Source of the DNA: Janthinobacterium sp. GW458P
GTDB lineage: Bacteria; Pseudomonadota; Gammaproteobacteria; Burkholderiales; Burkholderiaceae_D
DNA length: 64,000 bases
NCBI RefSeq assembly: GCF_002127585.1
Contig: NZ_NEGZ01000005.1
Span: forward strand, 67,162-131,161
Reading direction: 5' to 3'
The position numbers were made by a program, and so were the translations under genes. The notes beneath the pieces are model-generated. The model saw nothing but the letters and a program-made list of their open reading frames with translations, did no database searches and had not been told where the DNA came from. The stretch's first letter is position 1; each line of letters starts with the position of its first letter. This document shows positions 1-64,000 of this stretch, piece by piece.

Positions 1-14
1 AAGACCGGTGGATA

Positions 15-1064
15 TCAGGCGCGGCGGCTGGCGCGCAGCATGTGCAGCGCCGTTTGCAGGGCCTGCTCCATGCTGTGGCAATCGGCCAGGCCCAGTCCTT
101 GCGCGGCCAGGTCCAGCGCCGTGCCGTGGTCGACCGAGGTGCGGATCAGCGGCAAGCCCAGGGTGACATTGATGCCGCGCCCGAAGGTCGCGTATTTCAG
201 CACGGGCAAGCCCTGGTCGTGGTACATGGCCAGCACGCAGTCGGCGTCGGCCAGGTACTTGTGCTGGAACAAGGTGTCGGCCGGGTACGGGCCGCGCGCA
301 TCGATGCCGCGCGCTTGCGCGGCTGCAATCGCCGGGGCGATGACGTCGATTTCCTCGCGCCCCAGATAGCCGCCCTCGCCCGCATGCGGGTTCAGGCCGG
401 TCACGAGGATGCGCGGCGCGGCGATGCCGAATTTCTGTTGCAGATCAAGCTGGAGGATATCGAGCGTGACGGCCAGGCTGTCCATCGTGATGGCAGCGGA
501 CACGTCCTTCAATGGCAGGTGCGTGGTGGCCAGCGCCACGCGCAGGGTCGGCTCGCCATGGCCAGGTTCGCCGGCCAGCATCATGACCACTTGCGGCGTG
601 CCGGTCTTTTCCGCCAGGTATTCCGTGTGGCCGGAAAAGGCCACGCCCGCATCGTTGATGGTGCTTTTTTGCAAGGGCGCCGTGACCATGGCGCCGAACC
701 AGCCGGCCGCGATGCCTTCCACGGCCGCATCCAGGGTGGCCAGCACGGCGCGGCCATTTTCCTTGTCGAGCACGCCAGGGATGACATTGTTGACGGTAGG
801 AATGTCGATCACGGCCAGGCGGCCGGGGCCGAACTGGGGCAAGCCGCTGTTGCGCACGGCTTGCAGCGACAGCGCCGCCAGGCGGATCTCCGGATCGATC
901 AGGCTGGCCGTCATGGCCAGGAAGGCGGCGTCGCCCAGCAGGATGCAGTTGACTTCATTGCGCATGGCCCAGGCGGCGCGTATGGAGATTTCCGGGCCGA
1001 CACCGGCCGGTTCGCCGCAGGTGATGGCGATGGCCGGGCGGCGTGCAAGGGGCAAGTTACTCAT
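15..1064 (-). CDS. pdxA: 4-hydroxythreonine-4-phosphate dehydrogenase PdxA
   Basis: PdxA oxidises 4-phosphohydroxy-L-threonine with NAD(P)+ in the DXP-dependent pathway to pyridoxal phosphate; it is a cytosolic, metal-dependent dimer. The N-terminal GEPAGVGPE motif, [21 protein letters not shown] and [11 protein letters not shown] are all visible. The three metal-binding histidines are in SGHTE, TTHLP and MYHDQ. The frame is open a little further to a TTG at 1070, but ATG at 1064 ([10 protein letters not shown]) gives 349 aa and is preferred. It is the third gene of lptD-surA-pdxA, starting 19 nt after the surA stop; in relatives ksgA usually follows and would lie left of this window. No strong ribosome site is visible, so translation may be coupled to surA. 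Confidence 0.95.
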
Positions 1065-1083
1065 GCGCAATTAATCAGCAGCA

Positions 1084-2493
1084 TTACTGGTCGTCCGCGC
1101 GGAATTCGACGTAGGCACGGTCGCGCACTTCACGCGCCCAGTTCTCCGTCGCCTCTTCCAGTTTGCGTTCGCGCAAGGCGTTGCGCGCGGCATTGCGCTG
1201 CTTCTCTTTCGAGACGTCGTCGCTCTTGCGCTCCAGCACTTCGATCAGATGGAAACCGAAGCTCGATTCGATCGGCTGGCTCACTTCGCCCGGTTTCAGC
1301 GCATTCATGGCCGTCTCGAATTCCGGCACGGTGTCGCCCGGATACAGCCAGCCCAGGTCGCCGCCCTTGGCCGCCGAACCGTCGTTCGAGAACAAACGGG
1401 CCAGGTCTTCGAACTTGGCGGCCTTGTTGTCGAGACGCTCTTTCAATTCCAGCAATTTACGCTTGGCTTCGGCGGCCGACAGGGTCGGCGTCACTTTCAG
1501 CAGGATGTGGCGGGCATGCGTCTGCTGCACGGCGGCCACGGCCTGCGCCTCGGCCGCGCTGCGGCGGTCCACCAGTTTCAGGATATGGAAGCCGGTGTTG
1601 CTCTTGATGATGGGCGTGATCTGGCCCGGTTTCAGCTTGAGCAGCTGCTCGGTGAACAGGGGCGGCAGGCGGTCGCTCTGGCGCCAGCCGATATCGCCGC
1701 CGCTCAGCGCATCGCTGGCGTCGGAATAGGTGGCGGCCATCTTGGCGAAATCGGCGCCCGTGCGCAGCTGGCGGCTGACTTCTTCGGCGCGCGCGCGGCG
1801 GGCGGCGATCTGTTCCGGGCTGGAGTTTTCCGGGATACGCACGAGAATTTGCGCCAGGTTCAGTTCCACCTGTTCGCTGGCCGCCGCTTTTTCCGCGTCG
1901 AGGAAATTGTCCACTTCGGAATCCGAAATCTGGATCTTGGCGTCGACTTCATGTTCGCGCAGGCGCTGCATGATGATCTCATCGCGAATTTCTTCACGGA
2001 AAGTTGCAAACGGCGTACCTTCTTTTTCCATCTGGTTGCGCAGGTCTTGCACTGTCATTTTTTGCTGTTCCGCAATACGGGCAATCGCGCGGTCCAGGGT
2101 CAGGTCATCCACGCGCACGCCCATTTCCTTGGCCAGCTGCATTTGCGCGCGCTCAACGATCATGCGTTCGAGCAATTGACGGCGCAGGTCGGCAGGATCG
2201 GGCAGCGGGATGTTCTGCGCCTTCATGCGCTGCTCCACGCTCTTGATGCGGGCCGCCACTTCATTGCGCGTGATCACATCGTCATTGACGACGACGGCGA
2301 TGGAGTCGATGGTCTTGCCGCTGCTCGACGCTGGCGGCGTGAAACCCTTGACGGCGGGAGCGGCGGCAGGCGCAGGCGCGGCCTGTTGCGCCCAGACACT
2401 ACTGGTCGCGGCGCCGGAAATGGCGCACAACAAAACCGTTGCAATTTTGAGTTGGTGCATACTGGCATTACGCATAATGTGTAGAGCGCTCAT
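1084..2493 (-). CDS. surA: Periplasmic chaperone / peptidyl-prolyl isomerase SurA
   Basis: SurA is the periplasmic chaperone that escorts unfolded outer-membrane proteins, LptD among them, to the BAM complex. The 469 aa protein shows an N-terminal signal peptide ending near SSVWA-QQAAP, a chaperone domain (about residues 55-200) and two parvulin domains, the first beginning near VELNLAQILVRIP and the second near HARHILLKV, each ending in the typical GFHILKL or GFHLIEVLE segment. Three in-frame ATGs (2493, 2475, 2460) are possible; the inner ones would give a more compact signal peptide, so the true start is uncertain by up to 11 codons. It lies 70 nt downstream of lptD and just upstream of pdxA, the classical order. 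Confidence 0.95.
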   Translation of the reverse strand: MSALHIMRNASMHQLKIATVLLCAISGAATSSVWAQQAAPAPAAAPAVKGFTPPASSSGKTIDSIAVVVNDDVITRNEVAARIKSVEQRMKAQNIPLPDPADLRRQLLERMIVERAQMQLAKEMGVRVDDLTLDRAIARIAEQQKMTVQDLRNQMEKEGTPFATFREEIRDEIIMQRLREHEVDAKIQISDSEVDNFLDAEKAAASEQVELNLAQILVRIPENSSPEQIAARRARAEEVSRQLRTGADFAKMAATYSDASDALSGGDIGWRQSDRLPPLFTEQLLKLKPGQITPIIKSNTGFHILKLVDRRSAAEAQAVAAVQQTHARHILLKVTPTLSAAEAKRKLLELKERLDNKAAKFEDLARLFSNDGSAAKGGDLGWLYPGDTVPEFETAMNALKPGEVSQPIESSFGFHLIEVLERKSDDVSKEKQRNAARNALRERKLEEATENWAREVRDRAYVEFRADDQ

Positions 2494-2507
2494 GAGTTCA
2501 GGTGAAT

Positions 2508-2543
2508 AAAAAAACCGGTTTGCGCCAGCGCCGGGGACACCGG
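2508..2543 (-). terminator. Terminator-like hairpin between lptD and surA
   Basis: On the minus strand a CCGGT...ACCGG stem (2543-2539 with 2519-2515) is followed at once by seven T residues (2514-2508). The stem is only 5 bp, with an internal GC-rich loop, so it may be a leaky terminator that lowers surA-pdxA expression relative to lptD. Evidence is structural only. Confidence 0.35.
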
Positions 2544-2563
2544 CGGCGGCAACGACGACTATC

Positions 2564-4801
2564 TTAACGGAGTGGCTGGCTCAATGCCTGATAACCAGGG
2601 ATGGTTTTTGTAAAAGTTTCCAGGCCGTTCGCGCCCAGTCCCAGGCCATTCGACAAGCCTGTCAGCTCCAACTGGAAGAAAATCGGCGTCGATGCATCTC
2701 TGGTCGACGTCACGAAACGCTGTGCGCCCATGCGGAATACCCAGCAATCGCCCTTGTATTCCAGGCCGATCAGGCTATCGACCAGGCGCCGGTCCAGCAG
2801 CGAGTAACTGATGCGGCCCACGCCATACAGGCGGTCCGTCAGCGGCCATTGCGTCGACACTTCCGCATAGCGCATGCTGCCGCGCTGGAAACGATTGCTG
2901 ATATTCAATACTTTCTTCGGGCCGGGCTGATATTGCAGCGTGTAGTTATAGCTCATCAACTGGCGGTCGCTGGGATTGTACTGCACCAGGCTGTCGACGG
3001 TCCAAGTCTCGGACACGCGGCCCGTGGCCGCCAGCAGGATATCCGAACGCGACTGGTTGACCGGCGTCGTCGACTTGAGCTGCACGCGCTGGTCGGCAAA
3101 ATAGAAGCGCTGGCCAAACGTCAGGCGCATGCGCTCGGCGCCATCGGGCTGCAGGAAGCGCGAGACGACGGCCGCCGTGACCTGGTTGGCATCGCCGATG
3201 CGGTCGCTGCCGACGAAGCGGTTTTCCGTGAAGATCTGCGTCAGGTTGAAGGTGCCGTTGTCCGTGTCGAAGGTCGGGAACTGCGACTGGTCGCGGTATG
3301 GCGTGTAGACGTAGAACAGGCGCGGCTCCAGCGTCTGCGTGCCGCCCTTGGCGCCGAACAGGTTCGTGTCGCGCTCGAACACCAGGCCGCTGTCGACCGA
3401 GAAGGTCGGCACGGCGCGCGTCAGCGAGGTATTCGGAAACTGCGCCTTGGTCGTGGCGTTGTTGTCGAGCTGGTATGCGCTGGCGTTCAGCATCAGCTTG
3501 GGCGTGATGAAATAGCCAGGGTGGATAATCGGAAAACTCACCTGCGGCACGGCCACCAGGCGCGAACCCTGCACCAGGGTCGGATGCACGAAACGCGTCG
3601 CTTCCGCGTCGAACGTCCAGTCGAAACCACCCCAGACGTCATATTTGCCGGCGTGGAAATTCACCGCTGGCAAACGGTCATACGGGCGCGGCACGATCAC
3701 GCTGGGGTCGGGATCCTGCAGCACCTGGTAATTCTGCACGCGCGCCGTCAGGCTCCAGTCCTCGGTACGGTAGTCGGTACGCAATTCACGCAGCAACTGG
3801 CGCTCGGTGGCGGAAGCCACGTTTTTCGAAAAATCGTTCGGATAATTATTGTCGGACGCGTCGCGCACATCCCAGCCATAGGTCCAGCCCGTGGCCAAGG
3901 CCTGCTCGTGCTTGGACTTGATCAGATAGCGGTTGGTCTTGGTCTGTTTGTCGTTGGGCAAGAATTCGAACGACGTTTCGCCACTGTAAAAGCCGGCGTC
4001 CGTCTCGCCCATGTAACGGCCCGTGGCGCCCAGCTGGATGCCGCGCCGCTGTATGTATTTCGGGTACAGCGTCAGGTCGCGGTTCGGCGCGATATTCACG
4101 TAATACGGTACCGTCAGCTCAAAGCCATTCTTCGAGGCAAAGCCCGGCGTGGGCGCCAGCCAGCCCGAACGGCGCGCGCCCGACAGCGAAAACGAGATGC
4201 CGGGGGTGCCAAGAATGGGCACGCCCTTGAAATAAATGATGGTCTTGCTGCCCGTGCCCACATCGCGCCCCGTATCGAGGTTCAGGGTGCTCGACTTCAG
4301 GTACCAGTCCGGGTTCGGTCCTTCGCAGGTACTGTAGGTACCGTCGATGACGTTGGCTTCGTCGGGATTGATGAAGTCGACGCGCTCGGCCTTGCCCTGG
4401 CCGTGGCCCACTTCAAAGCGGTAGGTAGGATTGAGCAGGAAGCCCTTGCCCGTTTCCATGTTCAGCTTCAGCACGTCGCCCGTGTAGTAGTCGCCGAAAC
4501 GCCACATCTTGATATGGCCGTCCGCATCGAATTCATCTTCAACTTGTTTGTAACAAGCTGTGTCGGAGGTCATTTTTGTGGTTTTTCCGCGCTCAATCAC
4601 GACATTCCTGTCGAGATTGAGCTCGCGTTCCGGCCTGCCATGCATGCTTTCCGCCGTCATGACGGTGGGCGCGTCCGGATCCTCCGCATGCACGGGGCGT
4701 GGCGCCTTCTGGGCGTGAACAGGCACCGTCGTGGCGGCGACGAGCGCGCTGATGGCGAAAGCCCAGCGCTGCGAAGGGGGGGAGGCCGAAAACCAGCTCA
4801 T
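2564..4801 (-). CDS. lptD: LPS-assembly outer-membrane protein LptD
   Basis: LptD, with the lipoprotein LptE, forms the outer-membrane translocon that inserts lipopolysaccharide into the outer leaflet. The 745 aa product has a signal peptide (cleavage near VPVHA-QKAP), an OstA/LptA-like jellyroll (about residues 50-180, starting at MTAESMHGRPERELNLDRNV) and a long C-terminal beta-barrel rich in alternating aromatic strands. Cysteines near CYKQ, STCEGPNPDW and GDCWVFR fit the disulfide-forming set; the late GDCW element is typical. Length is close to the E. coli protein (784 aa). First gene of lptD-surA-pdxA, divergent from amgK. Confidence 0.96.
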   Translation of the reverse strand: MSWFSASPPSQRWAFAISALVAATTVPVHAQKAPRPVHAEDPDAPTVMTAESMHGRPERELNLDRNVVIERGKTTKMTSDTACYKQVEDEFDADGHIKMWRFGDYYTGDVLKLNMETGKGFLLNPTYRFEVGHGQGKAERVDFINPDEANVIDGTYSTCEGPNPDWYLKSSTLNLDTGRDVGTGSKTIIYFKGVPILGTPGISFSLSGARRSGWLAPTPGFASKNGFELTVPYYVNIAPNRDLTLYPKYIQRRGIQLGATGRYMGETDAGFYSGETSFEFLPNDKQTKTNRYLIKSKHEQALATGWTYGWDVRDASDNNYPNDFSKNVASATERQLLRELRTDYRTEDWSLTARVQNYQVLQDPDPSVIVPRPYDRLPAVNFHAGKYDVWGGFDWTFDAEATRFVHPTLVQGSRLVAVPQVSFPIIHPGYFITPKLMLNASAYQLDNNATTKAQFPNTSLTRAVPTFSVDSGLVFERDTNLFGAKGGTQTLEPRLFYVYTPYRDQSQFPTFDTDNGTFNLTQIFTENRFVGSDRIGDANQVTAAVVSRFLQPDGAERMRLTFGQRFYFADQRVQLKSTTPVNQSRSDILLAATGRVSETWTVDSLVQYNPSDRQLMSYNYTLQYQPGPKKVLNISNRFQRGSMRYAEVSTQWPLTDRLYGVGRISYSLLDRRLVDSLIGLEYKGDCWVFRMGAQRFVTSTRDASTPIFFQLELTGLSNGLGLGANGLETFTKTIPGYQALSQPLR

Positions 4802-4854
4802 GAATTGGAAGGGGCAAGCACCATTGACAGGCGATTTTTTGATTTGAATCCCTT

Positions 4855-4860
4855 ATTATA
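4855..4860 (-). promoter_or_regulatory. Possible -10 box of the lptD operon
   Basis: A perfect TATAAT reads on the minus strand here, which would start transcription about 45 nt before the lptD ATG at 4801. No good -35 hexamer lies 16-18 bp upstream, so an activator-dependent promoter, or chance in an AT-rich patch, is possible. Confidence 0.4.
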
Positions 4861-5609
4861 TGGGAATCTGTGCGACACGCCTGAAAGCTCAGGTAGCTGT
4901 CTCCGCTCGCAACGTGGCAGCAAGGGCTGGCGGCGCAGGAACTGCACCGGCAAATCACCGGGATCGCAGCGATAAAACCGTCAGGAACGCTCCCGCAGTC
5001 GCTATGGTCGGCAGCACAGGCGCGCTGCGAATCGGCGCCCTGCCAGGCTTGCAGCCTCGCCGCACCAGCGGCGACCAGCTATTTCCTTGCCGGCTTTGTT
5101 CCATGAGCGCCGCGCCTGTAGTTGATTTGCAAAGCGTGTCAATATTTTACATTTATTTGCAATTTTTCACATTTCAACCATGCCCTGCAGGGTTCACGAT
5201 TTGTCCCGGCCCGAGCCAGGACACCCGCGGCATCCGGCGTCATCCTGGCCATGCGGGGCTGCTCGCCGGAACGGCGGGCCGAAGTTCGGCATGAAGGCAA
5301 GCGCTGGCAGTCTTGCCGGATGGGAACTGTACGGCCCCCCTTCGGCGGAACGCCTGGTGAAAAAAAACAGGGCTTGCCGGCGCGAGCGGGCCAGGCGCCA
5401 TGGCGAGCAGCGCAACTTGTGCGCTGCGTGTCAATCCACGATGAAATGCAAGCCCGACGGTGTGGCCAGCACATGGAACAGCGTGTCGCCGGTGGTTCCG
5501 ACACCCTTGGAAATCGCGTATTATTGCACCCAAATTGCCATACAAATGTGCACGCAGACGATTTACAGGTTGCGAAGCCGGTCCCCGTACAGGGACTTTT
5601 ATCATGCTT

Positions 5610-5643
5610 GAGCCGTGTGCGGTGATATTCACGCGCACGGTTC
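5610..5643 (+). ncRNA. Group II intron domain-V-like hairpin (relic?)
   Basis: The segment begins GAGCCGTGTGCGGTGA and ends GCGCACGGTTC, exactly 34 nt, the size of group II intron domain V. The catalytic AGC triad near the 5' end and the lower stem (GAGCCGTGTGC with GCGCACGGTTC) are kept, and the flanks (CTT before, TTGGGGGAAG after) resemble the joins to neighbouring intron domains. The distal GNRA loop is not preserved, and no reverse transcriptase or other intron domains are evident. It could be a decayed 3' end of a group II intron, or a chance hairpin in the amgK leader. Confidence 0.4.
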
Positions 5644-5714
5644 TTGGGGGAAGAGCTTCCAGCAATGGGGACTCCTGCCCTGCGCACCATCAACCCGATT
5701 CCACAGGCCGCTTA

Positions 5715-6782
5715 ATGTCACTCTCCCCCAATTCCCCTGCCGCGCCGGCCTCCGCCGACGCCCGCCTGACCCTGTTGAAAGCCTGGCTGGCCCCGCTGAA
5801 CCTCGTTTCACCCGATTCCGCCCGCCCCGCCTCCAGCGACGCCAGCTTCCGCCGCTACTACCGCCTTGATGTGCTGCCAGGCAATACAACCTTGCCAGGA
5901 AGCACACTGATTGCCATGGATGCGCCGCCCGAACGCGAAAACGTGCCCGCCTTCATCAAGGTGGCCGGCTTGCTGAAGGGGGCAGGCGTGTCCGTGCCCG
6001 AGATCATCGCGCAAGACGTGGATAACGGCTTCCTGCTGATCTCCGACCTGGGCACGACCACTTATCTTGACGCCCTGAACCACGACAACGCCAGCGTGCT
6101 GTATGCCGAAGCGCTGGAATCGCTGATGAAAATCCAGCTGGCCAGCGCCCCCGACGTGCTGCCCGAGTTCGACCGCGCCTTCATCCTGCGCGAAATGAAT
6201 TTGTTCCCGGAATGGTTCATCGGCAAGCACCTGGGCGCCACCCTGACGGATGTGCAACAAGCCCAGCTGGACAAGGTCTTCGATGCCATCACGGCCAATA
6301 TCCTGTCGCAACAACAGGTATTCATGCACCGCGACTACCATTCGCGCAATTTGATGCACATCAACGATGGTTCCATCCCCAATCCCGGCATCCTCGATTT
6401 CCAGGACGCCGTCTTCGGCCCCGTCACCTACGACATCGCCTCGCTGCTGCGCGACGCGTATATCCAGTGGGACGAAGAGCTGGTGCTGGACTGGGTGATC
6501 CGCTACTGGCAGCGCGCCAAACAGCTGGGCTTGCCGGTGAATCCCGACATCGACGCCTTCTACCGTGATTTCGAATTCACGGCCCTGCAGCGCCACCTGA
6601 AAATCCTCGGCCTGTTCTCGCGCCTGAATTACCGCGATGGCAAGGATCTGTACATGGGCGACCTGCCGACCGTGCTCGATTACGTGCGCAAGACAGCCAA
6701 CCGCTACACGGAACTCAAGCCGCTGGTGCGTTTGCTCGATGCATTGGAGAATAAAACGCCCCAGGTCGGTTATACCTTCTAG
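5715..6782 (+). CDS. amgK: N-acetylmuramate/N-acetylglucosamine kinase AmgK (aminoglycoside phosphotransferase fold)
   Basis: AmgK phosphorylates C1 of MurNAc and GlcNAc using ATP, the first step of the cell-wall recycling bypass described in Pseudomonas. The 355 aa protein has the phosphotransferase fold, with the catalytic loop HRDYHSRNLM and the metal-binding ILDFQDAVFGPVTYDIASLL segment. The frame is open far upstream, but similarity to the family begins at MSLSPNSPAAP (ATG 5715); the upstream part has no ribosome site. murU follows after 62 nt, and the pair sits divergent to lptD exactly as in Pseudomonas, which supports AmgK over a generic aminoglycoside kinase. Confidence 0.85.
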   Translation: MSLSPNSPAAPASADARLTLLKAWLAPLNLVSPDSARPASSDASFRRYYRLDVLPGNTTLPGSTLIAMDAPPERENVPAFIKVAGLLKGAGVSVPEIIAQDVDNGFLLISDLGTTTYLDALNHDNASVLYAEALESLMKIQLASAPDVLPEFDRAFILREMNLFPEWFIGKHLGATLTDVQQAQLDKVFDAITANILSQQQVFMHRDYHSRNLMHINDGSIPNPGILDFQDAVFGPVTYDIASLLRDAYIQWDEELVLDWVIRYWQRAKQLGLPVNPDIDAFYRDFEFTALQRHLKILGLFSRLNYRDGKDLYMGDLPTVLDYVRKTANRYTELKPLVRLLDALENKTPQVGYTF

Positions 6783-6844
6783 GCGCTTTCCCGCTGCGCG
6801 GCCTGTCCGCGCAGCCGACTTACCGATACTGAAAACGACTACCC

Positions 6845-7573
6845 ATGAAAGCCATGATCTTTGCCGCAGGCCGCGGTGAACGGATGCGTCCGCTCACCGA
6901 CACCTGCCCCAAACCGCTGCTGAAAGTGCGCGGCCGTCCGCTGATCGTCTGGCATGTGCTGAACCTGGTGCGCGCCGGCATCACGGACATCGTCATCAAC
7001 CATTCCCACCTGGGCCATCTGATCGAGGAAACCCTGGGCGACGGCAGCGCGTATGGCGCGCGCATCGCGTACTCGCCGGAAACGACGCCGCTGGAAACGG
7101 CGGGCGGCATCGCCCAGGCCCGCCATTTGCTGGGAGAGGAACCGTTCCTCGCCATTTCCGGCGACATCTATTGTCCGTATTTTGATTTTACGCAAGTACT
7201 CGACGTGCTGGCCGACAAGGATGTGCTGGGCACGCCGTATCCGGCCGACCAGCGCGACATCGCCTGGACTTACCTGGTACCCAATCCCGATTTCCACCCG
7301 CGGGGCGACTTCGGCCTGACCTTGTTCTCGATCAACAATACGGACGACACCAAATGGACCTTCGCCAATATCGGCGTCTACCGTCCTGAAATGTTCGATG
7401 GCATCCAACCGGGCAGCCACGCCAGGCTGGGCGACCTGCTGCGCAAGTATGCGGACCAGGGCCGCGTGGGCGGCGAAGTCTACCCGGGAGAGTGGACCAA
7501 CGTGGGCACGCCGCAGCAGCTCGACGCGCTCAACGGCGTCGCCGGCACCAGCCCGAAGGCGCCAGCGCCATGA
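6845..7573 (+). CDS. murU: N-acetylmuramate-1-phosphate uridylyltransferase MurU
   Basis: MurU makes UDP-MurNAc from MurNAc-1-phosphate and UTP, so that with AmgK the cell bypasses de novo MurA/MurB synthesis. The 242 aa protein starts with the nucleotidyltransferase motif AAGRGERMRPLTD followed by PKPLL, with ISGDIYCPYFDF as the metal-binding aspartate region and a late GEWTNVGTP typical of sugar nucleotidyltransferases. It is slightly longer than the usual 220-230 aa. Its stop codon overlaps the start of pepP (ATGA at 7570-7573), so the two are translationally coupled. Confidence 0.88.
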   Translation: MKAMIFAAGRGERMRPLTDTCPKPLLKVRGRPLIVWHVLNLVRAGITDIVINHSHLGHLIEETLGDGSAYGARIAYSPETTPLETAGGIAQARHLLGEEPFLAISGDIYCPYFDFTQVLDVLADKDVLGTPYPADQRDIAWTYLVPNPDFHPRGDFGLTLFSINNTDDTKWTFANIGVYRPEMFDGIQPGSHARLGDLLRKYADQGRVGGEVYPGEWTNVGTPQQLDALNGVAGTSPKAPAP

Positions 7574-8895
7574 TGGCCAACTACGCGGCACGGCGCGCGG
7601 CGCTGCTGGCGCAGATGCTGCCGGGCAGCGTGGCCTTCCTCGCCACGGCGCCCGAAGTGCCGCGCAACAGCGATTGCGACTATCCGTATCGCCACGACAG
7701 CTACTTTTACTACCTGAGCGGCTTTACGGAACCCGACAGCGCGCTGGCCCTCGTGGCCGCCAGCGCCACGGCGCCCGCGCGCGCCATCCTGTTCTGCCGC
7801 GCCAAGAACACGGAACGCGAAATCTGGGACGGCTTTCGCCATGGTCCCGAGGCGGCGCGCGCCACGTTCGGCTTCGACGCCGCCTTTCCCATCGAGGAGC
7901 GCGACGTGGAAATGGCGCGCCTGCTGGCCGATGCGCCTGCCCTGTATTACCCGCTGGGCGGCAGCCTCGACGCGCAAGTCAGGGTCTGGCTGCACGGCGT
8001 GCGGCAAAAGGCCCGCAGCGGCGTCACGGCACCCGCGATGGCGGTTGACCTCAACGGCATGCTCGACGCCATGCGCCTGCTGAAAGACCCGCAAGAGCAA
8101 AGCCTGATGCGCCGCGCGGCGGCCATTTCCAGCGCCGCCCACGCGCGCGCCATGCGCGCCACGCGGCCCGGCATGCATGAATATGCGCTGGAAGCGGAGC
8201 TGCTGTACGAATTTCGCCGCAACGGCGCGCAATTTCCCGCCTATTCCTCCATCGTGGCCGGCGGCGGCAACGCCTGCATCCTGCATTACAGCGCCAACAA
8301 TGCGGCATTAAAAGACGGCGAGCTGGTATTGATCGACGCCGGCTGCGAACTTGATGGCTACGCCTCCGACATCACGCGCACCTTTCCCGTCAATGGCCGC
8401 TTCAGCGGCCCGCAGCGGGCGCTGTATGAACTGGTGCTGGCGGCGCAACAGGCGGCGCTGGACGTGGTGCGTCCCGGCTTGCCGCACAGCGCCATCCACG
8501 AGGCAGCCGTGCAGGTGCTGGCGCAGGGCATGCTGGACTTGAAACTGCTGGATCCGCAAAAATGCGGCAGCGTGCAGGACGTCATCGCCGACAAGGGCTA
8601 CGCGCCGTTCTACATGCACGGCACCAGCCACTGGCTGGGCATGGACGTGCACGACGTGGGTGCCTACCGCGACACGACCGCCCCCGGCAAGCCGTGGTGC
8701 GCTTTGGCACCGGGCATGGTGCTGACGGTGGAGCCGGGCATTTACGTGCGCCCCGGCGCCGGCGTGCCGGAACAGTTCTGGCACACCGGCATCCGCATCG
8801 AAGATGATGTGCTGGTCACGCCGCAAGGCCATGAAGTCTTCAGCACGGCGCCCAGAAGCGTCGCTGAAATCGAACAACTGATGACACAGGATTAA
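7570..8895 (+). CDS. pepP: Xaa-Pro aminopeptidase (M24B) PepP
   Basis: Removes N-terminal residues that precede proline; a cytosolic dimanganese enzyme. At 441 aa it matches the E. coli PepP length. The AMP_N domain covers about residues 1-130 and the pita-bread domain about 170-430. Metal ligands are D256 and D267 (LIDAGCELDGYASDITR), H354 (HGTSHWLGMD), E388 (TVEPGIYV) and E411 (RIEDD), at nearly the same positions as in E. coli. ATG at 7570 overlaps the murU stop; a second ATG follows at 7573. ubiH begins 9 nt after the stop, the common pepP-ubiH order in proteobacteria. Confidence 0.94.
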   Translation: MMANYAARRAALLAQMLPGSVAFLATAPEVPRNSDCDYPYRHDSYFYYLSGFTEPDSALALVAASATAPARAILFCRAKNTEREIWDGFRHGPEAARATFGFDAAFPIEERDVEMARLLADAPALYYPLGGSLDAQVRVWLHGVRQKARSGVTAPAMAVDLNGMLDAMRLLKDPQEQSLMRRAAAISSAAHARAMRATRPGMHEYALEAELLYEFRRNGAQFPAYSSIVAGGGNACILHYSANNAALKDGELVLIDAGCELDGYASDITRTFPVNGRFSGPQRALYELVLAAQQAALDVVRPGLPHSAIHEAAVQVLAQGMLDLKLLDPQKCGSVQDVIADKGYAPFYMHGTSHWLGMDVHDVGAYRDTTAPGKPWCALAPGMVLTVEPGIYVRPGAGVPEQFWHTGIRIEDDVLVTPQGHEVFSTAPRSVAEIEQLMTQD

Positions 8896-8904
8896 CGCCG
8901 CCGC

Positions 8905-10047
8905 ATGCATACACCGTCCACTTTCGATCTCGCCATCTGCGGCGCCGGCCCCGTCGGCATGGCGCTGGCCGCCCTGCTGGTGCAGCGCGGCAGCCGCGCC
9001 GCCGGCATCGCCCTGCTCGACGCCAAGTCCATCGAACAGGCCAAACGCGACCCGCGCACCATCGCCCTGTCGTATGGCAGCCGCCAGATTCTGGAGGAAG
9101 CTGGCGCCTGGCCCGTCGAGGCGACGCCCATCCACGCCATCCACGTCTCGCGCCGCGGCCGTTTCGGGCGCAGCCTGATGGACCGCAGCGAGCATGGCGT
9201 CGAAGCCCTGGGCTATGTGGCCCGCTATGGCGCCGTGGTCGGCGCGCTGGCCGAGGTATGCGGGCGCCTCGGCGTGGCCACCGTGCGCCCGGCCCTGGTG
9301 ACTGCCAGCGCCGAAGATGGCGATGGCGTCAGCGTGCAGATCGAACAGGACGGCGCCGTTTCCAGCCTGCGCGCGCAATTGCTGGTACAGGCCGAGGGCG
9401 GCCTGTTCGGCCAGCAGCAGGAGCGCGCCGTCAGCCGCGACTATGGCCAAAGCGCCATCATCGCCCACGTGCATGTCAGCGCGCCCATCGCCCACCGCGC
9501 CTTTGAGCGCTTCACCGACGAGGGTCCGCTGGCCCTGCTGCCGCAGGACGACGGCTACGCGCTGGTCTGGTGCGTGCCGCCCACGCGCGCCGAACAATTG
9601 CTGGCGCTCGACGACGCCGCCTTCCTGGCGCGCCTGGGCGCGGCCTTCGGCAGCCGCCTGGGACGTTTTATCCGCACGTCGGCGCGCCTGGCCTATCCGC
9701 TGGGCCTGAACGCGCAGGCGGGCGGCACGGCGCGCACGGTCGCCATCGGCAATGCGGCGCAAACCCTGCATCCGGTGGCCGGACAAGGCCTGAACCTGGG
9801 CTTGCGCGACGCCGCCGTGCTGGCCCGCGTACTGGCGCAGGACAGCAGCCCGGCCGGCCTGGAACGCTATGCCAGCCTGCGCCAGGCCGACCGCGGACTG
9901 ACCGTGCGCGTCACCGACACCATGGCGCGCATTTTTACGGGCAGCGCGCCCACGCAAGGCTTGCTGGGCCTGTCGCTGGGCTTGCTCGACGCCGTCAGCC
10001 CGGCGCGCAAAAGCCTGGCGGAACTGATGATGTACGGCCGCCGCTGA
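8905..10047 (+). CDS. ubiH: FAD-dependent ubiquinone hydroxylase, UbiH family
   Basis: Predicted aromatic ring hydroxylase of ubiquinone synthesis (2-octaprenyl-6-methoxyphenol step), using FAD, NAD(P)H and O2. The 380 aa protein has the Rossmann GxGxxG form (ICGAGPVGMALA) at its N terminus, the DPRTIALS motif characteristic of the UbiH/UbiF/VisC family near residue 50, and the second FAD motif GNAAQTLHPVAGQGLNLGLRD near 285. Position directly after pepP supports ubiH over other family members, although betaproteobacterial Ubi hydroxylases vary in regioselectivity. Confidence 0.85.
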   Translation: MHTPSTFDLAICGAGPVGMALAALLVQRGSRAAGIALLDAKSIEQAKRDPRTIALSYGSRQILEEAGAWPVEATPIHAIHVSRRGRFGRSLMDRSEHGVEALGYVARYGAVVGALAEVCGRLGVATVRPALVTASAEDGDGVSVQIEQDGAVSSLRAQLLVQAEGGLFGQQQERAVSRDYGQSAIIAHVHVSAPIAHRAFERFTDEGPLALLPQDDGYALVWCVPPTRAEQLLALDDAAFLARLGAAFGSRLGRFIRTSARLAYPLGLNAQAGGTARTVAIGNAAQTLHPVAGQGLNLGLRDAAVLARVLAQDSSPAGLERYASLRQADRGLTVRVTDTMARIFTGSAPTQGLLGLSLGLLDAVSPARKSLAELMMYGRR

Positions 10048-10162
10048 ACCTTATCAATAAAGAAAGAGCACGGGCGAAAAAGAAACAGGCAGCATCTCCG
10101 GCATGGAGTAAACGGCCCGCGGATGCGACAATGACTGTCACCTGGATTCTGGCGACCGTTCC

Positions 10163-11113
10163 ATGACAGACGCATTGCCCGCAGCACCGCCTGCCGCTCT
10201 TCCCGAAATACTCTTTTCCCGCCTGCTGGAAGACGCCCTCGACGCCGTCATCATCATCGACGAGCAGTGCCGCATCCGCTACATCAATGGCGCCATGCAG
10301 GCGCTGTCGGGCTATGCCAGCGGAGAACTGCTGGGCCAGACCCTGAATGGCCTGCTGCCAGACGCCGTCGGCGCGCAGCACGACAACCATGTGATCAATT
10401 ACATCCGCAGCTCGCGCACCTCCAGCGTGCTGGGAAAAATACGCGAATTCGCCATCCGCCACCGCGACACACAGATGATCCCCATCGAAATGAAGGCGCT
10501 GGACCTGGGCGTGGTGGACGGCATGCGCTATTTCGGCGCCTTTTTGCTCGACGTGCGCGAACGGCGCGAACTGGCGGCCAAGAACGCCAGCCTGCTGGCA
10601 CAGCTGGAACAGCAGGCGCTGTACGATGCCCTCACTTCGCTGCCGAACCGGCGCGCCTACGAGGCCCAGGCCGAGCAGGCCATGGCGCGCGCGGCGCGCA
10701 GCGGCGCCGCGCTGACGGTGGGCGTGGCCGACCTTGACCATTTCAAGAAAATCAACGACCGCCATGGGCACGCCGTGGGCGACGCCGTGCTGCGCAACGT
10801 GGCGCAAGTGCTGCGCGATACGGGCCGCGTCACCGACGTGGCGGCGCGCATGGGCGGCGAGGAATTCGGCCTGCTGTTCCCCGACGCGACCTTGCAGCAG
10901 GCGCAGCTGGTGGCCGAGCGCATCCGCGCGGCCGTGGCGGCGGCCGTCACCGTGCTGCCGGACGGTTCCGCGCTGCATGTCACCATCAGCATCGGCCTGG
11001 CGCCGCTGGCGCGAGGCGCCAGCATGGATGCGGCCATGTCGGAAGCCGACAAGGCCCTGTACGTGGCCAAGCACCAGGGCCGCAACCAGGTCATGGCCAG
11101 CGCCGCCGAATAA
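10163..11113 (+). CDS. PAS-GGDEF diguanylate cyclase
   Basis: Predicted to make cyclic di-GMP from two GTP. A PAS domain covers about residues 15-135 (DAVIIIDEQCRIRYINGAMQ...) with a short helical linker to the GGDEF domain (about 150-316). The active-site loop is GGEEF (231-235), a functional variant, and an inhibitory-site RxxD (RVTD, 222-225) lies five residues upstream, so product inhibition is expected. No membrane segment or signal peptide, so it is a cytosolic sensor. Stands alone, 115 nt after ubiH, facing the pnt operon. Confidence 0.9.
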   Translation: MTDALPAAPPAALPEILFSRLLEDALDAVIIIDEQCRIRYINGAMQALSGYASGELLGQTLNGLLPDAVGAQHDNHVINYIRSSRTSSVLGKIREFAIRHRDTQMIPIEMKALDLGVVDGMRYFGAFLLDVRERRELAAKNASLLAQLEQQALYDALTSLPNRRAYEAQAEQAMARAARSGAALTVGVADLDHFKKINDRHGHAVGDAVLRNVAQVLRDTGRVTDVAARMGGEEFGLLFPDATLQQAQLVAERIRAAVAAAVTVLPDGSALHVTISIGLAPLARGASMDAAMSEADKALYVAKHQGRNQVMASAAE

Positions 11114-11136
11114 AAACAGCCCGCGCAAAGGCGGGC
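11112..11136 (-). terminator. Terminator of the pnt operon
   Basis: GCCCGC (11119-11124) pairs with GCGGGC (11131-11136). On the minus strand the stem is followed by TGTTTTTATT, a proper T-tract downstream of pntB. On the plus strand there is no T-run, so termination of the cyclase gene here would be weak. Confidence 0.7.
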
Positions 11137-11165
11137 CGTCCGGGCGTCGCCTGCGGCGCTGGCGT

Positions 11166-12632
11166 TTATTCGACCGCTTTCAGCATGTCCTCGATCACCT
11201 TCTTGGCGTCGCCAAATACCATCATCGTGTTCGGCTGGTAGAACAGCTCATTGTCCAGGCCCGCATAGCCGGACGCCATCGAGCGCTTGTTGACGATGAT
11301 GCTCTTGGCCTTGTACGCCTCGAGGATCGGCATGCCGGCGATCGGCGATTTCGGGTCTTTTGCCGCCGGGTTGACGACGTCGTTCGCGCCCAGCACCAGC
11401 ACCACGTCGGTCTGGCCGAATTCACCGTTGATGTCTTCCATCTCGAAGACCTGGTCGTACGGCACCTCGGCCTCGGCCAGCAGCACGTTCATGTGGCCCG
11501 GCATGCGCCCCGCCACCGGGTGGATCGCATACTTGACGGTGACGCCCTTGTGCGTGAGCTTTTCCACCAGTTCCTTGAGCGAATGCTGCGCGCGCGCCAC
11601 GGCCAGGCCATAGCCTGGCACGATGATGACGGTTTCCGCATTGCCCATGATGAAGGCGGCATCGTCGGCCGAGCCCGATTTGACGGGGCGCTGTTCCTGC
11701 GCGCCGCCGCTGGCCGCGGCCGGTGCATCGCCGCCAAAGCCGCCGAGGATGACGTTGAAGAACGAGCGGTTCATGGCCTTGCACATGATGTACGACAGGA
11801 TCGCGCCCGAAGACCCCACGAGCGAGCCGGCGATGATCAGCATCGAGTTATTCAGCGAAAAGCCGATGCCCGCCGCGGCCCAGCCCGAATAGCTGTTGAG
11901 CATCGACACCACCACCGGCATGTCGGCGCCGCCGATGGGGATGATGATCAGCACGCCCAGCGCAAAGGCGATCAGGGCCATGATGATGAACGGCGTCCAC
12001 GCCGGCTGCACGCCGTCGGCGAAGCAGAAGGCCAGGCCCAGGCCCACCATCACCAGCGCCAGCACCAGGTTGAGCATGTGCTGGCCCTTGAAGCTGACGG
12101 GCGCGCCCTGGAACAGGCGGAACTTGTACTTGCCTGACAGCTTGCCGAAGGCGATCACCGAACCGGAGAACGTGATGGCGCCGACAAAGGTGCCGATGAA
12201 CAGCTCGAAGCGGTTGCCGATGGGCAGCGCCTCGCCGTTTTTGGCGATATTGAAGGCCCACGGTTCCGACACGGCCGCCACGGCGATGCAGACGGCCGCC
12301 AGGCCGATCAGCGAGTGCATGGCCGCCACCAGTTCCGGCATCTTCGTCATTTCCACGGTTTTTGCCAGGTAGGCGCCGATGGCGCCGCCCGTGACGATGC
12401 CGATGATGACGAGGGTCAGGCCCATGCCGCCCGTCTGCTGCTCCTTGAGTTTCAGGATCAGCGCCACGGTGGTGACGGCGGCAATGGCCATGCCGCTCAT
12501 GCCGAAGGCATTGCCGCGGCGCGCCGTCGAGGGCGACGACAGCCCTTTCAGGGCCTGGATGAAGCACACCGACGCGATCAGGTACATCATCGTCACCAGG
12601 TTCATGGTGACGAAGCTCATGGCGTGACTCAT
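11166..12632 (-). CDS. pntB: NAD(P) transhydrogenase subunit beta PntB
   Basis: Beta subunit of the proton-translocating transhydrogenase: hydride transfer from NADH to NADP+ driven by the proton gradient. The 488 aa protein has an N-terminal membrane domain of about eight to nine helices (roughly 1-300) and a C-terminal soluble NADP-binding domain starting near [18 protein letters not shown], with the typical [26 protein letters not shown] and [10 protein letters not shown] segments. Its ATG overlaps the pntAb stop. Last gene of the operon. Confidence 0.96.
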
Positions 12633-12943
12633 TCTTTCGCTCCTTGCTTGGCTTTCGGTTCTTTTTTACGGAACATCTCGAGCATGCGCTGCGTGACGAG
12701 GAAGCCGCCGAACACGTTGACGGCGGCCAGCGCCACTGCCAGCGTGCCGGCCGCCTGCGCCAGCGGACCATCCGTCAGGCCGGCCGCCAGCATGGCGCCA
12801 ACGATGATGATGGCGGAAATGGCGTTGGTGACGGCCATCAGCGGCGTATGCAGCGCCGGCGTGACGGTCCAGACGACGTGGTAGCCGACATAAATGGCCA
12901 GCACGAAGATGATCAGGTTGGTGATGGTGTGACTGATTTCCAT
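12629..12943 (-). CDS. pntAb: NAD(P) transhydrogenase subunit alpha part 2 PntAb
   Basis: Small membrane part of the alpha subunit in organisms where alpha is split in two. From ATG 12943 ([10 protein letters not shown]) the protein has 104 aa with three hydrophobic helices ([28 protein letters not shown] and [15 protein letters not shown]). A GGGAGAG ribosome site lies 9-15 nt upstream, which decides the start over the longer open frame. The stop overlaps pntB by 3 nt. Confidence 0.93.
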
Positions 12944-12981
12944 GATGTTGTTCTCTCCCTGTGCCGCATTATTTTCGTAAC

Positions 12982-14094
12982 TTATTTGCGCAAGATCACG
13001 CTGTCCGCGCAAACCAGGCTGGCCTTGATGATTTCATCCTCGCGGTCGATCAGCAGCTGATCGTCCTTGTCGATGATGAGCTTCAAAAAGTCCAGCACGT
13101 TGCGCGCATACAGGGCCGAGGCATCGGCCGCCACCAGGGTCGCCAGGTTCGGCTCGCCCACGATGTAGACGCCGTGCTTGAGCACCGTCTTGCCCAGTTC
13201 CGACAGCGGGCAGTTGCCGCCCTGCTCCACGGCCAGGTCGACGATGACGGAACCGGGTTTCATGGCTTTCACCGTTTCTTCGGAAATGAGCACGGGCGCG
13301 GCGCGGCCGGGGATCAGTGCCGTGGTGATGATGATGTCGGCCAGTTTCGCCCGTTCGTGCACCAGTTCGGCCTGGCGGCGCATCCAGTCGGCCGGCATGG
13401 CGCGCGCATAGCCGCCCGACCCCTTGGCGATTTCCTTTTCTTCCTCGGTGAGGAAAGGCACGTCGAGGAACTTGGCGCCCAGCGATTCAACTTGTTCCTT
13501 GACGGGCGGGCGCACGTCGGACGCCTCGATGACGGCGCCCAGGCGCTTGGCCGTGGCGATCGCCTGCAAACCGGCCACGCCCACGCCCATGATCAGCACG
13601 CGGGCCGCTTTCACCGTGCCGGCCGCTGTCATCAGCATGGGCATGAAGCGCTGGTAGGTATTGGCGGCCACCAGCACGGCCTTGTAGCCGGCAATATTTG
13701 CCTGCGAGGACAGCACGTCCATCGACTGCGCGCGCGTGATGCGCGGCACGGCTTCCAGGGCGAAGGCGGACAGCCCGGCCGCGGCCATGGCGGCGATATT
13801 GTCCGCGTCAAACGGGTTCAACATGCCGACCAGCACGGTGCCGCCGGCCATCAGGGTCCGTTCTTCGGCATCGGGAGCGCGCACCTTGAGCACGATGGCG
13901 CAGCCGTAGGCTTCCTGGGCGGTGCCGATCTGCGCGCCGGCGGCGGCGTACGCGTCGTCGGGAATCGACGCTTGCACGCCCGCGCCCGCCTGTACGACGA
14001 CCTGATGCCTGGCCGCCAGCTTCTTGACTGTCTCGGGCGTCGCTGCCACCCGGGTCTCACCGGGCCGCGTTTCGGCCGGTATGCCTATCCTCAT
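12982..14094 (-). CDS. pntAa: NAD(P) transhydrogenase subunit alpha part 1 PntAa
   Basis: Soluble NAD(H)-binding domain I of the transhydrogenase. The 370 aa protein begins with [20 protein letters not shown], typical of the AlaDH/PNT N-terminal domain, then [23 protein letters not shown] and the Rossmann region [22 protein letters not shown] near residue 165. It has no membrane helices, as expected for the split form known from Rhodospirillum and many betaproteobacteria. A GGAGG ribosome site precedes the ATG at 14094. First gene of pntAa-pntAb-pntB. Confidence 0.95.
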
Positions 14095-14506
14095 GATGCC
14101 TCCGCAAATTGATAAACTGACTAGAATCTAACACGGAAAGCCGCGCGTTAAACGTTTGTGAACCAGCAACTTTTAGGCACAGGACACTAATTCCCCCGAA
14201 ATGGCAGCGCTCGTTTCGCCATGCGGTGCAGCGACCGTATTATGGGAAATGTGTGTCAATCTCACCACAGTCCACGCCGCATGCGCGCTTGTTTTGACCA
14301 GGCGGAAGGCCTATATTGACGAGCGCTTCCTGCCGCCTTGCCGCCTAAGCCCCCATGCTAGTGCGCTCCCCGGGAAAGACGTAAGTACCTCCCACCGCTA
14401 TTTGCTAAAACGTTGTCATTTATCAATATGTCCGCGCAACAGAAGGCCGCGTTCAAACCGCGCGCGCAGAACAAGATAAAATGTCGGCTCTTTCAAGGAT
14501 GGAATC
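14095..14506. other. Intergenic region between pntAa and nudJ
   Basis: Divergent control region of 412 bp. No convincing small gene: open frames here lack ribosome sites and typical composition. It should carry the promoters of pntAa (leftward) and nudJ-mnmA (rightward), but I cannot pick consensus -35/-10 pairs with correct spacing. Confidence 0.5.
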
Positions 14507-14986
14507 ATGCCGAGAATCTGGAAACCCTCTGTCACCGTTGCCGCCATCGTCGAGCGCGACGGCCTGTTTTTACTGATTGAAGAAGAGACCAGCGAAGGCA
14601 TCAAGATCAATCAGCCGGCCGGCCATCTCGACCCGTTCGAATCGCTGGAGCAGGCCGTCATCCGCGAAACGCTGGAGGAAGCGGCCTATGATTTCATTCC
14701 CACGGCGCTGGTCGGCATGTACATGTCGCGCTACCAGTCGCTGCGCACGGGCGAGGATGTGACCTATCTGCGCTTCACCTTTTGCGGCACGGCCGGCGCC
14801 GAGCATGACCGCCCGCTGGACGAAGGCATCATCCGCACCCTGTGGATGACGCGCGACGAGCTGGCGGCGTGCCAGGAGCGCCACCGCAGCCCGCTGGTGC
14901 TGCAGTGCGTGGACGAATACCTGGCTGGCCGGCGCGCGCCGCTGGCCCTGCTGCACACGCATACGTCGGTCTTTAACAGCGCATAG
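14507..14986 (+). CDS. nudJ: Nudix hydrolase NudJ-like
   Basis: Nudix pyrophosphohydrolase of 159 aa. The Nudix box runs from G39 (GHLDPFE) through RETLEE at 53-58, with the magnesium-binding glutamates present; the usual closing Gly is replaced by Ala. In E. coli the neighbour of mnmA is nudJ, which hydrolyses nucleoside tri- and diphosphates and thiamin-precursor pyrophosphate, so this assignment rests on family and synteny. An AAGGA ribosome site lies upstream of ATG 14507. mnmA starts 43 nt downstream, probably co-transcribed. Confidence 0.85.
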   Translation: MPRIWKPSVTVAAIVERDGLFLLIEEETSEGIKINQPAGHLDPFESLEQAVIRETLEEAAYDFIPTALVGMYMSRYQSLRTGEDVTYLRFTFCGTAGAEHDRPLDEGIIRTLWMTRDELAACQERHRSPLVLQCVDEYLAGRRAPLALLHTHTSVFNSA

Positions 14987-15029
14987 ACCCGCGCATGGCA
15001 ACATTATCTAAAGTACACTGGAAAGCAAG

Positions 15030-16145
15030 ATGAGCAAGAAGAAAGTCGTTATCGGCATGTCGGGCGGGGTCGATTCCTCGGTCGCGGCATGGATGCTGAA
15101 GGAACAAGGCTATGAAGTCATCGGCCTGTTCATGAAAAACTGGGAAGATGACGACGATTCGGAATACTGCTCCACGCGCCAGGACTGGATCGACGCGGCC
15201 AGCGTGGCCGACGTCATCGGCGTCGATATCGAAGCCGTCAATTTCGCCTCCGAATACAAGGACCGCGTCTTCGCCGACTTCCTGCGCGAATACCAGGCCG
15301 GCCGCACGCCGAACCCGGACGTGCTGTGCAACGCCGAAATCAAGTTCAAGGCTTTTCTTGACCATGCCATGACCCTGGGCGCCGACCTGATCGCCACCGG
15401 CCACTATGCGCGCGTGCGCCAGGCGCCCACCGACGCGGGCCGCTACGAACTGCTCAAGGCCGTCGACGCCAGCAAGGATCAAAGCTACTTCCTGCACCGC
15501 TTGAACCAGGCGCAGTTGTCCAAGACCTTGTTTCCGCTCGGTGAAATCCCGAAGACGCAAGTGCGCCAGATCGCGGAAAAGCTGGCCCTGCCGAATGCGC
15601 AAAAAAAGGATTCGACGGGCATTTGCTTCATTGGCGAGCGCCCGTTCCGCGAATTTTTGAACCGCTACCTGTCGTACAAGCCGGGTCCGATGAAAACGGC
15701 CGACGGCAAGACCGTGGGCGAACACGTGGGACTGAGTTTTTATACCCTGGGCCAGCGCAAGGGCATCGGCATCGGCGGCGTGAAGTCATACCAGAACGCC
15801 GACGGCAGCAGCGACGCCTGGTATGTGGCGCGCAAGGATATCGCCAACAACACCCTGTGGGTGGTGCAGGGCCACGACCACCCTTGGCTGCTGTCGCCGG
15901 CCTTGACGGCCGACCAGGCCAGCTGGGTCGCCGGCAGCGCGCCGCAAGCGGGCGCCCTGTCCGCCAAGACGCGCTACCGCCAGGCCGACGTGGCCTGCCA
16001 GTTGCTGCCTGATGGAAATGAAAATTTTGGCCTGGCCTTTGATCAGGCGCAATGGGCCGTCACGCCGGGCCAGTCGGCCGTGTTGTACGACGGCGACGTC
16101 TGCCTCGGTGGCGGCATCATCGCCAGCGCGACGGGCCTGGCCTAA
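15030..16145 (+). CDS. mnmA: tRNA-specific 2-thiouridylase MnmA
   Basis: Thiolates U34 of the tRNAs for Lys, Glu and Gln, using ATP and sulfur relayed from IscS and the Tus proteins. The 371 aa protein has the PP-loop SGGVDSS (11-17), the FMKNWEDDD signature, and the catalytic cysteine pair C100 ([12 protein letters not shown]) and C199 ([11 protein letters not shown]). Length is normal. Convergent with the receiver gene at 16301; a palindromic repeat fills the gap. Confidence 0.96.
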
Positions 16146-16190
16146 AGTCAGCTTGGTTAAGTAGATTTTTACCAATCCAACTCAATAACA

Positions 16191-16308
16191 ACACCTGAGA
16201 CAATCGTAGCGAGCGGCAGTGAGTTGTGGCCGAGAAGCGCAACTGTACTTTAGTACAGTGAGCATCGCCGGCCGCAAATCGCGACGCGCAGCAGATTTTA
16301 TCAGGTGT
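16191..16308 (-). repeat. Palindromic 3'-end repeat, family A, copy 1
   Basis: About 118 bp, bounded by ACACCTGA and TCAGGTGT inverted ends. Read on the minus strand it matches copies at 21055, 30543 and 33703: conserved TGCGCGTCGC, GGCCGGCGATGCTCAC, a central hairpin CTGTACT-AA-AGTACAG, TTGCGCTTCTCGGCC and CCGCTCGCTACG. Its left end (minus-strand sense) overlaps the last codons of the receiver gene and supplies that gene's TGA stop. Relative to the other copies the outer stem has changed on both sides (AATC with GATT instead of AACC with GGTT), which keeps pairing. Confidence 0.9.
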
Positions 16309-16711
16309 CTTTCGCAGCGGCGGCCAGCGCCTGCTGCTGCTTGCGCACCATGGCAATGACGGTATTGCGCACGGTTTTCAGGACCGTGTCGGCCATGAAG
16401 GGTTTCACGATGAAGCCCGACACGCCCATGGCGTGGGCCGCCTGCAGCGAGGCCGCGTCTATGCCGCCCGAAACCATGAAAATGAGCGTCTTCGGGTACT
16501 GGGCGCGGATGGTTTGCACCACGTTGGTCCCGTCTTCCACCTGCTCGCGCGCGATGCAGACGAAATGCGGGTGGTGCTTGACCAGCAGCGCCAGTCCCAG
16601 CGCGCTGGTATGCGTCTGCCCGCAGACATCGTAGCCGCCATCGGTCAGGACCGTGTTCAGCAGGCCGCGCGCCACGGCGCTGCTATCGATCAGGACTGTC
16701 TTTAACATCAT
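16301..16711 (-). CDS. Atypical response-regulator receiver domain protein
   Basis: Stand-alone 136 aa CheY-like receiver. The fold is recognisable: VLIDSSAVARGLLNTVL at the start, FMVSGG with the conserved Ser (S81) and GFIVKPF with the conserved Lys (K103). The phospho-accepting Asp at the end of the third strand is missing: the segment reads FVCIAREQVEDG, with Ile or Ala at that place, and only one of the paired N-terminal acids (D9) is present. It is therefore probably a pseudo-receiver that works by binding rather than phosphorylation. The Xni-like gene lies 42 nt upstream on the same strand. The stop codon lies inside a repeat element. Confidence 0.8.
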   Translation of the reverse strand: MMLKTVLIDSSAVARGLLNTVLTDGGYDVCGQTHTSALGLALLVKHHPHFVCIAREQVEDGTNVVQTIRAQYPKTLIFMVSGGIDAASLQAAHAMGVSGFIVKPFMADTVLKTVRNTVIAMVRKQQQALAAAAKDT

Positions 16712-16753
16712 GATTTACATCCTTGCTTGATTGTTCTTGTGTTGCGCCAGCGC

Positions 16754-17527
16754 TTACTTCTCCCACGCCAGCTTGTTCCAGGTCACGCCCAACGTCACGT
16801 CGGTCTTGAGTTCGACCAACTTTCTTGAAAGATACAGTATTTCCCGCTCTTTTCGCAGGCTTTCACCGAGCGCGCCGGGCAAAATGCCCGCGCCGGCCAT
16901 CACGGCGTCGATATTGCCGTACGCACGCAACAGTTTCGCACCCGTCTTCAGGCCGATCTTCGACACGCCGGGGATGCTGTCGGTGACGTCGCCCATCAGC
17001 GCCAGCAGGTCGGGCAGCAGGTCCGGCGGCACGCCGAACTTTTTCTCGACCCAGGCATGGTCGTGCCAGATGCCCTTGAAATGGTCCCATACCAGCGCGC
17101 CGTGGGCGATCAGGCCGTGCAAATCCTTGTCGGTGGTGGCGATGACGGCCGCGCCGCGCCCCTCGTGCAGCCAGCGCATGACGGCCGTGCCGATCACGTC
17201 GTCGGCCTCCACTTCGGGGATGCTCACCACGTGCATGCCGAAGCTGGCCAGCGTGGCGTAAAAGCCGGGCAAGGCGTCGCGCAGCACTTGCGGCATGGGC
17301 TGGCGCCCCTCGCGGTAGCCCGCATACAGGGCGTGGCGCCAGGTGGGGCCGCCATAGTCGAAGGCCGGCAGGATGTGCGTCGGCTCGTGGTCGTTGATGA
17401 GGGTGCGGAACGACGACAGCGCATGGCGCAGCGCGATCTCCGCCTTCAGGTCGGAATCGGGTTCAGGACTGGCTTCGTAGACGCGGCGTACGATATTCAA
17501 GCCGTCGATAGCGAGGAGTCTGGCCAT
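16754..17527 (-). CDS. 5'-3' exonuclease / flap endonuclease, Xni (ExoIX)-like
   Basis: A 257 aa protein of the PIN/FEN family, the same fold as the 5' nuclease domain of DNA polymerase I but stand-alone. Acidic metal-site motifs are visible: AIDGLNIVRR at the N terminus, EVEADDVIG, IATTDKDL and GDVTDSIPGVSKIGLKTGAKLL, the last forming the helix-hairpin-helix that binds DNA. Length and the WRH...YKAGR-like segment (WRHALYAGYREGRQPMP) resemble E. coli Xni (251 aa), but the closer group may simply be the general 5'-3' exonuclease family. Probably co-transcribed with the receiver gene downstream. Confidence 0.85.
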   Translation of the reverse strand: MARLLAIDGLNIVRRVYEASPEPDSDLKAEIALRHALSSFRTLINDHEPTHILPAFDYGGPTWRHALYAGYREGRQPMPQVLRDALPGFYATLASFGMHVVSIPEVEADDVIGTAVMRWLHEGRGAAVIATTDKDLHGLIAHGALVWDHFKGIWHDHAWVEKKFGVPPDLLPDLLALMGDVTDSIPGVSKIGLKTGAKLLRAYGNIDAVMAGAGILPGALGESLRKEREILYLSRKLVELKTDVTLGVTWNKLAWEK

Positions 17528-17596
17528 GCGGTTAAAAGGACTATTGATGCTTGTTCAAGCACGCATTTTACCGCATGGACAGGGCCATCCGCAGTT

Positions 17597-18031
17597 TCAG
17601 CCGCCAGCGCCGCCCGGGAAAAGCTGGTTGACCAATTCGCCTATCTTTTTGTCCGCATCGATGAACTTGGCCGTATTCATGCCGGCGCGATTGGCGTCGT
17701 ACATGGCTTCACCGATCACCTTGCCCTTGTTGTACACCTTGATGTTTGCATAATTCATGTACAACGCCAGATCCCAGCGCCAGTTCGCCGTGTACGTGGA
17801 CGTCAGCGGGCATTCGATGATCGACGCGGCCGCAGGCAACTGGCGTGCGACATATCCCTTGCCTTCGAGCGCACGTTTATAGGAAGCCATGAACCCGACG
17901 CGGACATCGGGGTTTTCCAGAATGCACACTTCTTTGCTGGCAAAATGCTCGACCGGCTTGACGGTTTGCGTAATGGCGCAACCGGTGAAGAGGAAGACCA
18001 CGGCGGAGAGCAGCGTAATTTTTTTGATCAT
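17597..18031 (-). CDS. Small outer-membrane-type lipoprotein, unknown function
   Basis: A 144 aa protein with a lipoprotein signal peptide (MIKKITLLSAVVFLFTGC; lipobox FTGC, lipidated Cys18). Residue +2 is Ala, so outer-membrane sorting is expected. The mature part has the pattern VCILENPDVRVGFMASYKRALEGKGY then WRWDLALYMNYANIKVYNKGKVIGEAMYDA, which resembles the Sbal_3080 lipoprotein family; I make that match from memory only. No role can be assigned. Its own gene, 69 nt upstream of xni on the same strand. Confidence 0.75.
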   Translation of the reverse strand: MIKKITLLSAVVFLFTGCAITQTVKPVEHFASKEVCILENPDVRVGFMASYKRALEGKGYVARQLPAAASIIECPLTSTYTANWRWDLALYMNYANIKVYNKGKVIGEAMYDANRAGMNTAKFIDADKKIGELVNQLFPGGAGG

Positions 18032-18149
18032 GAGGGGGCGCGCATCGCAGCGCGGTCAGATAGTTGCATAAAGGAAAATATTTTATAGCAAAATCATGCA
18101 AACAGGTAATATTACTTTCTTTGCATGCCACCTCCCCAGGCACGGCGTA

Positions 18150-18821
18150 TTACTTTGCGAAATCGTAGGGCCCGCCCCGCTCCAGCGCGCGCCGGTAGGC
18201 GGGCCGCGCGTGGATGCGCTGCAAAAAGGCCGTCAGTTTCGGCAGGCGCTCGTCGAGCCCGGCGCGCATGGCGGCCGCTTCCAGCGGAAAGCTCATCTGG
18301 ATGTCGGCCGCCGTGAACTCGTTGCCGGCAAACCATTTTGTTTTCTCCAGTTCCGCTTCCATATAGGCCAGCTGGCTATTGATATTGGGCAAGATGAAGC
18401 TGCTTTTGACCTTGCCGGCGATGCCGCGCGCAATCGGCTTGACGAAAAACGGCATCGGCGACGACTCGACCTTGTCGAATACCAGCTTCATCAGCAGCGG
18501 CGGCATGGCCGAGCCTTCCGCGAAGTGCAGCCAGTAAGTCCAGCGCAGCTTCTCGGGCGAACCTGCCGCCGGTATCAAGCGGCCATTGCCGTAGCGTTCC
18601 ACCAGGTAATCGATGATGGCGCCCGATTCGGCGATCGTGTTGGCGCCGTCCGTGATCACGGGCGACTTGCCCAGCGGATGCACGGCCTTCAGCGAGGCGG
18701 GCGCCAGCATGGTTTGCGGATCGCGCTGGTAGCGCTTGACCTCGTAGTCGAGGCCCAGTTCCTCGAGCAGCCAGAGCACGCGCTGCGAGCGCGAATTGTT
18801 CAGATGGTGGACGACGATCAT
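18150..18821 (-). CDS. Glutathione S-transferase family protein
   Basis: A 223 aa GST. The thioredoxin-like N-terminal domain (MIVVHHLNNSRSQRVLWLLEELGLDYEVKRYQ) contains the glutathione-contacting VHPLGKSPVI and IAESGAIIDYLVERYG segments; the helical C-terminal domain has FAGNEFTAADIQMSFPLEA. The catalytic position near the N terminus is in NNSRSQR, as in GST groups using Ser or Asn. The frame stays open upstream to 19109, but the family start is ATG 18821. Divergent from yjgN. Substrate unknown. Confidence 0.88.
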   Translation of the reverse strand: MIVVHHLNNSRSQRVLWLLEELGLDYEVKRYQRDPQTMLAPASLKAVHPLGKSPVITDGANTIAESGAIIDYLVERYGNGRLIPAAGSPEKLRWTYWLHFAEGSAMPPLLMKLVFDKVESSPMPFFVKPIARGIAGKVKSSFILPNINSQLAYMEAELEKTKWFAGNEFTAADIQMSFPLEAAAMRAGLDERLPKLTAFLQRIHARPAYRRALERGGPYDFAK

Positions 18822-18987
18822 GGTTGTTCCGTTAGGCGATGGTTGAGTTCCAGTATAGCCGGGACGGGAAAATCGCGGCGGCAGGGGCCGAGCACCAAAA
18901 ATAATTGCGAAAAACAGTATTTTCAATTGATAACTTTTCAATATTCCCTTATCTTGTTTTGTTTCCAATAAGTAAGGAAACCCCCCT

Positions 18988-20040
18988 GTGGATTTCGACA
19001 CCAACAACACTACTCCCCGGCGCGAAGCCATCACCTTCAGCGCCACGGGCAGCGAATACTTCCGTATCTGGATCGTCAACCTGCTGCTGAGCATCGTCAC
19101 CCTGGGCATTTACTCGGCCTGGGCCAAGGTGCGCCGCAACCGCTATTTCTATTCCAGCACCCACCTGGCCGGCAGCAGCTTCGAATACCATGGCAATGCC
19201 GTCGCCATCCTGAAAGGCCGCATCGCGGCCGTGGTGCTGATCGGCGGCTACAACATCGCCCTGAAGCTTTCACCCATCGTGGGCCTGCTGATGTTCGTGC
19301 TGCTGGCCGCCATCCTGCCCTGGCTGGTATGGAAAAGCCTGCAGTTCAAGCTGTACAACACCAGCTACCGGGGCATCCGCTTCGGTTTCGGCGGCAGCGC
19401 CAAAGAGGCCTACAAGTATTTCCTGTGGCTGCCCATCCTCAATACCTTCACCCTGGGCCTGATGACGCCCTTCCTGCACCAGCGCCTGAAGCGCTTCCAG
19501 CACACGCAAAGCCGCTTCGGCACCAGCCCGTTCAGCTTTGACGCCACGGTCGGCAGCTTCTACAAGACCTACCTGCTGTTCTTCGCGCTGCTGCTGGGCG
19601 GCCTGCTGGTCCTGATTTTCGTCGTCTTCGGCAGCGTGTTCGCCTCGTTTGCCGCCAATCTGAACGACAGGGCCAAGGTCGGCAGCCTGCTGTTCGCCAT
19701 CGGCGCCCTGTACCTGTGGGCGTTTACCGTGCTGCCGCTGTTCCTGACCATGATCCAGAACCTGATCTGGAACAATACGCGCTTGCAGCAGCACCAGTTC
19801 CAGTCGCAGCTGACCTGGGGCCGCACCACCTTCATCATGCTGACCAACCTGCTGGGCGTGGTCTTCACCCTGGGCCTGTTCGCGCCATTCGCCCATGTGC
19901 GCTGGCTGAAGTACCGCCTGGAGGCGACGTCGATGCTCGTGCATGGCAGCCTGGACGAGTTTGTCGCCGCCACGGGCCAGCAAGTGTCGGCCACGGGCGA
20001 AGGCATGGCCGACCTGCTGGACTTCGACCTGTCGATGTAA
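18988..20040 (+). CDS. yjgN: YjgN family (DUF898) membrane protein
   Basis: A 350 aa integral membrane protein with about six to eight hydrophobic segments. It carries the internal repeat typical of DUF898, seen as YFRIWIVNLLLSIVTLGIYSAWAKVRRNRYFY at the N terminus and TFIMLTNLLGVVFTLGLFAPFAHVRWLKYRLE near the C terminus. The start is GTG at 18988, set by an AAGGA ribosome site about 9 nt upstream; no ATG fits. The M48 protease begins 3 nt after the stop, a pairing seen in other proteobacteria. Function unknown. Confidence 0.88.
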   Translation: MDFDTNNTTPRREAITFSATGSEYFRIWIVNLLLSIVTLGIYSAWAKVRRNRYFYSSTHLAGSSFEYHGNAVAILKGRIAAVVLIGGYNIALKLSPIVGLLMFVLLAAILPWLVWKSLQFKLYNTSYRGIRFGFGGSAKEAYKYFLWLPILNTFTLGLMTPFLHQRLKRFQHTQSRFGTSPFSFDATVGSFYKTYLLFFALLLGGLLVLIFVVFGSVFASFAANLNDRAKVGSLLFAIGALYLWAFTVLPLFLTMIQNLIWNNTRLQQHQFQSQLTWGRTTFIMLTNLLGVVFTLGLFAPFAHVRWLKYRLEATSMLVHGSLDEFVAATGQQVSATGEGMADLLDFDLSM

Positions 20041-20043
20041 GCA

Positions 20044-21054
20044 ATGAACGCCGACACGCAAGAAGACCACGCCGCGCTGGCCGCCCGCTATTTCGACGGC
20101 CAGAGTTCGCGCCTGTACCGCGTCACGCTCAGCGTGCGCGATGGCGTGGCCGTGCTGGCGGGCGACATCGCGCGCAGCTGCCCGCTGGGCGAGCTGCACG
20201 TGTCCGAACGCAGCAGCCACGCCGTGCGCAAGGTCAGCTTTCCTGACGGCGCCTACCTGGAAATCGCCGACCAGGCGGCCTTCAACAGCCTGCTGCACGC
20301 CACCGGCCACCGCGACGGCTGGGTGGTGCGGCTGCAGCAAAGCTGGCGCGGCGCGCTGCTGGCGACGGTGGCCACGGTGCTGGCCCTCTGGCTCAGCTAT
20401 CAATACCTGCTGCCGCTGGCGGCGCAAGGCATCGCCCATGCGATTCCGCAATCGGTCGAGCGCCAGCTGGGCCAGGGCGTGCTCGATTTCCTCGACCAGC
20501 ACGTGTTTGCGCCAAGTCAACTCGATGCGGCGCGCCAGCAAGCCTTGCGCAGCCAGTTTGCGCGCCTGGCCACGCCCGGCAACAGCGCGCCCGAGCACCG
20601 CATCGTTTTCCGCAAGAGCAAGATCGGCCCGAACGCGTTCGCCCTGCCTTCCGGCGACATCGTGCTCACCGATGAAATGGTCGAACTGCTGCCGGACGAC
20701 CAGGCCATCATGGGCGTGCTGGCGCATGAACTGGGCCATCTGCAGCAGCGCCACCTGACGCGGCGCATCATCCAGACTTCGGCCGTGGGCGCCGGCGCGG
20801 CGCTGCTGTTCGGCGACGTGTCGACGGTGGTGGCGACCCTGCCGCCGATGCTGCTGGACCTGAAGTATTCGCGCGACGTCGAGCGCGACGCGGACGATTA
20901 CGCGATCGCCATGCTGCGCCAGAACGGCATCGCGCTGGAACACCTGGCGCAGGTGTTTGTCGCCCTGGGCAAGCTGGGCGACGGCACGCCCTACCTGTCG
21001 AGCCATCCGGCCAGCACCGAACGGGTCGAACGTATCCGCGCGGCACAACGGTGA
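20044..21054 (+). CDS. M48 family zinc metallopeptidase
   Basis: A 336 aa membrane-anchored protease. Residues 1-100 form a small N-terminal beta-rich domain of unknown type, one transmembrane helix spans about 103-123, and the M48 domain follows. Zinc ligands are H228 and H232 in HELGH and E281 in SRDVERDADDYA. The same organisation occurs in proteins that usually sit next to yjgN. The tight 3-nt spacing suggests that YjgN and the protease act together, perhaps in membrane-protein quality control; that is inference. A palindromic repeat begins at the base after the stop. Confidence 0.9.
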   Translation: MNADTQEDHAALAARYFDGQSSRLYRVTLSVRDGVAVLAGDIARSCPLGELHVSERSSHAVRKVSFPDGAYLEIADQAAFNSLLHATGHRDGWVVRLQQSWRGALLATVATVLALWLSYQYLLPLAAQGIAHAIPQSVERQLGQGVLDFLDQHVFAPSQLDAARQQALRSQFARLATPGNSAPEHRIVFRKSKIGPNAFALPSGDIVLTDEMVELLPDDQAIMGVLAHELGHLQQRHLTRRIIQTSAVGAGAALLFGDVSTVVATLPPMLLDLKYSRDVERDADDYAIAMLRQNGIALEHLAQVFVALGKLGDGTPYLSSHPASTERVERIRAAQR

Positions 21055-21172
21055 ACACCTGACCAAACCGACTGCGCGTCGCACTTTGCGGCCGGCGATG
21101 CTCACCGTACTAAAGTACGGTTGCGCTTCTCGGCCACAAATCACTGCCGCTCGCTACGGTTTTGTCAGGTGT
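21055..21172 (+). repeat. Palindromic 3'-end repeat, family A, copy 2
   Basis: 118 bp with inverted ends ACACCTGAC...GTCAGGTGT extending to a 16-bp outer stem with one mismatch. Centre: CCGTACT-AA-AGTACGG, a perfect 7-bp hairpin. GGCC boxes flank it on both sides. It starts immediately after the M48 peptidase stop codon (21052-21054). No long T-run follows, so it is not a classical intrinsic terminator. Confidence 0.92.
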
Positions 21173-21277
21173 CGCATGCGTGGATAGCGTCGCTCCAACC
21201 GCACACTTTCCCATTCAGCAAGATCCACAAATCACCGGTACACTCAGCAGTATCAGTCTGACTTCCCCGGAGTGCCC

Positions 21278-22888
21278 ATGCACCTAGTACCATTTCGCTA
21301 CCTGACCTTCATTGCGACGGCAGCCATCTTTGTCCTGTCCGTGTTTTACTATGACCATTACTGGCTGCCCGTGCTGGCCGGCGCGCTGACCCTGGTCGGC
21401 ATCAGCGACCTGCTGCAGACGAAGCGCGCGCTGCGCCGCAACTATCCCATCCTCGCCCACTTCCGCTTCTTTTTTGAAAGCATCCGCCCCGAGATCCGCC
21501 AGTATTTCCTGGAAAGCGACAGCGAGGCGACGCCGTTCTCGCGCAGCCAGCGCAGCATCGTCTACCAGCGCGCCAAGGAACAGACGGACAAGCGCCCGTT
21601 CGGCACCCAGCTCGACGTGTATGAAGCGGGCTATGAATGGATCAACCACTCCATCGCCCCCGCCAAGGTCACGGGCCACGATTTCCGCATCGACATCGGC
21701 AACCATCCGGATTGCCCGCGCGCCAAGCCGTATTCGGCCAGCGTCTTCAATATCTCGGCGATGAGCTTTGGCGCCCTGTCGGCCAACGCCATCCTGGCCC
21801 TGAACGGCGGCGCGCGCAGCGGCGGCTTCATGCACGACACGGGCGAAGGCAGCATCAGCCCCTACCACCGCGAAAACGGCGGCGACCTGGTATGGGAAAT
21901 CGGCTCCGGCTACTTCGGCTGCCGCAACCAGGACGGCACGTTTTCCGAAGAGCGCTTCGTCGCCAACGCCAGCTCCGAACAGGTGAAAATGATCGAGCTG
22001 AAAATGTCGCAGGGTGCCAAGCCGGGCCACGGCGGCGTGCTGCCCGGTCCCAAGGTGACGATCGAGATCGCCACCACGCGCGGCGTGATGGTGGGCGAGG
22101 ATTGCGTCTCGCCGGCGGCGCACAGCGCCTTTTCCACGCCACTGGAAATGCTGCGCTTTATCGACCGCCTGCGCACGCTCTCGGGCGGCAAGCCGACGGG
22201 CTTCAAGCTGGCCATCGGCCACCCTTGGGAGTTTTTTGCCATCGTCAAGGCCATGCTGGAAACGGACATCACGCCCGACTTCATCGTCGTCGACGGCAGC
22301 GAAGGCGGCACGGGCGCGGCGCCCCTGGAATTTACGGACCACGTGGGCACGCCGCTGCAGGAAGCGCTGGTACTCGTGCATAACACGCTGGTGGGCGCCA
22401 ATCTGCGAGACAGGATCAAGATCGGCTGCTCGGGCAAGATCATCACGGCCTTCGACATCGCCCGCCTGCTGGCGCTGGGCGCCGACTGGTGCAATTCGGC
22501 GCGCGGCTTCATGTTCGCGCTGGGCTGCATCCAGTCGCAAAGCTGCCACACGGACCGCTGCCCCACGGGCGTGGCCACGCAGGACCCGCAGCGCCAGCGC
22601 GCGCTGGTGGTCGACGACAAGATTTCTCGCGTGGCGCACTTCCACCAGAACACCATGAAGGCGCTGGCCGAACTGATCGCCGCCGCCGGCCTGTCGCACC
22701 CGCAGGAGCTGCGTCCGCATCACCTGGTGCGGCGCATCTCGCCGAACCAGGTGAAACTGGCCTCGGCCCTGCTGCCCTTCCTGGAAGCGGGCCAGCTGCT
22801 CGATCCGAGCCAGCTGCCGCAGCTGCCGCCCGTGTTCGGCCAGTACTGGCCCAAGGCCCAGGCCGCATCGTTCCAGAGCCTGGCCTGA
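21278..22888 (+). CDS. FMN-binding glutamate synthase family protein (membrane-anchored)
   Basis: A 536 aa stand-alone version of the glutamate synthase central/FMN domain. Two hydrophobic segments at the N terminus (FIATAAIFVLSVFYYD and WLPVLAGALTLVGISDLL) suggest membrane anchoring. The FMN barrel motifs KPGHGG, VSPAAHSAF, VDGSEGGTGAAPLEF and SGKIITAFDIARLLALGAD are present, as are the 3Fe-4S cysteines (LGCIQSQSCHTDRCPTG). There is no glutaminase domain and no partner small subunit nearby, so genuine glutamate synthase activity is doubtful. ATG 21278 is preferred: a GGAG ribosome site lies 5 nt upstream and directly abuts the alternative GTG at 21272. Confidence 0.87.
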   Translation: MHLVPFRYLTFIATAAIFVLSVFYYDHYWLPVLAGALTLVGISDLLQTKRALRRNYPILAHFRFFFESIRPEIRQYFLESDSEATPFSRSQRSIVYQRAKEQTDKRPFGTQLDVYEAGYEWINHSIAPAKVTGHDFRIDIGNHPDCPRAKPYSASVFNISAMSFGALSANAILALNGGARSGGFMHDTGEGSISPYHRENGGDLVWEIGSGYFGCRNQDGTFSEERFVANASSEQVKMIELKMSQGAKPGHGGVLPGPKVTIEIATTRGVMVGEDCVSPAAHSAFSTPLEMLRFIDRLRTLSGGKPTGFKLAIGHPWEFFAIVKAMLETDITPDFIVVDGSEGGTGAAPLEFTDHVGTPLQEALVLVHNTLVGANLRDRIKIGCSGKIITAFDIARLLALGADWCNSARGFMFALGCIQSQSCHTDRCPTGVATQDPQRQRALVVDDKISRVAHFHQNTMKALAELIAAAGLSHPQELRPHHLVRRISPNQVKLASALLPFLEAGQLLDPSQLPQLPPVFGQYWPKAQAASFQSLA

Positions 22889-23065
22889 GCCCGCCCTTGC
22901 GCAAGCAATACCACTTAATAACCACTTGCGCAAATATCCAAATCCAATACAATACCAAAATAAGCATAAAACAAAGGCAGCTTTTCCGGTGACCGCTCCG
23001 ATGCGTCACCGTGGCCCACAATACGGACTTGTCGTCATCTGAATGAATACCGGAGGAGTTGCAGC

Positions 23066-24607
23066 ATGGAGCAGGGTTTGCGCGAGAAAGTAGGACAGCT
23101 ATTCATGGTGGGCTTCGACGCCCTGCAGGCGGACGAGCATATCAAGACCTTGATACGCAACAAGAAGGTGGGCGGCGTGATTTTGTTCCGCCGCAATGTG
23201 CACACGCCCGCGCAAGTGTCGGCCCTGTGCCGCGAGCTGCAGGAAATCAACGCGGAAGTGTCCGACATCCCGCTGCTCATCTCCATCGACCAGGAAGGCG
23301 GCATGGTCATGCGCATCGAGCAGGGCGTCACGCCGATACCCGCCGCGATGGCCTTCCAGGCGGCCGGCTCCGTGGAAGACTGCGAACGCATGAACCAGAT
23401 CAGCGGCGATGAAATGCGCCAAGTGGGCATCAATATGCTGCTCGCCCCCGTGCTGGACGTGAACAACAACCGCAGCAACCCCGTCATCGGCGTGCGCGCG
23501 TATGGCGAGGACGCCGCCACCGTCATCGACTACGGCATGGCGGCCATGCGCGGCCAGCGCGCCAGCGGCCTGGCCGTCACCGCCAAGCACTTCCCCGGCC
23601 ACGGCGACACGGCCATCGACACGCATTACGCCATGGCGCTGGTCCCGCACGACAAGGAACGCCTGCGCGCGGTGGAACTGGCGCCCTTCCGCGCGGCCAT
23701 TGCCGGCGGCGTGGACGCCATCATGACGGCGCACGTGGTCTTCCCCGCCTTCGAGGCCGACACCAGCGTGCCGGCGACGCTGTCGAAAGGCGTGCTGACG
23801 GACCTGCTGCGCGGCGAAATGCAATACAAGGGCGTGGTCATCACCGACTGCCTGGAAATGGCCGCCATCGCCGACGGCATCGGCATCGCCCAGGGCGCCA
23901 TCGCCACCTTGCAGGCGGGCGCCGACATCGTCCTCATCTCGCACCGCGAAGCGCAGCAGACGGCCGCCATCGACGCCGTCCTTGCCGCCGTGGAACGGGG
24001 CGACATTGCCATGGCGCGCATCGACGCCGCTTGCGCCCGCGTGGCTGAACTCAAGCGCAACCGCGCCGTGCGCGACTGGCGCGAACGTCCTGTCGTCCCG
24101 CCGGCGCTGATGCAGCCGGCCGCCATGGCTCTGTCGCAGCTGCTGCAAAAAGCGGCACTGCGCGTGCAGGGCGCATACCGCCCGCTCGACGCGGGCCTGC
24201 CCGTGACCCTGCTGACGGTGGAAGTGCGCTCGCGCAGCGAAATCGACGAAGTGGCGCTGGGCCGCAACAAGGAGGCGCGCAGCTCGATGCTGCCGGCGCT
24301 GCTCGAAGCGGGCCTGGACGTGCGCGAGTACGCCCTGTCGGCCGAGGCGCTGGACGAGGAAGTGGCCGCTGCCATTGATTTTGCACAAGGCGCGCAGCAG
24401 ATCGTGCTGCAAACGTATAACGCCATGTTCGTCGACGGCCAACGCCGCCTCGTCGAGGCCCTGCCGCACGATAAACTGTGGCTGGTGGCGGGCCGTTTGC
24501 CGTATGACCTGGATCTGGCGCCGCAGGCGCAAGGCCGCCTGGCCGCCTTCGGCTGCCGCCCCGCCGCGCTCGTGCCAGTGGTGGAAAAACTGGCCGGCCA
24601 GGCGTAA
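23066..24607 (+). CDS. nagZ: Beta-N-acetylglucosaminidase NagZ, glycoside hydrolase family 3
   Basis: Removes GlcNAc from anhydro-muropeptides or N-acetyl-beta-glucosides. The catalytic TIM barrel (about 1-340) shows KHFPGHGDT (174-182), the Asp-His dyad D185-H187 (IDTH) characteristic of NagZ enzymes, and the nucleophile D261 in VVITDCLEM. At 513 aa it is much longer than the typical cytosolic proteobacterial NagZ (about 340 aa): a second alpha/beta domain covers about 350-513, as in two-domain Gram-positive enzymes. No signal peptide, so cytosolic. A GGAGGAG ribosome site precedes ATG 23066. Its product feeds the AmgK-MurU pathway encoded at 5.7-7.6 kb. Confidence 0.88.
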   Translation: MEQGLREKVGQLFMVGFDALQADEHIKTLIRNKKVGGVILFRRNVHTPAQVSALCRELQEINAEVSDIPLLISIDQEGGMVMRIEQGVTPIPAAMAFQAAGSVEDCERMNQISGDEMRQVGINMLLAPVLDVNNNRSNPVIGVRAYGEDAATVIDYGMAAMRGQRASGLAVTAKHFPGHGDTAIDTHYAMALVPHDKERLRAVELAPFRAAIAGGVDAIMTAHVVFPAFEADTSVPATLSKGVLTDLLRGEMQYKGVVITDCLEMAAIADGIGIAQGAIATLQAGADIVLISHREAQQTAAIDAVLAAVERGDIAMARIDAACARVAELKRNRAVRDWRERPVVPPALMQPAAMALSQLLQKAALRVQGAYRPLDAGLPVTLLTVEVRSRSEIDEVALGRNKEARSSMLPALLEAGLDVREYALSAEALDEEVAAAIDFAQGAQQIVLQTYNAMFVDGQRRLVEALPHDKLWLVAGRLPYDLDLAPQAQGRLAAFGCRPAALVPVVEKLAGQA

Positions 24608-24622
24608 GCGCAGTATCGGCGT

Positions 24623-24650
24623 AAAAAAACCCGCAGTCGCGGGTTTTTTT
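24623..24650. terminator. Bidirectional terminator between nagZ and a small membrane gene
   Basis: AAAAAAACCCGC (24623-24634), loop AGTC, GCGGGTTTTTTT (24639-24650). Symmetric A and T tracts let it act on both strands: after nagZ (plus) and after the 56-aa gene (minus), whose stop is 5 nt away. Confidence 0.92.
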
Positions 24651-24654
24651 ACGT

Positions 24655-24825
24655 TCAGGGCCGCTGAACTGGTGACACGGGCGGCAGGGCCGCTACCGCC
24701 AGCAAGGCGAATGGCCCGAGGAACAGGCCGATGCCGAACCAGAGTCCGCCGTGTCGGCCGCGCCGGCTGGCCAGCAGCCAGGTGGCGACGGCAAACAAAA
24801 ACATGAAGATCAACAGTATCGCCAT
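24655..24825 (-). CDS. Small two-helix membrane protein (56 aa), unknown
   Basis: From ATG 24825 the product has 56 aa with two hydrophobic helices (ILLIFMFLFAVATWLLA and LWFGIGLFLGPFALLAVAAL) separated by a basic turn (SRRGRHGG), and a short Pro-rich tail. An AAGGAG ribosome site 6 nt upstream supports both the gene and this start; the open frame continues upstream without such a site. It sits 64 nt after the end of the feo operon on the same strand, so it may be read through from feo. No family recognised. Confidence 0.65.
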   Translation of the reverse strand: MAILLIFMFLFAVATWLLASRRGRHGGLWFGIGLFLGPFALLAVAALPPVSPVQRP

Positions 24826-24889
24826 TGCCACTCCTTGCCATGCGGAAAGCCCAGTGTAGCCCACGGGCGCGCCCATGACCAGATGTACA

Positions 24890-25171
24890 TCAATCCTGGC
24901 GCTGCACCTGCATCAGGATCACGCGCTTGCTGCTGCCGTCGGCCGGCGGCGTGGCGGACGGCGGCGGCGGGCTGTCGCAGGAGCCGCAGGAACCGCAGCC
25001 GCTGCCGCAGCCCGGCGCCACCCTGAAGAAGGTCGACATCTTCGCTTCATCGAGGCCGCAGCGCACCAGGCCGCGCACGATGGCGCGGCGCACGCCGGCC
25101 GGCAGGTATTTGGTCGAAAAATGCAGCAGCGCGGCTGCGACGATCAGGGCGACGATCAGGGTTTGCCACAT
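24890..25171 (-). CDS. Cys-rich single-pass membrane protein of the feo operon
   Basis: A 93 aa protein with one N-terminal helix (TLIVALIVAAALLHF), a basic amphipathic middle (RRAIVRGLVRCGLDEAKM) and a cytosolic-type Cys cluster C-x3-C-x2-C-x2-C (GCGSGCGSCGSC), followed by a Pro-rich tail. It starts 9 nt after feoB, whose TAG stop is part of the TAGGAG ribosome site. Position and cysteine pattern suggest a FeoB-associated accessory protein, in the place where enterobacteria have FeoC; it is unlike FeoC in sequence. Iron or Fe-S binding is inference. Confidence 0.72.
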   Translation of the reverse strand: MWQTLIVALIVAAALLHFSTKYLPAGVRRAIVRGLVRCGLDEAKMSTFFRVAPGCGSGCGSCGSCDSPPPPSATPPADGSSKRVILMQVQRQD

Positions 25172-25180
25172 GGTGTGCTC

Positions 25181-27082
25181 CTAGGCGCCGAACAGCAGGG
25201 CGACGCGGTACGTGATGAACGAGGCGGCATAGGCCAGCGCGAACATATAGCCGGCCATCAGCAGCGGATAGCGCCAGCCGCCCGTCTCGCGCTTGACGAC
25301 GGAGAGGGTCGACAGGCACTGCGGCGCGAACACATACCAGGCCAGCAGGGACAGCGCGGTGGCCATCGACCACGAATGGGCGATCAGCGGTTCCAGCGTG
25401 GAGGCCAGCGCATCGCCCGTCTGCGACAGCGCATACACGGTGCCCAGCGCGCCGACGGCCACTTCGCGCGCCGCCATGCCCGGCACCAGCGCGATGCAGA
25501 TCTGCCAGTTGAAACCGATGGGCGCGAAGATCACTTCCAGGCCGCGGCCCAGGATGCCGGCCAGGCTGTAGTAGATGGGCGGATGGATGGCATTGTCCGG
25601 CGCGCCGGGGAAGGTGCTGAGGAACCACAGGATGATCATCAGGCTCAGGATGATGGTGCCGACGCGCGTGAGGAAGATCTTCGCGCGCTCCCACAGGCTG
25701 ACGGCCAGGTTGCGCAAGTGCGGCCAGTGGTAGGCCGGCAGTTCCAGCAGCAGCGGCTGGTTGCCGCGCACGCCCATGCCGCGCTTCATGACCCAGGCCA
25801 CGGCCATGGCCGAGATGATGCCGGCGAAGTACAGGATGAACAGCACCAGGCCTTGCAGGCTCAGGTAGCCCCACACCTGGCGCTGGGGGATGAAGGCGGC
25901 GATGATCAGCGCATACACGGGCAGGCGCGCCGAGCATGTCATCAGCGGCGCGATCATGATGGTCACCAGGCGGTCGCGCGGGTTCTGGATGGTGCGCGCC
26001 GCCATCACGCCGGGAATGGCGCAGGCAAAGCTCGACAGCAGCGGGATGAAGGCGCGGCCCGACAGGCCCACGCCGCCCATCAGGCGGTCCAGCAAAAAGG
26101 CCGCGCGCGGCAGGTAGCCGCAGTCTTCCAGGCTCAGGATGAAGAAGAACAGGATCAGGATTTGCGGCAGGAAGACCAGCACGCTGCCGACGCCGCCGAT
26201 GATGCCTTCCACCAGCAGGCTTTTCAGGTGGCCGTCGGGCATGTTCGCCGTCAGCACGGCGCCCAGGTGGCCCACGCCATCGGTGATCATTTCCATCGGC
26301 GTGGCGGCCCAGGCAAACACGGCCTGGAAGATCAGGAACATCAGCACGGCCAGGATGATCGGGCCGAAGACGGGGTGCAGCACCACGTCGTCGATCTTTT
26401 CCGTCAGGTTGCCCGTGTCGCCGGCGTCATTGCTGACGGCAGCGAGAATGCGGCGCACTTCGCGCTGGGTTTCTTCGACGCTGACGGCGTCGATGGCCGC
26501 CAGCGGTTTCGCCTCCACGGCCGGCAACGGCAGCATGGCGTCGATAGCATTGAGCAGGGCTTTTTCGCCATCGTGCTGCACCGCGACGGTTTCCACCACG
26601 GGCATGCCCAGTTCCTGCGACAGCCGGGCCGTGTCGATGACCATGCCGCGCTTGCGCGCCACGTCCGTCATGTTCAGCGCCAGCAGCATGGGCAAGCCCA
26701 GGCGCCTGACTTCCAGCACCAGGCGCAGGTTCAGGCGCAAATTGGTGGCGTCGACGACGCAGATGATGGCGTCCGGACGCGGATCGCCGCGGCGCAGGCC
26801 GCCCACGACGTCGCGCGTGATGGCTTCATCGGGCGTGGTGGCCGACAGACTGTAGGCGCCCGGCAGGTCGAGCAGGCGCACGGGCTTGCCGGCGGGCGAG
26901 GTGAAATGGCCTTCCTTGCGCTCGATGGTCACGCCCGCGTAGTTCGCCACTTTCTGGCGCGCGCCCGTCAAACGGTTGAACAGGGCCGTCTTGCCGCAGT
27001 TCGGATTGCCCAGCAAGGCGATTTGTGGCTGGTGCGGCGGCTTGTGCGCGCCCGCTTCCACGATAGTTTCTACGGCACCCAT
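25181..27082 (-). CDS. feoB: Ferrous iron transporter FeoB
   Basis: Inner-membrane Fe2+ transporter with an N-terminal GTPase domain. G motifs: G1 GNPNCGKTALFN, G3 DLPGAYSL, G4 LNMTD. The membrane core contains the two gate regions (VLVFLPQILILFFFILSLEDCGYLPRAAFLLDR and the later NLAVSLWERAKIFLTRVGTIIL) and the FSSFACAIPG-like segment LLSSFACAIPGVMAAR. At 633 aa it is shorter than the 773-aa E. coli protein, as is usual for the beta-type FeoB of betaproteobacteria. feoA ends 2 nt upstream. Confidence 0.96.
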   Translation of the reverse strand: MGAVETIVEAGAHKPPHQPQIALLGNPNCGKTALFNRLTGARQKVANYAGVTIERKEGHFTSPAGKPVRLLDLPGAYSLSATTPDEAITRDVVGGLRRGDPRPDAIICVVDATNLRLNLRLVLEVRRLGLPMLLALNMTDVARKRGMVIDTARLSQELGMPVVETVAVQHDGEKALLNAIDAMLPLPAVEAKPLAAIDAVSVEETQREVRRILAAVSNDAGDTGNLTEKIDDVVLHPVFGPIILAVLMFLIFQAVFAWAATPMEMITDGVGHLGAVLTANMPDGHLKSLLVEGIIGGVGSVLVFLPQILILFFFILSLEDCGYLPRAAFLLDRLMGGVGLSGRAFIPLLSSFACAIPGVMAARTIQNPRDRLVTIMIAPLMTCSARLPVYALIIAAFIPQRQVWGYLSLQGLVLFILYFAGIISAMAVAWVMKRGMGVRGNQPLLLELPAYHWPHLRNLAVSLWERAKIFLTRVGTIILSLMIILWFLSTFPGAPDNAIHPPIYYSLAGILGRGLEVIFAPIGFNWQICIALVPGMAAREVAVGALGTVYALSQTGDALASTLEPLIAHSWSMATALSLLAWYVFAPQCLSTLSVVKRETGGWRYPLLMAGYMFALAYAASFITYRVALLFGA

Positions 27083-27084
27083 AA

Positions 27085-27369
27085 TTATTCCGGTTGAATC
27101 AGCGGTTGAATCGTAATCAGTGCCGCTTCGAAGCGGCGCAGTGCGAACGTGGCGTTACCGACCTTGATGGCCAGCGGATCGCCGCCGGGAAGGCCGCGCT
27201 TGAGCATGCGGATTCGTTCGCCGGGAACGAATCCCAGCTCCATCAGGCGCCGGGCAAGGTCGACGCCGTCTTCCATCTGTCCGGCCGCATGGGGGGTGAT
27301 ATGCAACACCGTGCCGCTCTGGCCGACTGCCAGCGCATCGAGCGTCATCAGGGGTGGAACTAGAGTCAT
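27085..27369 (-). CDS. feoA: Ferrous iron transport protein FeoA
   Basis: A 94 aa SH3-like cytosolic protein needed for FeoB function. The FeoA fold signature is visible in the DLARRLMELGFVPGERIRMLKRGLPGGDPLAIKVGNATFALRR region. The chosen start is ATG 27369 (MTLVPPLMTL); an in-frame TTG two codons upstream is less likely. First gene of feoA-feoB-Cys-rich protein. A Fur-box-like site lies at 27534-27552. Confidence 0.93.
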   Translation of the reverse strand: MTLVPPLMTLDALAVGQSGTVLHITPHAAGQMEDGVDLARRLMELGFVPGERIRMLKRGLPGGDPLAIKVGNATFALRRFEAALITIQPLIQPE

Positions 27370-27533
27370 GAGCAAATTCCGTTCAAATTAAGAACACCGG
27401 GGACAGCCTGCCGCGCATGGCGCATGCCCTGGGTGTTGTGAGGTAAAACGCAACTGTTGCGCATTACCGACAAGCGGCCTTTCGATCTATCCGGACGGCG
27501 ACCGTCCGAGACAATACCAGCATTATAAACATG

Positions 27534-27552
27534 AATGCGAATTGTTTTTATT
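27534..27552 (-). promoter_or_regulatory. Fur-box-like site upstream of feoA
   Basis: AATGCGAATTGTTTTTATT has the AAT/ATT dyad of a degenerate Fur box and overlaps the expected -35 region of the minus-strand TATAAT at 27522-27527. A moderate match only. Confidence 0.45.
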
Positions 27553-27672
27553 TAGCCCGGAGAGCCGCCCCTGTCAAGGGCGGCAGCATGCGCATGTTCC
27601 CCCGACAACCGCGCCGCGCCACGCCGCCAACTGCCGCACACTTGATCAAAATCGCTTGCATTGTCCTGCACT

Positions 27673-27700
27673 TTGCGCGACAATGAAACGTAATGATAAT
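27673..27700 (+). promoter_or_regulatory. Predicted bfd-tonB promoter
   Basis: TTGCGC (27673-27678), a 16-bp spacer and GATAAT (27695-27700). The -10 box lies inside the Fur box, so iron-loaded Fur would block the polymerase. Confidence 0.55.
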
Positions 27701-27712
27701 GATTCTCATTAA
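27691..27712 (+). promoter_or_regulatory. Fur box upstream of bfd-tonB
   Basis: TAATGATAATGATTCTCATT is very close to the 19-bp Fur consensus (GATAATGATAATCATTATC) with the expected dyad. It lies 64 nt before the bfd start and overlaps the predicted -10 box. Confidence 0.85.
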
Positions 27713-27775
27713 AACACTAGCAACAATGCTTTCAAGCACTAGTGTCTGTTCATCCTCCAGCCAGAAGGTGTATCA

Positions 27776-27991
27776 ATGATTGTATGTGTCTGCAACAACA
27801 TATCTGATCGTGAAATCCGTCAAGCCGTCGATCTTGGCCTGTCCAGCATGGCCGAACTGCGCCGCGACCTGGGCGTGGCCACCTGCTGCGGCAAATGCCA
27901 CACCTGCGCGCGGGAAGTGCTGAACGATCACCTGAACGCCACCGCGGTGCTGCAAGAAACCGTATTGATGCGAGCTGTACTGACAAACTAA
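27776..27991 (+). CDS. bfd: Bacterioferritin-associated ferredoxin Bfd
   Basis: A 71 aa [2Fe-2S] protein that delivers electrons to bacterioferritin to release stored iron. Cluster ligands are C4 and C6 (VCVCNN) and C38 and C41 (CCGKCHTC). The fold matches BFD/NirB small domains. Controlled by a strong Fur box and followed 16 nt later by tonB; its client bacterioferritin is encoded 2 kb downstream. Expression in low iron fits its role in mobilising iron. Confidence 0.93.
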   Translation: MIVCVCNNISDREIRQAVDLGLSSMAELRRDLGVATCCGKCHTCAREVLNDHLNATAVLQETVLMRAVLTN

Positions 27992-28007
27992 AGAAAGCGA
28001 TAACGCC

Positions 28008-28709
28008 ATGACGATGATGCCCCCGCCCGTAACGGTGCAGGCCGTGCCGCAATTTGCCGACTTCGACAAGAAGCGCAACAAATTCGCGCCGCTGATGGCC
28101 ATCGTCGTCCTGCATATCGCCGGCTTTTACGCCATCCAGAGCGGCCTGCTGAGCCGCGTGGTCACGGCGGCCATGCCGACCATCACCACCATCAGCATCA
28201 TTGCCCCGCCGGCGCCGCCGAAACCGCCGGCGCCATCCGTACCGAAAACCGTGGAACTGAGTGCGCCCGTGCCGCGCGCCGTGATCCCGCCGCTGCCGCT
28301 GATCGCCGTGGCGCCTACCGAACCGACGATCACGCCGCCGCAGGCCACGCGCGCCGAAGCGGCGCCCGTGGCCACGGCCGCGCCGACAGCGCCAGCGGCC
28401 CCATCGCCCACACCGCCGGCCCCAGCGACGCCGCGCACCGTCAGCAGCGTCGAATACATCAAGGCGCCGCAACTGGTGTATCCGAACCTGTCGCGCCGCC
28501 TGGGCGAAAGCGGCACCGTGGTGCTGCGCATCCTGATCAATGAAAAGGGCTTGCCGGAGCAAATCCTGATCCACAAATCGACCGGCTACGGCAACCTCGA
28601 TGAAGCGGGCCGCCAGGCCGCGCAACGCGCGCTGTTCAAGCCGATGATCGAAAACGGCAAACCCGTCCCCGTCTACGTTTTAGTACCGCTGACCTTCCAG
28701 CTGAGCTAG
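28008..28709 (+). CDS. tonB: Energy transducer TonB
   Basis: A 233 aa TonB. One N-terminal membrane helix (FAPLMAIVVLHIAGFYAIQ, about 27-45), a long Pro/Ala-rich periplasm-spanning stretch (about 65-150, with PPAPPKPPAP and similar), and the C-terminal TonB domain beginning near VEYIKAPQLVYPNLSRRLGESGTVVLRILI and ending KPVPVYVLVPLTFQLS. It couples the proton motive force to outer-membrane siderophore receptors. No exbB or exbD nearby. Second gene of the Fur-controlled bfd-tonB unit. Confidence 0.93.
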   Translation: MTMMPPPVTVQAVPQFADFDKKRNKFAPLMAIVVLHIAGFYAIQSGLLSRVVTAAMPTITTISIIAPPAPPKPPAPSVPKTVELSAPVPRAVIPPLPLIAVAPTEPTITPPQATRAEAAPVATAAPTAPAAPSPTPPAPATPRTVSSVEYIKAPQLVYPNLSRRLGESGTVVLRILINEKGLPEQILIHKSTGYGNLDEAGRQAAQRALFKPMIENGKPVPVYVLVPLTFQLS

Positions 28710-28815
28710 CCTTCGGCGGCCACCGCGCCGCTGCCAGCCCGCAAGCACCGCACCGTGTGCCCTGCTGGCTTTTTTGCGCCCTGTTTTCTGTACCAGTCAA
28801 GCAACTGCTTGTTTC

Positions 28816-28858
28816 AGTCTGCCAGCCTACATCCCCGGGCCAGGCAGACTTTTTTTTT
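28816..28858 (+). terminator. Terminator of bfd-tonB
   Basis: AGTCTGCC (28816-28823) pairs with GGCAGACT (28843-28850), an 8-bp stem with a 19-nt loop, followed by nine T residues. About 105 nt after tonB. Confidence 0.85.
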
Positions 28859-28882
28859 GCCTGCGCATTTGCGCGACTGCGC

Positions 28883-28967
28883 CGCGAAGCGCACAGGGCA
28901 AGGCGCGACGGCGAAGACAGTACGAATGTACGGCGAGCCTAAGCAACGCCGCCATGCGCGTTTCGCG
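28883..28967 (-). repeat. Palindromic repeat, family B, copy 1
   Basis: An 85-bp imperfect palindrome. Inverted ends CGCGAAGCGCACA and TGCGCGTTTCGCG; inner arms GCAAGGCG...CGCCGCC; centre CAGTAC-GAAT-GTACGG. On the minus strand it begins directly after the piuC stop codon (28968-28970). Its design is like family A but the sequence differs; a relative lies at 46269. Confidence 0.7.
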
Positions 28968-29648
28968 TTACATCTCCGCCCACATGCGCAGCAGATTATG
29001 ATAATGCCCCGTCAGTCCCACGGTCGCCGGCGAATCGCCGTGTTCTGCGCGCACGCTCTGGATGTTTTGATCGAGCTCAAACAGCATGCTGCGCTTCCAG
29101 TCCTCGCGCACCATGCTTTGCGTCCACAGGAAGGAGCAGATGCGCTCGCCGCTGGTGACAGGCAGCACCTGATGCACGCTGCTCGACGGATACACGATCA
29201 CGTCGCCGGCCGGCAGCTTTACTTCATGCGTGCCGTACGCATCGACCACCACCAGCTCGCCGCCCTCGTATTCGTCCGGTTCGCTCAAAAACACGGTCGA
29301 TGAGACGTCGGCGCGCATCGACTGCATGCCGTTTTTCGGCGTGCGGATGGCGCCGTCGATGTGCAGGCCGTAGTGCTCGCCGCCCGCATAGCTGTTGAAG
29401 AAGGGCGGCAGGATGCGCAGCGGCAACACGGCGGCAAAGAACAGCGGGTTGGCCATCAGTGCGCGGCTGACGATCTCGCCCAGCTCCAGCGCCAGCGGCG
29501 AACCTTCGGCCAGCTGGCGGTTGCGCTTGACTTGCGCCCCTTGCGCGCCCACGCTGGCGCGCCCGTCGATCCAGTCCGTCTGCGCCAGTCGCTGGCGAAA
29601 CTGCGTCACCTGTTCCGGCGTCAGCACGCCGGGTATATGCAGCATCAT
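28968..29648 (-). CDS. piuC: Fe(II)/2-oxoglutarate-dependent PKHD-type hydroxylase, PiuC/YbiX
   Basis: A 226 aa double-stranded beta-helix dioxygenase. The iron triad is H and D in [10 protein letters not shown] (near residue 109) and H in SSSVHQV (near 170); the 2-oxoglutarate Arg is in GERICSF. Members are often linked to TonB-dependent siderophore receptors and are iron-repressed; the substrate is not known. Two adjacent ATGs (29648 and 29645) exist, with AGGA upstream. Divergent from bacterioferritin; here no receptor gene is adjacent. A palindromic element begins at its stop codon. Confidence 0.9.
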
Positions 29649-30064
29649 CTTGCTATCCTCTCAGTAAAAATCGCTGCCCGATTATCGCACCGCCACTGCC
29701 CGGCCAGAATAGCCAAAGGCAAGAATGGCGCAAACATTTCCAGCGTTTCCATGCCGCCGCGCAGGCGCGCCAGCCGCACACAAACGGCGCCATGAACGCG
29801 AATGAGAATGGCCTTCATTTTCCTTAACAAATAAAAAACGGGAAAGTGGCGAGATCCACTTGAGAATGGGTTTTATTCGCACGATTTTTACGTTAAAAAG
29901 ACGGAAAAATGCCGTTTACCACCCGAAATCGCCAACATTTTGCGCTATCATGCGGGCATAGCGAAACCGGCAATATGCGCGCCACCAGGCAGCCTTTGCG
30001 CCACCCGGCCGTGGACGCCAACAGCTTCCGGTTTCATCATCGAACACAGAACAAAGGAAATCCC
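29649..30064. promoter_or_regulatory. Divergent control region piuC / bfr with repeated TGAGAATGG
   Basis: A 416-bp gap without a credible gene. Two similar sites occur 58 bp apart: AATGAGAATGGCCTTCATT (29801-29819) and CTTGAGAATGGGTTTTATT (29859-29877). Both share TGAGAATGG followed by a T-rich half and resemble weak Fur boxes. An AT-rich tract (29820-29840) lies between them. The bfr ribosome site is AAAGGA just before 30065. Confidence 0.45.
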
Positions 30065-30541
30065 ATGAAGGGCGATAAAGAAGTCATCCGCTTGCTCAAC
30101 GCACAGCTCACCAACGAACTGTCCGCCATCAACCAGTATTTCCTGCATGCCCGCATGTACAAGCACTGGGGCCTGGAAAAGCTGGGCAAGAAGGAATACG
30201 AAGAATCGATCGGCGAAATGAAACACGCCGACAAGCTGATCGACCGCATCCTGATGCTCGACGGCCTGCCTAACCTGCAAGCGCTGCACAAGCTGCTGAT
30301 CGGCGAGAACACGCCGGAAATGCTGGCTTGCGACCTGAAACTGGAACGCGCCGCGCACGCCACCGTCAAGGAGGGCATCGCCACCTGCGAAAAAGCGGGC
30401 GACTACGTCTCGCGCGACCTGTTCCTGATGATCCTGGAAGACACGGAAGAGCATATCGACTGGCTGGAAACGCAGATCGACCTGATCGACAAGGTCGGCA
30501 TCCAGAACTATCTGCAGAGCCAGATGGCGATTGAGGAGTGA
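30065..30541 (+). CDS. bfr: Bacterioferritin
   Basis: A 158 aa haem-containing ferritin that oxidises and stores iron in a 24-mer shell. Ferroxidase ligands E18, E51 and H54 and the haem-ligand M52 (GEMKHADKL) are all at canonical positions, with the later [13 protein letters not shown] supplying the second Glu/His set. ATG 30065 is set by an AAAGGA ribosome site; an upstream in-frame extension from 29909 is non-coding. Works with Bfd (27776), which extracts the iron. A family A repeat begins 2 nt after the stop. Confidence 0.96.
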
Positions 30542-30542
30542 T

Positions 30543-30662
30543 GACACCTGATAAAACCTGCTGCGCGTCGGCATCGGCGGCCCGCGATGCTCACCGCACT
30601 GGAGTACGGTTGCGCTTCTCGGCCACCTCTTCCTTCCGCTCGCTACGGTTTTATCAGGCGTT
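30543..30662 (+). repeat. Palindromic 3'-end repeat, family A, copy 3
   Basis: 120 bp starting 2 nt after the bfr stop. Outer stem TGATAAAACC with GGTTTTATCA is perfect; relative to copy 2 a C-G pair has become T-A on both sides. The central hairpin CCGCACT-GG-AGTACGG has one mismatch. A true terminator follows at 30682, so this element is not needed for termination. Confidence 0.92.
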
Positions 30663-30681
30663 GCAACCTTGGTGGTGAAAT

Positions 30682-30710
30682 AAAAAAACCGGCAACAGCC
30701 GGTTTTTTTT
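30682..30710. terminator. Bidirectional terminator between bfr and a GST gene
   Basis: AAAAAAACCGGC (30682-30693), loop AACA, GCCGGTTTTTTTT (30698-30710). A/T tracts on both flanks serve bfr (plus) and the GST gene (minus), which ends at 30721. Confidence 0.92.
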
Positions 30711-30720
30711 CGTCCGCGCC

Positions 30721-31335
30721 TTACTGCGGCACGGTGTCCTTGAACGATGGCCGCTCGGAGAGCTTGTCGAACAGGCGCGCCAGCGCGGGGTGATCCGCGC
30801 GCCAGTCGATTTCCGGGAAGCGGAAGCTGAGCCAGCCCAGGGTACAGCCCACGGCCACGTCGGCCAGGGTATAGCTCTTGCCGGCGCAATAGGCGCTCTC
30901 GCCCAGGCGCGCTTCCAGCGCAGCCAGGCCCAGCGTGACTTTTTCCAGCTGGCGCGCGATCCAGGCCGCGCTCTGCTGCTCGGGCGGACGCTGCGTGCGC
31001 TCCAGGCGCACCAGCACGCCCGCGTCGAGGATGCCGTCGGCCAGCGCTTCCCAGTTCTTGATGTCGGCCCGCTCGCGGCCATTGCCGCCGGCCGGCAGCA
31101 GCTTGCACACGGGCGTGAGCGTGTCGAGATATTCGACGATGACTCTCGAATCGATGAGCGCGCTGCCATCTTCCATCACCAGGCAAGGCACCTTGCCCAG
31201 CGGGTTGGCCTGGGCGATGCGGGTTTCCGGCACCCACACGTTTTCCAGCTCGAATACATAGTCGAGCTTTTTTTCCGCCAGCACGATACGGGCTTTGCGG
31301 ACATACGGGCTGGCGAGGGAGCCGATCAGTTTCAT
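30721..31335 (-). CDS. Glutathione S-transferase family protein
   Basis: A 204 aa GST. The N-terminal domain MKLIGSLASPYVRKARIVLAEKKLDYVFE has the SPYVRK motif of bacterial GSTs, NPLGKVPCLV carries the cis-Pro, and ALIDSRVIVEYLD binds the glutathione gamma-glutamyl group. The C-terminal domain has YTLADVAVGCTLGWL. ATG 31335 fits the family; the frame stays open upstream without similarity. Resembles E. coli YibF-type enzymes; substrate unknown. Confidence 0.88.
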   Translation of the reverse strand: MKLIGSLASPYVRKARIVLAEKKLDYVFELENVWVPETRIAQANPLGKVPCLVMEDGSALIDSRVIVEYLDTLTPVCKLLPAGGNGRERADIKNWEALADGILDAGVLVRLERTQRPPEQQSAAWIARQLEKVTLGLAALEARLGESAYCAGKSYTLADVAVGCTLGWLSFRFPEIDWRADHPALARLFDKLSERPSFKDTVPQ

Positions 31336-31597
31336 AGGTACTTTAAGGTAAGGAGCAGCGCTCAGTATAGCATCGGCGGCCGCCGCCTTTTGGCAGCGCG
31401 CGCCCGGCGCACCGCCCAGTGTGGCAGGCATGCCGCATCGGGGCCGGATTCGGCCAGATTGCGGTGCACCGGCGCCCGACGGACGGCTGGCGAGCCCCCA
31501 GCGGTGGTAAAATCGCCCTTTACTGTGGCGCCGTCAGTGTTGCTGTATTTCAATAGCCCTGCCCTCCCCGCGCGCCACGCGCCAACCGTTTCTTTAA

Positions 31598-32992
<1,395 letters not shown>

Positions 32993-33025
32993 GCCCTTAC
33001 CACACGGGGATCATCCGATCCCGCT

Positions 33026-33070
33026 CCGCGGGGCGGCCGGCATACAAATGCTGCCTGCCCCGCGGTTTTT
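33026..33070 (+). terminator. Terminator of purB
   Basis: CCGCGGGGC (33026-33034) pairs with GCCCCGCGG (33057-33065), a 9-bp stem, followed by TTTTT. About 34 nt after the purB stop. Confidence 0.85.
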
Positions 33071-33176
33071 CACGCAATCTTTCTTGTAGAATCTCCAGCA
33101 CGCAGCGCAATTTGCTTTTCTTTGGTATATTAGGCCGAATTAGTCCTAATACGTACTACATTCCAGAAAGCCGCCG

Positions 33177-33701
33177 ATGCAACGCTACACCACCACCGCC
33201 ATCATCCTGCACTGGCTGACCGCCCTGCTGATCATCAGCGCCTTCGTCATGGGCCTGGTCATGACGGATATTCCCGGCCTGACGCCCACCAAGCTCAAAT
33301 ATTTCTCCTGGCACAAATGGCTGGGCGTGACCGTGCTGGCCATCGCCGCCATCCGCTTGCTGTGGCGCAAGGCCAACGTGCCGCCGCCGCACCCGGCCAG
33401 CATGGTTGCCTGGCAAAAGAAAGCGGCCGACGCCATGCATGTGCTGCTGTACATCCTGATCTTCGCCGTCCCCATCTCCGGCTACCTGTACACGCTGGCC
33501 GCGGGCGTGCCGGTGGTCTACCTGGGCCTGTTCCAGCTGCCTGTCATCATGGCGCCGAACCCGGAACTTAAGCCGCTCTTAAAAGAAATTCATTATGTTC
33601 TGAACATGACGCTGGCCGCCGCCGTGGCCGCCCATGTGCTGGCGGCGCTGAAGCACCAGTTCATCGACCGTGACGGCGTGCTTAAGCGCATGCTGCCCTA
33701 A
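33177..33701 (+). CDS. Cytochrome b561 family protein
   Basis: A 174 aa, four-helix, di-haem b membrane protein. Histidines suited to haem ligation lie in ILHWLTALL (H12), SWHKWLG (H46), DAMHVLLY and AAHVLAALKH. The family transfers electrons from quinol or superoxide across the inner membrane. In E. coli the homologue yceJ neighbours yceI, and here two yceI genes follow, so this is most likely the YceJ equivalent. A family A repeat begins 1 nt after the stop. Confidence 0.9.
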   Translation: MQRYTTTAIILHWLTALLIISAFVMGLVMTDIPGLTPTKLKYFSWHKWLGVTVLAIAAIRLLWRKANVPPPHPASMVAWQKKAADAMHVLLYILIFAVPISGYLYTLAAGVPVVYLGLFQLPVIMAPNPELKPLLKEIHYVLNMTLAAAVAAHVLAALKHQFIDRDGVLKRMLP

Positions 33702-33702
33702 G

Positions 33703-33836
33703 AACGTCGAACCAAACCTACTGCGCGTCGCGATTTGCGGCCTGCGATGCTCACTGTGCTAAAAGCACAGTTCCGCTTCTCGGACCAACGGGGGCGCCGA
33801 GCCGCACTTCCGCTCGCTACGGTTTTGTCCGGCGTT
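33703..33836 (+). repeat. Palindromic 3'-end repeat, family A, copy 4
   Basis: 134 bp, the most diverged copy. It starts 1 nt after the cytochrome b561 stop. Outer ends AACGTCG and GTCCGGCGTT. The central hairpin CTGTGCT-AAA-AGCACAG differs from copies 1-3 at positions that remain paired. A 14-16 bp insert (near GGGGGCGCCG) lies in the 3' half, which accounts for the extra length. Confidence 0.88.
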
Positions 33837-33886
33837 CCAAGTCCGTCTCAATCTGCTTTGCTCACTGAAACACAGGAAAAAACAAG

Positions 33887-34441
33887 ATGAAAACCACCCA
33901 ACGCATCGTCCTCGCTTCCCTGCTGGGCCTGTCCGTGGCCGCCACCGCCGCCACCCTGCTGAAAGTCGATCCCGCCAAGACCAGCGTGTCGGCCGTGTTC
34001 AAGCAAATGAACGTGCCCGTGGAAGCGAAATTCAAGAAATTCAATATCGCCATCGATTACAACCCGGCCGCGCCGGACGCCTCGAAGGCGTCGGTGGACA
34101 TCGAGACGGCCAGCATCGATATCGGCGATCCGGAATACAACAAGGAAGTGGCCAAGAAAGAATGGTTCAATTCGGCCCAGTTCCCGAAAGCCACCTTTGT
34201 TTCGAGCAGCATCAAGGCCGCCGGCGCCGGCAAGCTGACGGTCAGCGGCAAGCTGAGCATCAAGGGCAAGACCACGGACGTGACCTTCCCCCTAACGGTG
34301 AAGGCCGATGGCGGCAAATACGCGTTTGACGGCGCCCTGCCGATCAAGCGCCTGACCTACAACATCGGCGAAGGCGAGTGGAAAGACACGAGCATGGTTG
34401 CCGACGAGGTCACGATTAAGTTTCATGTTTCTGCTCAGTAA
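33887..34441 (+). CDS. yceI: YceI family periplasmic protein
   Basis: A 184 aa secreted lipocalin-like protein. Signal peptide MKTTQRIVLASLLGLSVAATA; the mature part follows the YceI pattern LKVDPAKTSVSAVFKQMNVPVEAKFKKF..., then VDIETASIDIG, WFNSAQFPKATF and KLSIKGKTTDVTFPL. YceI proteins bind isoprenoid or amphiphilic ligands in a beta-barrel. It lies 50 nt after the repeat that follows cytochrome b561, with a second yceI 33 nt downstream. Confidence 0.9.
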   Translation: MKTTQRIVLASLLGLSVAATAATLLKVDPAKTSVSAVFKQMNVPVEAKFKKFNIAIDYNPAAPDASKASVDIETASIDIGDPEYNKEVAKKEWFNSAQFPKATFVSSSIKAAGAGKLTVSGKLSIKGKTTDVTFPLTVKADGGKYAFDGALPIKRLTYNIGEGEWKDTSMVADEVTIKFHVSAQ

Positions 34442-34474
34442 TCGCCACACCCCTTGTTCAACCTTAGGATATTC

Positions 34475-35050
34475 ATGACATTCAAGCATTTGATGATCGC
34501 CGTGCTGGCAGCCGCCGGCGCGGGTTCGGCCATGGCCGCTACCGACACCTACAACCTCGACCCGACGCACACCTTCCCCAGCTTTGAAGCCGATCACATG
34601 GGCATGTCCGTGTGGCGTGGCAAGTTCAACAAGACCAAGGGCACCGTGACCCTGGACCGCGCCGCCAAGAGCGGCAGCCTGGACCTGGTCATCGATGCCG
34701 ATTCGATCGATTTCGGCCTGGACGCCATGAATACGCACGCGAAAAAAGCGGATATGTTCAACGTCGAGAAATTTCCGCAAATCAGCTACAAGAGCAAGTC
34801 GTTCAAGTTCAACGGCGAGCAGCTGGTGGAAGTCGATGGTGAGCTGACCCTGCTGGGCGTGACCAAGCCCGTCAAGCTGAACGTGAGCAAGTTCAAGTGC
34901 ATCATGCACCCGCGCTACAAGCGTGAAGTGTGCGGCGCCGATGCCAGCGCGGAATTCAAGCGCAGCGACTTTGGCCTGAACTACGGCATGCCGGCGTTCT
35001 CGCCGGAAGTCAAGCTGGCCATCCAGGTCGAAGCGATCAAGGCCGACTAA
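34475..35050 (+). CDS. YceI family periplasmic protein (second copy)
   Basis: A 191 aa YceI protein with signal peptide (MTFKHLMIAVLAAAGAGSAMA-ATD). Core pattern YNLDPTHTFPSFEADHMGMSVWRGKFNKTKGTVTLD, FNVEKFPQISYKSKSF and LTLLGVTKPVKLNVSKF; it also has CIMHPRYKREVCGAD, two cysteines that could form a disulfide and are typical of the longer YceI group. The start is ATG 34475, chosen by AGGA 5-9 nt upstream. Closer to E. coli YceI than the preceding paralogue. Confidence 0.91.
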   Translation: MTFKHLMIAVLAAAGAGSAMAATDTYNLDPTHTFPSFEADHMGMSVWRGKFNKTKGTVTLDRAAKSGSLDLVIDADSIDFGLDAMNTHAKKADMFNVEKFPQISYKSKSFKFNGEQLVEVDGELTLLGVTKPVKLNVSKFKCIMHPRYKREVCGADASAEFKRSDFGLNYGMPAFSPEVKLAIQVEAIKAD

Positions 35051-35070
35051 ACACGACCTTGCCGCACGAC

Positions 35071-35107
35071 AAGCCCGCCTCGCTGCCCGCAGCCAGGCGG
35101 GCTTTTG
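35071..35107 (+). terminator. Terminator after the yceI pair
   Basis: AAGCCCGCCT (35071-35080) pairs with AGGCGGGCTT (35095-35104), ending in TTTT. Twenty nt after the stop of the second yceI. Confidence 0.88.
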
Positions 35108-35217
35108 CATGCGCGACGCGAATCCGCTGGACTTTTCTATCGTGCGGCATCAGTATCGATTTGCCATGATGTTTTTCTGACATGGCACAACCACTCATTC
35201 ATCGCGCGGAGGATTAC

Positions 35218-35487
35218 ATGAATTTCATTATCTGGATCGTTATTGGCGGCGTCATCGGCTGGCTGGCCAGCATGGTCATGAAAACCGATGCGCAACAAGG
35301 CATCTTCCTCAATATCGTCGTCGGCATCGTCGGCGCCTTCCTGGGCGGCTGGCTGCTGGCGCCCCTGTTCGGCACGGGCACCATCAATAGCGACAATTTC
35401 AGCCTGTCTTCGCTGCTGGTCTCGTTCCTGGGCGCCGTGATCCTGCTGGGCATCGTGAATCTTTTGCGCCGCGGCAAAATACGCTAG
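35218..35487 (+). CDS. GlsB/YeaQ/YmgE family membrane protein
   Basis: An 89 aa, three-helix membrane protein (transglycosylase-associated family). The glycine-rich pattern IIWIVIGGVIGWLASMVM, NIVVGIVGAFLGGWLLAPLFG and LLVSFLGAVILLGIVNLLRR is diagnostic. Often induced by envelope or acid stress; molecular role unknown. ATG 35218 is supported by GGAGG 6 nt upstream. Confidence 0.9.
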   Translation: MNFIIWIVIGGVIGWLASMVMKTDAQQGIFLNIVVGIVGAFLGGWLLAPLFGTGTINSDNFSLSSLLVSFLGAVILLGIVNLLRRGKIR

Positions 35488-35513
35488 GCAGGAAAAAAGC
35501 AGCGCCGAGCAAG

Positions 35514-35547
35514 TGGCCGGGCCGCGCAAGCGCCCGGCCATATTTTA
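35514..35547 (+). terminator. Terminator of the yeaQ-type gene
   Basis: TGGCCGGGC (35514-35522) pairs with GCCCGGCCA (35532-35540), a 9-bp stem, followed by TATTTTATT. Confidence 0.8.
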
Positions 35548-35688
35548 TTGCCGGTAGGATAATTGTATGGACAATACCACAGCCGCCGCACGGAAAAATG
35601 CGCCTTGGCAGCCGGTTGCAGCCCCTGCATTAGCGAAAATATTACCTTTCAAGCAAGCGCGCGCGAACATGCTGTCCGGAAAATGTGA

Positions 35689-35717
35689 TTGACTAGTGCG
35701 AGTTCGATACGGATACT
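35689..35717 (+). promoter_or_regulatory. Predicted promoter of the S46 peptidase gene
   Basis: TTGACT (35689-35694), a 17-bp spacer and GATACT (35712-35717). Transcription would start near 35724, at the first base of the paired-hairpin leader. Confidence 0.5.
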
Positions 35718-35725
35718 CTATGTCG

Positions 35726-35758
35726 CCCGCTGCTCAATCAGCGGGTACTCCGCTGATT
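35726..35758 (+). promoter_or_regulatory. Leader with two mutually exclusive hairpins
   Basis: CCCGCTG (35726-35732) can pair with CAGCGGG (35739-35745). The same middle stretch, AATCAGCGG (35736-35744), can instead pair with CCGCTGATT (35750-35758). The two stems cannot form together, the arrangement expected of an attenuator or switching leader; alternatively it is a DNA operator with three half-sites. It ends 35 nt before the peptidase ATG. Confidence 0.4.
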
Positions 35759-35793
35759 CCGACTTCCCTACAATGTAAAAGAACAGAACTCGA

Positions 35794-37947
35794 ATGAAAA
35801 AATCTCTCATCGCGCTCGCCATCCTGAGCAACTTCGCACACGCCGACGAAGGCATGTGGATGCCCCAACAGCTGCCACAAGTAGCCAAGGAACTGAAAGC
35901 GGCCGGACTGAAACTCGATCCGACCACCCTGACCAAACTGACCGAGTTCCCGATGGGCGCCATCGTCAGCCTGGGCGGCTGCTCGGCCTCGTTTGTTTCG
36001 CCGCAAGGCCTGGTTGCCACCAATCACCATTGCGTCTACAACAGCGTGGCGGTCAATTCGACCAAGGAGCGCGATTTGCTGGCCAACGGTTTCCTGGCCA
36101 AAACGTTCGCTGAAGAACTGCCGGCCGCCCCAGGCAGCCGCATCTTCGTCACCTCGGCCGTGACCAATGTCAGCGACAAGATCATCACCGCCGACGTGGC
36201 CAAGCTGCAAGGCAAGGCACGCATCGACGCGATCGAGAAAAACCAGAAGAAACTGGTCGCCGAGTGCGAAAAAGAAGCCGGTTTCCGCTGCACCGTGTCG
36301 AGCTACTACGGCGGCCTGGAGTTCTACCTGATCAAGCAACTGGAAATCCGCGACGTGCGCCTGGTACACGCGCCTCCGGCCGGCGTGGGCAAGTTCGGCG
36401 GCGACACCGACAACTGGATGTGGCCGCGCCACACGGGCGACTACGGTTTCTACCGCGCCTATGTCAGCCGCGACGGCAAAGCTGCCGACTTCAGCAAGGA
36501 CAACGTGCCATACCAGCCAAAACACGTGCTGAAACTGGCCAAGGATGGCTTGAAGGAAGGCGATTTCGTCATGGCGCTGGGTTACCCTGGCCGCACCAAC
36601 CGTCACCGCCTGCCGTCGGAAGTGGCGTTTACGTTTGACTGGAACTACCCGGCCTTCGTGAAAGCGTCGGGTGAAACCCTGGCCATCATCGCGCGCGAAA
36701 CCAAGGACAACAAGGATGTAGCCCTGAAATACGCGGGTCAGGTCGCCGGCGTGAACAATTACTACAAGAACCGCCAAGGCATGCTCGATTCCTACGCCGG
36801 CAGCGACTTCCTGGCGCGCAAGACGGCCCAACACGAAGCCCTGAAAACCTGGGTCAACGCCACGCCGGCACGCAAGGCGGAATTTGCCGGCGACATCGAG
36901 CAAGTGGAAAAGCTGATCGCCGAGCGCGATGCCGACACCAAGCGCGATTTCTTCCTCAGCTACGCCCAGCCACGCCTGCTGAGCACGGCACGCAGCCTGT
37001 ACCGCCTGTCCAACGAAGGCACCAAGGCCGATACGGAACGCAAGTCCGGCTACCAGACGCGCGACTTGCCACGCCTGGAAGCGGGCATCACCTCGGTCGA
37101 GCGCACCTACGATGAAAAAGTCGACAAGGCGCTGGTACTGAACAGCCTGACCAAGTACGCCGCGCAACCGGCAGCACAACGCCGCGCCAGCTTCGACGCC
37201 GCCATCGGCATCAAGGATGGCATGTCGCAGGCCGAGCTGGCCGCCGCCCTGGACAAACTGTATGCCGGCAGCAAGCTGGGCGACAAGGCCGAGCGCGCTG
37301 CATGGCTGAAACGCACGCCAGCCGAGTTCCAGGCCAGCAAAGACAGCTTCATCCAGGCCGCCGTCGCCATGTACCCGGATTCGCTGAAAAACGAAGCGGA
37401 AGACGAAGAACTGGCAGGCAAGATCCAGCAAGCCTACGCCAACTACATGAAAGCAAAAATCGCCTTCATGAAGAGCAAGGGCCAAGCCGTCTACCCTGAC
37501 GCCAACAGCACCCTGCGCGTAACGTTCGGCAAAGTTGCCGGCCGTGACCATGGCGCCGACGGCACCACCTGGACCGCCTTCACCACCGTCAATGGCGTCG
37601 CCGCCAAGGCCACCGGCCAGGGCGAGTTCAATGCGCCGGCGAATCAGCTGGCTGCGATCAAGGCCAAGGACTTCGGCAAGTTCGTCGATCCTAAGCTGAA
37701 AACCGTGCCGGTCGACTACCTGGCCACCCTGGACATCACCGGCGGCAACTCCGGTTCGGCTGCCCTGAATTCGAAAGGTGAATTCATCGGCCTGGCCTTC
37801 GACGGCACGCTGGACTCGATCATTTCCGATTGGGACTACAACAAGGCCAACACCCGTTCGATCCAGGTCGACCTGCGCTACATGCTGTGGAACATGAAAC
37901 ACATCGACCACGCAGACAACCTGCTGAAAGAAATGGGCGCTGAATAA
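35794..37947 (+). CDS. S46 family dipeptidyl peptidase (DPP7/DPP11-like)
   Basis: A 717 aa secreted serine exopeptidase that removes dipeptides from N termini. Signal peptide MKKSLIALAILSNFAHA, with the mature protein starting DEGMWMPQQLP, the typical S46 opening. Catalytic His is H79 (TNHHC) and Ser is S653 (GGNSGSAALN). The position 18 residues after the Ser, which sets P1 preference in this family, is Gly671, as in DPP7-type enzymes that prefer hydrophobic residues, rather than the Arg of acidic-specific DPP11. The specificity is inference. Preceded by a promoter and a hairpin leader; followed by a strong terminator. Confidence 0.92.
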   Translation: MKKSLIALAILSNFAHADEGMWMPQQLPQVAKELKAAGLKLDPTTLTKLTEFPMGAIVSLGGCSASFVSPQGLVATNHHCVYNSVAVNSTKERDLLANGFLAKTFAEELPAAPGSRIFVTSAVTNVSDKIITADVAKLQGKARIDAIEKNQKKLVAECEKEAGFRCTVSSYYGGLEFYLIKQLEIRDVRLVHAPPAGVGKFGGDTDNWMWPRHTGDYGFYRAYVSRDGKAADFSKDNVPYQPKHVLKLAKDGLKEGDFVMALGYPGRTNRHRLPSEVAFTFDWNYPAFVKASGETLAIIARETKDNKDVALKYAGQVAGVNNYYKNRQGMLDSYAGSDFLARKTAQHEALKTWVNATPARKAEFAGDIEQVEKLIAERDADTKRDFFLSYAQPRLLSTARSLYRLSNEGTKADTERKSGYQTRDLPRLEAGITSVERTYDEKVDKALVLNSLTKYAAQPAAQRRASFDAAIGIKDGMSQAELAAALDKLYAGSKLGDKAERAAWLKRTPAEFQASKDSFIQAAVAMYPDSLKNEAEDEELAGKIQQAYANYMKAKIAFMKSKGQAVYPDANSTLRVTFGKVAGRDHGADGTTWTAFTTVNGVAAKATGQGEFNAPANQLAAIKAKDFGKFVDPKLKTVPVDYLATLDITGGNSGSAALNSKGEFIGLAFDGTLDSIISDWDYNKANTRSIQVDLRYMLWNMKHIDHADNLLKEMGAE

Positions 37948-37976
37948 CAAGAAGCAATAACCCGGCAACGGGCGCT

Positions 37977-38585
37977 TTAGCCTGAGCCACTCCTGCGGGA
38001 GTGGCTTTTTTTCGCCTGGCGTTTTACTTTGGCAAAGCGGTAGGGCGCGGCTTGCTCCTCGCCAAACACCTGTGCGCGGCTTTTTCCCAGCGGCAGCATC
38101 ACCCTCCGGCCATCCTGCAGCAGCAGGGCCAGGTCGGCGCCGGGAAAGCGCTGCGCCAGCAAGGGATAAGCGTGGCGTTCGATGCGCGCGGCGGGAATCA
38201 CGATGCGGTAATCGCCATCGCCAAAGTCGAGCAGCAGGGCAGGAAGCCCATCCGGCCCCGGCAGCGCCGTGACGCGCAAACGCGTGCTGCCCTTGATCAA
38301 CTCGAAGGCCTCCCACACAGGCAAGGTGCGCGCCAGCTTGCCCGCCTGCAGACGGGGCGCCTGACGGGCACTTCCGGAAATCAACACCACATCGGCCATT
38401 TCATCAGCTTGCGCTCCGTCAACGGCCAGCAGCCAGTCCCGGTAGCGTATCAGCGCGCCCTGCGCGGCGGCCGTGACGGAGCCGCCCTGCGCCACGGGCT
38501 CCTTGCCAGCCGGCAAGCGCAGCGGCGCCGCCTGCGCCGCCAGGCATATACTCCACACCAGCGCCGCCAGCGCCACCTTACCCAT
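37977..38585 (-). CDS. Secreted protein with degenerate metallo-beta-lactamase-like fold
   Basis: A 202 aa protein with a signal peptide (MGKVALAALVWSICLAAQA-APL). The body has the strand pattern of a small MBL-fold hydrolase: ALIRYRDWLLAVDG, ADVVLISGSARQAP, GSTRLRVTALPGPDGLPALLLDFG, then FPGADLALLLQDGRRVMLPLG. The metal-binding HxHxDH that should follow VVLIS and the later GD-type ligand are absent, so hydrolase activity is unlikely. The last eleven codons are encoded within the terminator hairpin of the converging S46 gene. The fold assignment is from pattern only. Confidence 0.62.
   Translation of the reverse strand: MGKVALAALVWSICLAAQAAPLRLPAGKEPVAQGGSVTAAAQGALIRYRDWLLAVDGAQADEMADVVLISGSARQAPRLQAGKLARTLPVWEAFELIKGSTRLRVTALPGPDGLPALLLDFGDGDYRIVIPAARIERHAYPLLAQRFPGADLALLLQDGRRVMLPLGKSRAQVFGEEQAAPYRFAKVKRQAKKSHSRRSGSG
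37985..38012 (+). terminator. Terminator of the S46 peptidase gene
   Basis: AGCCACTCC (37985-37993), loop TGCG, GGAGTGGCT (37998-38006), then seven T residues. It overlaps the 3' coding end of the converging gene. Confidence 0.9.
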
Positions 38586-38734
38586 ACCGCCTCCCTTGCG
38601 CGTGAAACGTATTCATAACACAAGTCTGGCGCCCGCCTGCTGCGGCACATCAAGGCCAGGGCGCCGGTGCTACAATTGGCCCCTAGCGGGCGTACTTACC
38701 CAGTGCGCCTTCCCCCTCCCAGACTCAGACCGCT

Positions 38735-40423
38735 ATGCCACCAGACTTGCGCACGACCTACGAACTCGGTAACCACAACCAGACCACGACCTGGCTGGAA
38801 TGCATTACTTTCTATAAAGATCTCGCCGCACGCTACCCGCAGGTGCTGCACTTCGAACAGATCGGCCTGTCCGACTCGGGCGTGCCCATCCACGCTGGCG
38901 TCGTCAGCGCGGATGGCGTGTTCGACCGCGAGCAAATCAAGCGCGCAGGGCGCACCGTATTTTTCAACAATAACGGCATCCATCCGGGCGAACCGGAAGG
39001 CATCGACGCCTGCATGGCCATCGTGCGCGACCTCTGCACGCAGCCCGAGCGCCTGGCGGCGCTGGGCAGCACCGTGCTGCTGTTCATTCCGATCTACAAC
39101 GTCGATGGCAGCCTGAACCGCGCCAATACCTCGCGCGTGAACCAGGATGGTCCGGAGCAATTCGGCTTCCGCGGCAACAGCCGCCACCTGGACCTGAACC
39201 GCGATTTCGTCAAGTGCGACAGCCTGAACGCGCAAGTGTTCAACCGCCTGCTGGCCAGCTGGGACCCGGACGTGATGGTCGACACCCACACGTCGAACGG
39301 CGCCGACTATCCGTACACGATGACCCTGATCCACACGCAGACGGATAAGCTGGGCAATGGCCTCGGTCCCTTCCTGCAAGACACCATGCTGCCGCACATC
39401 TTTGCGCAGATGGAACACGCCGGCTGGCCCACCTGCCCGTACGTGAATCCCGTCAAGGACAGCCCGGACCACGGCATCGCCGAATTCCTCGAAGTCCCCC
39501 GTTTCTCGACCGGTTTTGCGGCCCTGCATCATGTCATCGGTTTCATGCCGGAAACGCACATGTTGAAACCGTTTGCCGACCGCTACGCGTCCATGCGCGC
39601 CCTGCTCGACATCACGATGGCGTTTACAGTCAAACACGGCGAACAGATCAGGCAACTGCGCGCGCAGGCCAAGACGGCCGGACGCACGCAAGCCGAGTGG
39701 CCCATCCACTGGGCCATGAACGAAGAACAACCGTCGACCTTCCCCTTCAAGGGCTATGCGGCGCAATACACGCCGAGCATCCTGGGCGACTACCAGCGCC
39801 TGTCGTATGACCGCTCGCAGCCGTGGGAACGCGATATCAAGTATTACAACCGCTTTGATGCGGATGTCACCGTCACCGCGCCGAAAGCCTATGTGGTGCC
39901 GCAAGCCTGGCGCGAAGTCATCGAACGCTTGCGCTGGAACGGCGTCGAAATGACCCGCATCACCGCCGAACAGACCTTAACGGCACGCTACTACCATATC
40001 AAGAACGTCGGCACGCGGGCCACGGCCTACGAAGGCCACATGTTCCACGACACGGTCGATGTGGAAGCGCGCACGGGCCAGTTCACGCTGCAGGCGGGCG
40101 ATTATGTGGTCAGCCTGGACCAGGACAAGGCGCGCTACGCCGTGGAAACGCTGGAACCGCAGGCCCACGACAGCTTCTTCCGCTGGGGCTTCTTCAACAG
40201 CGTGCTGGAGAAGAAGGAAGCGTTCTCCGATTACGTCTTTGAAGACATGGCGTCCGAGCTGCTGCGCGATGAACCTGCACTGGCGGCCAAGTTTTCCGAC
40301 TGGAAGGCAGCGAATCCTGCCTTGCTGAGCAACCAGGAAGCCGTGCTCGACTTCATTTTTGAGCACTGCCAGCGCTTTGCCGAGCCCGAGTGGCGGAGAT
40401 ATCCTGTCATTGCCCTGATGTAA
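38735..40423 (+). CDS. M14 family zinc carboxypeptidase
   Basis: A 562 aa protein with an N-terminal M14 metallocarboxypeptidase domain. Zinc ligands are H83 and E86 (GIHPGEPEG) and H185 (VDTHTSNGADYPYTMT); the substrate-binding Arg region reads GNSRHLDLNRDF. There is no signal peptide, so unlike many M14 enzymes it is probably cytosolic. About 250 further C-terminal residues form a beta-rich domain. Substrate unknown; it sits in a block of peptidases and permeases. No clear ribosome site before ATG 38735. Confidence 0.87.
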   Translation: MPPDLRTTYELGNHNQTTTWLECITFYKDLAARYPQVLHFEQIGLSDSGVPIHAGVVSADGVFDREQIKRAGRTVFFNNNGIHPGEPEGIDACMAIVRDLCTQPERLAALGSTVLLFIPIYNVDGSLNRANTSRVNQDGPEQFGFRGNSRHLDLNRDFVKCDSLNAQVFNRLLASWDPDVMVDTHTSNGADYPYTMTLIHTQTDKLGNGLGPFLQDTMLPHIFAQMEHAGWPTCPYVNPVKDSPDHGIAEFLEVPRFSTGFAALHHVIGFMPETHMLKPFADRYASMRALLDITMAFTVKHGEQIRQLRAQAKTAGRTQAEWPIHWAMNEEQPSTFPFKGYAAQYTPSILGDYQRLSYDRSQPWERDIKYYNRFDADVTVTAPKAYVVPQAWREVIERLRWNGVEMTRITAEQTLTARYYHIKNVGTRATAYEGHMFHDTVDVEARTGQFTLQAGDYVVSLDQDKARYAVETLEPQAHDSFFRWGFFNSVLEKKEAFSDYVFEDMASELLRDEPALAAKFSDWKAANPALLSNQEAVLDFIFEHCQRFAEPEWRRYPVIALM

Positions 40424-40513
40424 ATCAAGGCTGTAGCGACTGCAACATCCTGGCGCCGCATCGGAGACCCCGGTGCGGCGCCTCTTTCTGTGCCCTGCCC
40501 ACAAGGTAATCCC

Positions 40514-42664
40514 ATGCACTACGCACTGAACCTGCGCACCTTTATTTACAGCCATTATTTTTACCTGGGCTTGCGCGTGGCCATCGGCCTGGTGGGCCTG
40601 GCCTTGCTGGTCCAGGAAGTCAGCGACAGCACCACCGCCATGACGGTGTGCATCGGCGCCCTGTGCACGACCCTGATGGACATGCCCAGCCCGCTGCGCC
40701 ACAAGCTCAACGAAATGCTGGCTTCCGTGCTGCTGTGCAGCGCCGTCACGTTATTGATCAGCCTGTGCGGTCCCGTGCAGTGGCTGTTGATGACGGTACT
40801 CGTCCTCGTCAGTTTTCTCGCCAGCATGATGGTGGTGTACGGCAAGAAATCCATGCCCTTGCAGCTGGCCGCCCTGTTCATCATGACCATGTCGATGGAA
40901 CACCAGATGACGTGGCAGCAATCGTTCCACCACGCGGGCCTGTTCATGCTGGGCGGCTTGATCTATCTGGCCTACGCCATGGCCATCGCCTGGGTCTTGC
41001 GCCACCGCATCAAGCAGCAAGTGCTGGCCGAAGCCCTGTTCGAACTGGCCGCCTACATCGACATCAAGGCCGATTTCTACGACACGCGCTTCAATTTGAC
41101 GGAGCAGTTCAACAAGCTGGTGCGCCACCAGAGCATCCTGGCCGACCGCCAGCAAGCATCGCGCGACTTGATTTTGCGCAGCCACAAGAACAGCAAGGAT
41201 GCCATCGTCGTGCAAGTGCATGTGTGCATGCTCGATTTATATGAACTGATCCTGTCCACGCACACGGATTACGCGCTGCTGCGCCAGCACCTGGCCGACT
41301 CCGACGTACTCAACTCCCTGCACGACCTGGCCTGCAAGGCGGCGCGCGACATCGAATCCGTGGCGTATGCCGTCACGCGCAAGCGCGCCTCGTATGCGCA
41401 GATCAGCTACGACAAGGAATGGGCCGACATCGAAGCGGAAATCGCCCGCCTGCAGGCGCAAGGCGACACCGCACAGGAAGCGCTGGCCACCCTGCGCGCG
41501 CAACGCAACAAGATCCGTGCCATCTTAAAAATGATCACGGAGTTACACCTGGCCACGCAAAAAGTCTACGACAACGTGCCGTTCTGGAGCGGCGCGGACA
41601 TGGCGCCCTTCCTGTCGCAGCAGAAATACGAACTGAAGACCCTGCTGTCTAACCTGCGTCTGGAATCGCCCGTCTTCCGCTTCGCGCTGCGCGTATCGAT
41701 GGCCATCTCGGTGGGATTGCTGATCGGCCACTGGCTGCCGTATGCGGCCCACAGCTACTGGATCGTCCTGACTATCGTCATCATCCTGCGCCCCACGTTC
41801 AGCATGACGCGCCAGCGCCGTGCCGACCGCATCATCGGCACCATCATCGGCTGCGTGATCACGGCCATCGTGATCCGCTTCGTGCACAGCAATATCGTGC
41901 TGATGGCCATTTTGTTCCTCTCCATCGTGGCCACGCCCACCTTCATTTATCTGCGCTACCGCTACACGGCCATCGCCGTGAGCCTGATGATACTGTTGCA
42001 GATGCATCTGGTGGCGCCCAGCAACCCGAACCTCGTCAGCGAGCGCCTGATCGACACCCTGATCGGCGCGGCGGTGGCCACCGTGTTCAGCTTTGTGCTG
42101 GCCAATTGGGAATACCAGAGCTTGCCGCGGCTGGTGCGCCAGGTGCTCAACGTCAACCTGTCGTACATGCAAGCCAGCTTCGAGTTGCTGCAGGGGAAAT
42201 GCTTCGATGATTTTGCCTACCGCATCGAACGCAAGCGCCTGATGGACAGCCTGGCCGCGCTCAGCTCGGCGCTGGTGCGCATGCTCGATGAACCGGCCAG
42301 CAAGCAGCGGGCCGTGGAAGACATCAATCTGTTCATCGTACAAAATTACCTGCTGGTGGCCCACGTGGCGGCGCTGCGCTCCATCCTGGGGCGCCATGCC
42401 AGCCAGCTGCCCGTCGCGCCCGTCAATGCCTTGCTCAGCCACAGCCACACGCAAGTGTGTTTGACACTGTCGCGTGCGCTTGACCAGCTCGACGACAAGG
42501 CGGCCATCAGCGCGCCCCTGCCCACGCCGCCGGCGCCGCCCGTCAGCGACGTGGCCTGGTCGGGCTGGCCGCTGGTGCAGCGCCGCATCCGATTGTTGCA
42601 GGCAGATGCCGACAAGATCGTGGTGCATAGCGCGGCGATCGTGCATATCGTGTCGCCACGCTAA
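40514..42664 (+). CDS. FUSC family inner-membrane protein, YccS-like
   Basis: A 716 aa protein with two membrane bundles of about six helices each (roughly 15-160 and 390-530), each followed by a cytosolic helical domain, the YccS/FUSC layout. The second bundle contains the family motif AHSYWIVLTIVIILRPTFSMTRQRRADRIIGTIIG. Related proteins include efflux-type aromatic acid exporters (AaeB), but a separate membrane-fusion partner is missing here, so a YccS-like role is more likely. ATG 40514 has AAGG upstream; the longer frame from 40490 is unlikely. Confidence 0.88.
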   Translation: MHYALNLRTFIYSHYFYLGLRVAIGLVGLALLVQEVSDSTTAMTVCIGALCTTLMDMPSPLRHKLNEMLASVLLCSAVTLLISLCGPVQWLLMTVLVLVSFLASMMVVYGKKSMPLQLAALFIMTMSMEHQMTWQQSFHHAGLFMLGGLIYLAYAMAIAWVLRHRIKQQVLAEALFELAAYIDIKADFYDTRFNLTEQFNKLVRHQSILADRQQASRDLILRSHKNSKDAIVVQVHVCMLDLYELILSTHTDYALLRQHLADSDVLNSLHDLACKAARDIESVAYAVTRKRASYAQISYDKEWADIEAEIARLQAQGDTAQEALATLRAQRNKIRAILKMITELHLATQKVYDNVPFWSGADMAPFLSQQKYELKTLLSNLRLESPVFRFALRVSMAISVGLLIGHWLPYAAHSYWIVLTIVIILRPTFSMTRQRRADRIIGTIIGCVITAIVIRFVHSNIVLMAILFLSIVATPTFIYLRYRYTAIAVSLMILLQMHLVAPSNPNLVSERLIDTLIGAAVATVFSFVLANWEYQSLPRLVRQVLNVNLSYMQASFELLQGKCFDDFAYRIERKRLMDSLAALSSALVRMLDEPASKQRAVEDINLFIVQNYLLVAHVAALRSILGRHASQLPVAPVNALLSHSHTQVCLTLSRALDQLDDKAAISAPLPTPPAPPVSDVAWSGWPLVQRRIRLLQADADKIVVHSAAIVHIVSPR

Positions 42665-42675
42665 ACACCAGCGAT

Positions 42676-44625
42676 TTATTTCAGATAACGTTCAAACCAG
42701 CCAATGGTGCGCTTCTGCAAGTCGCGCTGGTGCTCGGGCTTGCGGAAGGAATGGCCTTCGCCGTCGTAAATGAACAGGCTGGACGGCACGCCCATGGCGC
42801 GCAAGCCGTGCCAGAATTCCAGCGACTGGGCGGCCGGCGTTTCCACGTCGCGCTCGCCCACATAGATCAGGGTCGGCGTCTTCGCCGCCTTGATCGATTC
42901 AATGGGCGAGGCACGGCGGTAGACGTCCGGATTGTCATACGCGGAGGCGCCGAAGAAGGGAATCATCCACTGGTTGATGCCGTTCTGGCCGTAATAACTG
43001 ATCCAGTTCGACACGCCCGCGCCCGCCACGGCCGCCTTGAAACGGTCGCTGTGCGTGACGCCCCACATGGTCATGAAGCCGCCATACGAATGGCCGATCA
43101 GGCCCAGGCGCTGGCCGTCGATGGGCGCCACTTTTTGCGCGGCATCGATGCCGGTGAGAATGTCGCGCCAGTCGCCGCCGCCAAAGTCGGCCATGTTGGC
43201 GCGCGTAAATGCCTGGCCCTGGCCAAAGCTGCCGCGCGGATTGGGCAGGAAGACGAAATAGCCTTTTTGCGTCAATTCGTGGATCAGGGTGCTCGCCGCC
43301 ACGTAACGGGGCGAGGCGGCAGCGCCGGGCCCGCCATGCACGTTGACGACCATCGGATAGCGCTTGCCGGCCTCCGTCTTCAACGGCCCCAGCAGCCAGC
43401 CTTGCACCTTGTATTGCTCGTTGTTCCAGCCCACGTTCTGCACCGTCAGCTGGGGCATGGAGCCGTCATTGTCGCGCGTTATTTTCTTGAGCTGGCGCAA
43501 AGGTCCGGCCACCAAATAGCTGGCGTGCGCAAAATCTTCCTGCGCGGCCGCTGCCTGCCTGCCATCGGCGCTGAACGACAGGCGGCCATCGCTGCCACTG
43601 CTGCTCAGTTCACCAAGCAGCACGGGCTGGGCAGGGCCGCTCTGCGCGTCGACAGGCACCAGCGCCAGCTGCGAGTCGATCAGGGCCGTTGCCAGCAAGC
43701 CGGCGCCGCGCCAGACGACGCCATTGAAGGTGCCGCGGTAGTCTGGCGTGAGATTGCGCGGCATGCCGCCGGCCAGCGGCACGGTATAAATATCGCCGCC
43801 GATGGAGCCGAAATCGCTCATCAGGCCGCCGATGAAGGCCACCGTCTTGCCATCCGGCGAGACGGACGGCAGGTTCAGCTGCATGGCCGGCGCGGCGATC
43901 ACGCGCAGGGCGCCCGTGTTCCCGTCAATATGGCTGAGCTTGGCAACCCACCAGTTGCTGTCGCCATTGCCTTGCGCGCTGGTGGCAACAAAGCCGCGGC
44001 CATCGGGCGTCCAGTTGTATTCATACACATAGGTGTCGGCGGGCGACAGCAAACGCGGCTCGCCCCCACTGGCAGGCACGACGGCGATGCGCTGGGCATC
44101 ATCATCGCTGCCCACTTCGCCCACCTGCCTCGCGCCCGCCTCGACGGCGCCGGCCAGCTTGCGCGCCCCCACCGTGGCCAACAGGCCCAGTTGCAGGCCA
44201 TCGGGCGACCAGCGCGCCGTGCTGGCCACGCCTTTGATACTGGTCAACACGCGCGCCTGCGCCTGTGTCATTGTGGCCAGGTACAGATGCGCCATGCCCG
44301 CCTTGGCGTCGTAGCCGATAAAGGCCAGCTGCCTGCCATCGGGCGACCAGCTGGGCTTGTCGTAGGAACACGCGGCGCACGGGTCGAACTGCTGCACGAT
44401 GGCGCCGTTGGCGGCGTCACGCACGACGATGGCAGCATGCGGACGCTGCGGCTGCTCACCGGCCTTGCTCGATTCGATGGCGGCAATGCGCTGGCCATTG
44501 CCCGACAGGGCCACGGCGCGGTAATCGCGCAAGGCCAGGTCGCCGGCGGGCGCGGCCTGCGCCGCGGCACCCAGAAGACTGCTTGCCAGCAAGCCGCAAG
44601 CGGCCAGATCAGTTATTTTCATCAT
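42676..44625 (-). CDS. S9 family prolyl oligopeptidase-type peptidase
   Basis: A 649 aa secreted serine peptidase (acylaminoacyl-peptidase/DPP4-like). Signal peptide ends near GAAAQA-APAG. The N-terminal beta-propeller (about 40-380) includes WD40/TolB-like repeats (KPSWSPDGRQLAFIG, TARWSPDGLQLGLL, LPSVSPDGKTVAFIG). The C-terminal alpha/beta-hydrolase domain has the triad S513 (GHSYGG), D593 (GERDVETP) and H625 (GEGHSF). It converges on the FUSC gene, 12 nt apart. Probably cleaves peptides in the periplasm. Confidence 0.92.
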   Translation of the reverse strand: MMKITDLAACGLLASSLLGAAAQAAPAGDLALRDYRAVALSGNGQRIAAIESSKAGEQPQRPHAAIVVRDAANGAIVQQFDPCAACSYDKPSWSPDGRQLAFIGYDAKAGMAHLYLATMTQAQARVLTSIKGVASTARWSPDGLQLGLLATVGARKLAGAVEAGARQVGEVGSDDDAQRIAVVPASGGEPRLLSPADTYVYEYNWTPDGRGFVATSAQGNGDSNWWVAKLSHIDGNTGALRVIAAPAMQLNLPSVSPDGKTVAFIGGLMSDFGSIGGDIYTVPLAGGMPRNLTPDYRGTFNGVVWRGAGLLATALIDSQLALVPVDAQSGPAQPVLLGELSSSGSDGRLSFSADGRQAAAAQEDFAHASYLVAGPLRQLKKITRDNDGSMPQLTVQNVGWNNEQYKVQGWLLGPLKTEAGKRYPMVVNVHGGPGAAASPRYVAASTLIHELTQKGYFVFLPNPRGSFGQGQAFTRANMADFGGGDWRDILTGIDAAQKVAPIDGQRLGLIGHSYGGFMTMWGVTHSDRFKAAVAGAGVSNWISYYGQNGINQWMIPFFGASAYDNPDVYRRASPIESIKAAKTPTLIYVGERDVETPAAQSLEFWHGLRAMGVPSSLFIYDGEGHSFRKPEHQRDLQKRTIGWFERYLK

Positions 44626-44641
44626 GTAAATTCCGGTTAGA

Positions 44642-44673
44642 AATAAAAAAAACCGCCGGCAAGCGCGGCGGTT
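44642..44673 (-). terminator. Terminator of the CAT-type permease gene
   Basis: AACCGCCG (44651-44658) pairs with CGGCGGTT (44666-44673). On the minus strand the stem runs into nine T residues. It lies between the permease stop (44693) and the S9 peptidase start. Confidence 0.85.
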
Positions 44674-44692
44674 TTGGATGGAACAGACTGCA

Positions 44693-46165
44693 TCAGCGGG
44701 CCTTCTTGCCCAGGTGTGAATGGCGCATGCTGTACAGGAAGTAAATGGCCACCGTCACCGCCATCCACACGCTGAACACGACAAACGTCGTATGCGGCAA
44801 GTCGCGCATGATGTACAGGCAGGCAAACACGCTCAGGCCCGGTATCACGTAGGGGCCGAACGGCACGCTGAAGCCTTCGATGCGGTTCGCGCCCTGCTTG
44901 TGGCGCAGCACGGGCACGGCGATCGACACCACCATGAAGGCTGTCAGGGTGCCGATGCTGACCATGTCCCACAAGTAAGTCGCATCGACGGAACCGGCCA
45001 CCACGGCCACCACCAGGCAGACCATGATGGTATTGCTGACAGGCACCAGGGTGCGCGGATGAATCTTCTGGAACGATTTCGGGATCAGGCCGTCGCGGCT
45101 GACGGCGAACAGGATGCGCGTCTGGCCATAGATCGTTACCAGGGTTACGCTGAAGACGGAAATGACGGCGCCGGCCGACAGCACCAGCGCGGGCCAGGTC
45201 TTGCCCGTGACGTTTTGCAGGATCACCGCCAGGCCCGCTTCCTGGCCTTCAAACAGTTTCGCCTGTTGCGCGCCCAGGGCGGCCACGGCCACCAGCAGAT
45301 AAAACACGGTGACGATCAGCAAGGCGCCAAGGATGCCGCGCGGCACATTGCGCGTGGGATTTTTCACTTCGTCGCCGGCCGTCGCCACCGTATCGAGGCC
45401 GATGAAGGAGAAGAACACGGTGCCGGCCGCGGCCGTGACGCCCGTCATGCCGGCAAAGCCCTTGCTGTTGTCGCTATTGAAGAAAGGGAAGAAATTGTCG
45501 GCGTTGAAACCGGAAAACGCGATGACGATGAAAAACACGAGGATCGCCAGCTTGATCAGGACCATGATGGCGTTCATCAGGGCCGATTCCTTAGCGCCGC
45601 GCAACAGCAAGAAGCCGCACATGCAGATCAGGAAGATGGGCGGCAAGTTGATGTGGCCGGCGTGAAACTCCATGCCATGCGGGCCGGAAACGATCATCGG
45701 CGTGCGCAGCATTTCCGGAATATGCCAGCCGAAGGCGTTTTCCAGGAAATTGTTCAGGTAGGACGACCAGCCGATGGCCACGGCACTGCCGGCCAGCCCG
45801 TATTCGAGCAGCAGACAGGCCGCCATGATGAAAGCAAGAAACTCGCCCACGGTGGCGTAGGCAAACGAATACGAAGAGCCGGAGGCCGGTATGCGGAACG
45901 ACAATTCCGCATAGCACAAGGCTGTCAGGCCGGCCGTAATGGCGGCGATCAGGAAGGACAGGATGACCGATGGGCCCGCCTTGGGCACGGCTTCGACCAT
46001 GGTAAAGAAGATGCCCGTGCCGATGGTGGCGCCGACGCCGATCATGGTGAGGGAAAACAGGCCGATGGAGCGGCTCAAGCCGCTGCTGCTGAGGCCTTCA
46101 CCATACTCGACCGTGGTATCGATCGGCTTGGTGCGGCAGAGTTTCTGGACCAGGGTTTGGCTCAC
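44693..46165 (-). CDS. APC superfamily amino acid permease, cationic amino acid transporter type
   Basis: A 490 aa transporter with about 12-13 membrane helices. The IGVGATIGTGIFFTMVEAVPKAGPSVILSFLIA stretch in helix 1-2 and ALCYAELSFRIPASGSSYSFAYATVGEFLAF are typical of the CAT/YfnA group. The start is probably GTG 46165, since AAGGA lies 6 nt upstream of it; an in-frame ATG at 46186 would place that ribosome site inside the gene. Substrate is likely a basic or neutral amino acid. A terminator follows. Confidence 0.9.
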   Translation of the reverse strand: MSQTLVQKLCRTKPIDTTVEYGEGLSSSGLSRSIGLFSLTMIGVGATIGTGIFFTMVEAVPKAGPSVILSFLIAAITAGLTALCYAELSFRIPASGSSYSFAYATVGEFLAFIMAACLLLEYGLAGSAVAIGWSSYLNNFLENAFGWHIPEMLRTPMIVSGPHGMEFHAGHINLPPIFLICMCGFLLLRGAKESALMNAIMVLIKLAILVFFIVIAFSGFNADNFFPFFNSDNSKGFAGMTGVTAAAGTVFFSFIGLDTVATAGDEVKNPTRNVPRGILGALLIVTVFYLLVAVAALGAQQAKLFEGQEAGLAVILQNVTGKTWPALVLSAGAVISVFSVTLVTIYGQTRILFAVSRDGLIPKSFQKIHPRTLVPVSNTIMVCLVVAVVAGSVDATYLWDMVSIGTLTAFMVVSIAVPVLRHKQGANRIEGFSVPFGPYVIPGLSVFACLYIMRDLPHTTFVVFSVWMAVTVAIYFLYSMRHSHLGKKAR

Positions 46166-46268
46166 TAGACATCCTTTATGAGGCATACGTATTTTCGTAC
46201 GACGAGTAAAAACAAATAGCGCTCCGGCCTTGAGTAACCCCCAATAAATTCTTGTGTTTTCTAGCTTC

Positions 46269-46353
46269 CATAAGTGGCGCGCTGCTGCGTTACCCATCGC
46301 TAGCAGTGCTCGCACTGCGTCGCGCCGGGCGCCTTGCATCACATCCACTTCTG
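46269..46353 (+). repeat. Palindromic repeat, family B, copy 2
   Basis: An 85-bp palindrome with ends CATAAGTGG and CCACTTCTG and a perfect central hairpin GCAGTGC-TC-GCACTGC. Its reverse complement shares GCAAGGCG, the CAGTNCGA centre and TAACGC with the copy at 28883, while the central stem differs on both arms. Both elements span 85 bp. Confidence 0.6.
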
Positions 46354-46553
46354 TTTGCTATAAATTCACAATAATTTCCTGGCGATTACTTACCTGGCAA
46401 AAAACCGGAAAGATCGCGTCCATTTTCAAAACTAAGCGATTATAGGGCTTTCACCGGCTCAGCTAAACAGAACTTTGATGCAAGGAAACAACGCCAGGCA
46501 TGCGCCGGCAAAGCCGCAACAGTGCTGGCACGGACGAAGTTGCCTCTATGAAA

Positions 46554-46591
46554 GAAAAAGCGCGCCCCTGCAGGGGCAGGGGCGCGCTTTT
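46554..46591 (-). terminator. Terminator of the second permease gene
   Basis: GCGCGCCCCTG (46560-46570), loop CAGGGG, CAGGGGCGCGC (46577-46587): an 11-bp stem. On the minus strand TTTTTCTTT follows. Twenty-odd nt past the permease stop at 46614. Confidence 0.85.
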
Positions 46592-46613
46592 GATTCAGCT
46601 CAACGACGCTGGT

Positions 46614-48044
46614 TTACTTCTTGACGTGTGGCGCATCGGCCGCTGGCCAGCCCGCTTCGTAGCCTTGCGGCACGTCGTCGCGCTTGTCCTTTGGCGCCAG
46701 GCCCAGCACGTAGTACAGCACCGTCAACAGGATCAGCCAGGCTGGGCCGACCATCAGGGCGATGCGCGTATCGGGGAAATACGCCATCAGGCCGATGACC
46801 AGGGCCAGGAAGGCCAGCGAAATCCAAGAACCATACGGCGCGAACGGCATGCGGAAGGCCAGGTTCTTGATTTCCAGCGGCGTCAAGGTCTTGCGGAACT
46901 GGATCTGCGTGACCAGGATCACGCCCCAGGTCCAGACTGCGCCGAAGGTCGAGATCGAGGTGACCCAGATAAACACTTTTTCCGGCACCATGTAATTCAG
47001 CAGCACGCCCAGCAGCAGCGCCACGACGGACACGAGGATGGCGCGGCGCGGCACGCCGCTGGCCGTCGTTTCCGCAAACGCCTTCGGCGCCTGGCCTTGC
47101 AGCGCCAGGTTGTACAGCATGCGGCCCGTGCTGAAGATGCCGCCATTGCACGACGACAAGGCCGCCGTCAGCACGACGAAGTTGATGATGCCGGCGGCCG
47201 TCTTGATGCCCAGGCGTTCGAACGTCATCACGAAGGGGCTGCCGGTGGTGCCGATTTCATTCCATGGATAGATCGACAGGATGACGAACAGCGCGCCGAC
47301 ATAGAAAATCAGGATGCGCCAGAACACGGAATTGATGGCGTCGGGAATCGATTTCTTCGGGTTCGCCGCTTCGCCGGCCGTCAGGCCGATCATTTCCACG
47401 CCCAGATAGGCAAACATCACCATCTGCAAGGACATCAGCACGCCCTGCGCGCCATTCGGGAAGAAACCGCCATGCGTCCACAGGTTCGAGATGCCGACGG
47501 CCACGCCGCCATTGCCGAGACCGAAGATGATCATGCCCGTGCCGCCGACGATCATCAGGATGATGGTCACCACCTTGATCAGGGCAAACCAGAATTCGAA
47601 CTCGCCATACGCTTTCACGGCCAGCAGGTTAATGGCGCCCATGGAACCGAGGGCTGCCAGGGCCCAGATCCAGCGCGGCACGTCGGGGAACCAGATGCCC
47701 ATGTAGATGGCAACGGCGGTAATTTCCGCCACGCATGTGACCAGCCACAGGAACCAGTAGTTCCAGCCCGTCAGATAGCCTTGCAGGGGTCCCAGGTAAT
47801 CCTGGGCATAGCGGCTGAAGGAACCGGCCACGGGGTTATGCACGGCCATTTCGCCCAGCGCGCGCATGATCATGAAGATGACGGCGCCACCGATGATGTA
47901 CGACAGCATGATGCCAGGACCGGCCATCTTGATGGCGTTGCCGGAACCCAGAAACAGGCCCACGCCAATCGCGGCGCCCAGCGCCATCAGGCGGATCTGC
48001 CGCTCGCCCAGGCCGCGGTGCAAGCCTTGTTCACTTGTTTTCAT
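46614..48044 (-). CDS. AAT-family amino acid permease (ProY/GabP-like)
   Basis: A 476 aa, 12-helix transporter of the amino acid transporter family. The N-terminal signature GLGERQIRLMALGAAIGVGLFLGSGNAIKMAGPGIMLSY is characteristic, followed by ALGEMAVHNPVAGSFSRYAQDYLGP and AGEAANPKKSIPDAINSVFWR. Closest by eye to proline- or histidine-type permeases (ProY); the substrate is not certain. ATG 48044 with GGAG upstream. It follows ridA by 127 nt on the same strand; the gap holds a GC hairpin (CCCCTG...CAGGGG) without a T-run. Confidence 0.9.
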   Translation of the reverse strand: MKTSEQGLHRGLGERQIRLMALGAAIGVGLFLGSGNAIKMAGPGIMLSYIIGGAVIFMIMRALGEMAVHNPVAGSFSRYAQDYLGPLQGYLTGWNYWFLWLVTCVAEITAVAIYMGIWFPDVPRWIWALAALGSMGAINLLAVKAYGEFEFWFALIKVVTIILMIVGGTGMIIFGLGNGGVAVGISNLWTHGGFFPNGAQGVLMSLQMVMFAYLGVEMIGLTAGEAANPKKSIPDAINSVFWRILIFYVGALFVILSIYPWNEIGTTGSPFVMTFERLGIKTAAGIINFVVLTAALSSCNGGIFSTGRMLYNLALQGQAPKAFAETTASGVPRRAILVSVVALLLGVLLNYMVPEKVFIWVTSISTFGAVWTWGVILVTQIQFRKTLTPLEIKNLAFRMPFAPYGSWISLAFLALVIGLMAYFPDTRIALMVGPAWLILLTVLYYVLGLAPKDKRDDVPQGYEAGWPAADAPHVKK

Positions 48045-48171
48045 TACTCGTCTCCGTATTTTTAGATAGCCGCACGCTCCCGCCCCCCCTGTGGCGGTTC
48101 CGCTCTTGCAGGGGAGGATCATGCGGCTGGCCGGCTAGTGATTGCCGGCGCGTATTGCAGCTAAGGGGGTG

Positions 48172-48633
48172 TTAAGCAGCCAATTCAGCGATCAGCTCGA
48201 TCTCGACGCAAGCGCCCAGCGGGATCTGCGCCACGCCGAAGGCGGAGCGGGCGTGCTTGCCGCTGTCGCCGAAGACTTCAACGAACAATTCCGAGGCGCC
48301 ATTGGTGACCAGGTGCTGTTCCGTGAATTCGGCGGTGGAGTTGACCAGGCTCATGACCTTGACGATGCGTTTGACTTTGCTCAAGTCGCCGCCGCACGCG
48401 TCCTGCAGGGTGGCGATCAGTTCGATGGCGATGCCGCGCGCGGCGATCTTGCCTTCTTCCGTGGTGACGTTCTTGCCCAGTTGGCCGACCCATACCTTGC
48501 CATCCTTCTTGGCCAGGTGGCCGGACAGGAAGACGGTGTTGCCGGTGCGGGCATGCATTACATAGGCGGCAGCTGGCGCTGCAACAACTGGCAGTTCAAT
48601 GTTGAGGGCTTTGAGTTTTTCGTAAAACGACAT
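48172..48633 (-). CDS. RidA family (YjgF/YER057c/UK114) protein
   Basis: A 153 aa protein of the RidA superfamily, whose archetype hydrolyses reactive enamine/imine intermediates made by PLP enzymes. The late segment HARSAFGVAQIPLGACVEIELIAEL carries the conserved Arg and Glu; VFLSGHLAKKDGKVWVGQLGKNVTTEEGKIAARG is the family core. It has an N-terminal extension and belongs to the longer subgroup, so RidA activity is not certain. ATG 48633 with TTGGAGAAA upstream. Perhaps co-transcribed with the amino acid permease downstream. Confidence 0.9.
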   Translation of the reverse strand: MSFYEKLKALNIELPVVAAPAAAYVMHARTGNTVFLSGHLAKKDGKVWVGQLGKNVTTEEGKIAARGIAIELIATLQDACGGDLSKVKRIVKVMSLVNSTAEFTEQHLVTNGASELFVEVFGDSGKHARSAFGVAQIPLGACVEIELIAELAA

Positions 48634-48756
48634 GCTATTTCTCCAAGAAAACAATATAAGCGAAACCAAAATTCATGCGCAGCAGGGCACGGAAGGTGAC
48701 GCCCTGGCAGCGCGGTAGTGACCGACAACAGTGCCAGATTAAACGTCATCATATTG

Positions 48757-48779
48757 GTGAACCAGCAGTTTTAGTTCAC
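48757..48779. promoter_or_regulatory. Inverted repeat upstream of ridA
   Basis: GTGAAC (48757-48762) and GTTCAC (48774-48779), 6-bp arms separated by 11 bp, about 125 nt before the ridA start. A possible regulator site. No further evidence. Confidence 0.25.
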
Positions 48780-48851
48780 AAATAGGCCCGGTTATTCAGT
48801 GGATTATACCGACAATCGAACAAAATTCAGCATCGTTTCATGAAGCATGCT

Positions 48852-50471
48852 CTACAGGCATCGAGCGTGATCCTTTTCACTTGATTGTCTTTTATACAAA
48901 GTCAAGCCCTCCGGGTCAAGGTTCAGGCCATCCAGAAATGCCTGGTCATGCGATACCACAAGTAACGCACCGAGGTATTGCAGCAGCATCTGTTCCAGCG
49001 CCTGCAGGCTGGCCAGGTCCAGATGATTGTCGGGTTCGTCGAGCAGCAGCAGTTGCGGCGGCACCTGCGCGTACAGTTCGGCCGCCAGCGCCACCTTCAT
49101 GCGCTCGCCGCCGCTGAGCAGGTGGCTGGGCATGGTGGCGCGCGCGCCGGCGATGCCCAGCAGCGCCAGACGCGTGCGCAAGGCCCCTTCCGCCAGCGTA
49201 CTGTTGCGTTTTTGCACGCGCTGCACAGCACTCAGCTCGCCTTCACGCGCGGCCGCATGCTGGTCCAGCCAGACCACCCGCGCGGGACACAGCACCTCGC
49301 CGCCGGCTGGCGCCAGTTGCCCGGCGATCACGCGCAGCAGCGTCGACTTGCCGCTGCCATTGTCGCCCGTCACGGCCAGGCGGCGCGGGCCGCTGAGCAC
49401 CAGGTCCAGGGGCTGCGCCTGGCCATGCGGCAAGACCAGGGCGCGCAGCTCAAGGATCAGTTTTCCGTTGGGCACCTGGCTGTCCGGCGCCAGCAGCAGG
49501 CGCTCCGTCTCGGGCGCGCAGCGGGCGCTCGCTTCCAGCACCCGTTGCTGGCGCGCCAGCTGCGCTTCCTGCGCGCGCACGCGCAGCTTGCCCTGGCTAT
49601 CCTGGCTCTTCTCCTTTTTCGCGTCCAGCAGAAGCTTGCTCTGATTGCCTTCGCGCCCTTCCCTCTCGCCGCGTCCGACTCTGCGCTGCTGGCGCTCGGC
49701 CTGCTGCTGCGCTTCGCGCTGCTCGCGTCGGGCACCTGCCTTTTCCGCCTGCAGGGCGGCAGCAAAACCGGCTTGCTCGAGCGCGCGCTGCTGCGCATAA
49801 AACAGGTAGTTGCCGCCATAGCTGCACAAGCCCTGCGGCGACAGCTCGACGATTGCATCGACGTGCTGCAGCAAGCCGCGGTCATGGCTGATCAGCAACA
49901 AGCCGCCCGGCCAGCGCGCCATCTGCGCCACCAGGCGGGCGCGTTGATGCGCATCAAGGTGGTTGCTCGGTTCATCGAGCACCAGCCAGTCCGCCTGCGA
50001 CAGCCAGGCGCCCTGCAGGGCGATGCGCTGGCGTTCGCCGCCGCTCAGGCTGGCCGTTGGCGTGCCGGCATCGACATGACGCAAATCGAGCGCATCGAGC
50101 GCCTGGCGCAGGCGGGCGTGGGCATCCCAGCGTTCGCCCACCAGGGCGTAGTCGGCCTCGTCGACGCTGCCTTCAGCGATGCGCGCCAGCGCGGCCAGCA
50201 AGTCGTCCATGCCGGCAAGCGCCGCCACGCTGGGATAGCGGTCCGGATCGAGCTCCTGCGCCACGTAATGCACGCTGCCGTCGCAGCGCACGGCGCCAGA
50301 AGACGGCTGCGCCCGGCCTGCCAGCAGGCGCGCGAGCACACTCTTGCCCACGCCGTTATCGCCGACGAGGCCGATACGTTGCGGGGCAAAAGAAAATTGC
50401 AAATCGGAAAACAGGGCGCGGCCATCGGGCAGCACCAAGGAAAGACGGTCGAGTTGCAGTAATGCGGGCAT
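48852..50471 (-). CDS. ABC-F family ATPase
   Basis: A 539 aa soluble protein with two ABC domains and no membrane part, the ABC-F layout of ribosome-associated translation factors. Domain 1: GLVGDNGVGKS, signature SLSGGERQR, Walker B WLVLDEPSNHLD. Domain 2: AVTGDNGSGKST, LLSGGERMK, LLLLDEPDNHLD. The linker (about 245-320) is highly charged and Gln/Arg-rich (REAQQQAERQQRRVGRGEREGREGNQ). The start is ATG 50471 with AAGGAG upstream. Subfamily (Uup, EttA, resistance type) not determined; it resembles the YheS/Uup-like group loosely. Confidence 0.9.
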   Translation of the reverse strand: MPALLQLDRLSLVLPDGRALFSDLQFSFAPQRIGLVGDNGVGKSVLARLLAGRAQPSSGAVRCDGSVHYVAQELDPDRYPSVAALAGMDDLLAALARIAEGSVDEADYALVGERWDAHARLRQALDALDLRHVDAGTPTASLSGGERQRIALQGAWLSQADWLVLDEPSNHLDAHQRARLVAQMARWPGGLLLISHDRGLLQHVDAIVELSPQGLCSYGGNYLFYAQQRALEQAGFAAALQAEKAGARREQREAQQQAERQQRRVGRGEREGREGNQSKLLLDAKKEKSQDSQGKLRVRAQEAQLARQQRVLEASARCAPETERLLLAPDSQVPNGKLILELRALVLPHGQAQPLDLVLSGPRRLAVTGDNGSGKSTLLRVIAGQLAPAGGEVLCPARVVWLDQHAAAREGELSAVQRVQKRNSTLAEGALRTRLALLGIAGARATMPSHLLSGGERMKVALAAELYAQVPPQLLLLDEPDNHLDLASLQALEQMLLQYLGALLVVSHDQAFLDGLNLDPEGLTLYKRQSSEKDHARCL

Positions 50472-50625
50472 GGATACTCCTTGAGCAAGGCTGGCGAACC
50501 CGCGCGGCGCAACGGTGCGCTGGCGGGAAGGGCAAGGCCGTGCACAGCACGGCAGTATCAATGGCGCATGTCGAAGCGTCCTGGAGAAATGGATGAAGAA
50601 GCGTCAGTGTAGCAGAGCAGACCTG

Positions 50626-51738
50626 TCAGCGCTGGCCCAGCGTCGTATCGCCGAACAGGCTCTTGAACTCACGCGGCTGCGAGCGCCAGTACTGCGGTGG
50701 CGCCTGCACTTGCGCGCCCAGCTGCGCCGCAGCGTGCCACGGCCAGCGCGGATCGAACAGGATGGCGCGCGCCAGCGCCACCATGTCGGACTGGCCCTGC
50801 GCGATGATGTCTTCGGCCTGCTGCGCTTCCGTGATCAAGCCGACGCTGATGGTGGGCAAGCCGCTGTCGCGCTTGATACGCTCGGCAAACGCCACCTGGT
50901 AGCCGGGTCCCACGGGAATCTGCTGCTGCGGAGAGATTCCGCCGCTGGAGACGTGGATGAAATCGGTGCCCAGCTGCTTGAGCTCCTGCGCAAAGCGCAC
51001 GCTTTGTTCGATTTCCCAGCCGCCCTCGACCCAGTCGGTGGCGGAAAGGCGCACGCCCACCGCCACGCTGGCGGGCACGGCGGCGCGCACGGCTTCATAC
51101 ACTTCCAGCGGAAAGCGCATGCGGTTGTCCAGGCTGCCGCCGTACGCATCGCTGCGCTGGTTGGCAAGCGGCGAGAGGAACTGGTGCAGCAGATAGCCGT
51201 GCGCCGCATGCAGTTCGATGCCGTCGATGCCCAGTGCATGCACGCGCTGGGCAGCGGCGACAAACGCGCCCTTGATTTGCAACAACCCCATCTCGTCGAG
51301 CGCGAGCGGCACGGTTTCGCCCGGTGCATGGGCGATGGCCGATGGCGCCACCGTTTGCCAGCCGCCATCGGCCAGGCGCACGCAGGCGCCGCCCTGCCAG
51401 GGCGCGCGGCTCGACGCCTTGCGTCCCGCATGGCCCAGCTGCACCACCAGCGGAATAGCCGCGTGGCGGCGGATCGCCTGCACCACCTTGGCCAGCGCCG
51501 TTTGATTCGCGTCCGACCACAGGCCCAGATCGTCGGCCGAGATGCGCCCCTCGGGCGAGACGGCCGTCGCTTCCGTCATCAGCAGGCCCGCGCCGGACAG
51601 CGCCAGGTGTCCCAGATGGATCATGTGCCAGTCGGTGGCGTTGCCGTTGTCGGCCGAGTACTGGCACATGGGCGCGATGGCGATGCGGTTGGCCACCCGC
51701 AAGGGGCCCAGCGCAAACGGCGTAAATAACTGGCTCAT
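50626..51738 (-). CDS. NADH:flavin oxidoreductase, old yellow enzyme family (YqjM/NamA-like)
   Basis: A 370 aa FMN ene-reductase. IAIAPMCQYSADNG carries the Cys (C25) and Tyr (Y27) that mark the thermophilic-like/YqjM class; LVVQLGHAGRKAS, ELHAAHGYLLHQFLSPLANQRSDAYGGSLDNRMRF and the late GQSDMVALARAILFDPRWPWHAA follow. Reduces activated C=C bonds of enones and nitro compounds with NAD(P)H; the physiological substrate is unknown. Single gene. Confidence 0.92.
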   Translation of the reverse strand: MSQLFTPFALGPLRVANRIAIAPMCQYSADNGNATDWHMIHLGHLALSGAGLLMTEATAVSPEGRISADDLGLWSDANQTALAKVVQAIRRHAAIPLVVQLGHAGRKASSRAPWQGGACVRLADGGWQTVAPSAIAHAPGETVPLALDEMGLLQIKGAFVAAAQRVHALGIDGIELHAAHGYLLHQFLSPLANQRSDAYGGSLDNRMRFPLEVYEAVRAAVPASVAVGVRLSATDWVEGGWEIEQSVRFAQELKQLGTDFIHVSSGGISPQQQIPVGPGYQVAFAERIKRDSGLPTISVGLITEAQQAEDIIAQGQSDMVALARAILFDPRWPWHAAAQLGAQVQAPPQYWRSQPREFKSLFGDTTLGQR

Positions 51739-51899
51739 GGCGCACTCCGGAAAAGGGGAAGCACCGATTCTACTGCGCTTTGGCGATCGGAGCCTTACAC
51801 CTGCTTACGTTTGATACAGCGCAAGGGCTAGCCTTGGGCAGGCGCGGCCGCTAATCTGGACACATCAACAACACCAGTAATACCACCCCAGGAGAACAC

Positions 51900-52457
51900 A
51901 TGAACACGACGACTACCGCCAGCCGCATCCACCCCTTGATGGCAGGCGCCGCCATTTCCGTGACGGTCCTGTGCCTGGTCGGCGCGGCGTCCATCGCCGG
52001 CATCCTGCCCAATTCGCGGGCGAATGTAGCCGCCGTGCCGGCCGACGTGGCGGCGTTGACGCCGGCGGGCGCGACAGCCCTGGCGGCGCCCGTGGCGGCC
52101 CCGGTGGCCGCTCCCGTGGTGGCGCAAGCGGCGCCAGCGCCAGCGCCGGCCCCCGTCGTGCACAAGCGCGTCGTGCACCACACGCAAGTGGCGCAGGCGC
52201 GTCCCGCCTATAATGACGATGGCTACCGCGACACGGCCTACCGCGAACCGGCACGCCAGCCGCAGCCGGTGCCTGCACCGGCGCCGTCACAGCCGAACTA
52301 CGTGGGCATCGGCACGGGCGCCGTCATCGGCGGCTTGATCGGCAACCAGGTCGGCGGCGGCCGCGGCAAGGCGCTGGCGACGGTGGCCGGCGTGATCGGC
52401 GGCGGCATGCTGGGCAATGCGGTGCAGAACCAGGTTCAGCAGCAGCCGCAGCAATAA
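51900..52457 (+). CDS. Glycine-zipper 2TM domain protein
   Basis: A 185 aa envelope protein. One N-terminal hydrophobic segment (MAGAAISVTVLCLVGAASIAG), an Ala/Pro-rich linker (about 45-140) with tandem APVAAPVAAPVV, and a C-terminal glycine-zipper domain (GIGTGAVIGGLIGNQVGGGRGKALATVAGVIGGGMLGNAV), as in Rickettsia 17-kDa antigen-like proteins. Ends with a Gln-rich tail. An AGGAGAA ribosome site precedes ATG 51900. Function unknown. Confidence 0.85.
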   Translation: MNTTTTASRIHPLMAGAAISVTVLCLVGAASIAGILPNSRANVAAVPADVAALTPAGATALAAPVAAPVAAPVVAQAAPAPAPAPVVHKRVVHHTQVAQARPAYNDDGYRDTAYREPARQPQPVPAPAPSQPNYVGIGTGAVIGGLIGNQVGGGRGKALATVAGVIGGGMLGNAVQNQVQQQPQQ

Positions 52458-52463
52458 CCCGTC

Positions 52464-52973
52464 TCAGTCGTACGGGCCAAGATAGTCGAGCTTGCCCACG
52501 GCCACGCCATTGTTGCGCAGGATGGCGTGGACCATGGAAACGTGGAAATAGAAGTTTGGCAAGGCAAAGCTGAGCAAGTAATCGTCGCCCGAGAATTTTG
52601 TCCCCTCGTCCGTCCAGTTCAGCACGATTTCCTTCTGTGCGCTGCCTGCCATCTGGCCCGCATTGACGCTGTCGATATAGGCGATGGTGTTGGCAATACG
52701 CTCCTGTAACTGCTCGAACGAGGCTTCGTTATCCTCGAACTTCGGCGCCGGCACGCCGCTCAGGCGCTCGACCGACATTTTCGAGGTATCGCTGACGCGC
52801 TGCACCTGCGCCGTCAAGTCCAGCATGTCGGGCGCCAGCTGCGCGCCCAGTAAAATCTCGGGCACGATGCCGTCTTCCTCCACATGGGCTTGCGCTTTTT
52901 CCAGCAGGGCCGAGACGACCCGCAAGCCGCGGATGAAGACGGGAATGGTTGCCTGGTACATGGACACGGACAT
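52464..52973 (-). CDS. DUF1993 family protein
   Basis: A 169 aa cytosolic protein of the DUF1993 family, a four-helix DinB-like fold. The pattern SMYQATIPVFIRGLRVVSALLEKAQAH, ILLGAQLAPDMLDLTAQVQRVSDTSK and LPNFYFHVSMVHAILRNNGVAVGKLDYLG is typical. Function unknown. Convergent with the glycine-zipper gene, stops 6 nt apart. Confidence 0.85.
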   Translation of the reverse strand: MSVSMYQATIPVFIRGLRVVSALLEKAQAHVEEDGIVPEILLGAQLAPDMLDLTAQVQRVSDTSKMSVERLSGVPAPKFEDNEASFEQLQERIANTIAYIDSVNAGQMAGSAQKEIVLNWTDEGTKFSGDDYLLSFALPNFYFHVSMVHAILRNNGVAVGKLDYLGPYD

Positions 52974-53083
52974 GGCGGACTCCTGATAGTGAACGATGAG
53001 CCAGTGTACCCGAGGCGCTGTCTTCCGGCAGCGTGCTTATGTGCCACTCCTGTGCGCCAGCGCACGGAGCGGCTCAATGCATC

Positions 53084-54058
53084 CTACTTTTCCAGATTCA
53101 CCTTGCCGTCCGGCGCATGACCGGGCTGTTCGGCTGGTTCCGGCTGCAGTTCTGGCTGCGGCAGCGGCTTTTCCTTGCGCTTGCCGCCGAAAAACTTGAC
53201 GATGGCCGCACCGGCACCGACCACGGCCAGGATCAGCACTTTCTTGAAGGCCAGCAGCAGCGCCAGCAGTTTGCCGAACAGGCCCAGCTTGCTGGCCACG
53301 CCACCGGCCACCAGCGCCGCCAGGCCATACTCGGCCACCTTGTCCGTCTTGCTGTCGAAGTCCGTATAGCGGTTACCCTCGGTAAATTCCGTGAACGCCG
53401 TCACTTGCTGCATTTCCTTCTTGATCGTTGCGATCTGCTGCATGCTGGCGATCGCGTTCAGGTTCAGCACGCCTTCGCGGCCCAGCACGCGCACGTTGTA
53501 GTTCAATGAATGCTCGCCGCCATCGACCATCAGGTCCTTGGCCCAGTACAGCTTGTGCGTATCCTTGGCATAGCTGGGTTTCTCCGCCCAGCCCATCAAA
53601 TGGATGCCGGGATAGCCCTGCTTCTTGCGCTCCGCGTTATTCTCCAGCACGGATGCCTGCATGTCCTTGAGCAACTCATCGTACTTGATGCTGTCCGCAT
53701 CGTCATCCTTGATATGCCCTTCCTTTTCATACGTGACGATGACGCCCCAGCTATCGCGCTCGAGCACGCTGGTCTTGGCCGGCACGATCATGCCCAGCGA
53801 TACCATGCCCGGTGGATTGCCCCAGGCATCGACCAGCACGCGCTCGGCGTCCGTCGGCGACAGATAACGGAAGTTCGCGGGCAAATCCAGGGTGGCGATG
53901 CCGCCAGGCAAGGTGATCTTGCCGCGCTGCAGGTGCAACTGGGCGAGAAACTGTTCAGCCGTCATTTCCGGGGCGGCTGCTTTCTCATCGGCAGGGGCGG
54001 CAGCCGCGAGGCCGGAGAGGGTCAGGCACAGCAAGGCTGTCAGCAGGCGTTTCAACAT
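53084..54058 (-). CDS. DUF2167 family membrane protein
   Basis: A 324 aa protein with a signal peptide (MLKRLLTALLCLTLSGLAAA). The periplasmic domain has the DUF2167 features GKITLPGGIATLDLPANFRYLSPTDAERVLVDAWGNPPG, WGVIVTYEKEGHIKDDDA, GWAEKPSYAKDTHKLYWAKDL and LNYNVRVLGREGVL. Two C-terminal hydrophobic segments (AALVAGGVASKLGLFGKLLALLLAF and VLILAVVGAGAAIVKFF) precede a KRKEK-charged tail. The start ATG 54058 gives a proper signal peptide. Function unknown. Confidence 0.87.
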   Translation of the reverse strand: MLKRLLTALLCLTLSGLAAAAPADEKAAAPEMTAEQFLAQLHLQRGKITLPGGIATLDLPANFRYLSPTDAERVLVDAWGNPPGMVSLGMIVPAKTSVLERDSWGVIVTYEKEGHIKDDDADSIKYDELLKDMQASVLENNAERKKQGYPGIHLMGWAEKPSYAKDTHKLYWAKDLMVDGGEHSLNYNVRVLGREGVLNLNAIASMQQIATIKKEMQQVTAFTEFTEGNRYTDFDSKTDKVAEYGLAALVAGGVASKLGLFGKLLALLLAFKKVLILAVVGAGAAIVKFFGGKRKEKPLPQPELQPEPAEQPGHAPDGKVNLEK

Positions 54059-54145
54059 GATCGGTCCAAAAAATTGCAAAGGGTAAATATTTTAAATCAA
54101 TTGATTGCTTAATGGATAATTATTTCTGTGCGGCATTTTTTTATG

Positions 54146-54180
54146 AAAAAAGCGCCAGGCGGGTTTCCCCGGCTGGCGCC
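54146..54180 (-). terminator. Terminator of the ast-gdhB operon
   Basis: GCGCCAG (54152-54158) with CTGGCGC (54173-54179), extended by inner CGGG/CCCG. On the minus strand six T residues follow. About 25 nt beyond the astE stop. Confidence 0.82.
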
Positions 54181-54204
54181 CGATGCGCTGTGATGGCTGA
54201 ACGA

Positions 54205-55236
54205 TCAGGAAACGCGCACCACCATTAATCCCGCGCGCAAGCCGACGCGCACATCCGGGTTGGGAAATACCACCAGTTCTTCCGCGTGCTGCACTGTGTA
54301 GATGTGGTCGCCATCGCTGGCGATCACGGCATGCTGCGGCAGAGACGTGAAGTTTTGCGTGCGACGGTCAAAGGCCATGCGGAATTCATCGCTGTGCTTG
54401 ATGATTTCCTGCGCCACCTTGAACACGTGCGGTTGCGCCTTGACGGCTTGCGCAGGCAGTCCGCGCAGCAGGCCGTCCAGCGCCCGCGACACGTCGTCGA
54501 ACAGCGATAAATCGTTCTGCCCCAGGGTGCCCACGCGGCCCAGTTCCACCGTGCTGGCGGCCGCGCCGAAATGCTCGGCCGAATAGTAGCTGTAGGTGCC
54601 GGCCGATTGCGGGTTCATGATGATGGCGCCGATGGCCGCCTGGCCCAGCCAGGCTATCAGCTGCGCCTTGGCGTCGTCGGCAACGAGGTCCGGCACGATG
54701 GCAAACGTGGGATACACGGAGGGCCGGATGGCCGTGTGCAAATCCAGGTGCCAGCGCACGGGGCCCGCCGCTTCAAAGAACGCCTTGGTCGCAGCGATCA
54801 TTTCATCGGCGCGCGCGCTTTCCGCCGCTTGCGCCAGCGACCCGCGCACGGGACGGAACATGCGATTGAGGTCGGCGTCAATGAAACGCTTGCCGGCCCG
54901 GATCGCATCGACATTGCCCACGCAAACGAGCAAGTCGACGGCCAGTGCCGACGCATCGCGCGACAGCGCGTCGAGCAGATGCGCCAGCACTTCGATCGGC
55001 CCTGTCTCGTCGCCATGCACGCCCACCGAGACGGCCACGCTGGCGCGGCCCGCATCGGCTTGCGGCTTGACGATCCGCAGCATGCCGGGCGCCGGCAGGG
55101 CCACCGTGAAGCCGGCGTTGGCGAACAGCTGGGCCACGCCGCTGAAATCGGCCTGCGCCAGCGCCTGCACGGCCGGCGGCAAGCCGCCAGCGCCCTGCAC
55201 TACCTGTGTGACTACCTGCGTTACATCTTGCGTCAT
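54205..55236 (-). CDS. astE: Succinylglutamate desuccinylase AstE
   Basis: Last AST step: N-succinylglutamate to glutamate plus succinate; a zinc enzyme of the aspartoacylase/M14-like family. The 343 aa protein shows GVHGDETGP (Zn ligands His and Glu) near residue 74, VGNVDAIRAGKRFIDADLNRMF, and HLDLHTAIRPS with the third ligand His. Its ATG shares one base with the gdhB stop (TAATG at 55238-55234), so the two are translationally coupled. Final gene of the operon. Confidence 0.94.
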   Translation of the reverse strand: MTQDVTQVVTQVVQGAGGLPPAVQALAQADFSGVAQLFANAGFTVALPAPGMLRIVKPQADAGRASVAVSVGVHGDETGPIEVLAHLLDALSRDASALAVDLLVCVGNVDAIRAGKRFIDADLNRMFRPVRGSLAQAAESARADEMIAATKAFFEAAGPVRWHLDLHTAIRPSVYPTFAIVPDLVADDAKAQLIAWLGQAAIGAIIMNPQSAGTYSYYSAEHFGAAASTVELGRVGTLGQNDLSLFDDVSRALDGLLRGLPAQAVKAQPHVFKVAQEIIKHSDEFRMAFDRRTQNFTSLPQHAVIASDGDHIYTVQHAEELVVFPNPDVRVGLRAGLMVVRVS

Positions 55237-58200
55237 TACACCGCCGCTTCCGCTGGGGCTTTTGCCGTGATTTTATTCACGGCCTCGGAGAGCGTCCACA
55301 CGTCCAGCATGGCTTGCTCCAGCTCCGTCGCCGCCACATAGGCCGACAAACCCAGCGCGCCCGTCACGGCATCGACGGCCTGGCCTGCATTGCCTTGCTC
55401 GGCGCACGCCAGCACCTGCGTCAGCAGACGCTGTTGCGTGCGGCGCAGCGCTTGCTGCGCGTAGTTGCGCAACTGTTCCTGCGACTTGCCTTGCGCGGCC
55501 AGTTTCAGGCCACGCTCCAGCGTATCGATGCCCGCCTGGATGCGCAAGGCCAGGCCCACTTGCAGGAAGGCCGCCAGGTCCATCGAGGCGGGACGCGGCA
55601 CGGACAGGGCCGGGAACAGGAAGCCGGCAACGACTTCCAGGGCATCGACGGCGTCCCATGCCAGCACGAAGGCCGGCCTCAAGCCAGGCACCAGCGCCGC
55701 TTCGGACTTGATGCCGACAGCCTTGAGCAGCTCGCGCTTCGATTCCGCGCCAAACAGGCGCGTCAATTCGGCCAGTCCCGCACCGCGCAGTTGCTCGGCC
55801 GGCACGGACAGCACGCCGGCGATCATCGTCTGCTGCAGCACGCGCGTTTGCGCATCGACCTTGATCGACACCGCGCGCGGCACCGTCAAGGCGTCCGCAT
55901 CGAGCGCGTCGAACACGGGCGCCAGATTCAGCGCCACCCAGGCCTGGCCCCAGGCCAGGATTACGCTTGACTCGTCCACGCCATGTTCCGCCGCCAGGTT
56001 GCGGATCATCAGCGGGCCGCAGCGGTTGATCACTTCATTGGCCAGCACGGTCGCCAGGATGGCATTGGCCAGCGGATGGTCGAGCGCCGAACGGGTTGCC
56101 ACCAGCAAGGATGGGAAGTAGGGTTTGAGCACCGGCTCGGCCCACGTTTCGTCCGTCAACGGCAGCGCGGACAGGATGCGCTTGAAGCGGTTCTTCACGT
56201 TGGCGATCACCACAGCCAGTTCCGGCGTGGTCAGGCCACGCCCGTCGCTCTTCCTGCGCGCCAGTTCGGCCACCGACGGCAGTTGCTCCAGTTCGCGCGA
56301 CAGGGCGCCCTCTTCTTCCAGGCTGGCGATCAGGGCGGCATAGCCATCCTGCACGGCGCTCTCGCTTTGCGCCTGCAACTCGCGCACCAGCAAATGCGTC
56401 TGCTGCGTGTTATCGCGCAAGACCAGGCGCTCGACGTCGTCCGTCATCGCATACAGCTCGCGGTTGCGCTCCGCTTCCGTCAGCTTGCCCGCATTGACTT
56501 CCACGTCCAGCCAGATTTTCACGTTGACTTCATGATCCGAGCAATCCACGCCGGCCGAGTTGTCGATCGCATCGGTGAAGATGCGCCCGCCCGTCAGCGC
56601 GAACTCGATGCGGCCGGCCTGGGTCGCACCCAAATTCCCCCCTTCGGCCACAACCTTCACGCGCAGCTCATTGCCATTGACGCGGATATGGTCATTCGCG
56701 CGGTCCTTCACCTGCGCGTGCGTCTCCGTCGAGGCCTTGATGTAGGTGCCGATGCCGCCGTTGTAGAACAGGTCCACCGGGGATTTCAGGATGCGGTGCA
56801 TCAGTTCTTCCGGCGCCAGCGAGGTTTCGGCGATATCGAGCGCGGCGCGGATCTGCGGCGACAGCTCGATGGTGCGGCTTGAACGCGGATACACGCCGCC
56901 GCCGGCCGAAATCAGCTCCTTGTTATAGTCGTCCCACGAGGAGCGCGGCAAGGCGAACAGGCGCGCGCGTTCTTCGAACGAGACGGCGACGTCCGGTGTC
57001 GGGTCGAGGAAGATGTGGCGGTGGTCAAATGCGGCCACCAGTTTCAGCTGGCGCGACAGCAATACGCCATTGCCGAACACGTCGCCCGACATGTCGCCCA
57101 CGCCGACCATGGTGATCGGGGTGGTGTTCAGGTCGTGGTCCATCTCATAGAAATGGCGTTTCACGGCTTCGAATGCGCCCTTCGCCGTGATGCCCAGTTT
57201 CTTGTGGTCGTAGCCGTTCGAGCCGCCCGAGGCGAACGCGTCGCCGAGCCAGAAGCCGCGCTGCACGGCGATGCCGTTGGCGATGTCCGAGAACGTGGCC
57301 GTGCCCTTGTCGGCGGCCACCACCAGGTACGGGTCGGCGTCGTCGAAGCAGACGGTATCGACCGGCGGGACGATATTGCCCAGCGAGCGGTTGTCCGTCA
57401 CTTCCAGCAGGCTGGAAATGAACAGGCGGTACACGGCTTCGCCTTCGGCCGCGATGGTTTCGCGCACGGCGTCCTTCGGCATCATCTTGCAGACAAAACC
57501 GCCCTTCGCGCCGGCCGGCACGATGACGGCGTTCTTGACCATCTGGGCCTTGACGAGGCCCAGCACTTCGGTGCGGTAGTCTTCCATGCGGTCGGACCAG
57601 CGCAAGCCGCCACGGGCGACGGGGCCACCGCGCAGGTGCACGCCTTCAAAGCGGCGCGAGAAGACAAAAATCTCGCGGTACGGACGCGGCTCCGGCACCA
57701 GCGCCAGGCTGCTGGTGTCGAACTTGAAGATGATCTTGTCGCCTTGTTGATTGTTCTGGAAGTAGCTGGTGCGCAGGGTTGCGCTCATCAGGTCGGCCAG
57801 CGCGCCGAGGATTTCCTCGGTATCGGCATGGTTCACCGACGGCAGGCCGGCCTTGATGGTGGAAATCACCTCCAGGGCGGCCGCGTGCTGTGCGTCGGAC
57901 AGCGCCGGATCGAAGCGCTGCAAAAAGGCCTCGACCAGGGCTTTTACGTGGGCCGGCTGCTTGCGCAGGCTTTCGGCGATGTAGCGCACCGAGAAACGGC
58001 TGCCCGTCTGGCGCCAGTAGCTGGTGTAGGCGCGCACCAGCTGCACTTCGCGCGTCGACAAGCCGCCTTCGATGACCAGACCATTCAGGCGGCCATCTTC
58101 GGCCGTGTCGTTGAACAGGGCGGCAAACAATTCCTGCGCCACGGCGACCACGGATGGCTGCGCCAGTTTCGCCGCGCTGGCAGCATCGACCGTCAGGCTG

Positions 58201-59948
58201 GTGACAAAATAGCGCGTGCCGTCGGACAGAGAAACCGAATACGCCTGTTCGCGGTCGATGGCCACGCCCGCATTGTGCAGGGCTGGCAGGATGGTCGACA
58301 GCGGCGGCACCTTGTTGGCCGAATACAGGCGGATGGTGGTGACGGCGCCCGTCTCGATGCGCACGGCCACGTGCGCCGGATCGGTGTTGCGCAGGATGGT
58401 GTCGAGATCGCGGAAGGCGACGGCCGGCGCCGTGGCGGCCACGTAATCGAGCGGTAAAGTAGCGCAGAGTTTGCGCAGGCTGGCGCGCAGGGCCACGTCG
58501 GGCACGGCGTCGGCCACGGCGGCAAAGCCGTTGTGCCAGCCATCGAGCACGCTAAGGAGCGGCTGTTCGATATCCGTTTCCAGGTCCAGCGGGTAACGGG
58601 CGGCGTGGGCGATCAGGTAGACGCGCGCCAGGGGACCGTCGGCCACCAGTGTTTGCGTGCTCACGTGCGTGGCGCCGGAACTGGCTTGCAGGGCTTTTGC
58701 CAGGCTCGATGCCACGCTGGCGCTGTAACGCTCGCGCGGCAGGTAGACCAGCACGTTCAGGTGGCGCGCGTACACGTCGCGGCGCGCGAAGACCTTGGTG
58801 CGCGGCTGCTTGTACAGCGAAACGACAGAACCGCACACTTGCGCCAGCCAGTCGAGGTCCGCTTCCAGCGCTTCGGTGCGCGGCAGGGATTCGAGGATTT
58901 CACGGAATTTCTCGGCGCGGAAGCCTTGCTGGCGCACGCCGGCCAGGCTCAGCACCTTGGCCACGCGGCCGCGCGCAAACGGCAGCGCCGCCAGCGGAGT
59001 GGAATTGCCGGCGCGGGTGAACAGGCCGACGAAGCAATGTTCGCCCAGGATGGCGCCTTGCGGGTCGGTGTCGCGCACGCCGATGAAATCGAGCTGCTGG
59101 TCGCGATGCAGGGTGCCTGCCACGTCGGCCTTGACGATGGACAGCGCCGATTCGCGCTTGGCCAGGGTGTCGAAGTCGCCCGGGATATTCGCCAGGCAGG
59201 TGCCGTACACGGGGTGCGCCGTATCCTGCAGCACGCCGACCCGGCTCGGGATATCGCGTTCGAGTTCGCGCACGCCCGGCTTGACGCGATAGTAGGCATA
59301 GCCGAACACTTCAAAGCCGCCGCTGCGGGCCCACTCCAGGAAAGCGGCCACTTCCGCGCCCTCTTCGCCATGCTGCGATGCAGCCGTGGCCACTGCGGCC
59401 AAACGCTCGCTCATGGAAGCGGCGTCGCGGCGCACGACGGCGGCGTCGCGCGCCACCATGTCCAGGGAGCCGACCAGCGCCGCCAGCGCTTCCGGCGCCA
59501 GTTCCTCATCGAGCAGCACCAGCACATACGATTCGAGCGGATCGCCAGCCTGGCGCACCGCGTCGACGCTGCCGTCAGCGGCGCGGCGCACGGGCAGCAC
59601 GGTATTCATCACGCCGCGCACGGCCAGGTGCTGGCGGCGCATGGCCATGACGATGGAGTCGACCAGGTATGGCATGTCTTCGTTCAGGATCAGCAAGGCA
59701 CTCGCCATGCCGCCACGGCCATCCGCATAGCGCAGGGTGGCGATCTGGCAACCGCTGCCAGTGCGCTTGGCCGCTTGCGTGAAACCGTCGACCAGTACGG
59801 GCGCCAGGCTGTCGGGCGCGATATCGGCCAGGTCTTCGGCGTCGAGCGAGTCCAGCCAGGCCTGCACCAGTTGCACGACAGACGCTGCCGCCTTGTCCTT
59901 GATCAGCTCCAGCGTTTGTGTGCGCAAATCTTGTGGCGTGTGATTCAT
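55236..59948 (-). CDS. gdhB: NAD-specific glutamate dehydrogenase, large (180-kDa) type
   Basis: A 1570 aa catabolic glutamate dehydrogenase (Bac_GDH/L_GDH180 family) that oxidises glutamate to 2-oxoglutarate and ammonium with NAD+. The N-terminal ACT-like regulatory region (about 1-680) precedes the catalytic part, recognised by GGPVARGGLRWSDRMEDYRTEVLGLVKAQMVKNAVIVPAGAKGGF (near 800) and VGVGDMSGDVFGNG. GGAG precedes ATG 59948. It lies inside the arginine succinyltransferase operon between astB and astE, so the glutamate released by AstE can be oxidised at once. In Pseudomonas aeruginosa this enzyme is arginine-induced but encoded separately. Confidence 0.94.
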   Translation of the reverse strand: MNHTPQDLRTQTLELIKDKAAASVVQLVQAWLDSLDAEDLADIAPDSLAPVLVDGFTQAAKRTGSGCQIATLRYADGRGGMASALLILNEDMPYLVDSIVMAMRRQHLAVRGVMNTVLPVRRAADGSVDAVRQAGDPLESYVLVLLDEELAPEALAALVGSLDMVARDAAVVRRDAASMSERLAAVATAASQHGEEGAEVAAFLEWARSGGFEVFGYAYYRVKPGVRELERDIPSRVGVLQDTAHPVYGTCLANIPGDFDTLAKRESALSIVKADVAGTLHRDQQLDFIGVRDTDPQGAILGEHCFVGLFTRAGNSTPLAALPFARGRVAKVLSLAGVRQQGFRAEKFREILESLPRTEALEADLDWLAQVCGSVVSLYKQPRTKVFARRDVYARHLNVLVYLPRERYSASVASSLAKALQASSGATHVSTQTLVADGPLARVYLIAHAARYPLDLETDIEQPLLSVLDGWHNGFAAVADAVPDVALRASLRKLCATLPLDYVAATAPAVAFRDLDTILRNTDPAHVAVRIETGAVTTIRLYSANKVPPLSTILPALHNAGVAIDREQAYSVSLSDGTRYFVTSLTVDAASAAKLAQPSVVAVAQELFAALFNDTAEDGRLNGLVIEGGLSTREVQLVRAYTSYWRQTGSRFSVRYIAESLRKQPAHVKALVEAFLQRFDPALSDAQHAAALEVISTIKAGLPSVNHADTEEILGALADLMSATLRTSYFQNNQQGDKIIFKFDTSSLALVPEPRPYREIFVFSRRFEGVHLRGGPVARGGLRWSDRMEDYRTEVLGLVKAQMVKNAVIVPAGAKGGFVCKMMPKDAVRETIAAEGEAVYRLFISSLLEVTDNRSLGNIVPPVDTVCFDDADPYLVVAADKGTATFSDIANGIAVQRGFWLGDAFASGGSNGYDHKKLGITAKGAFEAVKRHFYEMDHDLNTTPITMVGVGDMSGDVFGNGVLLSRQLKLVAAFDHRHIFLDPTPDVAVSFEERARLFALPRSSWDDYNKELISAGGGVYPRSSRTIELSPQIRAALDIAETSLAPEELMHRILKSPVDLFYNGGIGTYIKASTETHAQVKDRANDHIRVNGNELRVKVVAEGGNLGATQAGRIEFALTGGRIFTDAIDNSAGVDCSDHEVNVKIWLDVEVNAGKLTEAERNRELYAMTDDVERLVLRDNTQQTHLLVRELQAQSESAVQDGYAALIASLEEEGALSRELEQLPSVAELARRKSDGRGLTTPELAVVIANVKNRFKRILSALPLTDETWAEPVLKPYFPSLLVATRSALDHPLANAILATVLANEVINRCGPLMIRNLAAEHGVDESSVILAWGQAWVALNLAPVFDALDADALTVPRAVSIKVDAQTRVLQQTMIAGVLSVPAEQLRGAGLAELTRLFGAESKRELLKAVGIKSEAALVPGLRPAFVLAWDAVDALEVVAGFLFPALSVPRPASMDLAAFLQVGLALRIQAGIDTLERGLKLAAQGKSQEQLRNYAQQALRRTQQRLLTQVLACAEQGNAGQAVDAVTGALGLSAYVAATELEQAMLDVWTLSEAVNKITAKAPAEAAV

Positions 59949-60100
59949 CTTGCATCTCCATTACGGTAATGTGAATGTCCAGCGCTGTCGTTCGGGCTTG
60001 TGGCTGGGCGGCAGCGGTGTCAAGAGACGGGGGTCGCCCGTCCAATTCTTTCGATACTGCGGATAGTGTGTCTCGGATTTTCTGTGTGTTTTTCTGTCGC

Positions 60101-61441
60101 CTACAAGTCGTACAATCCAGGTAAGTTGAGGATGATCGTCAATTCTTCAAGCGCTGCATGCACTTCCAGCGCCAGCTGCGGGTCGGCCAGGTCGCCCGGC
60201 TCCAGATGGTCGCGGTAGTGCTTTTCCACCCACTGCACCAGCCGATGGTACAGCGTTTCCGTCATGATCACGCCCTGGTGCATGGCGCGCGCCTCGGTTT
60301 GCGTCAGGGCCACGCGCAAACGCAGGCAGGCGGGCCCGCCGCCGTTGCGCATGCTCTGGCGCAGGTCGAAATGGATCAGTTCATCGATGGGACCGGCGCC
60401 TGCCACCAGGCCTTCCAGGTAGCGCGACACGGCGCGGTTTTCCTGGCATTCCTGCGGGATCACCAGCGCCATGCCGCCGCCCTCCTTCGTCAGCAACTGG
60501 CTGTTGAACAGATAACTGCTGACGGCATCCGTAATTGGCACCTGGCCCGTGTCCACGCGCAGCGCCTGCAGTTCGGCACCCGTACCGGCAACGGCGCGGC
60601 GCAGCTGCGACAAGCTCGCCTCTTCATCGGCAAACGCCTGTTCGTGATAGAACAGCACATTGCCGTTGCCGACGGCGATGACGTCGTTGTGGAACACGCC
60701 CTGGTCGATCACTTCCGGATTCTGCTGCACGTACACGGTGCGCTTTGCATCCAGGCCATGCAGGCGCGCCACGGCTTGCGACGCTTCCAGGGTCTGGCGC
60801 GCCGGGTAGCGCTTCGGCGACGGCGCGGAAGGATCGAACTCCACCCGGCCATACACGAACATCTCGACCGATGGCGCGCCGTGGCTCGCCCCCAGCCGCG
60901 TATGATTGGCCGCGCCCTCGTCGCCGAAGGCCGGCGTGGACGGCAGCGCGTCATGCACGGCGAAGTGCTTGTCGTCGCTGAAAATGGCGCGCAGGCTGCG
61001 CGCCGACTGCGCGTGCTCGAAGGCGCGGTGCAGCTTGTTATTCAGGTTGGCTGCCGTGAAGTGCACGCGGCCGTCCTGCGTGTCGGCCGACGGACTGACC
61101 GTGGCGGCGTTCGCCGTCCACATGGGCGAGGCCGAATACGCGCAGGCCAGGATGACGGGCGACTCCTTGTAGGCGCGCGCCAGCACCTCGGCATCGCTGC
61201 CCGTGAAACCGATGGAGCGCAGCAGGCGGAAATTCGGACGGTCCTGCGGCGGCAGCAAGGCTTGCGCAAAACCGCGCGCAGCCAGTGCGCGCATCTTGGC
61301 CAGGCCCTGCAAGGCAGCCTGCTTCGGATTCGAGGCGCTTTTCACATTGCTGAACGAGGCCACGTTGCCGAACGAGAGTCCGGCATAGTTATGCGATGGG
61401 CCGACCAGGCCGTCAAAGTTGTATTCGCGCGTGCTGTGCAT
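60101..61441 (-). CDS. astB: N-succinylarginine dihydrolase AstB
   Basis: Second AST step: N-succinylarginine to N-succinylornithine, CO2 and two ammonia; guanidine-modifying amidinotransferase fold. The 446 aa protein starts with the family signature [24 protein letters not shown], has [22 protein letters not shown] in the middle, and the nucleophilic Cys near [15 protein letters not shown] (about residue 365). AAGGA precedes ATG 61441. astD ends 22 nt upstream; gdhB starts 152 nt downstream, a gap long enough for an extra promoter. Confidence 0.95.
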
Positions 61442-61463
61442 GGGTATTCCTTGATAAACCTTC

Positions 61464-62954
61464 TTAAAAATTCAGGCCGGGCGACAGCTTGGCCGGCATT
61501 TCCAGTACGCTGTTCTCGATCGAGGCGACCGGATAAGCGCAGTAGTCGGCCGCGTAGTAGGCGCTCGGCCGGTGGTTACCCGACTTGCCGATGCCGCCGA
61601 ACGGCGCCGTGCTGGCCGCGCCCGTGGTCGGACGGTTCCAGTTGATGATGCCGGCGCGCGCGCGCGTTTGAAACAGCTGCCACAGCGCCGGATCGTCGGA
61701 CAAGAGCGCTGCGGCCAGGCCGAATTCGGTGGCGTTGGCGACCTTCAGCGCCGCATCGAAATCGGCCACGCGGATCACTTGCAGCAGCGGGCCGAACCAC
61801 TCCTCGTCGGGGATGCCGGCGGCATCGGTGACGTCGACGATGCCGGCCGTGACAAAGCCCGCCTCGGGATTCAACTGGCGCATCTGCAGCAGGGTCGTGC
61901 CGCCCTTGGCGGCCATGTCCGCCTGCGCCTGCACCAGGCGCGCGGCCACGGCACTCGACACGACTGGCCCCATGAACGGCTGCGGCTGGGCGTCGGAGGC
62001 GCCAATACCCAGTTTCGCCGCCACTTCCACCAGGCGCGCCACGAAGGCAGACCCCGCTGCGCTATCTTGCACTACCAGGCGGCGCGCACAGGTGCAGCGC
62101 TGGCCGGCCGAGACGAAGGCGGAGAAGATCGCGTGATGCACGGCCGCGTCCACGTCCTTCACGTCCCACACGACGAGCGCGTTGTTGCCGCCCATTTCCA
62201 GCGCCAGCATCTTGCCCGGCTGGCCGCCGAACTGGCGGTGCAGGCTGATGCCCGTCTGGCAGGAACCCGTAAACAGCACGCCGTCGAGGTGCGCATTGGC
62301 GCCCAGCGCCACGCCCGTGTCGCGCCCGCCGTTGACGAGGTTGACGACGCCGTCCGGCAAGCCCGCCTGCTGCCACAGCTGCACGGTTTTCACTGCCGTG
62401 CGCGGCGCATATTCGCTGGGCTTGAAGACGATGGTGTTACCGGCGATCAGGGCTGGCACGATGTGGCCATTCGGCAGGTGACCGGGGAAATTGTACGGGC
62501 CGAAGACGCCGAAGACGCCATGCGGGCGGTGGCGCAGCACGGCGTCGCCGTCGGCGATCTTGCCTTGCGTGATGCCGGTACGTGCGTGGTACGACTGCAC
62601 CGAAATATCGATCTTGTTTGCCATGGTAGCGACTTCCGTGCGCGACTCCCACAATGGTTTACCCACTTCTTCCGAGATCAAGAGCGCCAGCGCTTCCGCA
62701 TGTTCCTTGAGCAGCTCGCGAAAGCGCACGCAGATGGCGATGCGCTCTTCGACGGGCGTATCGGCCCACGCGTCGAAAGCCGCGCGGGCGGCCTGGCAGG
62801 CTTGTTCGACTTCTTTCTCCGTCGCTTCCAGGCTGGCCCAGGTCTGCTTGCCGTTCGACGGATCGATGGTGACGCGTTCCCGGCCCGTACCTGGCAGCCA
62901 GGCGCCATTGATGAAGTTCGATGCTGCAGTAGACGAATTAAACACATTAGACAT
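61464..62954 (-). CDS. astD: Succinylglutamate-semialdehyde dehydrogenase AstD
   Basis: Fourth AST step: NAD+-dependent oxidation of N-succinylglutamate semialdehyde. The 496 aa aldehyde dehydrogenase has [41 protein letters not shown], the general base Glu in [11 protein letters not shown] and the catalytic Cys in [15 protein letters not shown] 62954 (MSNVFNSS) overlaps the astA stop by 8 nt; the longer open frame upstream is inside astA and not used. Confidence 0.95.
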
Positions 62955-63996
62955 GGGGATGCTTCCTCGGGTTGAGTGACAAAGTGCGCACGGTGTCGCC
63001 GTTGTGGCAACGCAGCAAATGCAATTCATCGTCGTCCAGCGCGATTTTTCCGCCATGCGGATTGGCGTTGGTGACGATCATGCGGAAATCTTTCAGGTCG
63101 GTGTTGGAGACCAGATAAGGCTCGGCTTGCGCCACCTCGCCGGCGTCCAGCGCAGTCTCGGCATCGAGCACGGCCGGCATGCTGTCGCGCATGGCGCGCA
63201 GCTCGGACACGCGCGCCTGCAGCACGGGACCGGCGTCGAAAATGTCGACATAGCCTTCGAAGTGCAAGCCTTCCTGTTCCAGCAGGCGGCGCGCGGGCGC
63301 CGTGCTCAGATGCACCTTGCCGATCACTTCCTGCGCCTCGTCGGGCAGGTAGGCCACGTACATGGGCTGGCGTGGCATCAGTTCGGCGATGAACGATTTC
63401 TTGCCCAGGCTCGTCAAATCATCGACGTGATGGAAATCCATCTTGAAGAAATGGCGGCCCAGACCTTCGTAGAACGGCGAGCTGCCGTCCGGCGCCTGGT
63501 AGCCGCGCATTTCGGCAATCAGCTTTTCCGTGAACAGGTGCGGGAACTGGGCGATGAACAGAAACCGGCTTTTCGACAGCAGCTTGCCGTTGTTGCCGCT
63601 GCGGTAATCGGGGTGCAGAAACAGCGAGCACAGCTCCGTGCTGCCCGTCAGGTCGTTCGACAGGTACAGCGTCTCCATGCGTGTAAACACGTCGAGTTCG
63701 CGGCTCGAATGCACGAGGGTGCCGATGCGGTAGTTATAGAACGGCTCTTCCAGGCCCACGGCGCCCTTGATGGCGCATACGCCAGCCAGGCGGCCCGTGT
63801 CAGTATCCTCCATGACAAACATGTAGTCGCGCTTTTCGGGCGGGATGGTTTCGGCAAACGAGGCGCAGGCGATGGCCAGGCGGTCGCCCAGCATTTTCAT
63901 GTCGGGCTTGAGGGTGGTCATGCCGGTGCCGACCTGGCTGGCCAGGCCGTACAGGGCATTCAGGTCAGAGGCGTTGATGGCGCGTACAACTAGCAT
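62947..63996 (-). CDS. astA: Arginine N-succinyltransferase AstA
   Basis: First AST step: succinyl-CoA plus arginine to N2-succinylarginine. The 349 aa protein carries the family segments MLVVRAINASDLNALYGLASQVGTGMTTLK, FYNYRIGTLVHSS, CSLFLHPDYRSGNNGKLLSKSRFLF and FYEGLGRHFFKMDFHHVDDLTSLGKKSFIAELMPR. A single gene rather than the AruF/AruG pair of Pseudomonas. Complete, with its ATG 4 bases from the window edge; astC and any promoter would lie further right. Confidence 0.94.
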   Translation of the reverse strand: MLVVRAINASDLNALYGLASQVGTGMTTLKPDMKMLGDRLAIACASFAETIPPEKRDYMFVMEDTDTGRLAGVCAIKGAVGLEEPFYNYRIGTLVHSSRELDVFTRMETLYLSNDLTGSTELCSLFLHPDYRSGNNGKLLSKSRFLFIAQFPHLFTEKLIAEMRGYQAPDGSSPFYEGLGRHFFKMDFHHVDDLTSLGKKSFIAELMPRQPMYVAYLPDEAQEVIGKVHLSTAPARRLLEQEGLHFEGYVDIFDAGPVLQARVSELRAMRDSMPAVLDAETALDAGEVAQAEPYLVSNTDLKDFRMIVTNANPHGGKIALDDDELHLLRCHNGDTVRTLSLNPRKHPHV

Positions 63997-64000
63997 AAGG

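Follow-up and report, generated by a model that had tools for sequence, protein, structure and literature searches.

The Feo system is called the most widespread bacterial importer of Fe2+, and what its small third components do is described as unclear (PMC8749426). FeoB-associated Cys-rich proteins of the PF12669 family are reported mainly from Firmicutes and Bacteroidetes, and the FeoB-associated protein can also take the form of a C-terminal domain of FeoB itself (PMC8749426); ten fusions of FeoAB with such a protein are on record (PMC8980893). For E. coli FeoB it has been proposed that Fe(II) passes from the membrane helices to a cytosolic tail that bears cysteines (PMC10647171), and the FeoB-associated Cys-rich protein of Porphyromonas gingivalis is 1.8-fold upregulated in low iron (PMC10434189). 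Betaproteobacterial peptides of the kind treated here were already mentioned in 2022 in PMC8749426, which leaves it open whether peptides associated with FeoB, elements like FeoC and the Cys-rich tails of FeoB are counterparts of one another. FeoB-associated Cys-rich proteins are known as such. A search of largely open-access literature found no paper that uses the name DUF6587 and no functional test of a FeoB-associated Cys-rich protein; nor did it find in print the identification of these proteins as DUF6587, the union of this family with PF12669, inheritance with the FeoB lineage or the partner-less FeoB clade described below.

The window analysed here is a stretch of 64,000 nucleotides from Janthinobacterium sp. 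GW458P (contig NZ_NEGZ01000005.1) and includes a feo locus (Table 1). Directly 3' of feoB, on the minus strand, lies an ORF of 93 codons with an ATG start, the product of which is hereafter referred to as the partner. The initial annotation credited this protein with one membrane helix and a C-x3-C-x2-C-x2-C cluster, and both are present: there is one hydrophobic stretch near the N terminus and the cluster is formed by cysteines 55, 59, 62 and 65, with C38 as an extra cysteine. It was also right about the translational arrangement. In sequence order the feoB stop codon TAG (25183-25181) and the three bases after it form TAGGAG, followed by CACACC and, hence 6 nt after TAGGAG, by the ATG; the stop codon of feoB thus falls inside the sequence that serves the partner gene as ribosome site. 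The stop lies inside or abuts GGAG in 32 of the 39 orthologues in the genus, and the remaining 7 start 1 nt past the stop.

Table 1. Features of the feo locus, numbered from the first nucleotide of the window
Feature	Position	Strand	Basis
73-aa hydrophobic ORF, starts 13 nt past the end of the partner gene	24655-24876	-	no Pfam match over cut-off
DUF6587-type protein of 93 aa with one helix and a Cys cluster (proposed Feo partner subunit)	24890..25171	-	PF20228, 30.1 bits
C-terminal motif RVILMQVQR, aa 83-91, common to many relatives	24899..24925	-	tail pattern count
Cluster C-x3-C-x2-C-x2-C, aa 55-65	24977..25009	-	four Cys in 39/39 genus sequences
Basic helix, aa 25-37, follows the membrane helix	25061..25099	-	charge counts, AlphaFold2 model
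Membrane helix, aa 2-22, predicted N-out/C-in	25106..25168	-	charge counts, AlphaFold2 model
TAGGAG, feoB stop codon within the ribosome site of the partner gene	25178..25183	-	same in 32/39 genus loci
feoB, 633 aa; lacks the final helix seen in E. coli-type FeoB	25181..27082	-	Pfam match, end comparison
feoA, start codon uncertain, listed from TTG	27085..27375	-	Pfam match
Two overlapping Fur-box-like sites, 15/19 and 16/19	27689..27713	.	between feoA and divergent bfd-like gene
bfd-like [2Fe-2S] ferredoxin gene (Fer2_BFD)	27776-27991	+	Pfam match; divergent from feoA

The gene is under purifying selection. The variable sites of codons 2-66 are distributed over codon positions 1, 2 and 3 in numbers of 18, 9 and 48 (32 of the 39 distinct genus sequences), as expected of a translated gene, and the pooled dN/dS of the 39 distinct sequences is 0.44. 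Across the same 39 sequences none of the four cluster cysteines varies and the length ranges from 87 to 101 aa; constraint as measured by pN/pS is strongest in the cluster (0.32), followed by the helix (0.37), and weakest in the tail (0.65). Partners were recognised by a rule for a one-helix Cys protein behind feoB that was written after looking at examples; the loci L068, L261 and L301 fail it and are counted by eye. As a chance control the rule was applied, within this 176-kb contig, to what follows the 3' ends of long open stretches (432 ends); 5 of the downstream ORFs pass, the partner included, and among these five the partner alone has an ATG start. The Janthinobacterium ORF is real and looks translated, and selection and codon pattern together constitute evidence, short of proof, for the translation of one such gene.

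The two Fur-box-like sites are the best two of the window when scored against the Fur-box consensus. The bfd-like gene is divergent across these sites, and iron import and an iron-release partner may therefore share control. On the other side of the operon the 73-aa hydrophobic ORF may also belong to it. A strong hairpin at 24620-24653, flanked by runs of A and T and resembling a bidirectional terminator when read by eye, is located between the feo side and a plus-strand gene that ends at 24607.

An AlphaFold2 model of the partner contains the helix of aa 2-22, with a mean pLDDT of 59.5 that falls below 50 in the Cys region, and the search for a related solved structure found none (best E 0.96). 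The number of K and R residues averages 0.04 before the helix and 4.09 after it; 69 of 70 partners are more basic after the helix and one is equal. By the positive-inside rule the more basic C-terminal side predicts a cytosolic cluster, an orientation that would suit the withdrawal of iron from FeoB on the cytosolic side at least as well as its delivery to FeoB. The number of cysteines (3 to 6) and their spacing vary among partners. A C-terminal end like RVIxLHVxR occurs in 57 of 98 tails against 6.7 expected from shuffles, the pattern having been written post hoc, and in the DUF6587-type partners this end is perhaps a docking peptide.

The partner is a member of DUF6587 (PF20228), which it matches over aa 1-68 with 30.1 bits at a cut-off of 27 (30 bits in the genome search); it shows no structural difference from this family, to which no function is assigned. 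No NCBIfam model matches the partner, nor does PF12669 at E up to 1. FeoC (PF09012) is absent from its Pfam matches at E up to 1; the control, E. coli FeoC, does match this model. The initial annotation had placed a Cys-rich protein unlike FeoC in the FeoC position. The position is confirmed, as this is a small Cys-cluster gene directly 3' of feoB, and so is the unlikeness to FeoC; the description was incomplete in that the protein belongs to DUF6587 and is kin to the published FeoB-associated Cys-rich proteins. That the partner is itself a FeoC was ruled out by the lack of a FeoC profile match. FeoC profiles match 16 of 300 Burkholderiales genomes. The Janthinobacterium genome has a single match (G000:C113:76712-76855, L168; 22.1 bits, cut-off 21), which sits in a frame of 165 codons on a contig other than that of feoB.

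DUF6587 and PF12669 are kin, as judged by profile comparison. The profiles of DUF6587-type and PF12669-type partners match with 98% probability (E 1.8e-13) and their helix parts alone with 97%, where none of eight FeoB control segments exceeds 4.8%; furthermore, the DUF6587 model also picks up 10 of the 11 PF12669-type partners at E up to 1, the best at 1.3e-5. This kinship, together with the linker and the C-terminal end of the DUF6587 proteins, indicates that DUF6587 is the long form of one superfamily with PF12669. PF12669 is matched in 28 of the 300 Burkholderiales genomes at E up to 0.01, and the 15 matches over the cut-off comprise 11 short partners of window-type feoB, 3 proteins behind divergent feoB and one (L125) with no feoB nearby. 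In Massilia sp. TS11 the partner is of the PF12669 type, whereas those of its relatives are DUF6587-like. PF12669-type partners are also found behind a quite different FeoB lineage in one family of the order (f19: L111, L121, L124, L126), and the pairing may therefore have arisen or moved more than once.

The linkage of the partner to feoB of the window's type is strong; the initial annotation had proposed a survey of its linkage to beta-type feoB. DUF6587 is matched in 21 of 300 Burkholderiales genomes, the window's own included (19 over the cut-off), and all 21 matches lie directly behind feoB. The phylum search, with a match in 22 of 349 genomes, holds 13 further matches over the cut-off (L198-L210), 12 of which are behind feoB; the one that is not, L210, has only a short match to the C-terminal part of FeoB about 1.4 kb upstream. 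Three further matches below the cut-off (L211-L213) have no feoB nearby. feoB itself is present in 139 of the 300 Burkholderiales genomes in 141 rows, 69 of window type (at least 52% identity) and 72 divergent (32-38% identity). With the incomplete rows G109 and G159 left out, 67 window-type genes were assessed; by the rule a one-helix Cys protein comes next after 58 of them, or 59 with L068, and the spacing between feoB and partner is -4 to +20 nt in 55 of the 58. Behind divergent feoB a partner is present in 1 of the 30 examined out of 72 rows, and two more with a partner are known (G066, G110). Among named genomes 67 of 80 have the partner by rule, corresponding to 69 of 77 loci once L261 and L301 are added and three contig-edge loci are left out; these partner loci include Oxalobacteraceae, Variovorax, Acidovorax, Cupriavidus, Aquabacterium, Luteibacter and Pseudoxanthomonas. 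Within the genus, all 40 genomes carry feoB; for the 39 other than that of the window, 38 downstream regions were fetched and every one has the partner. Some genomes occur in more than one of the order, phylum and named sets.

In a FastTree phylogeny of 165 rows the 16 partner-less window-type FeoBs form a single clade with a support of 100, which amounts to one change, a value as low as this being reached in 0 of 500 shuffles. The remaining window-type FeoBs all have the partner (139/139), 12 of these rows (L198-L209) having been chosen through their DUF6587 match, and a smaller FeoB tree in which 8 of 78 rows are partner-less agrees. The partner-less rows are L041, L046, L050, L278, L279, L283, L287, L289, L295, L296, L298, L338, L340, L342, L346 and L358, from Undibacterium, Thiobacillus, Formivibrio, Hydromonas, a Ramlibacter MAG and others, and their distribution over scattered genera looks like horizontal spread. 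Since one partner-less clade runs across mixed genera, the presence of the partner follows the FeoB lineage and not the species, which is the inheritance predicted for a FeoB-specific partner. Scattered losses of the partner, expected from the mixed taxonomy of the partner-less loci, were ruled out as the trees show one clade. Both trees are FastTree phylogenies without bootstraps, and the nested place of the clade has a local support of 89 to 96, so that it may never have had a partner.

The FeoBs of the partner-less clade are marked by R117, A124, G424 and Q465 and by cysteines in the G domain. C132 is present in 88% of the clade and 0% (0/139) of the partner-bearing FeoBs, C90 in 56% versus 0% and C108 in 100% versus 66%. 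A cysteine at 132 is also found in E. coli FeoB and in one divergent FeoB, and it may therefore be an old residue that was lost in the partner-bearing FeoBs. The nearest named FeoBs to that of the window are those of Janthinobacterium (97% identity).

FeoB of the window lacks a helix. A further C-terminal helix is carried by 28 of 30 E. coli-type FeoBs and by 0 of 110 window-type ones, the partner-less ones included; it is likewise absent from divergent FeoBs (0 of 18 usable ends among the 30 examined). The last helix of E. coli-type FeoBs would run in the same sense as the helix of the partner. When compared with the E. coli-type extension, in a profile that leaves out L305 and L317 where no further helix was found, PF12669-type partners match at 68%, while eight FeoB control segments reach 7.9% at most. 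DUF6587-type partners match weakly (6.9%, controls at most 2.3%), and their helix alone at 4.6% is no closer than the best control at 4.8%. The partner may supply the absent last helix of FeoB in trans. A fusion of the partner to FeoB within the window-type clade was ruled out, as FeoB ends no more than 11 residues from the anchor in 110 of 110 cases, and the phylum search for PF12669 (4 of 219 genomes) lists no long fused frame. PDB matches to the FeoB of the window are confined to its first 212 residues, and its model has a mean pLDDT of 76.

The partner is probably an overlooked subunit with an iron-binding role at the cytosolic face of the membrane. In its full form, a Feo subunit that binds Fe2+ at the inner mouth of FeoB and assists or gates transport, this reading is the tentative best explanation. 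The invariant cluster, the purifying selection and the Fur-box-like site at the operon count for it, as do the linkage to feoB, the inheritance with the FeoB lineage, the more basic C-terminal side, the helix absent from window-type FeoBs, the proposal for the E. coli FeoB tail (PMC10647171) and the reported fusions of FeoB-associated proteins to FeoB or FeoAB (PMC8980893, PMC8749426). The variable number and spacing of the cysteines, which might suit redox or Zn roles, count against it, as do the FeoB clade that manages with no partner, the two matches L210 and L125, over the cut-off in DUF6587 and PF12669 respectively and not next to feoB, and the failure of the DUF6587-type helix to approach the E. 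coli-type extension more closely than the best control. The variable spacing would suit a sensor comparable to FeoC, in which an O2-labile Fe-S cluster or labile Fe2+ tunes the activity or stability of FeoB and no iron passes through. Such a sensor, which would fill the role of FeoC with another fold, is a serious if rather unlikely alternative: FeoC has the same place and a similar Cys richness, a FeoC-like Cys protein is seen by eye behind feoB at 24 of 30 E. coli-type loci, and the Cys pair of E. coli FeoC is reported to be required for full function (PMC8749426). The partner, however, is anchored in the membrane and has neither a winged helix nor a match to FeoC.

The absence of the last helix from all window-type FeoBs and the 68% match of PF12669-type partners to the E. 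coli-type extension would also be accounted for if the partner were purely structural, replacing this helix in trans to stabilise or assemble FeoB, with the cysteines secondary as a disulfide, a Zn site or a redundant metal site. This is less likely still, as the cluster is among the most constrained parts of the protein, the DUF6587-type partners match the extension weakly, and divergent FeoBs, which also lack the helix, are mostly without a partner too. Least credible by far is that no functional peptide is made and that the ORF behind feoB is untranslated or dispensable, even though its length varies in the genus and the translation of such ORFs is called an unanswered question in PMC8749426; the codon-position pattern, a dN/dS that is lowest in helix and cluster, the conserved ribosome site and the inheritance of the partner with FeoB all speak against it.

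On the preferred reading, an iron-binding Feo subunit, the partner would contact FeoB, bind metal, transfer iron, gate transport and be needed for uptake. It is proposed that the partner is the small subunit of a FeoC-less type of Feo system and is made by translation coupled behind FeoB. Its helix would cross the inner membrane with the N terminus outside, beside the membrane domain of FeoB and probably at the site where E. coli-type FeoBs carry their extra last helix, while the flexible basic tail would hang in the cytosol. The CxxxCxxCxxC cluster would bind Fe2+ at the inner mouth of FeoB and draw iron off the pore, thereby assisting or gating transport, and FeoB or FeoA may offer a docking site for the tail through its conserved C-terminal peptide. 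The partner-less clade has neither partner nor extra helix, and thus neither is needed by every FeoB. Set beside its partner-bearing kin this clade offers a natural contrast that makes the role of the partner directly testable. The analysis turns DUF6587 from a Pfam family of unassigned function into a candidate Feo subunit joined to the FeoB-associated family, and the evidence of selection bears on peptides whose translation had been questioned.

Among the known systems FeoC resembles the partner in being encoded by a third small gene 3' of feoB and in its Cys cluster, but E. coli FeoC is soluble and matches the FeoC and TrmB models, whereas the partner matches neither and has a membrane helix. 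The FeoB-associated Cys-rich proteins of PF12669 share with the partner the N-terminal helix, the basic stretch, the Cys cluster and the gene position 3' of feoB, and differ in two respects: in the partner a linker separates the helix from the cluster, and a C-terminal motif is present. The C-terminal end of E. coli FeoB likewise has a membrane helix and a basic stretch followed by cysteines; these, however, belong to FeoB itself, and E. coli FeoB matches neither DUF6587 nor PF12669. As a speculative extension, unlikely in its entirety, the last helix of FeoB and the Cys tail could be regarded as a detachable module: in the E. coli type the helix would be present in cis and FeoC would bring the Cys cluster, in the window type a one-helix protein would bring both in trans, and one FeoB lineage with Cys132 would have given the module up and spread across genera. 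If true, this would be a partial answer to the question of correspondence raised in PMC8749426.
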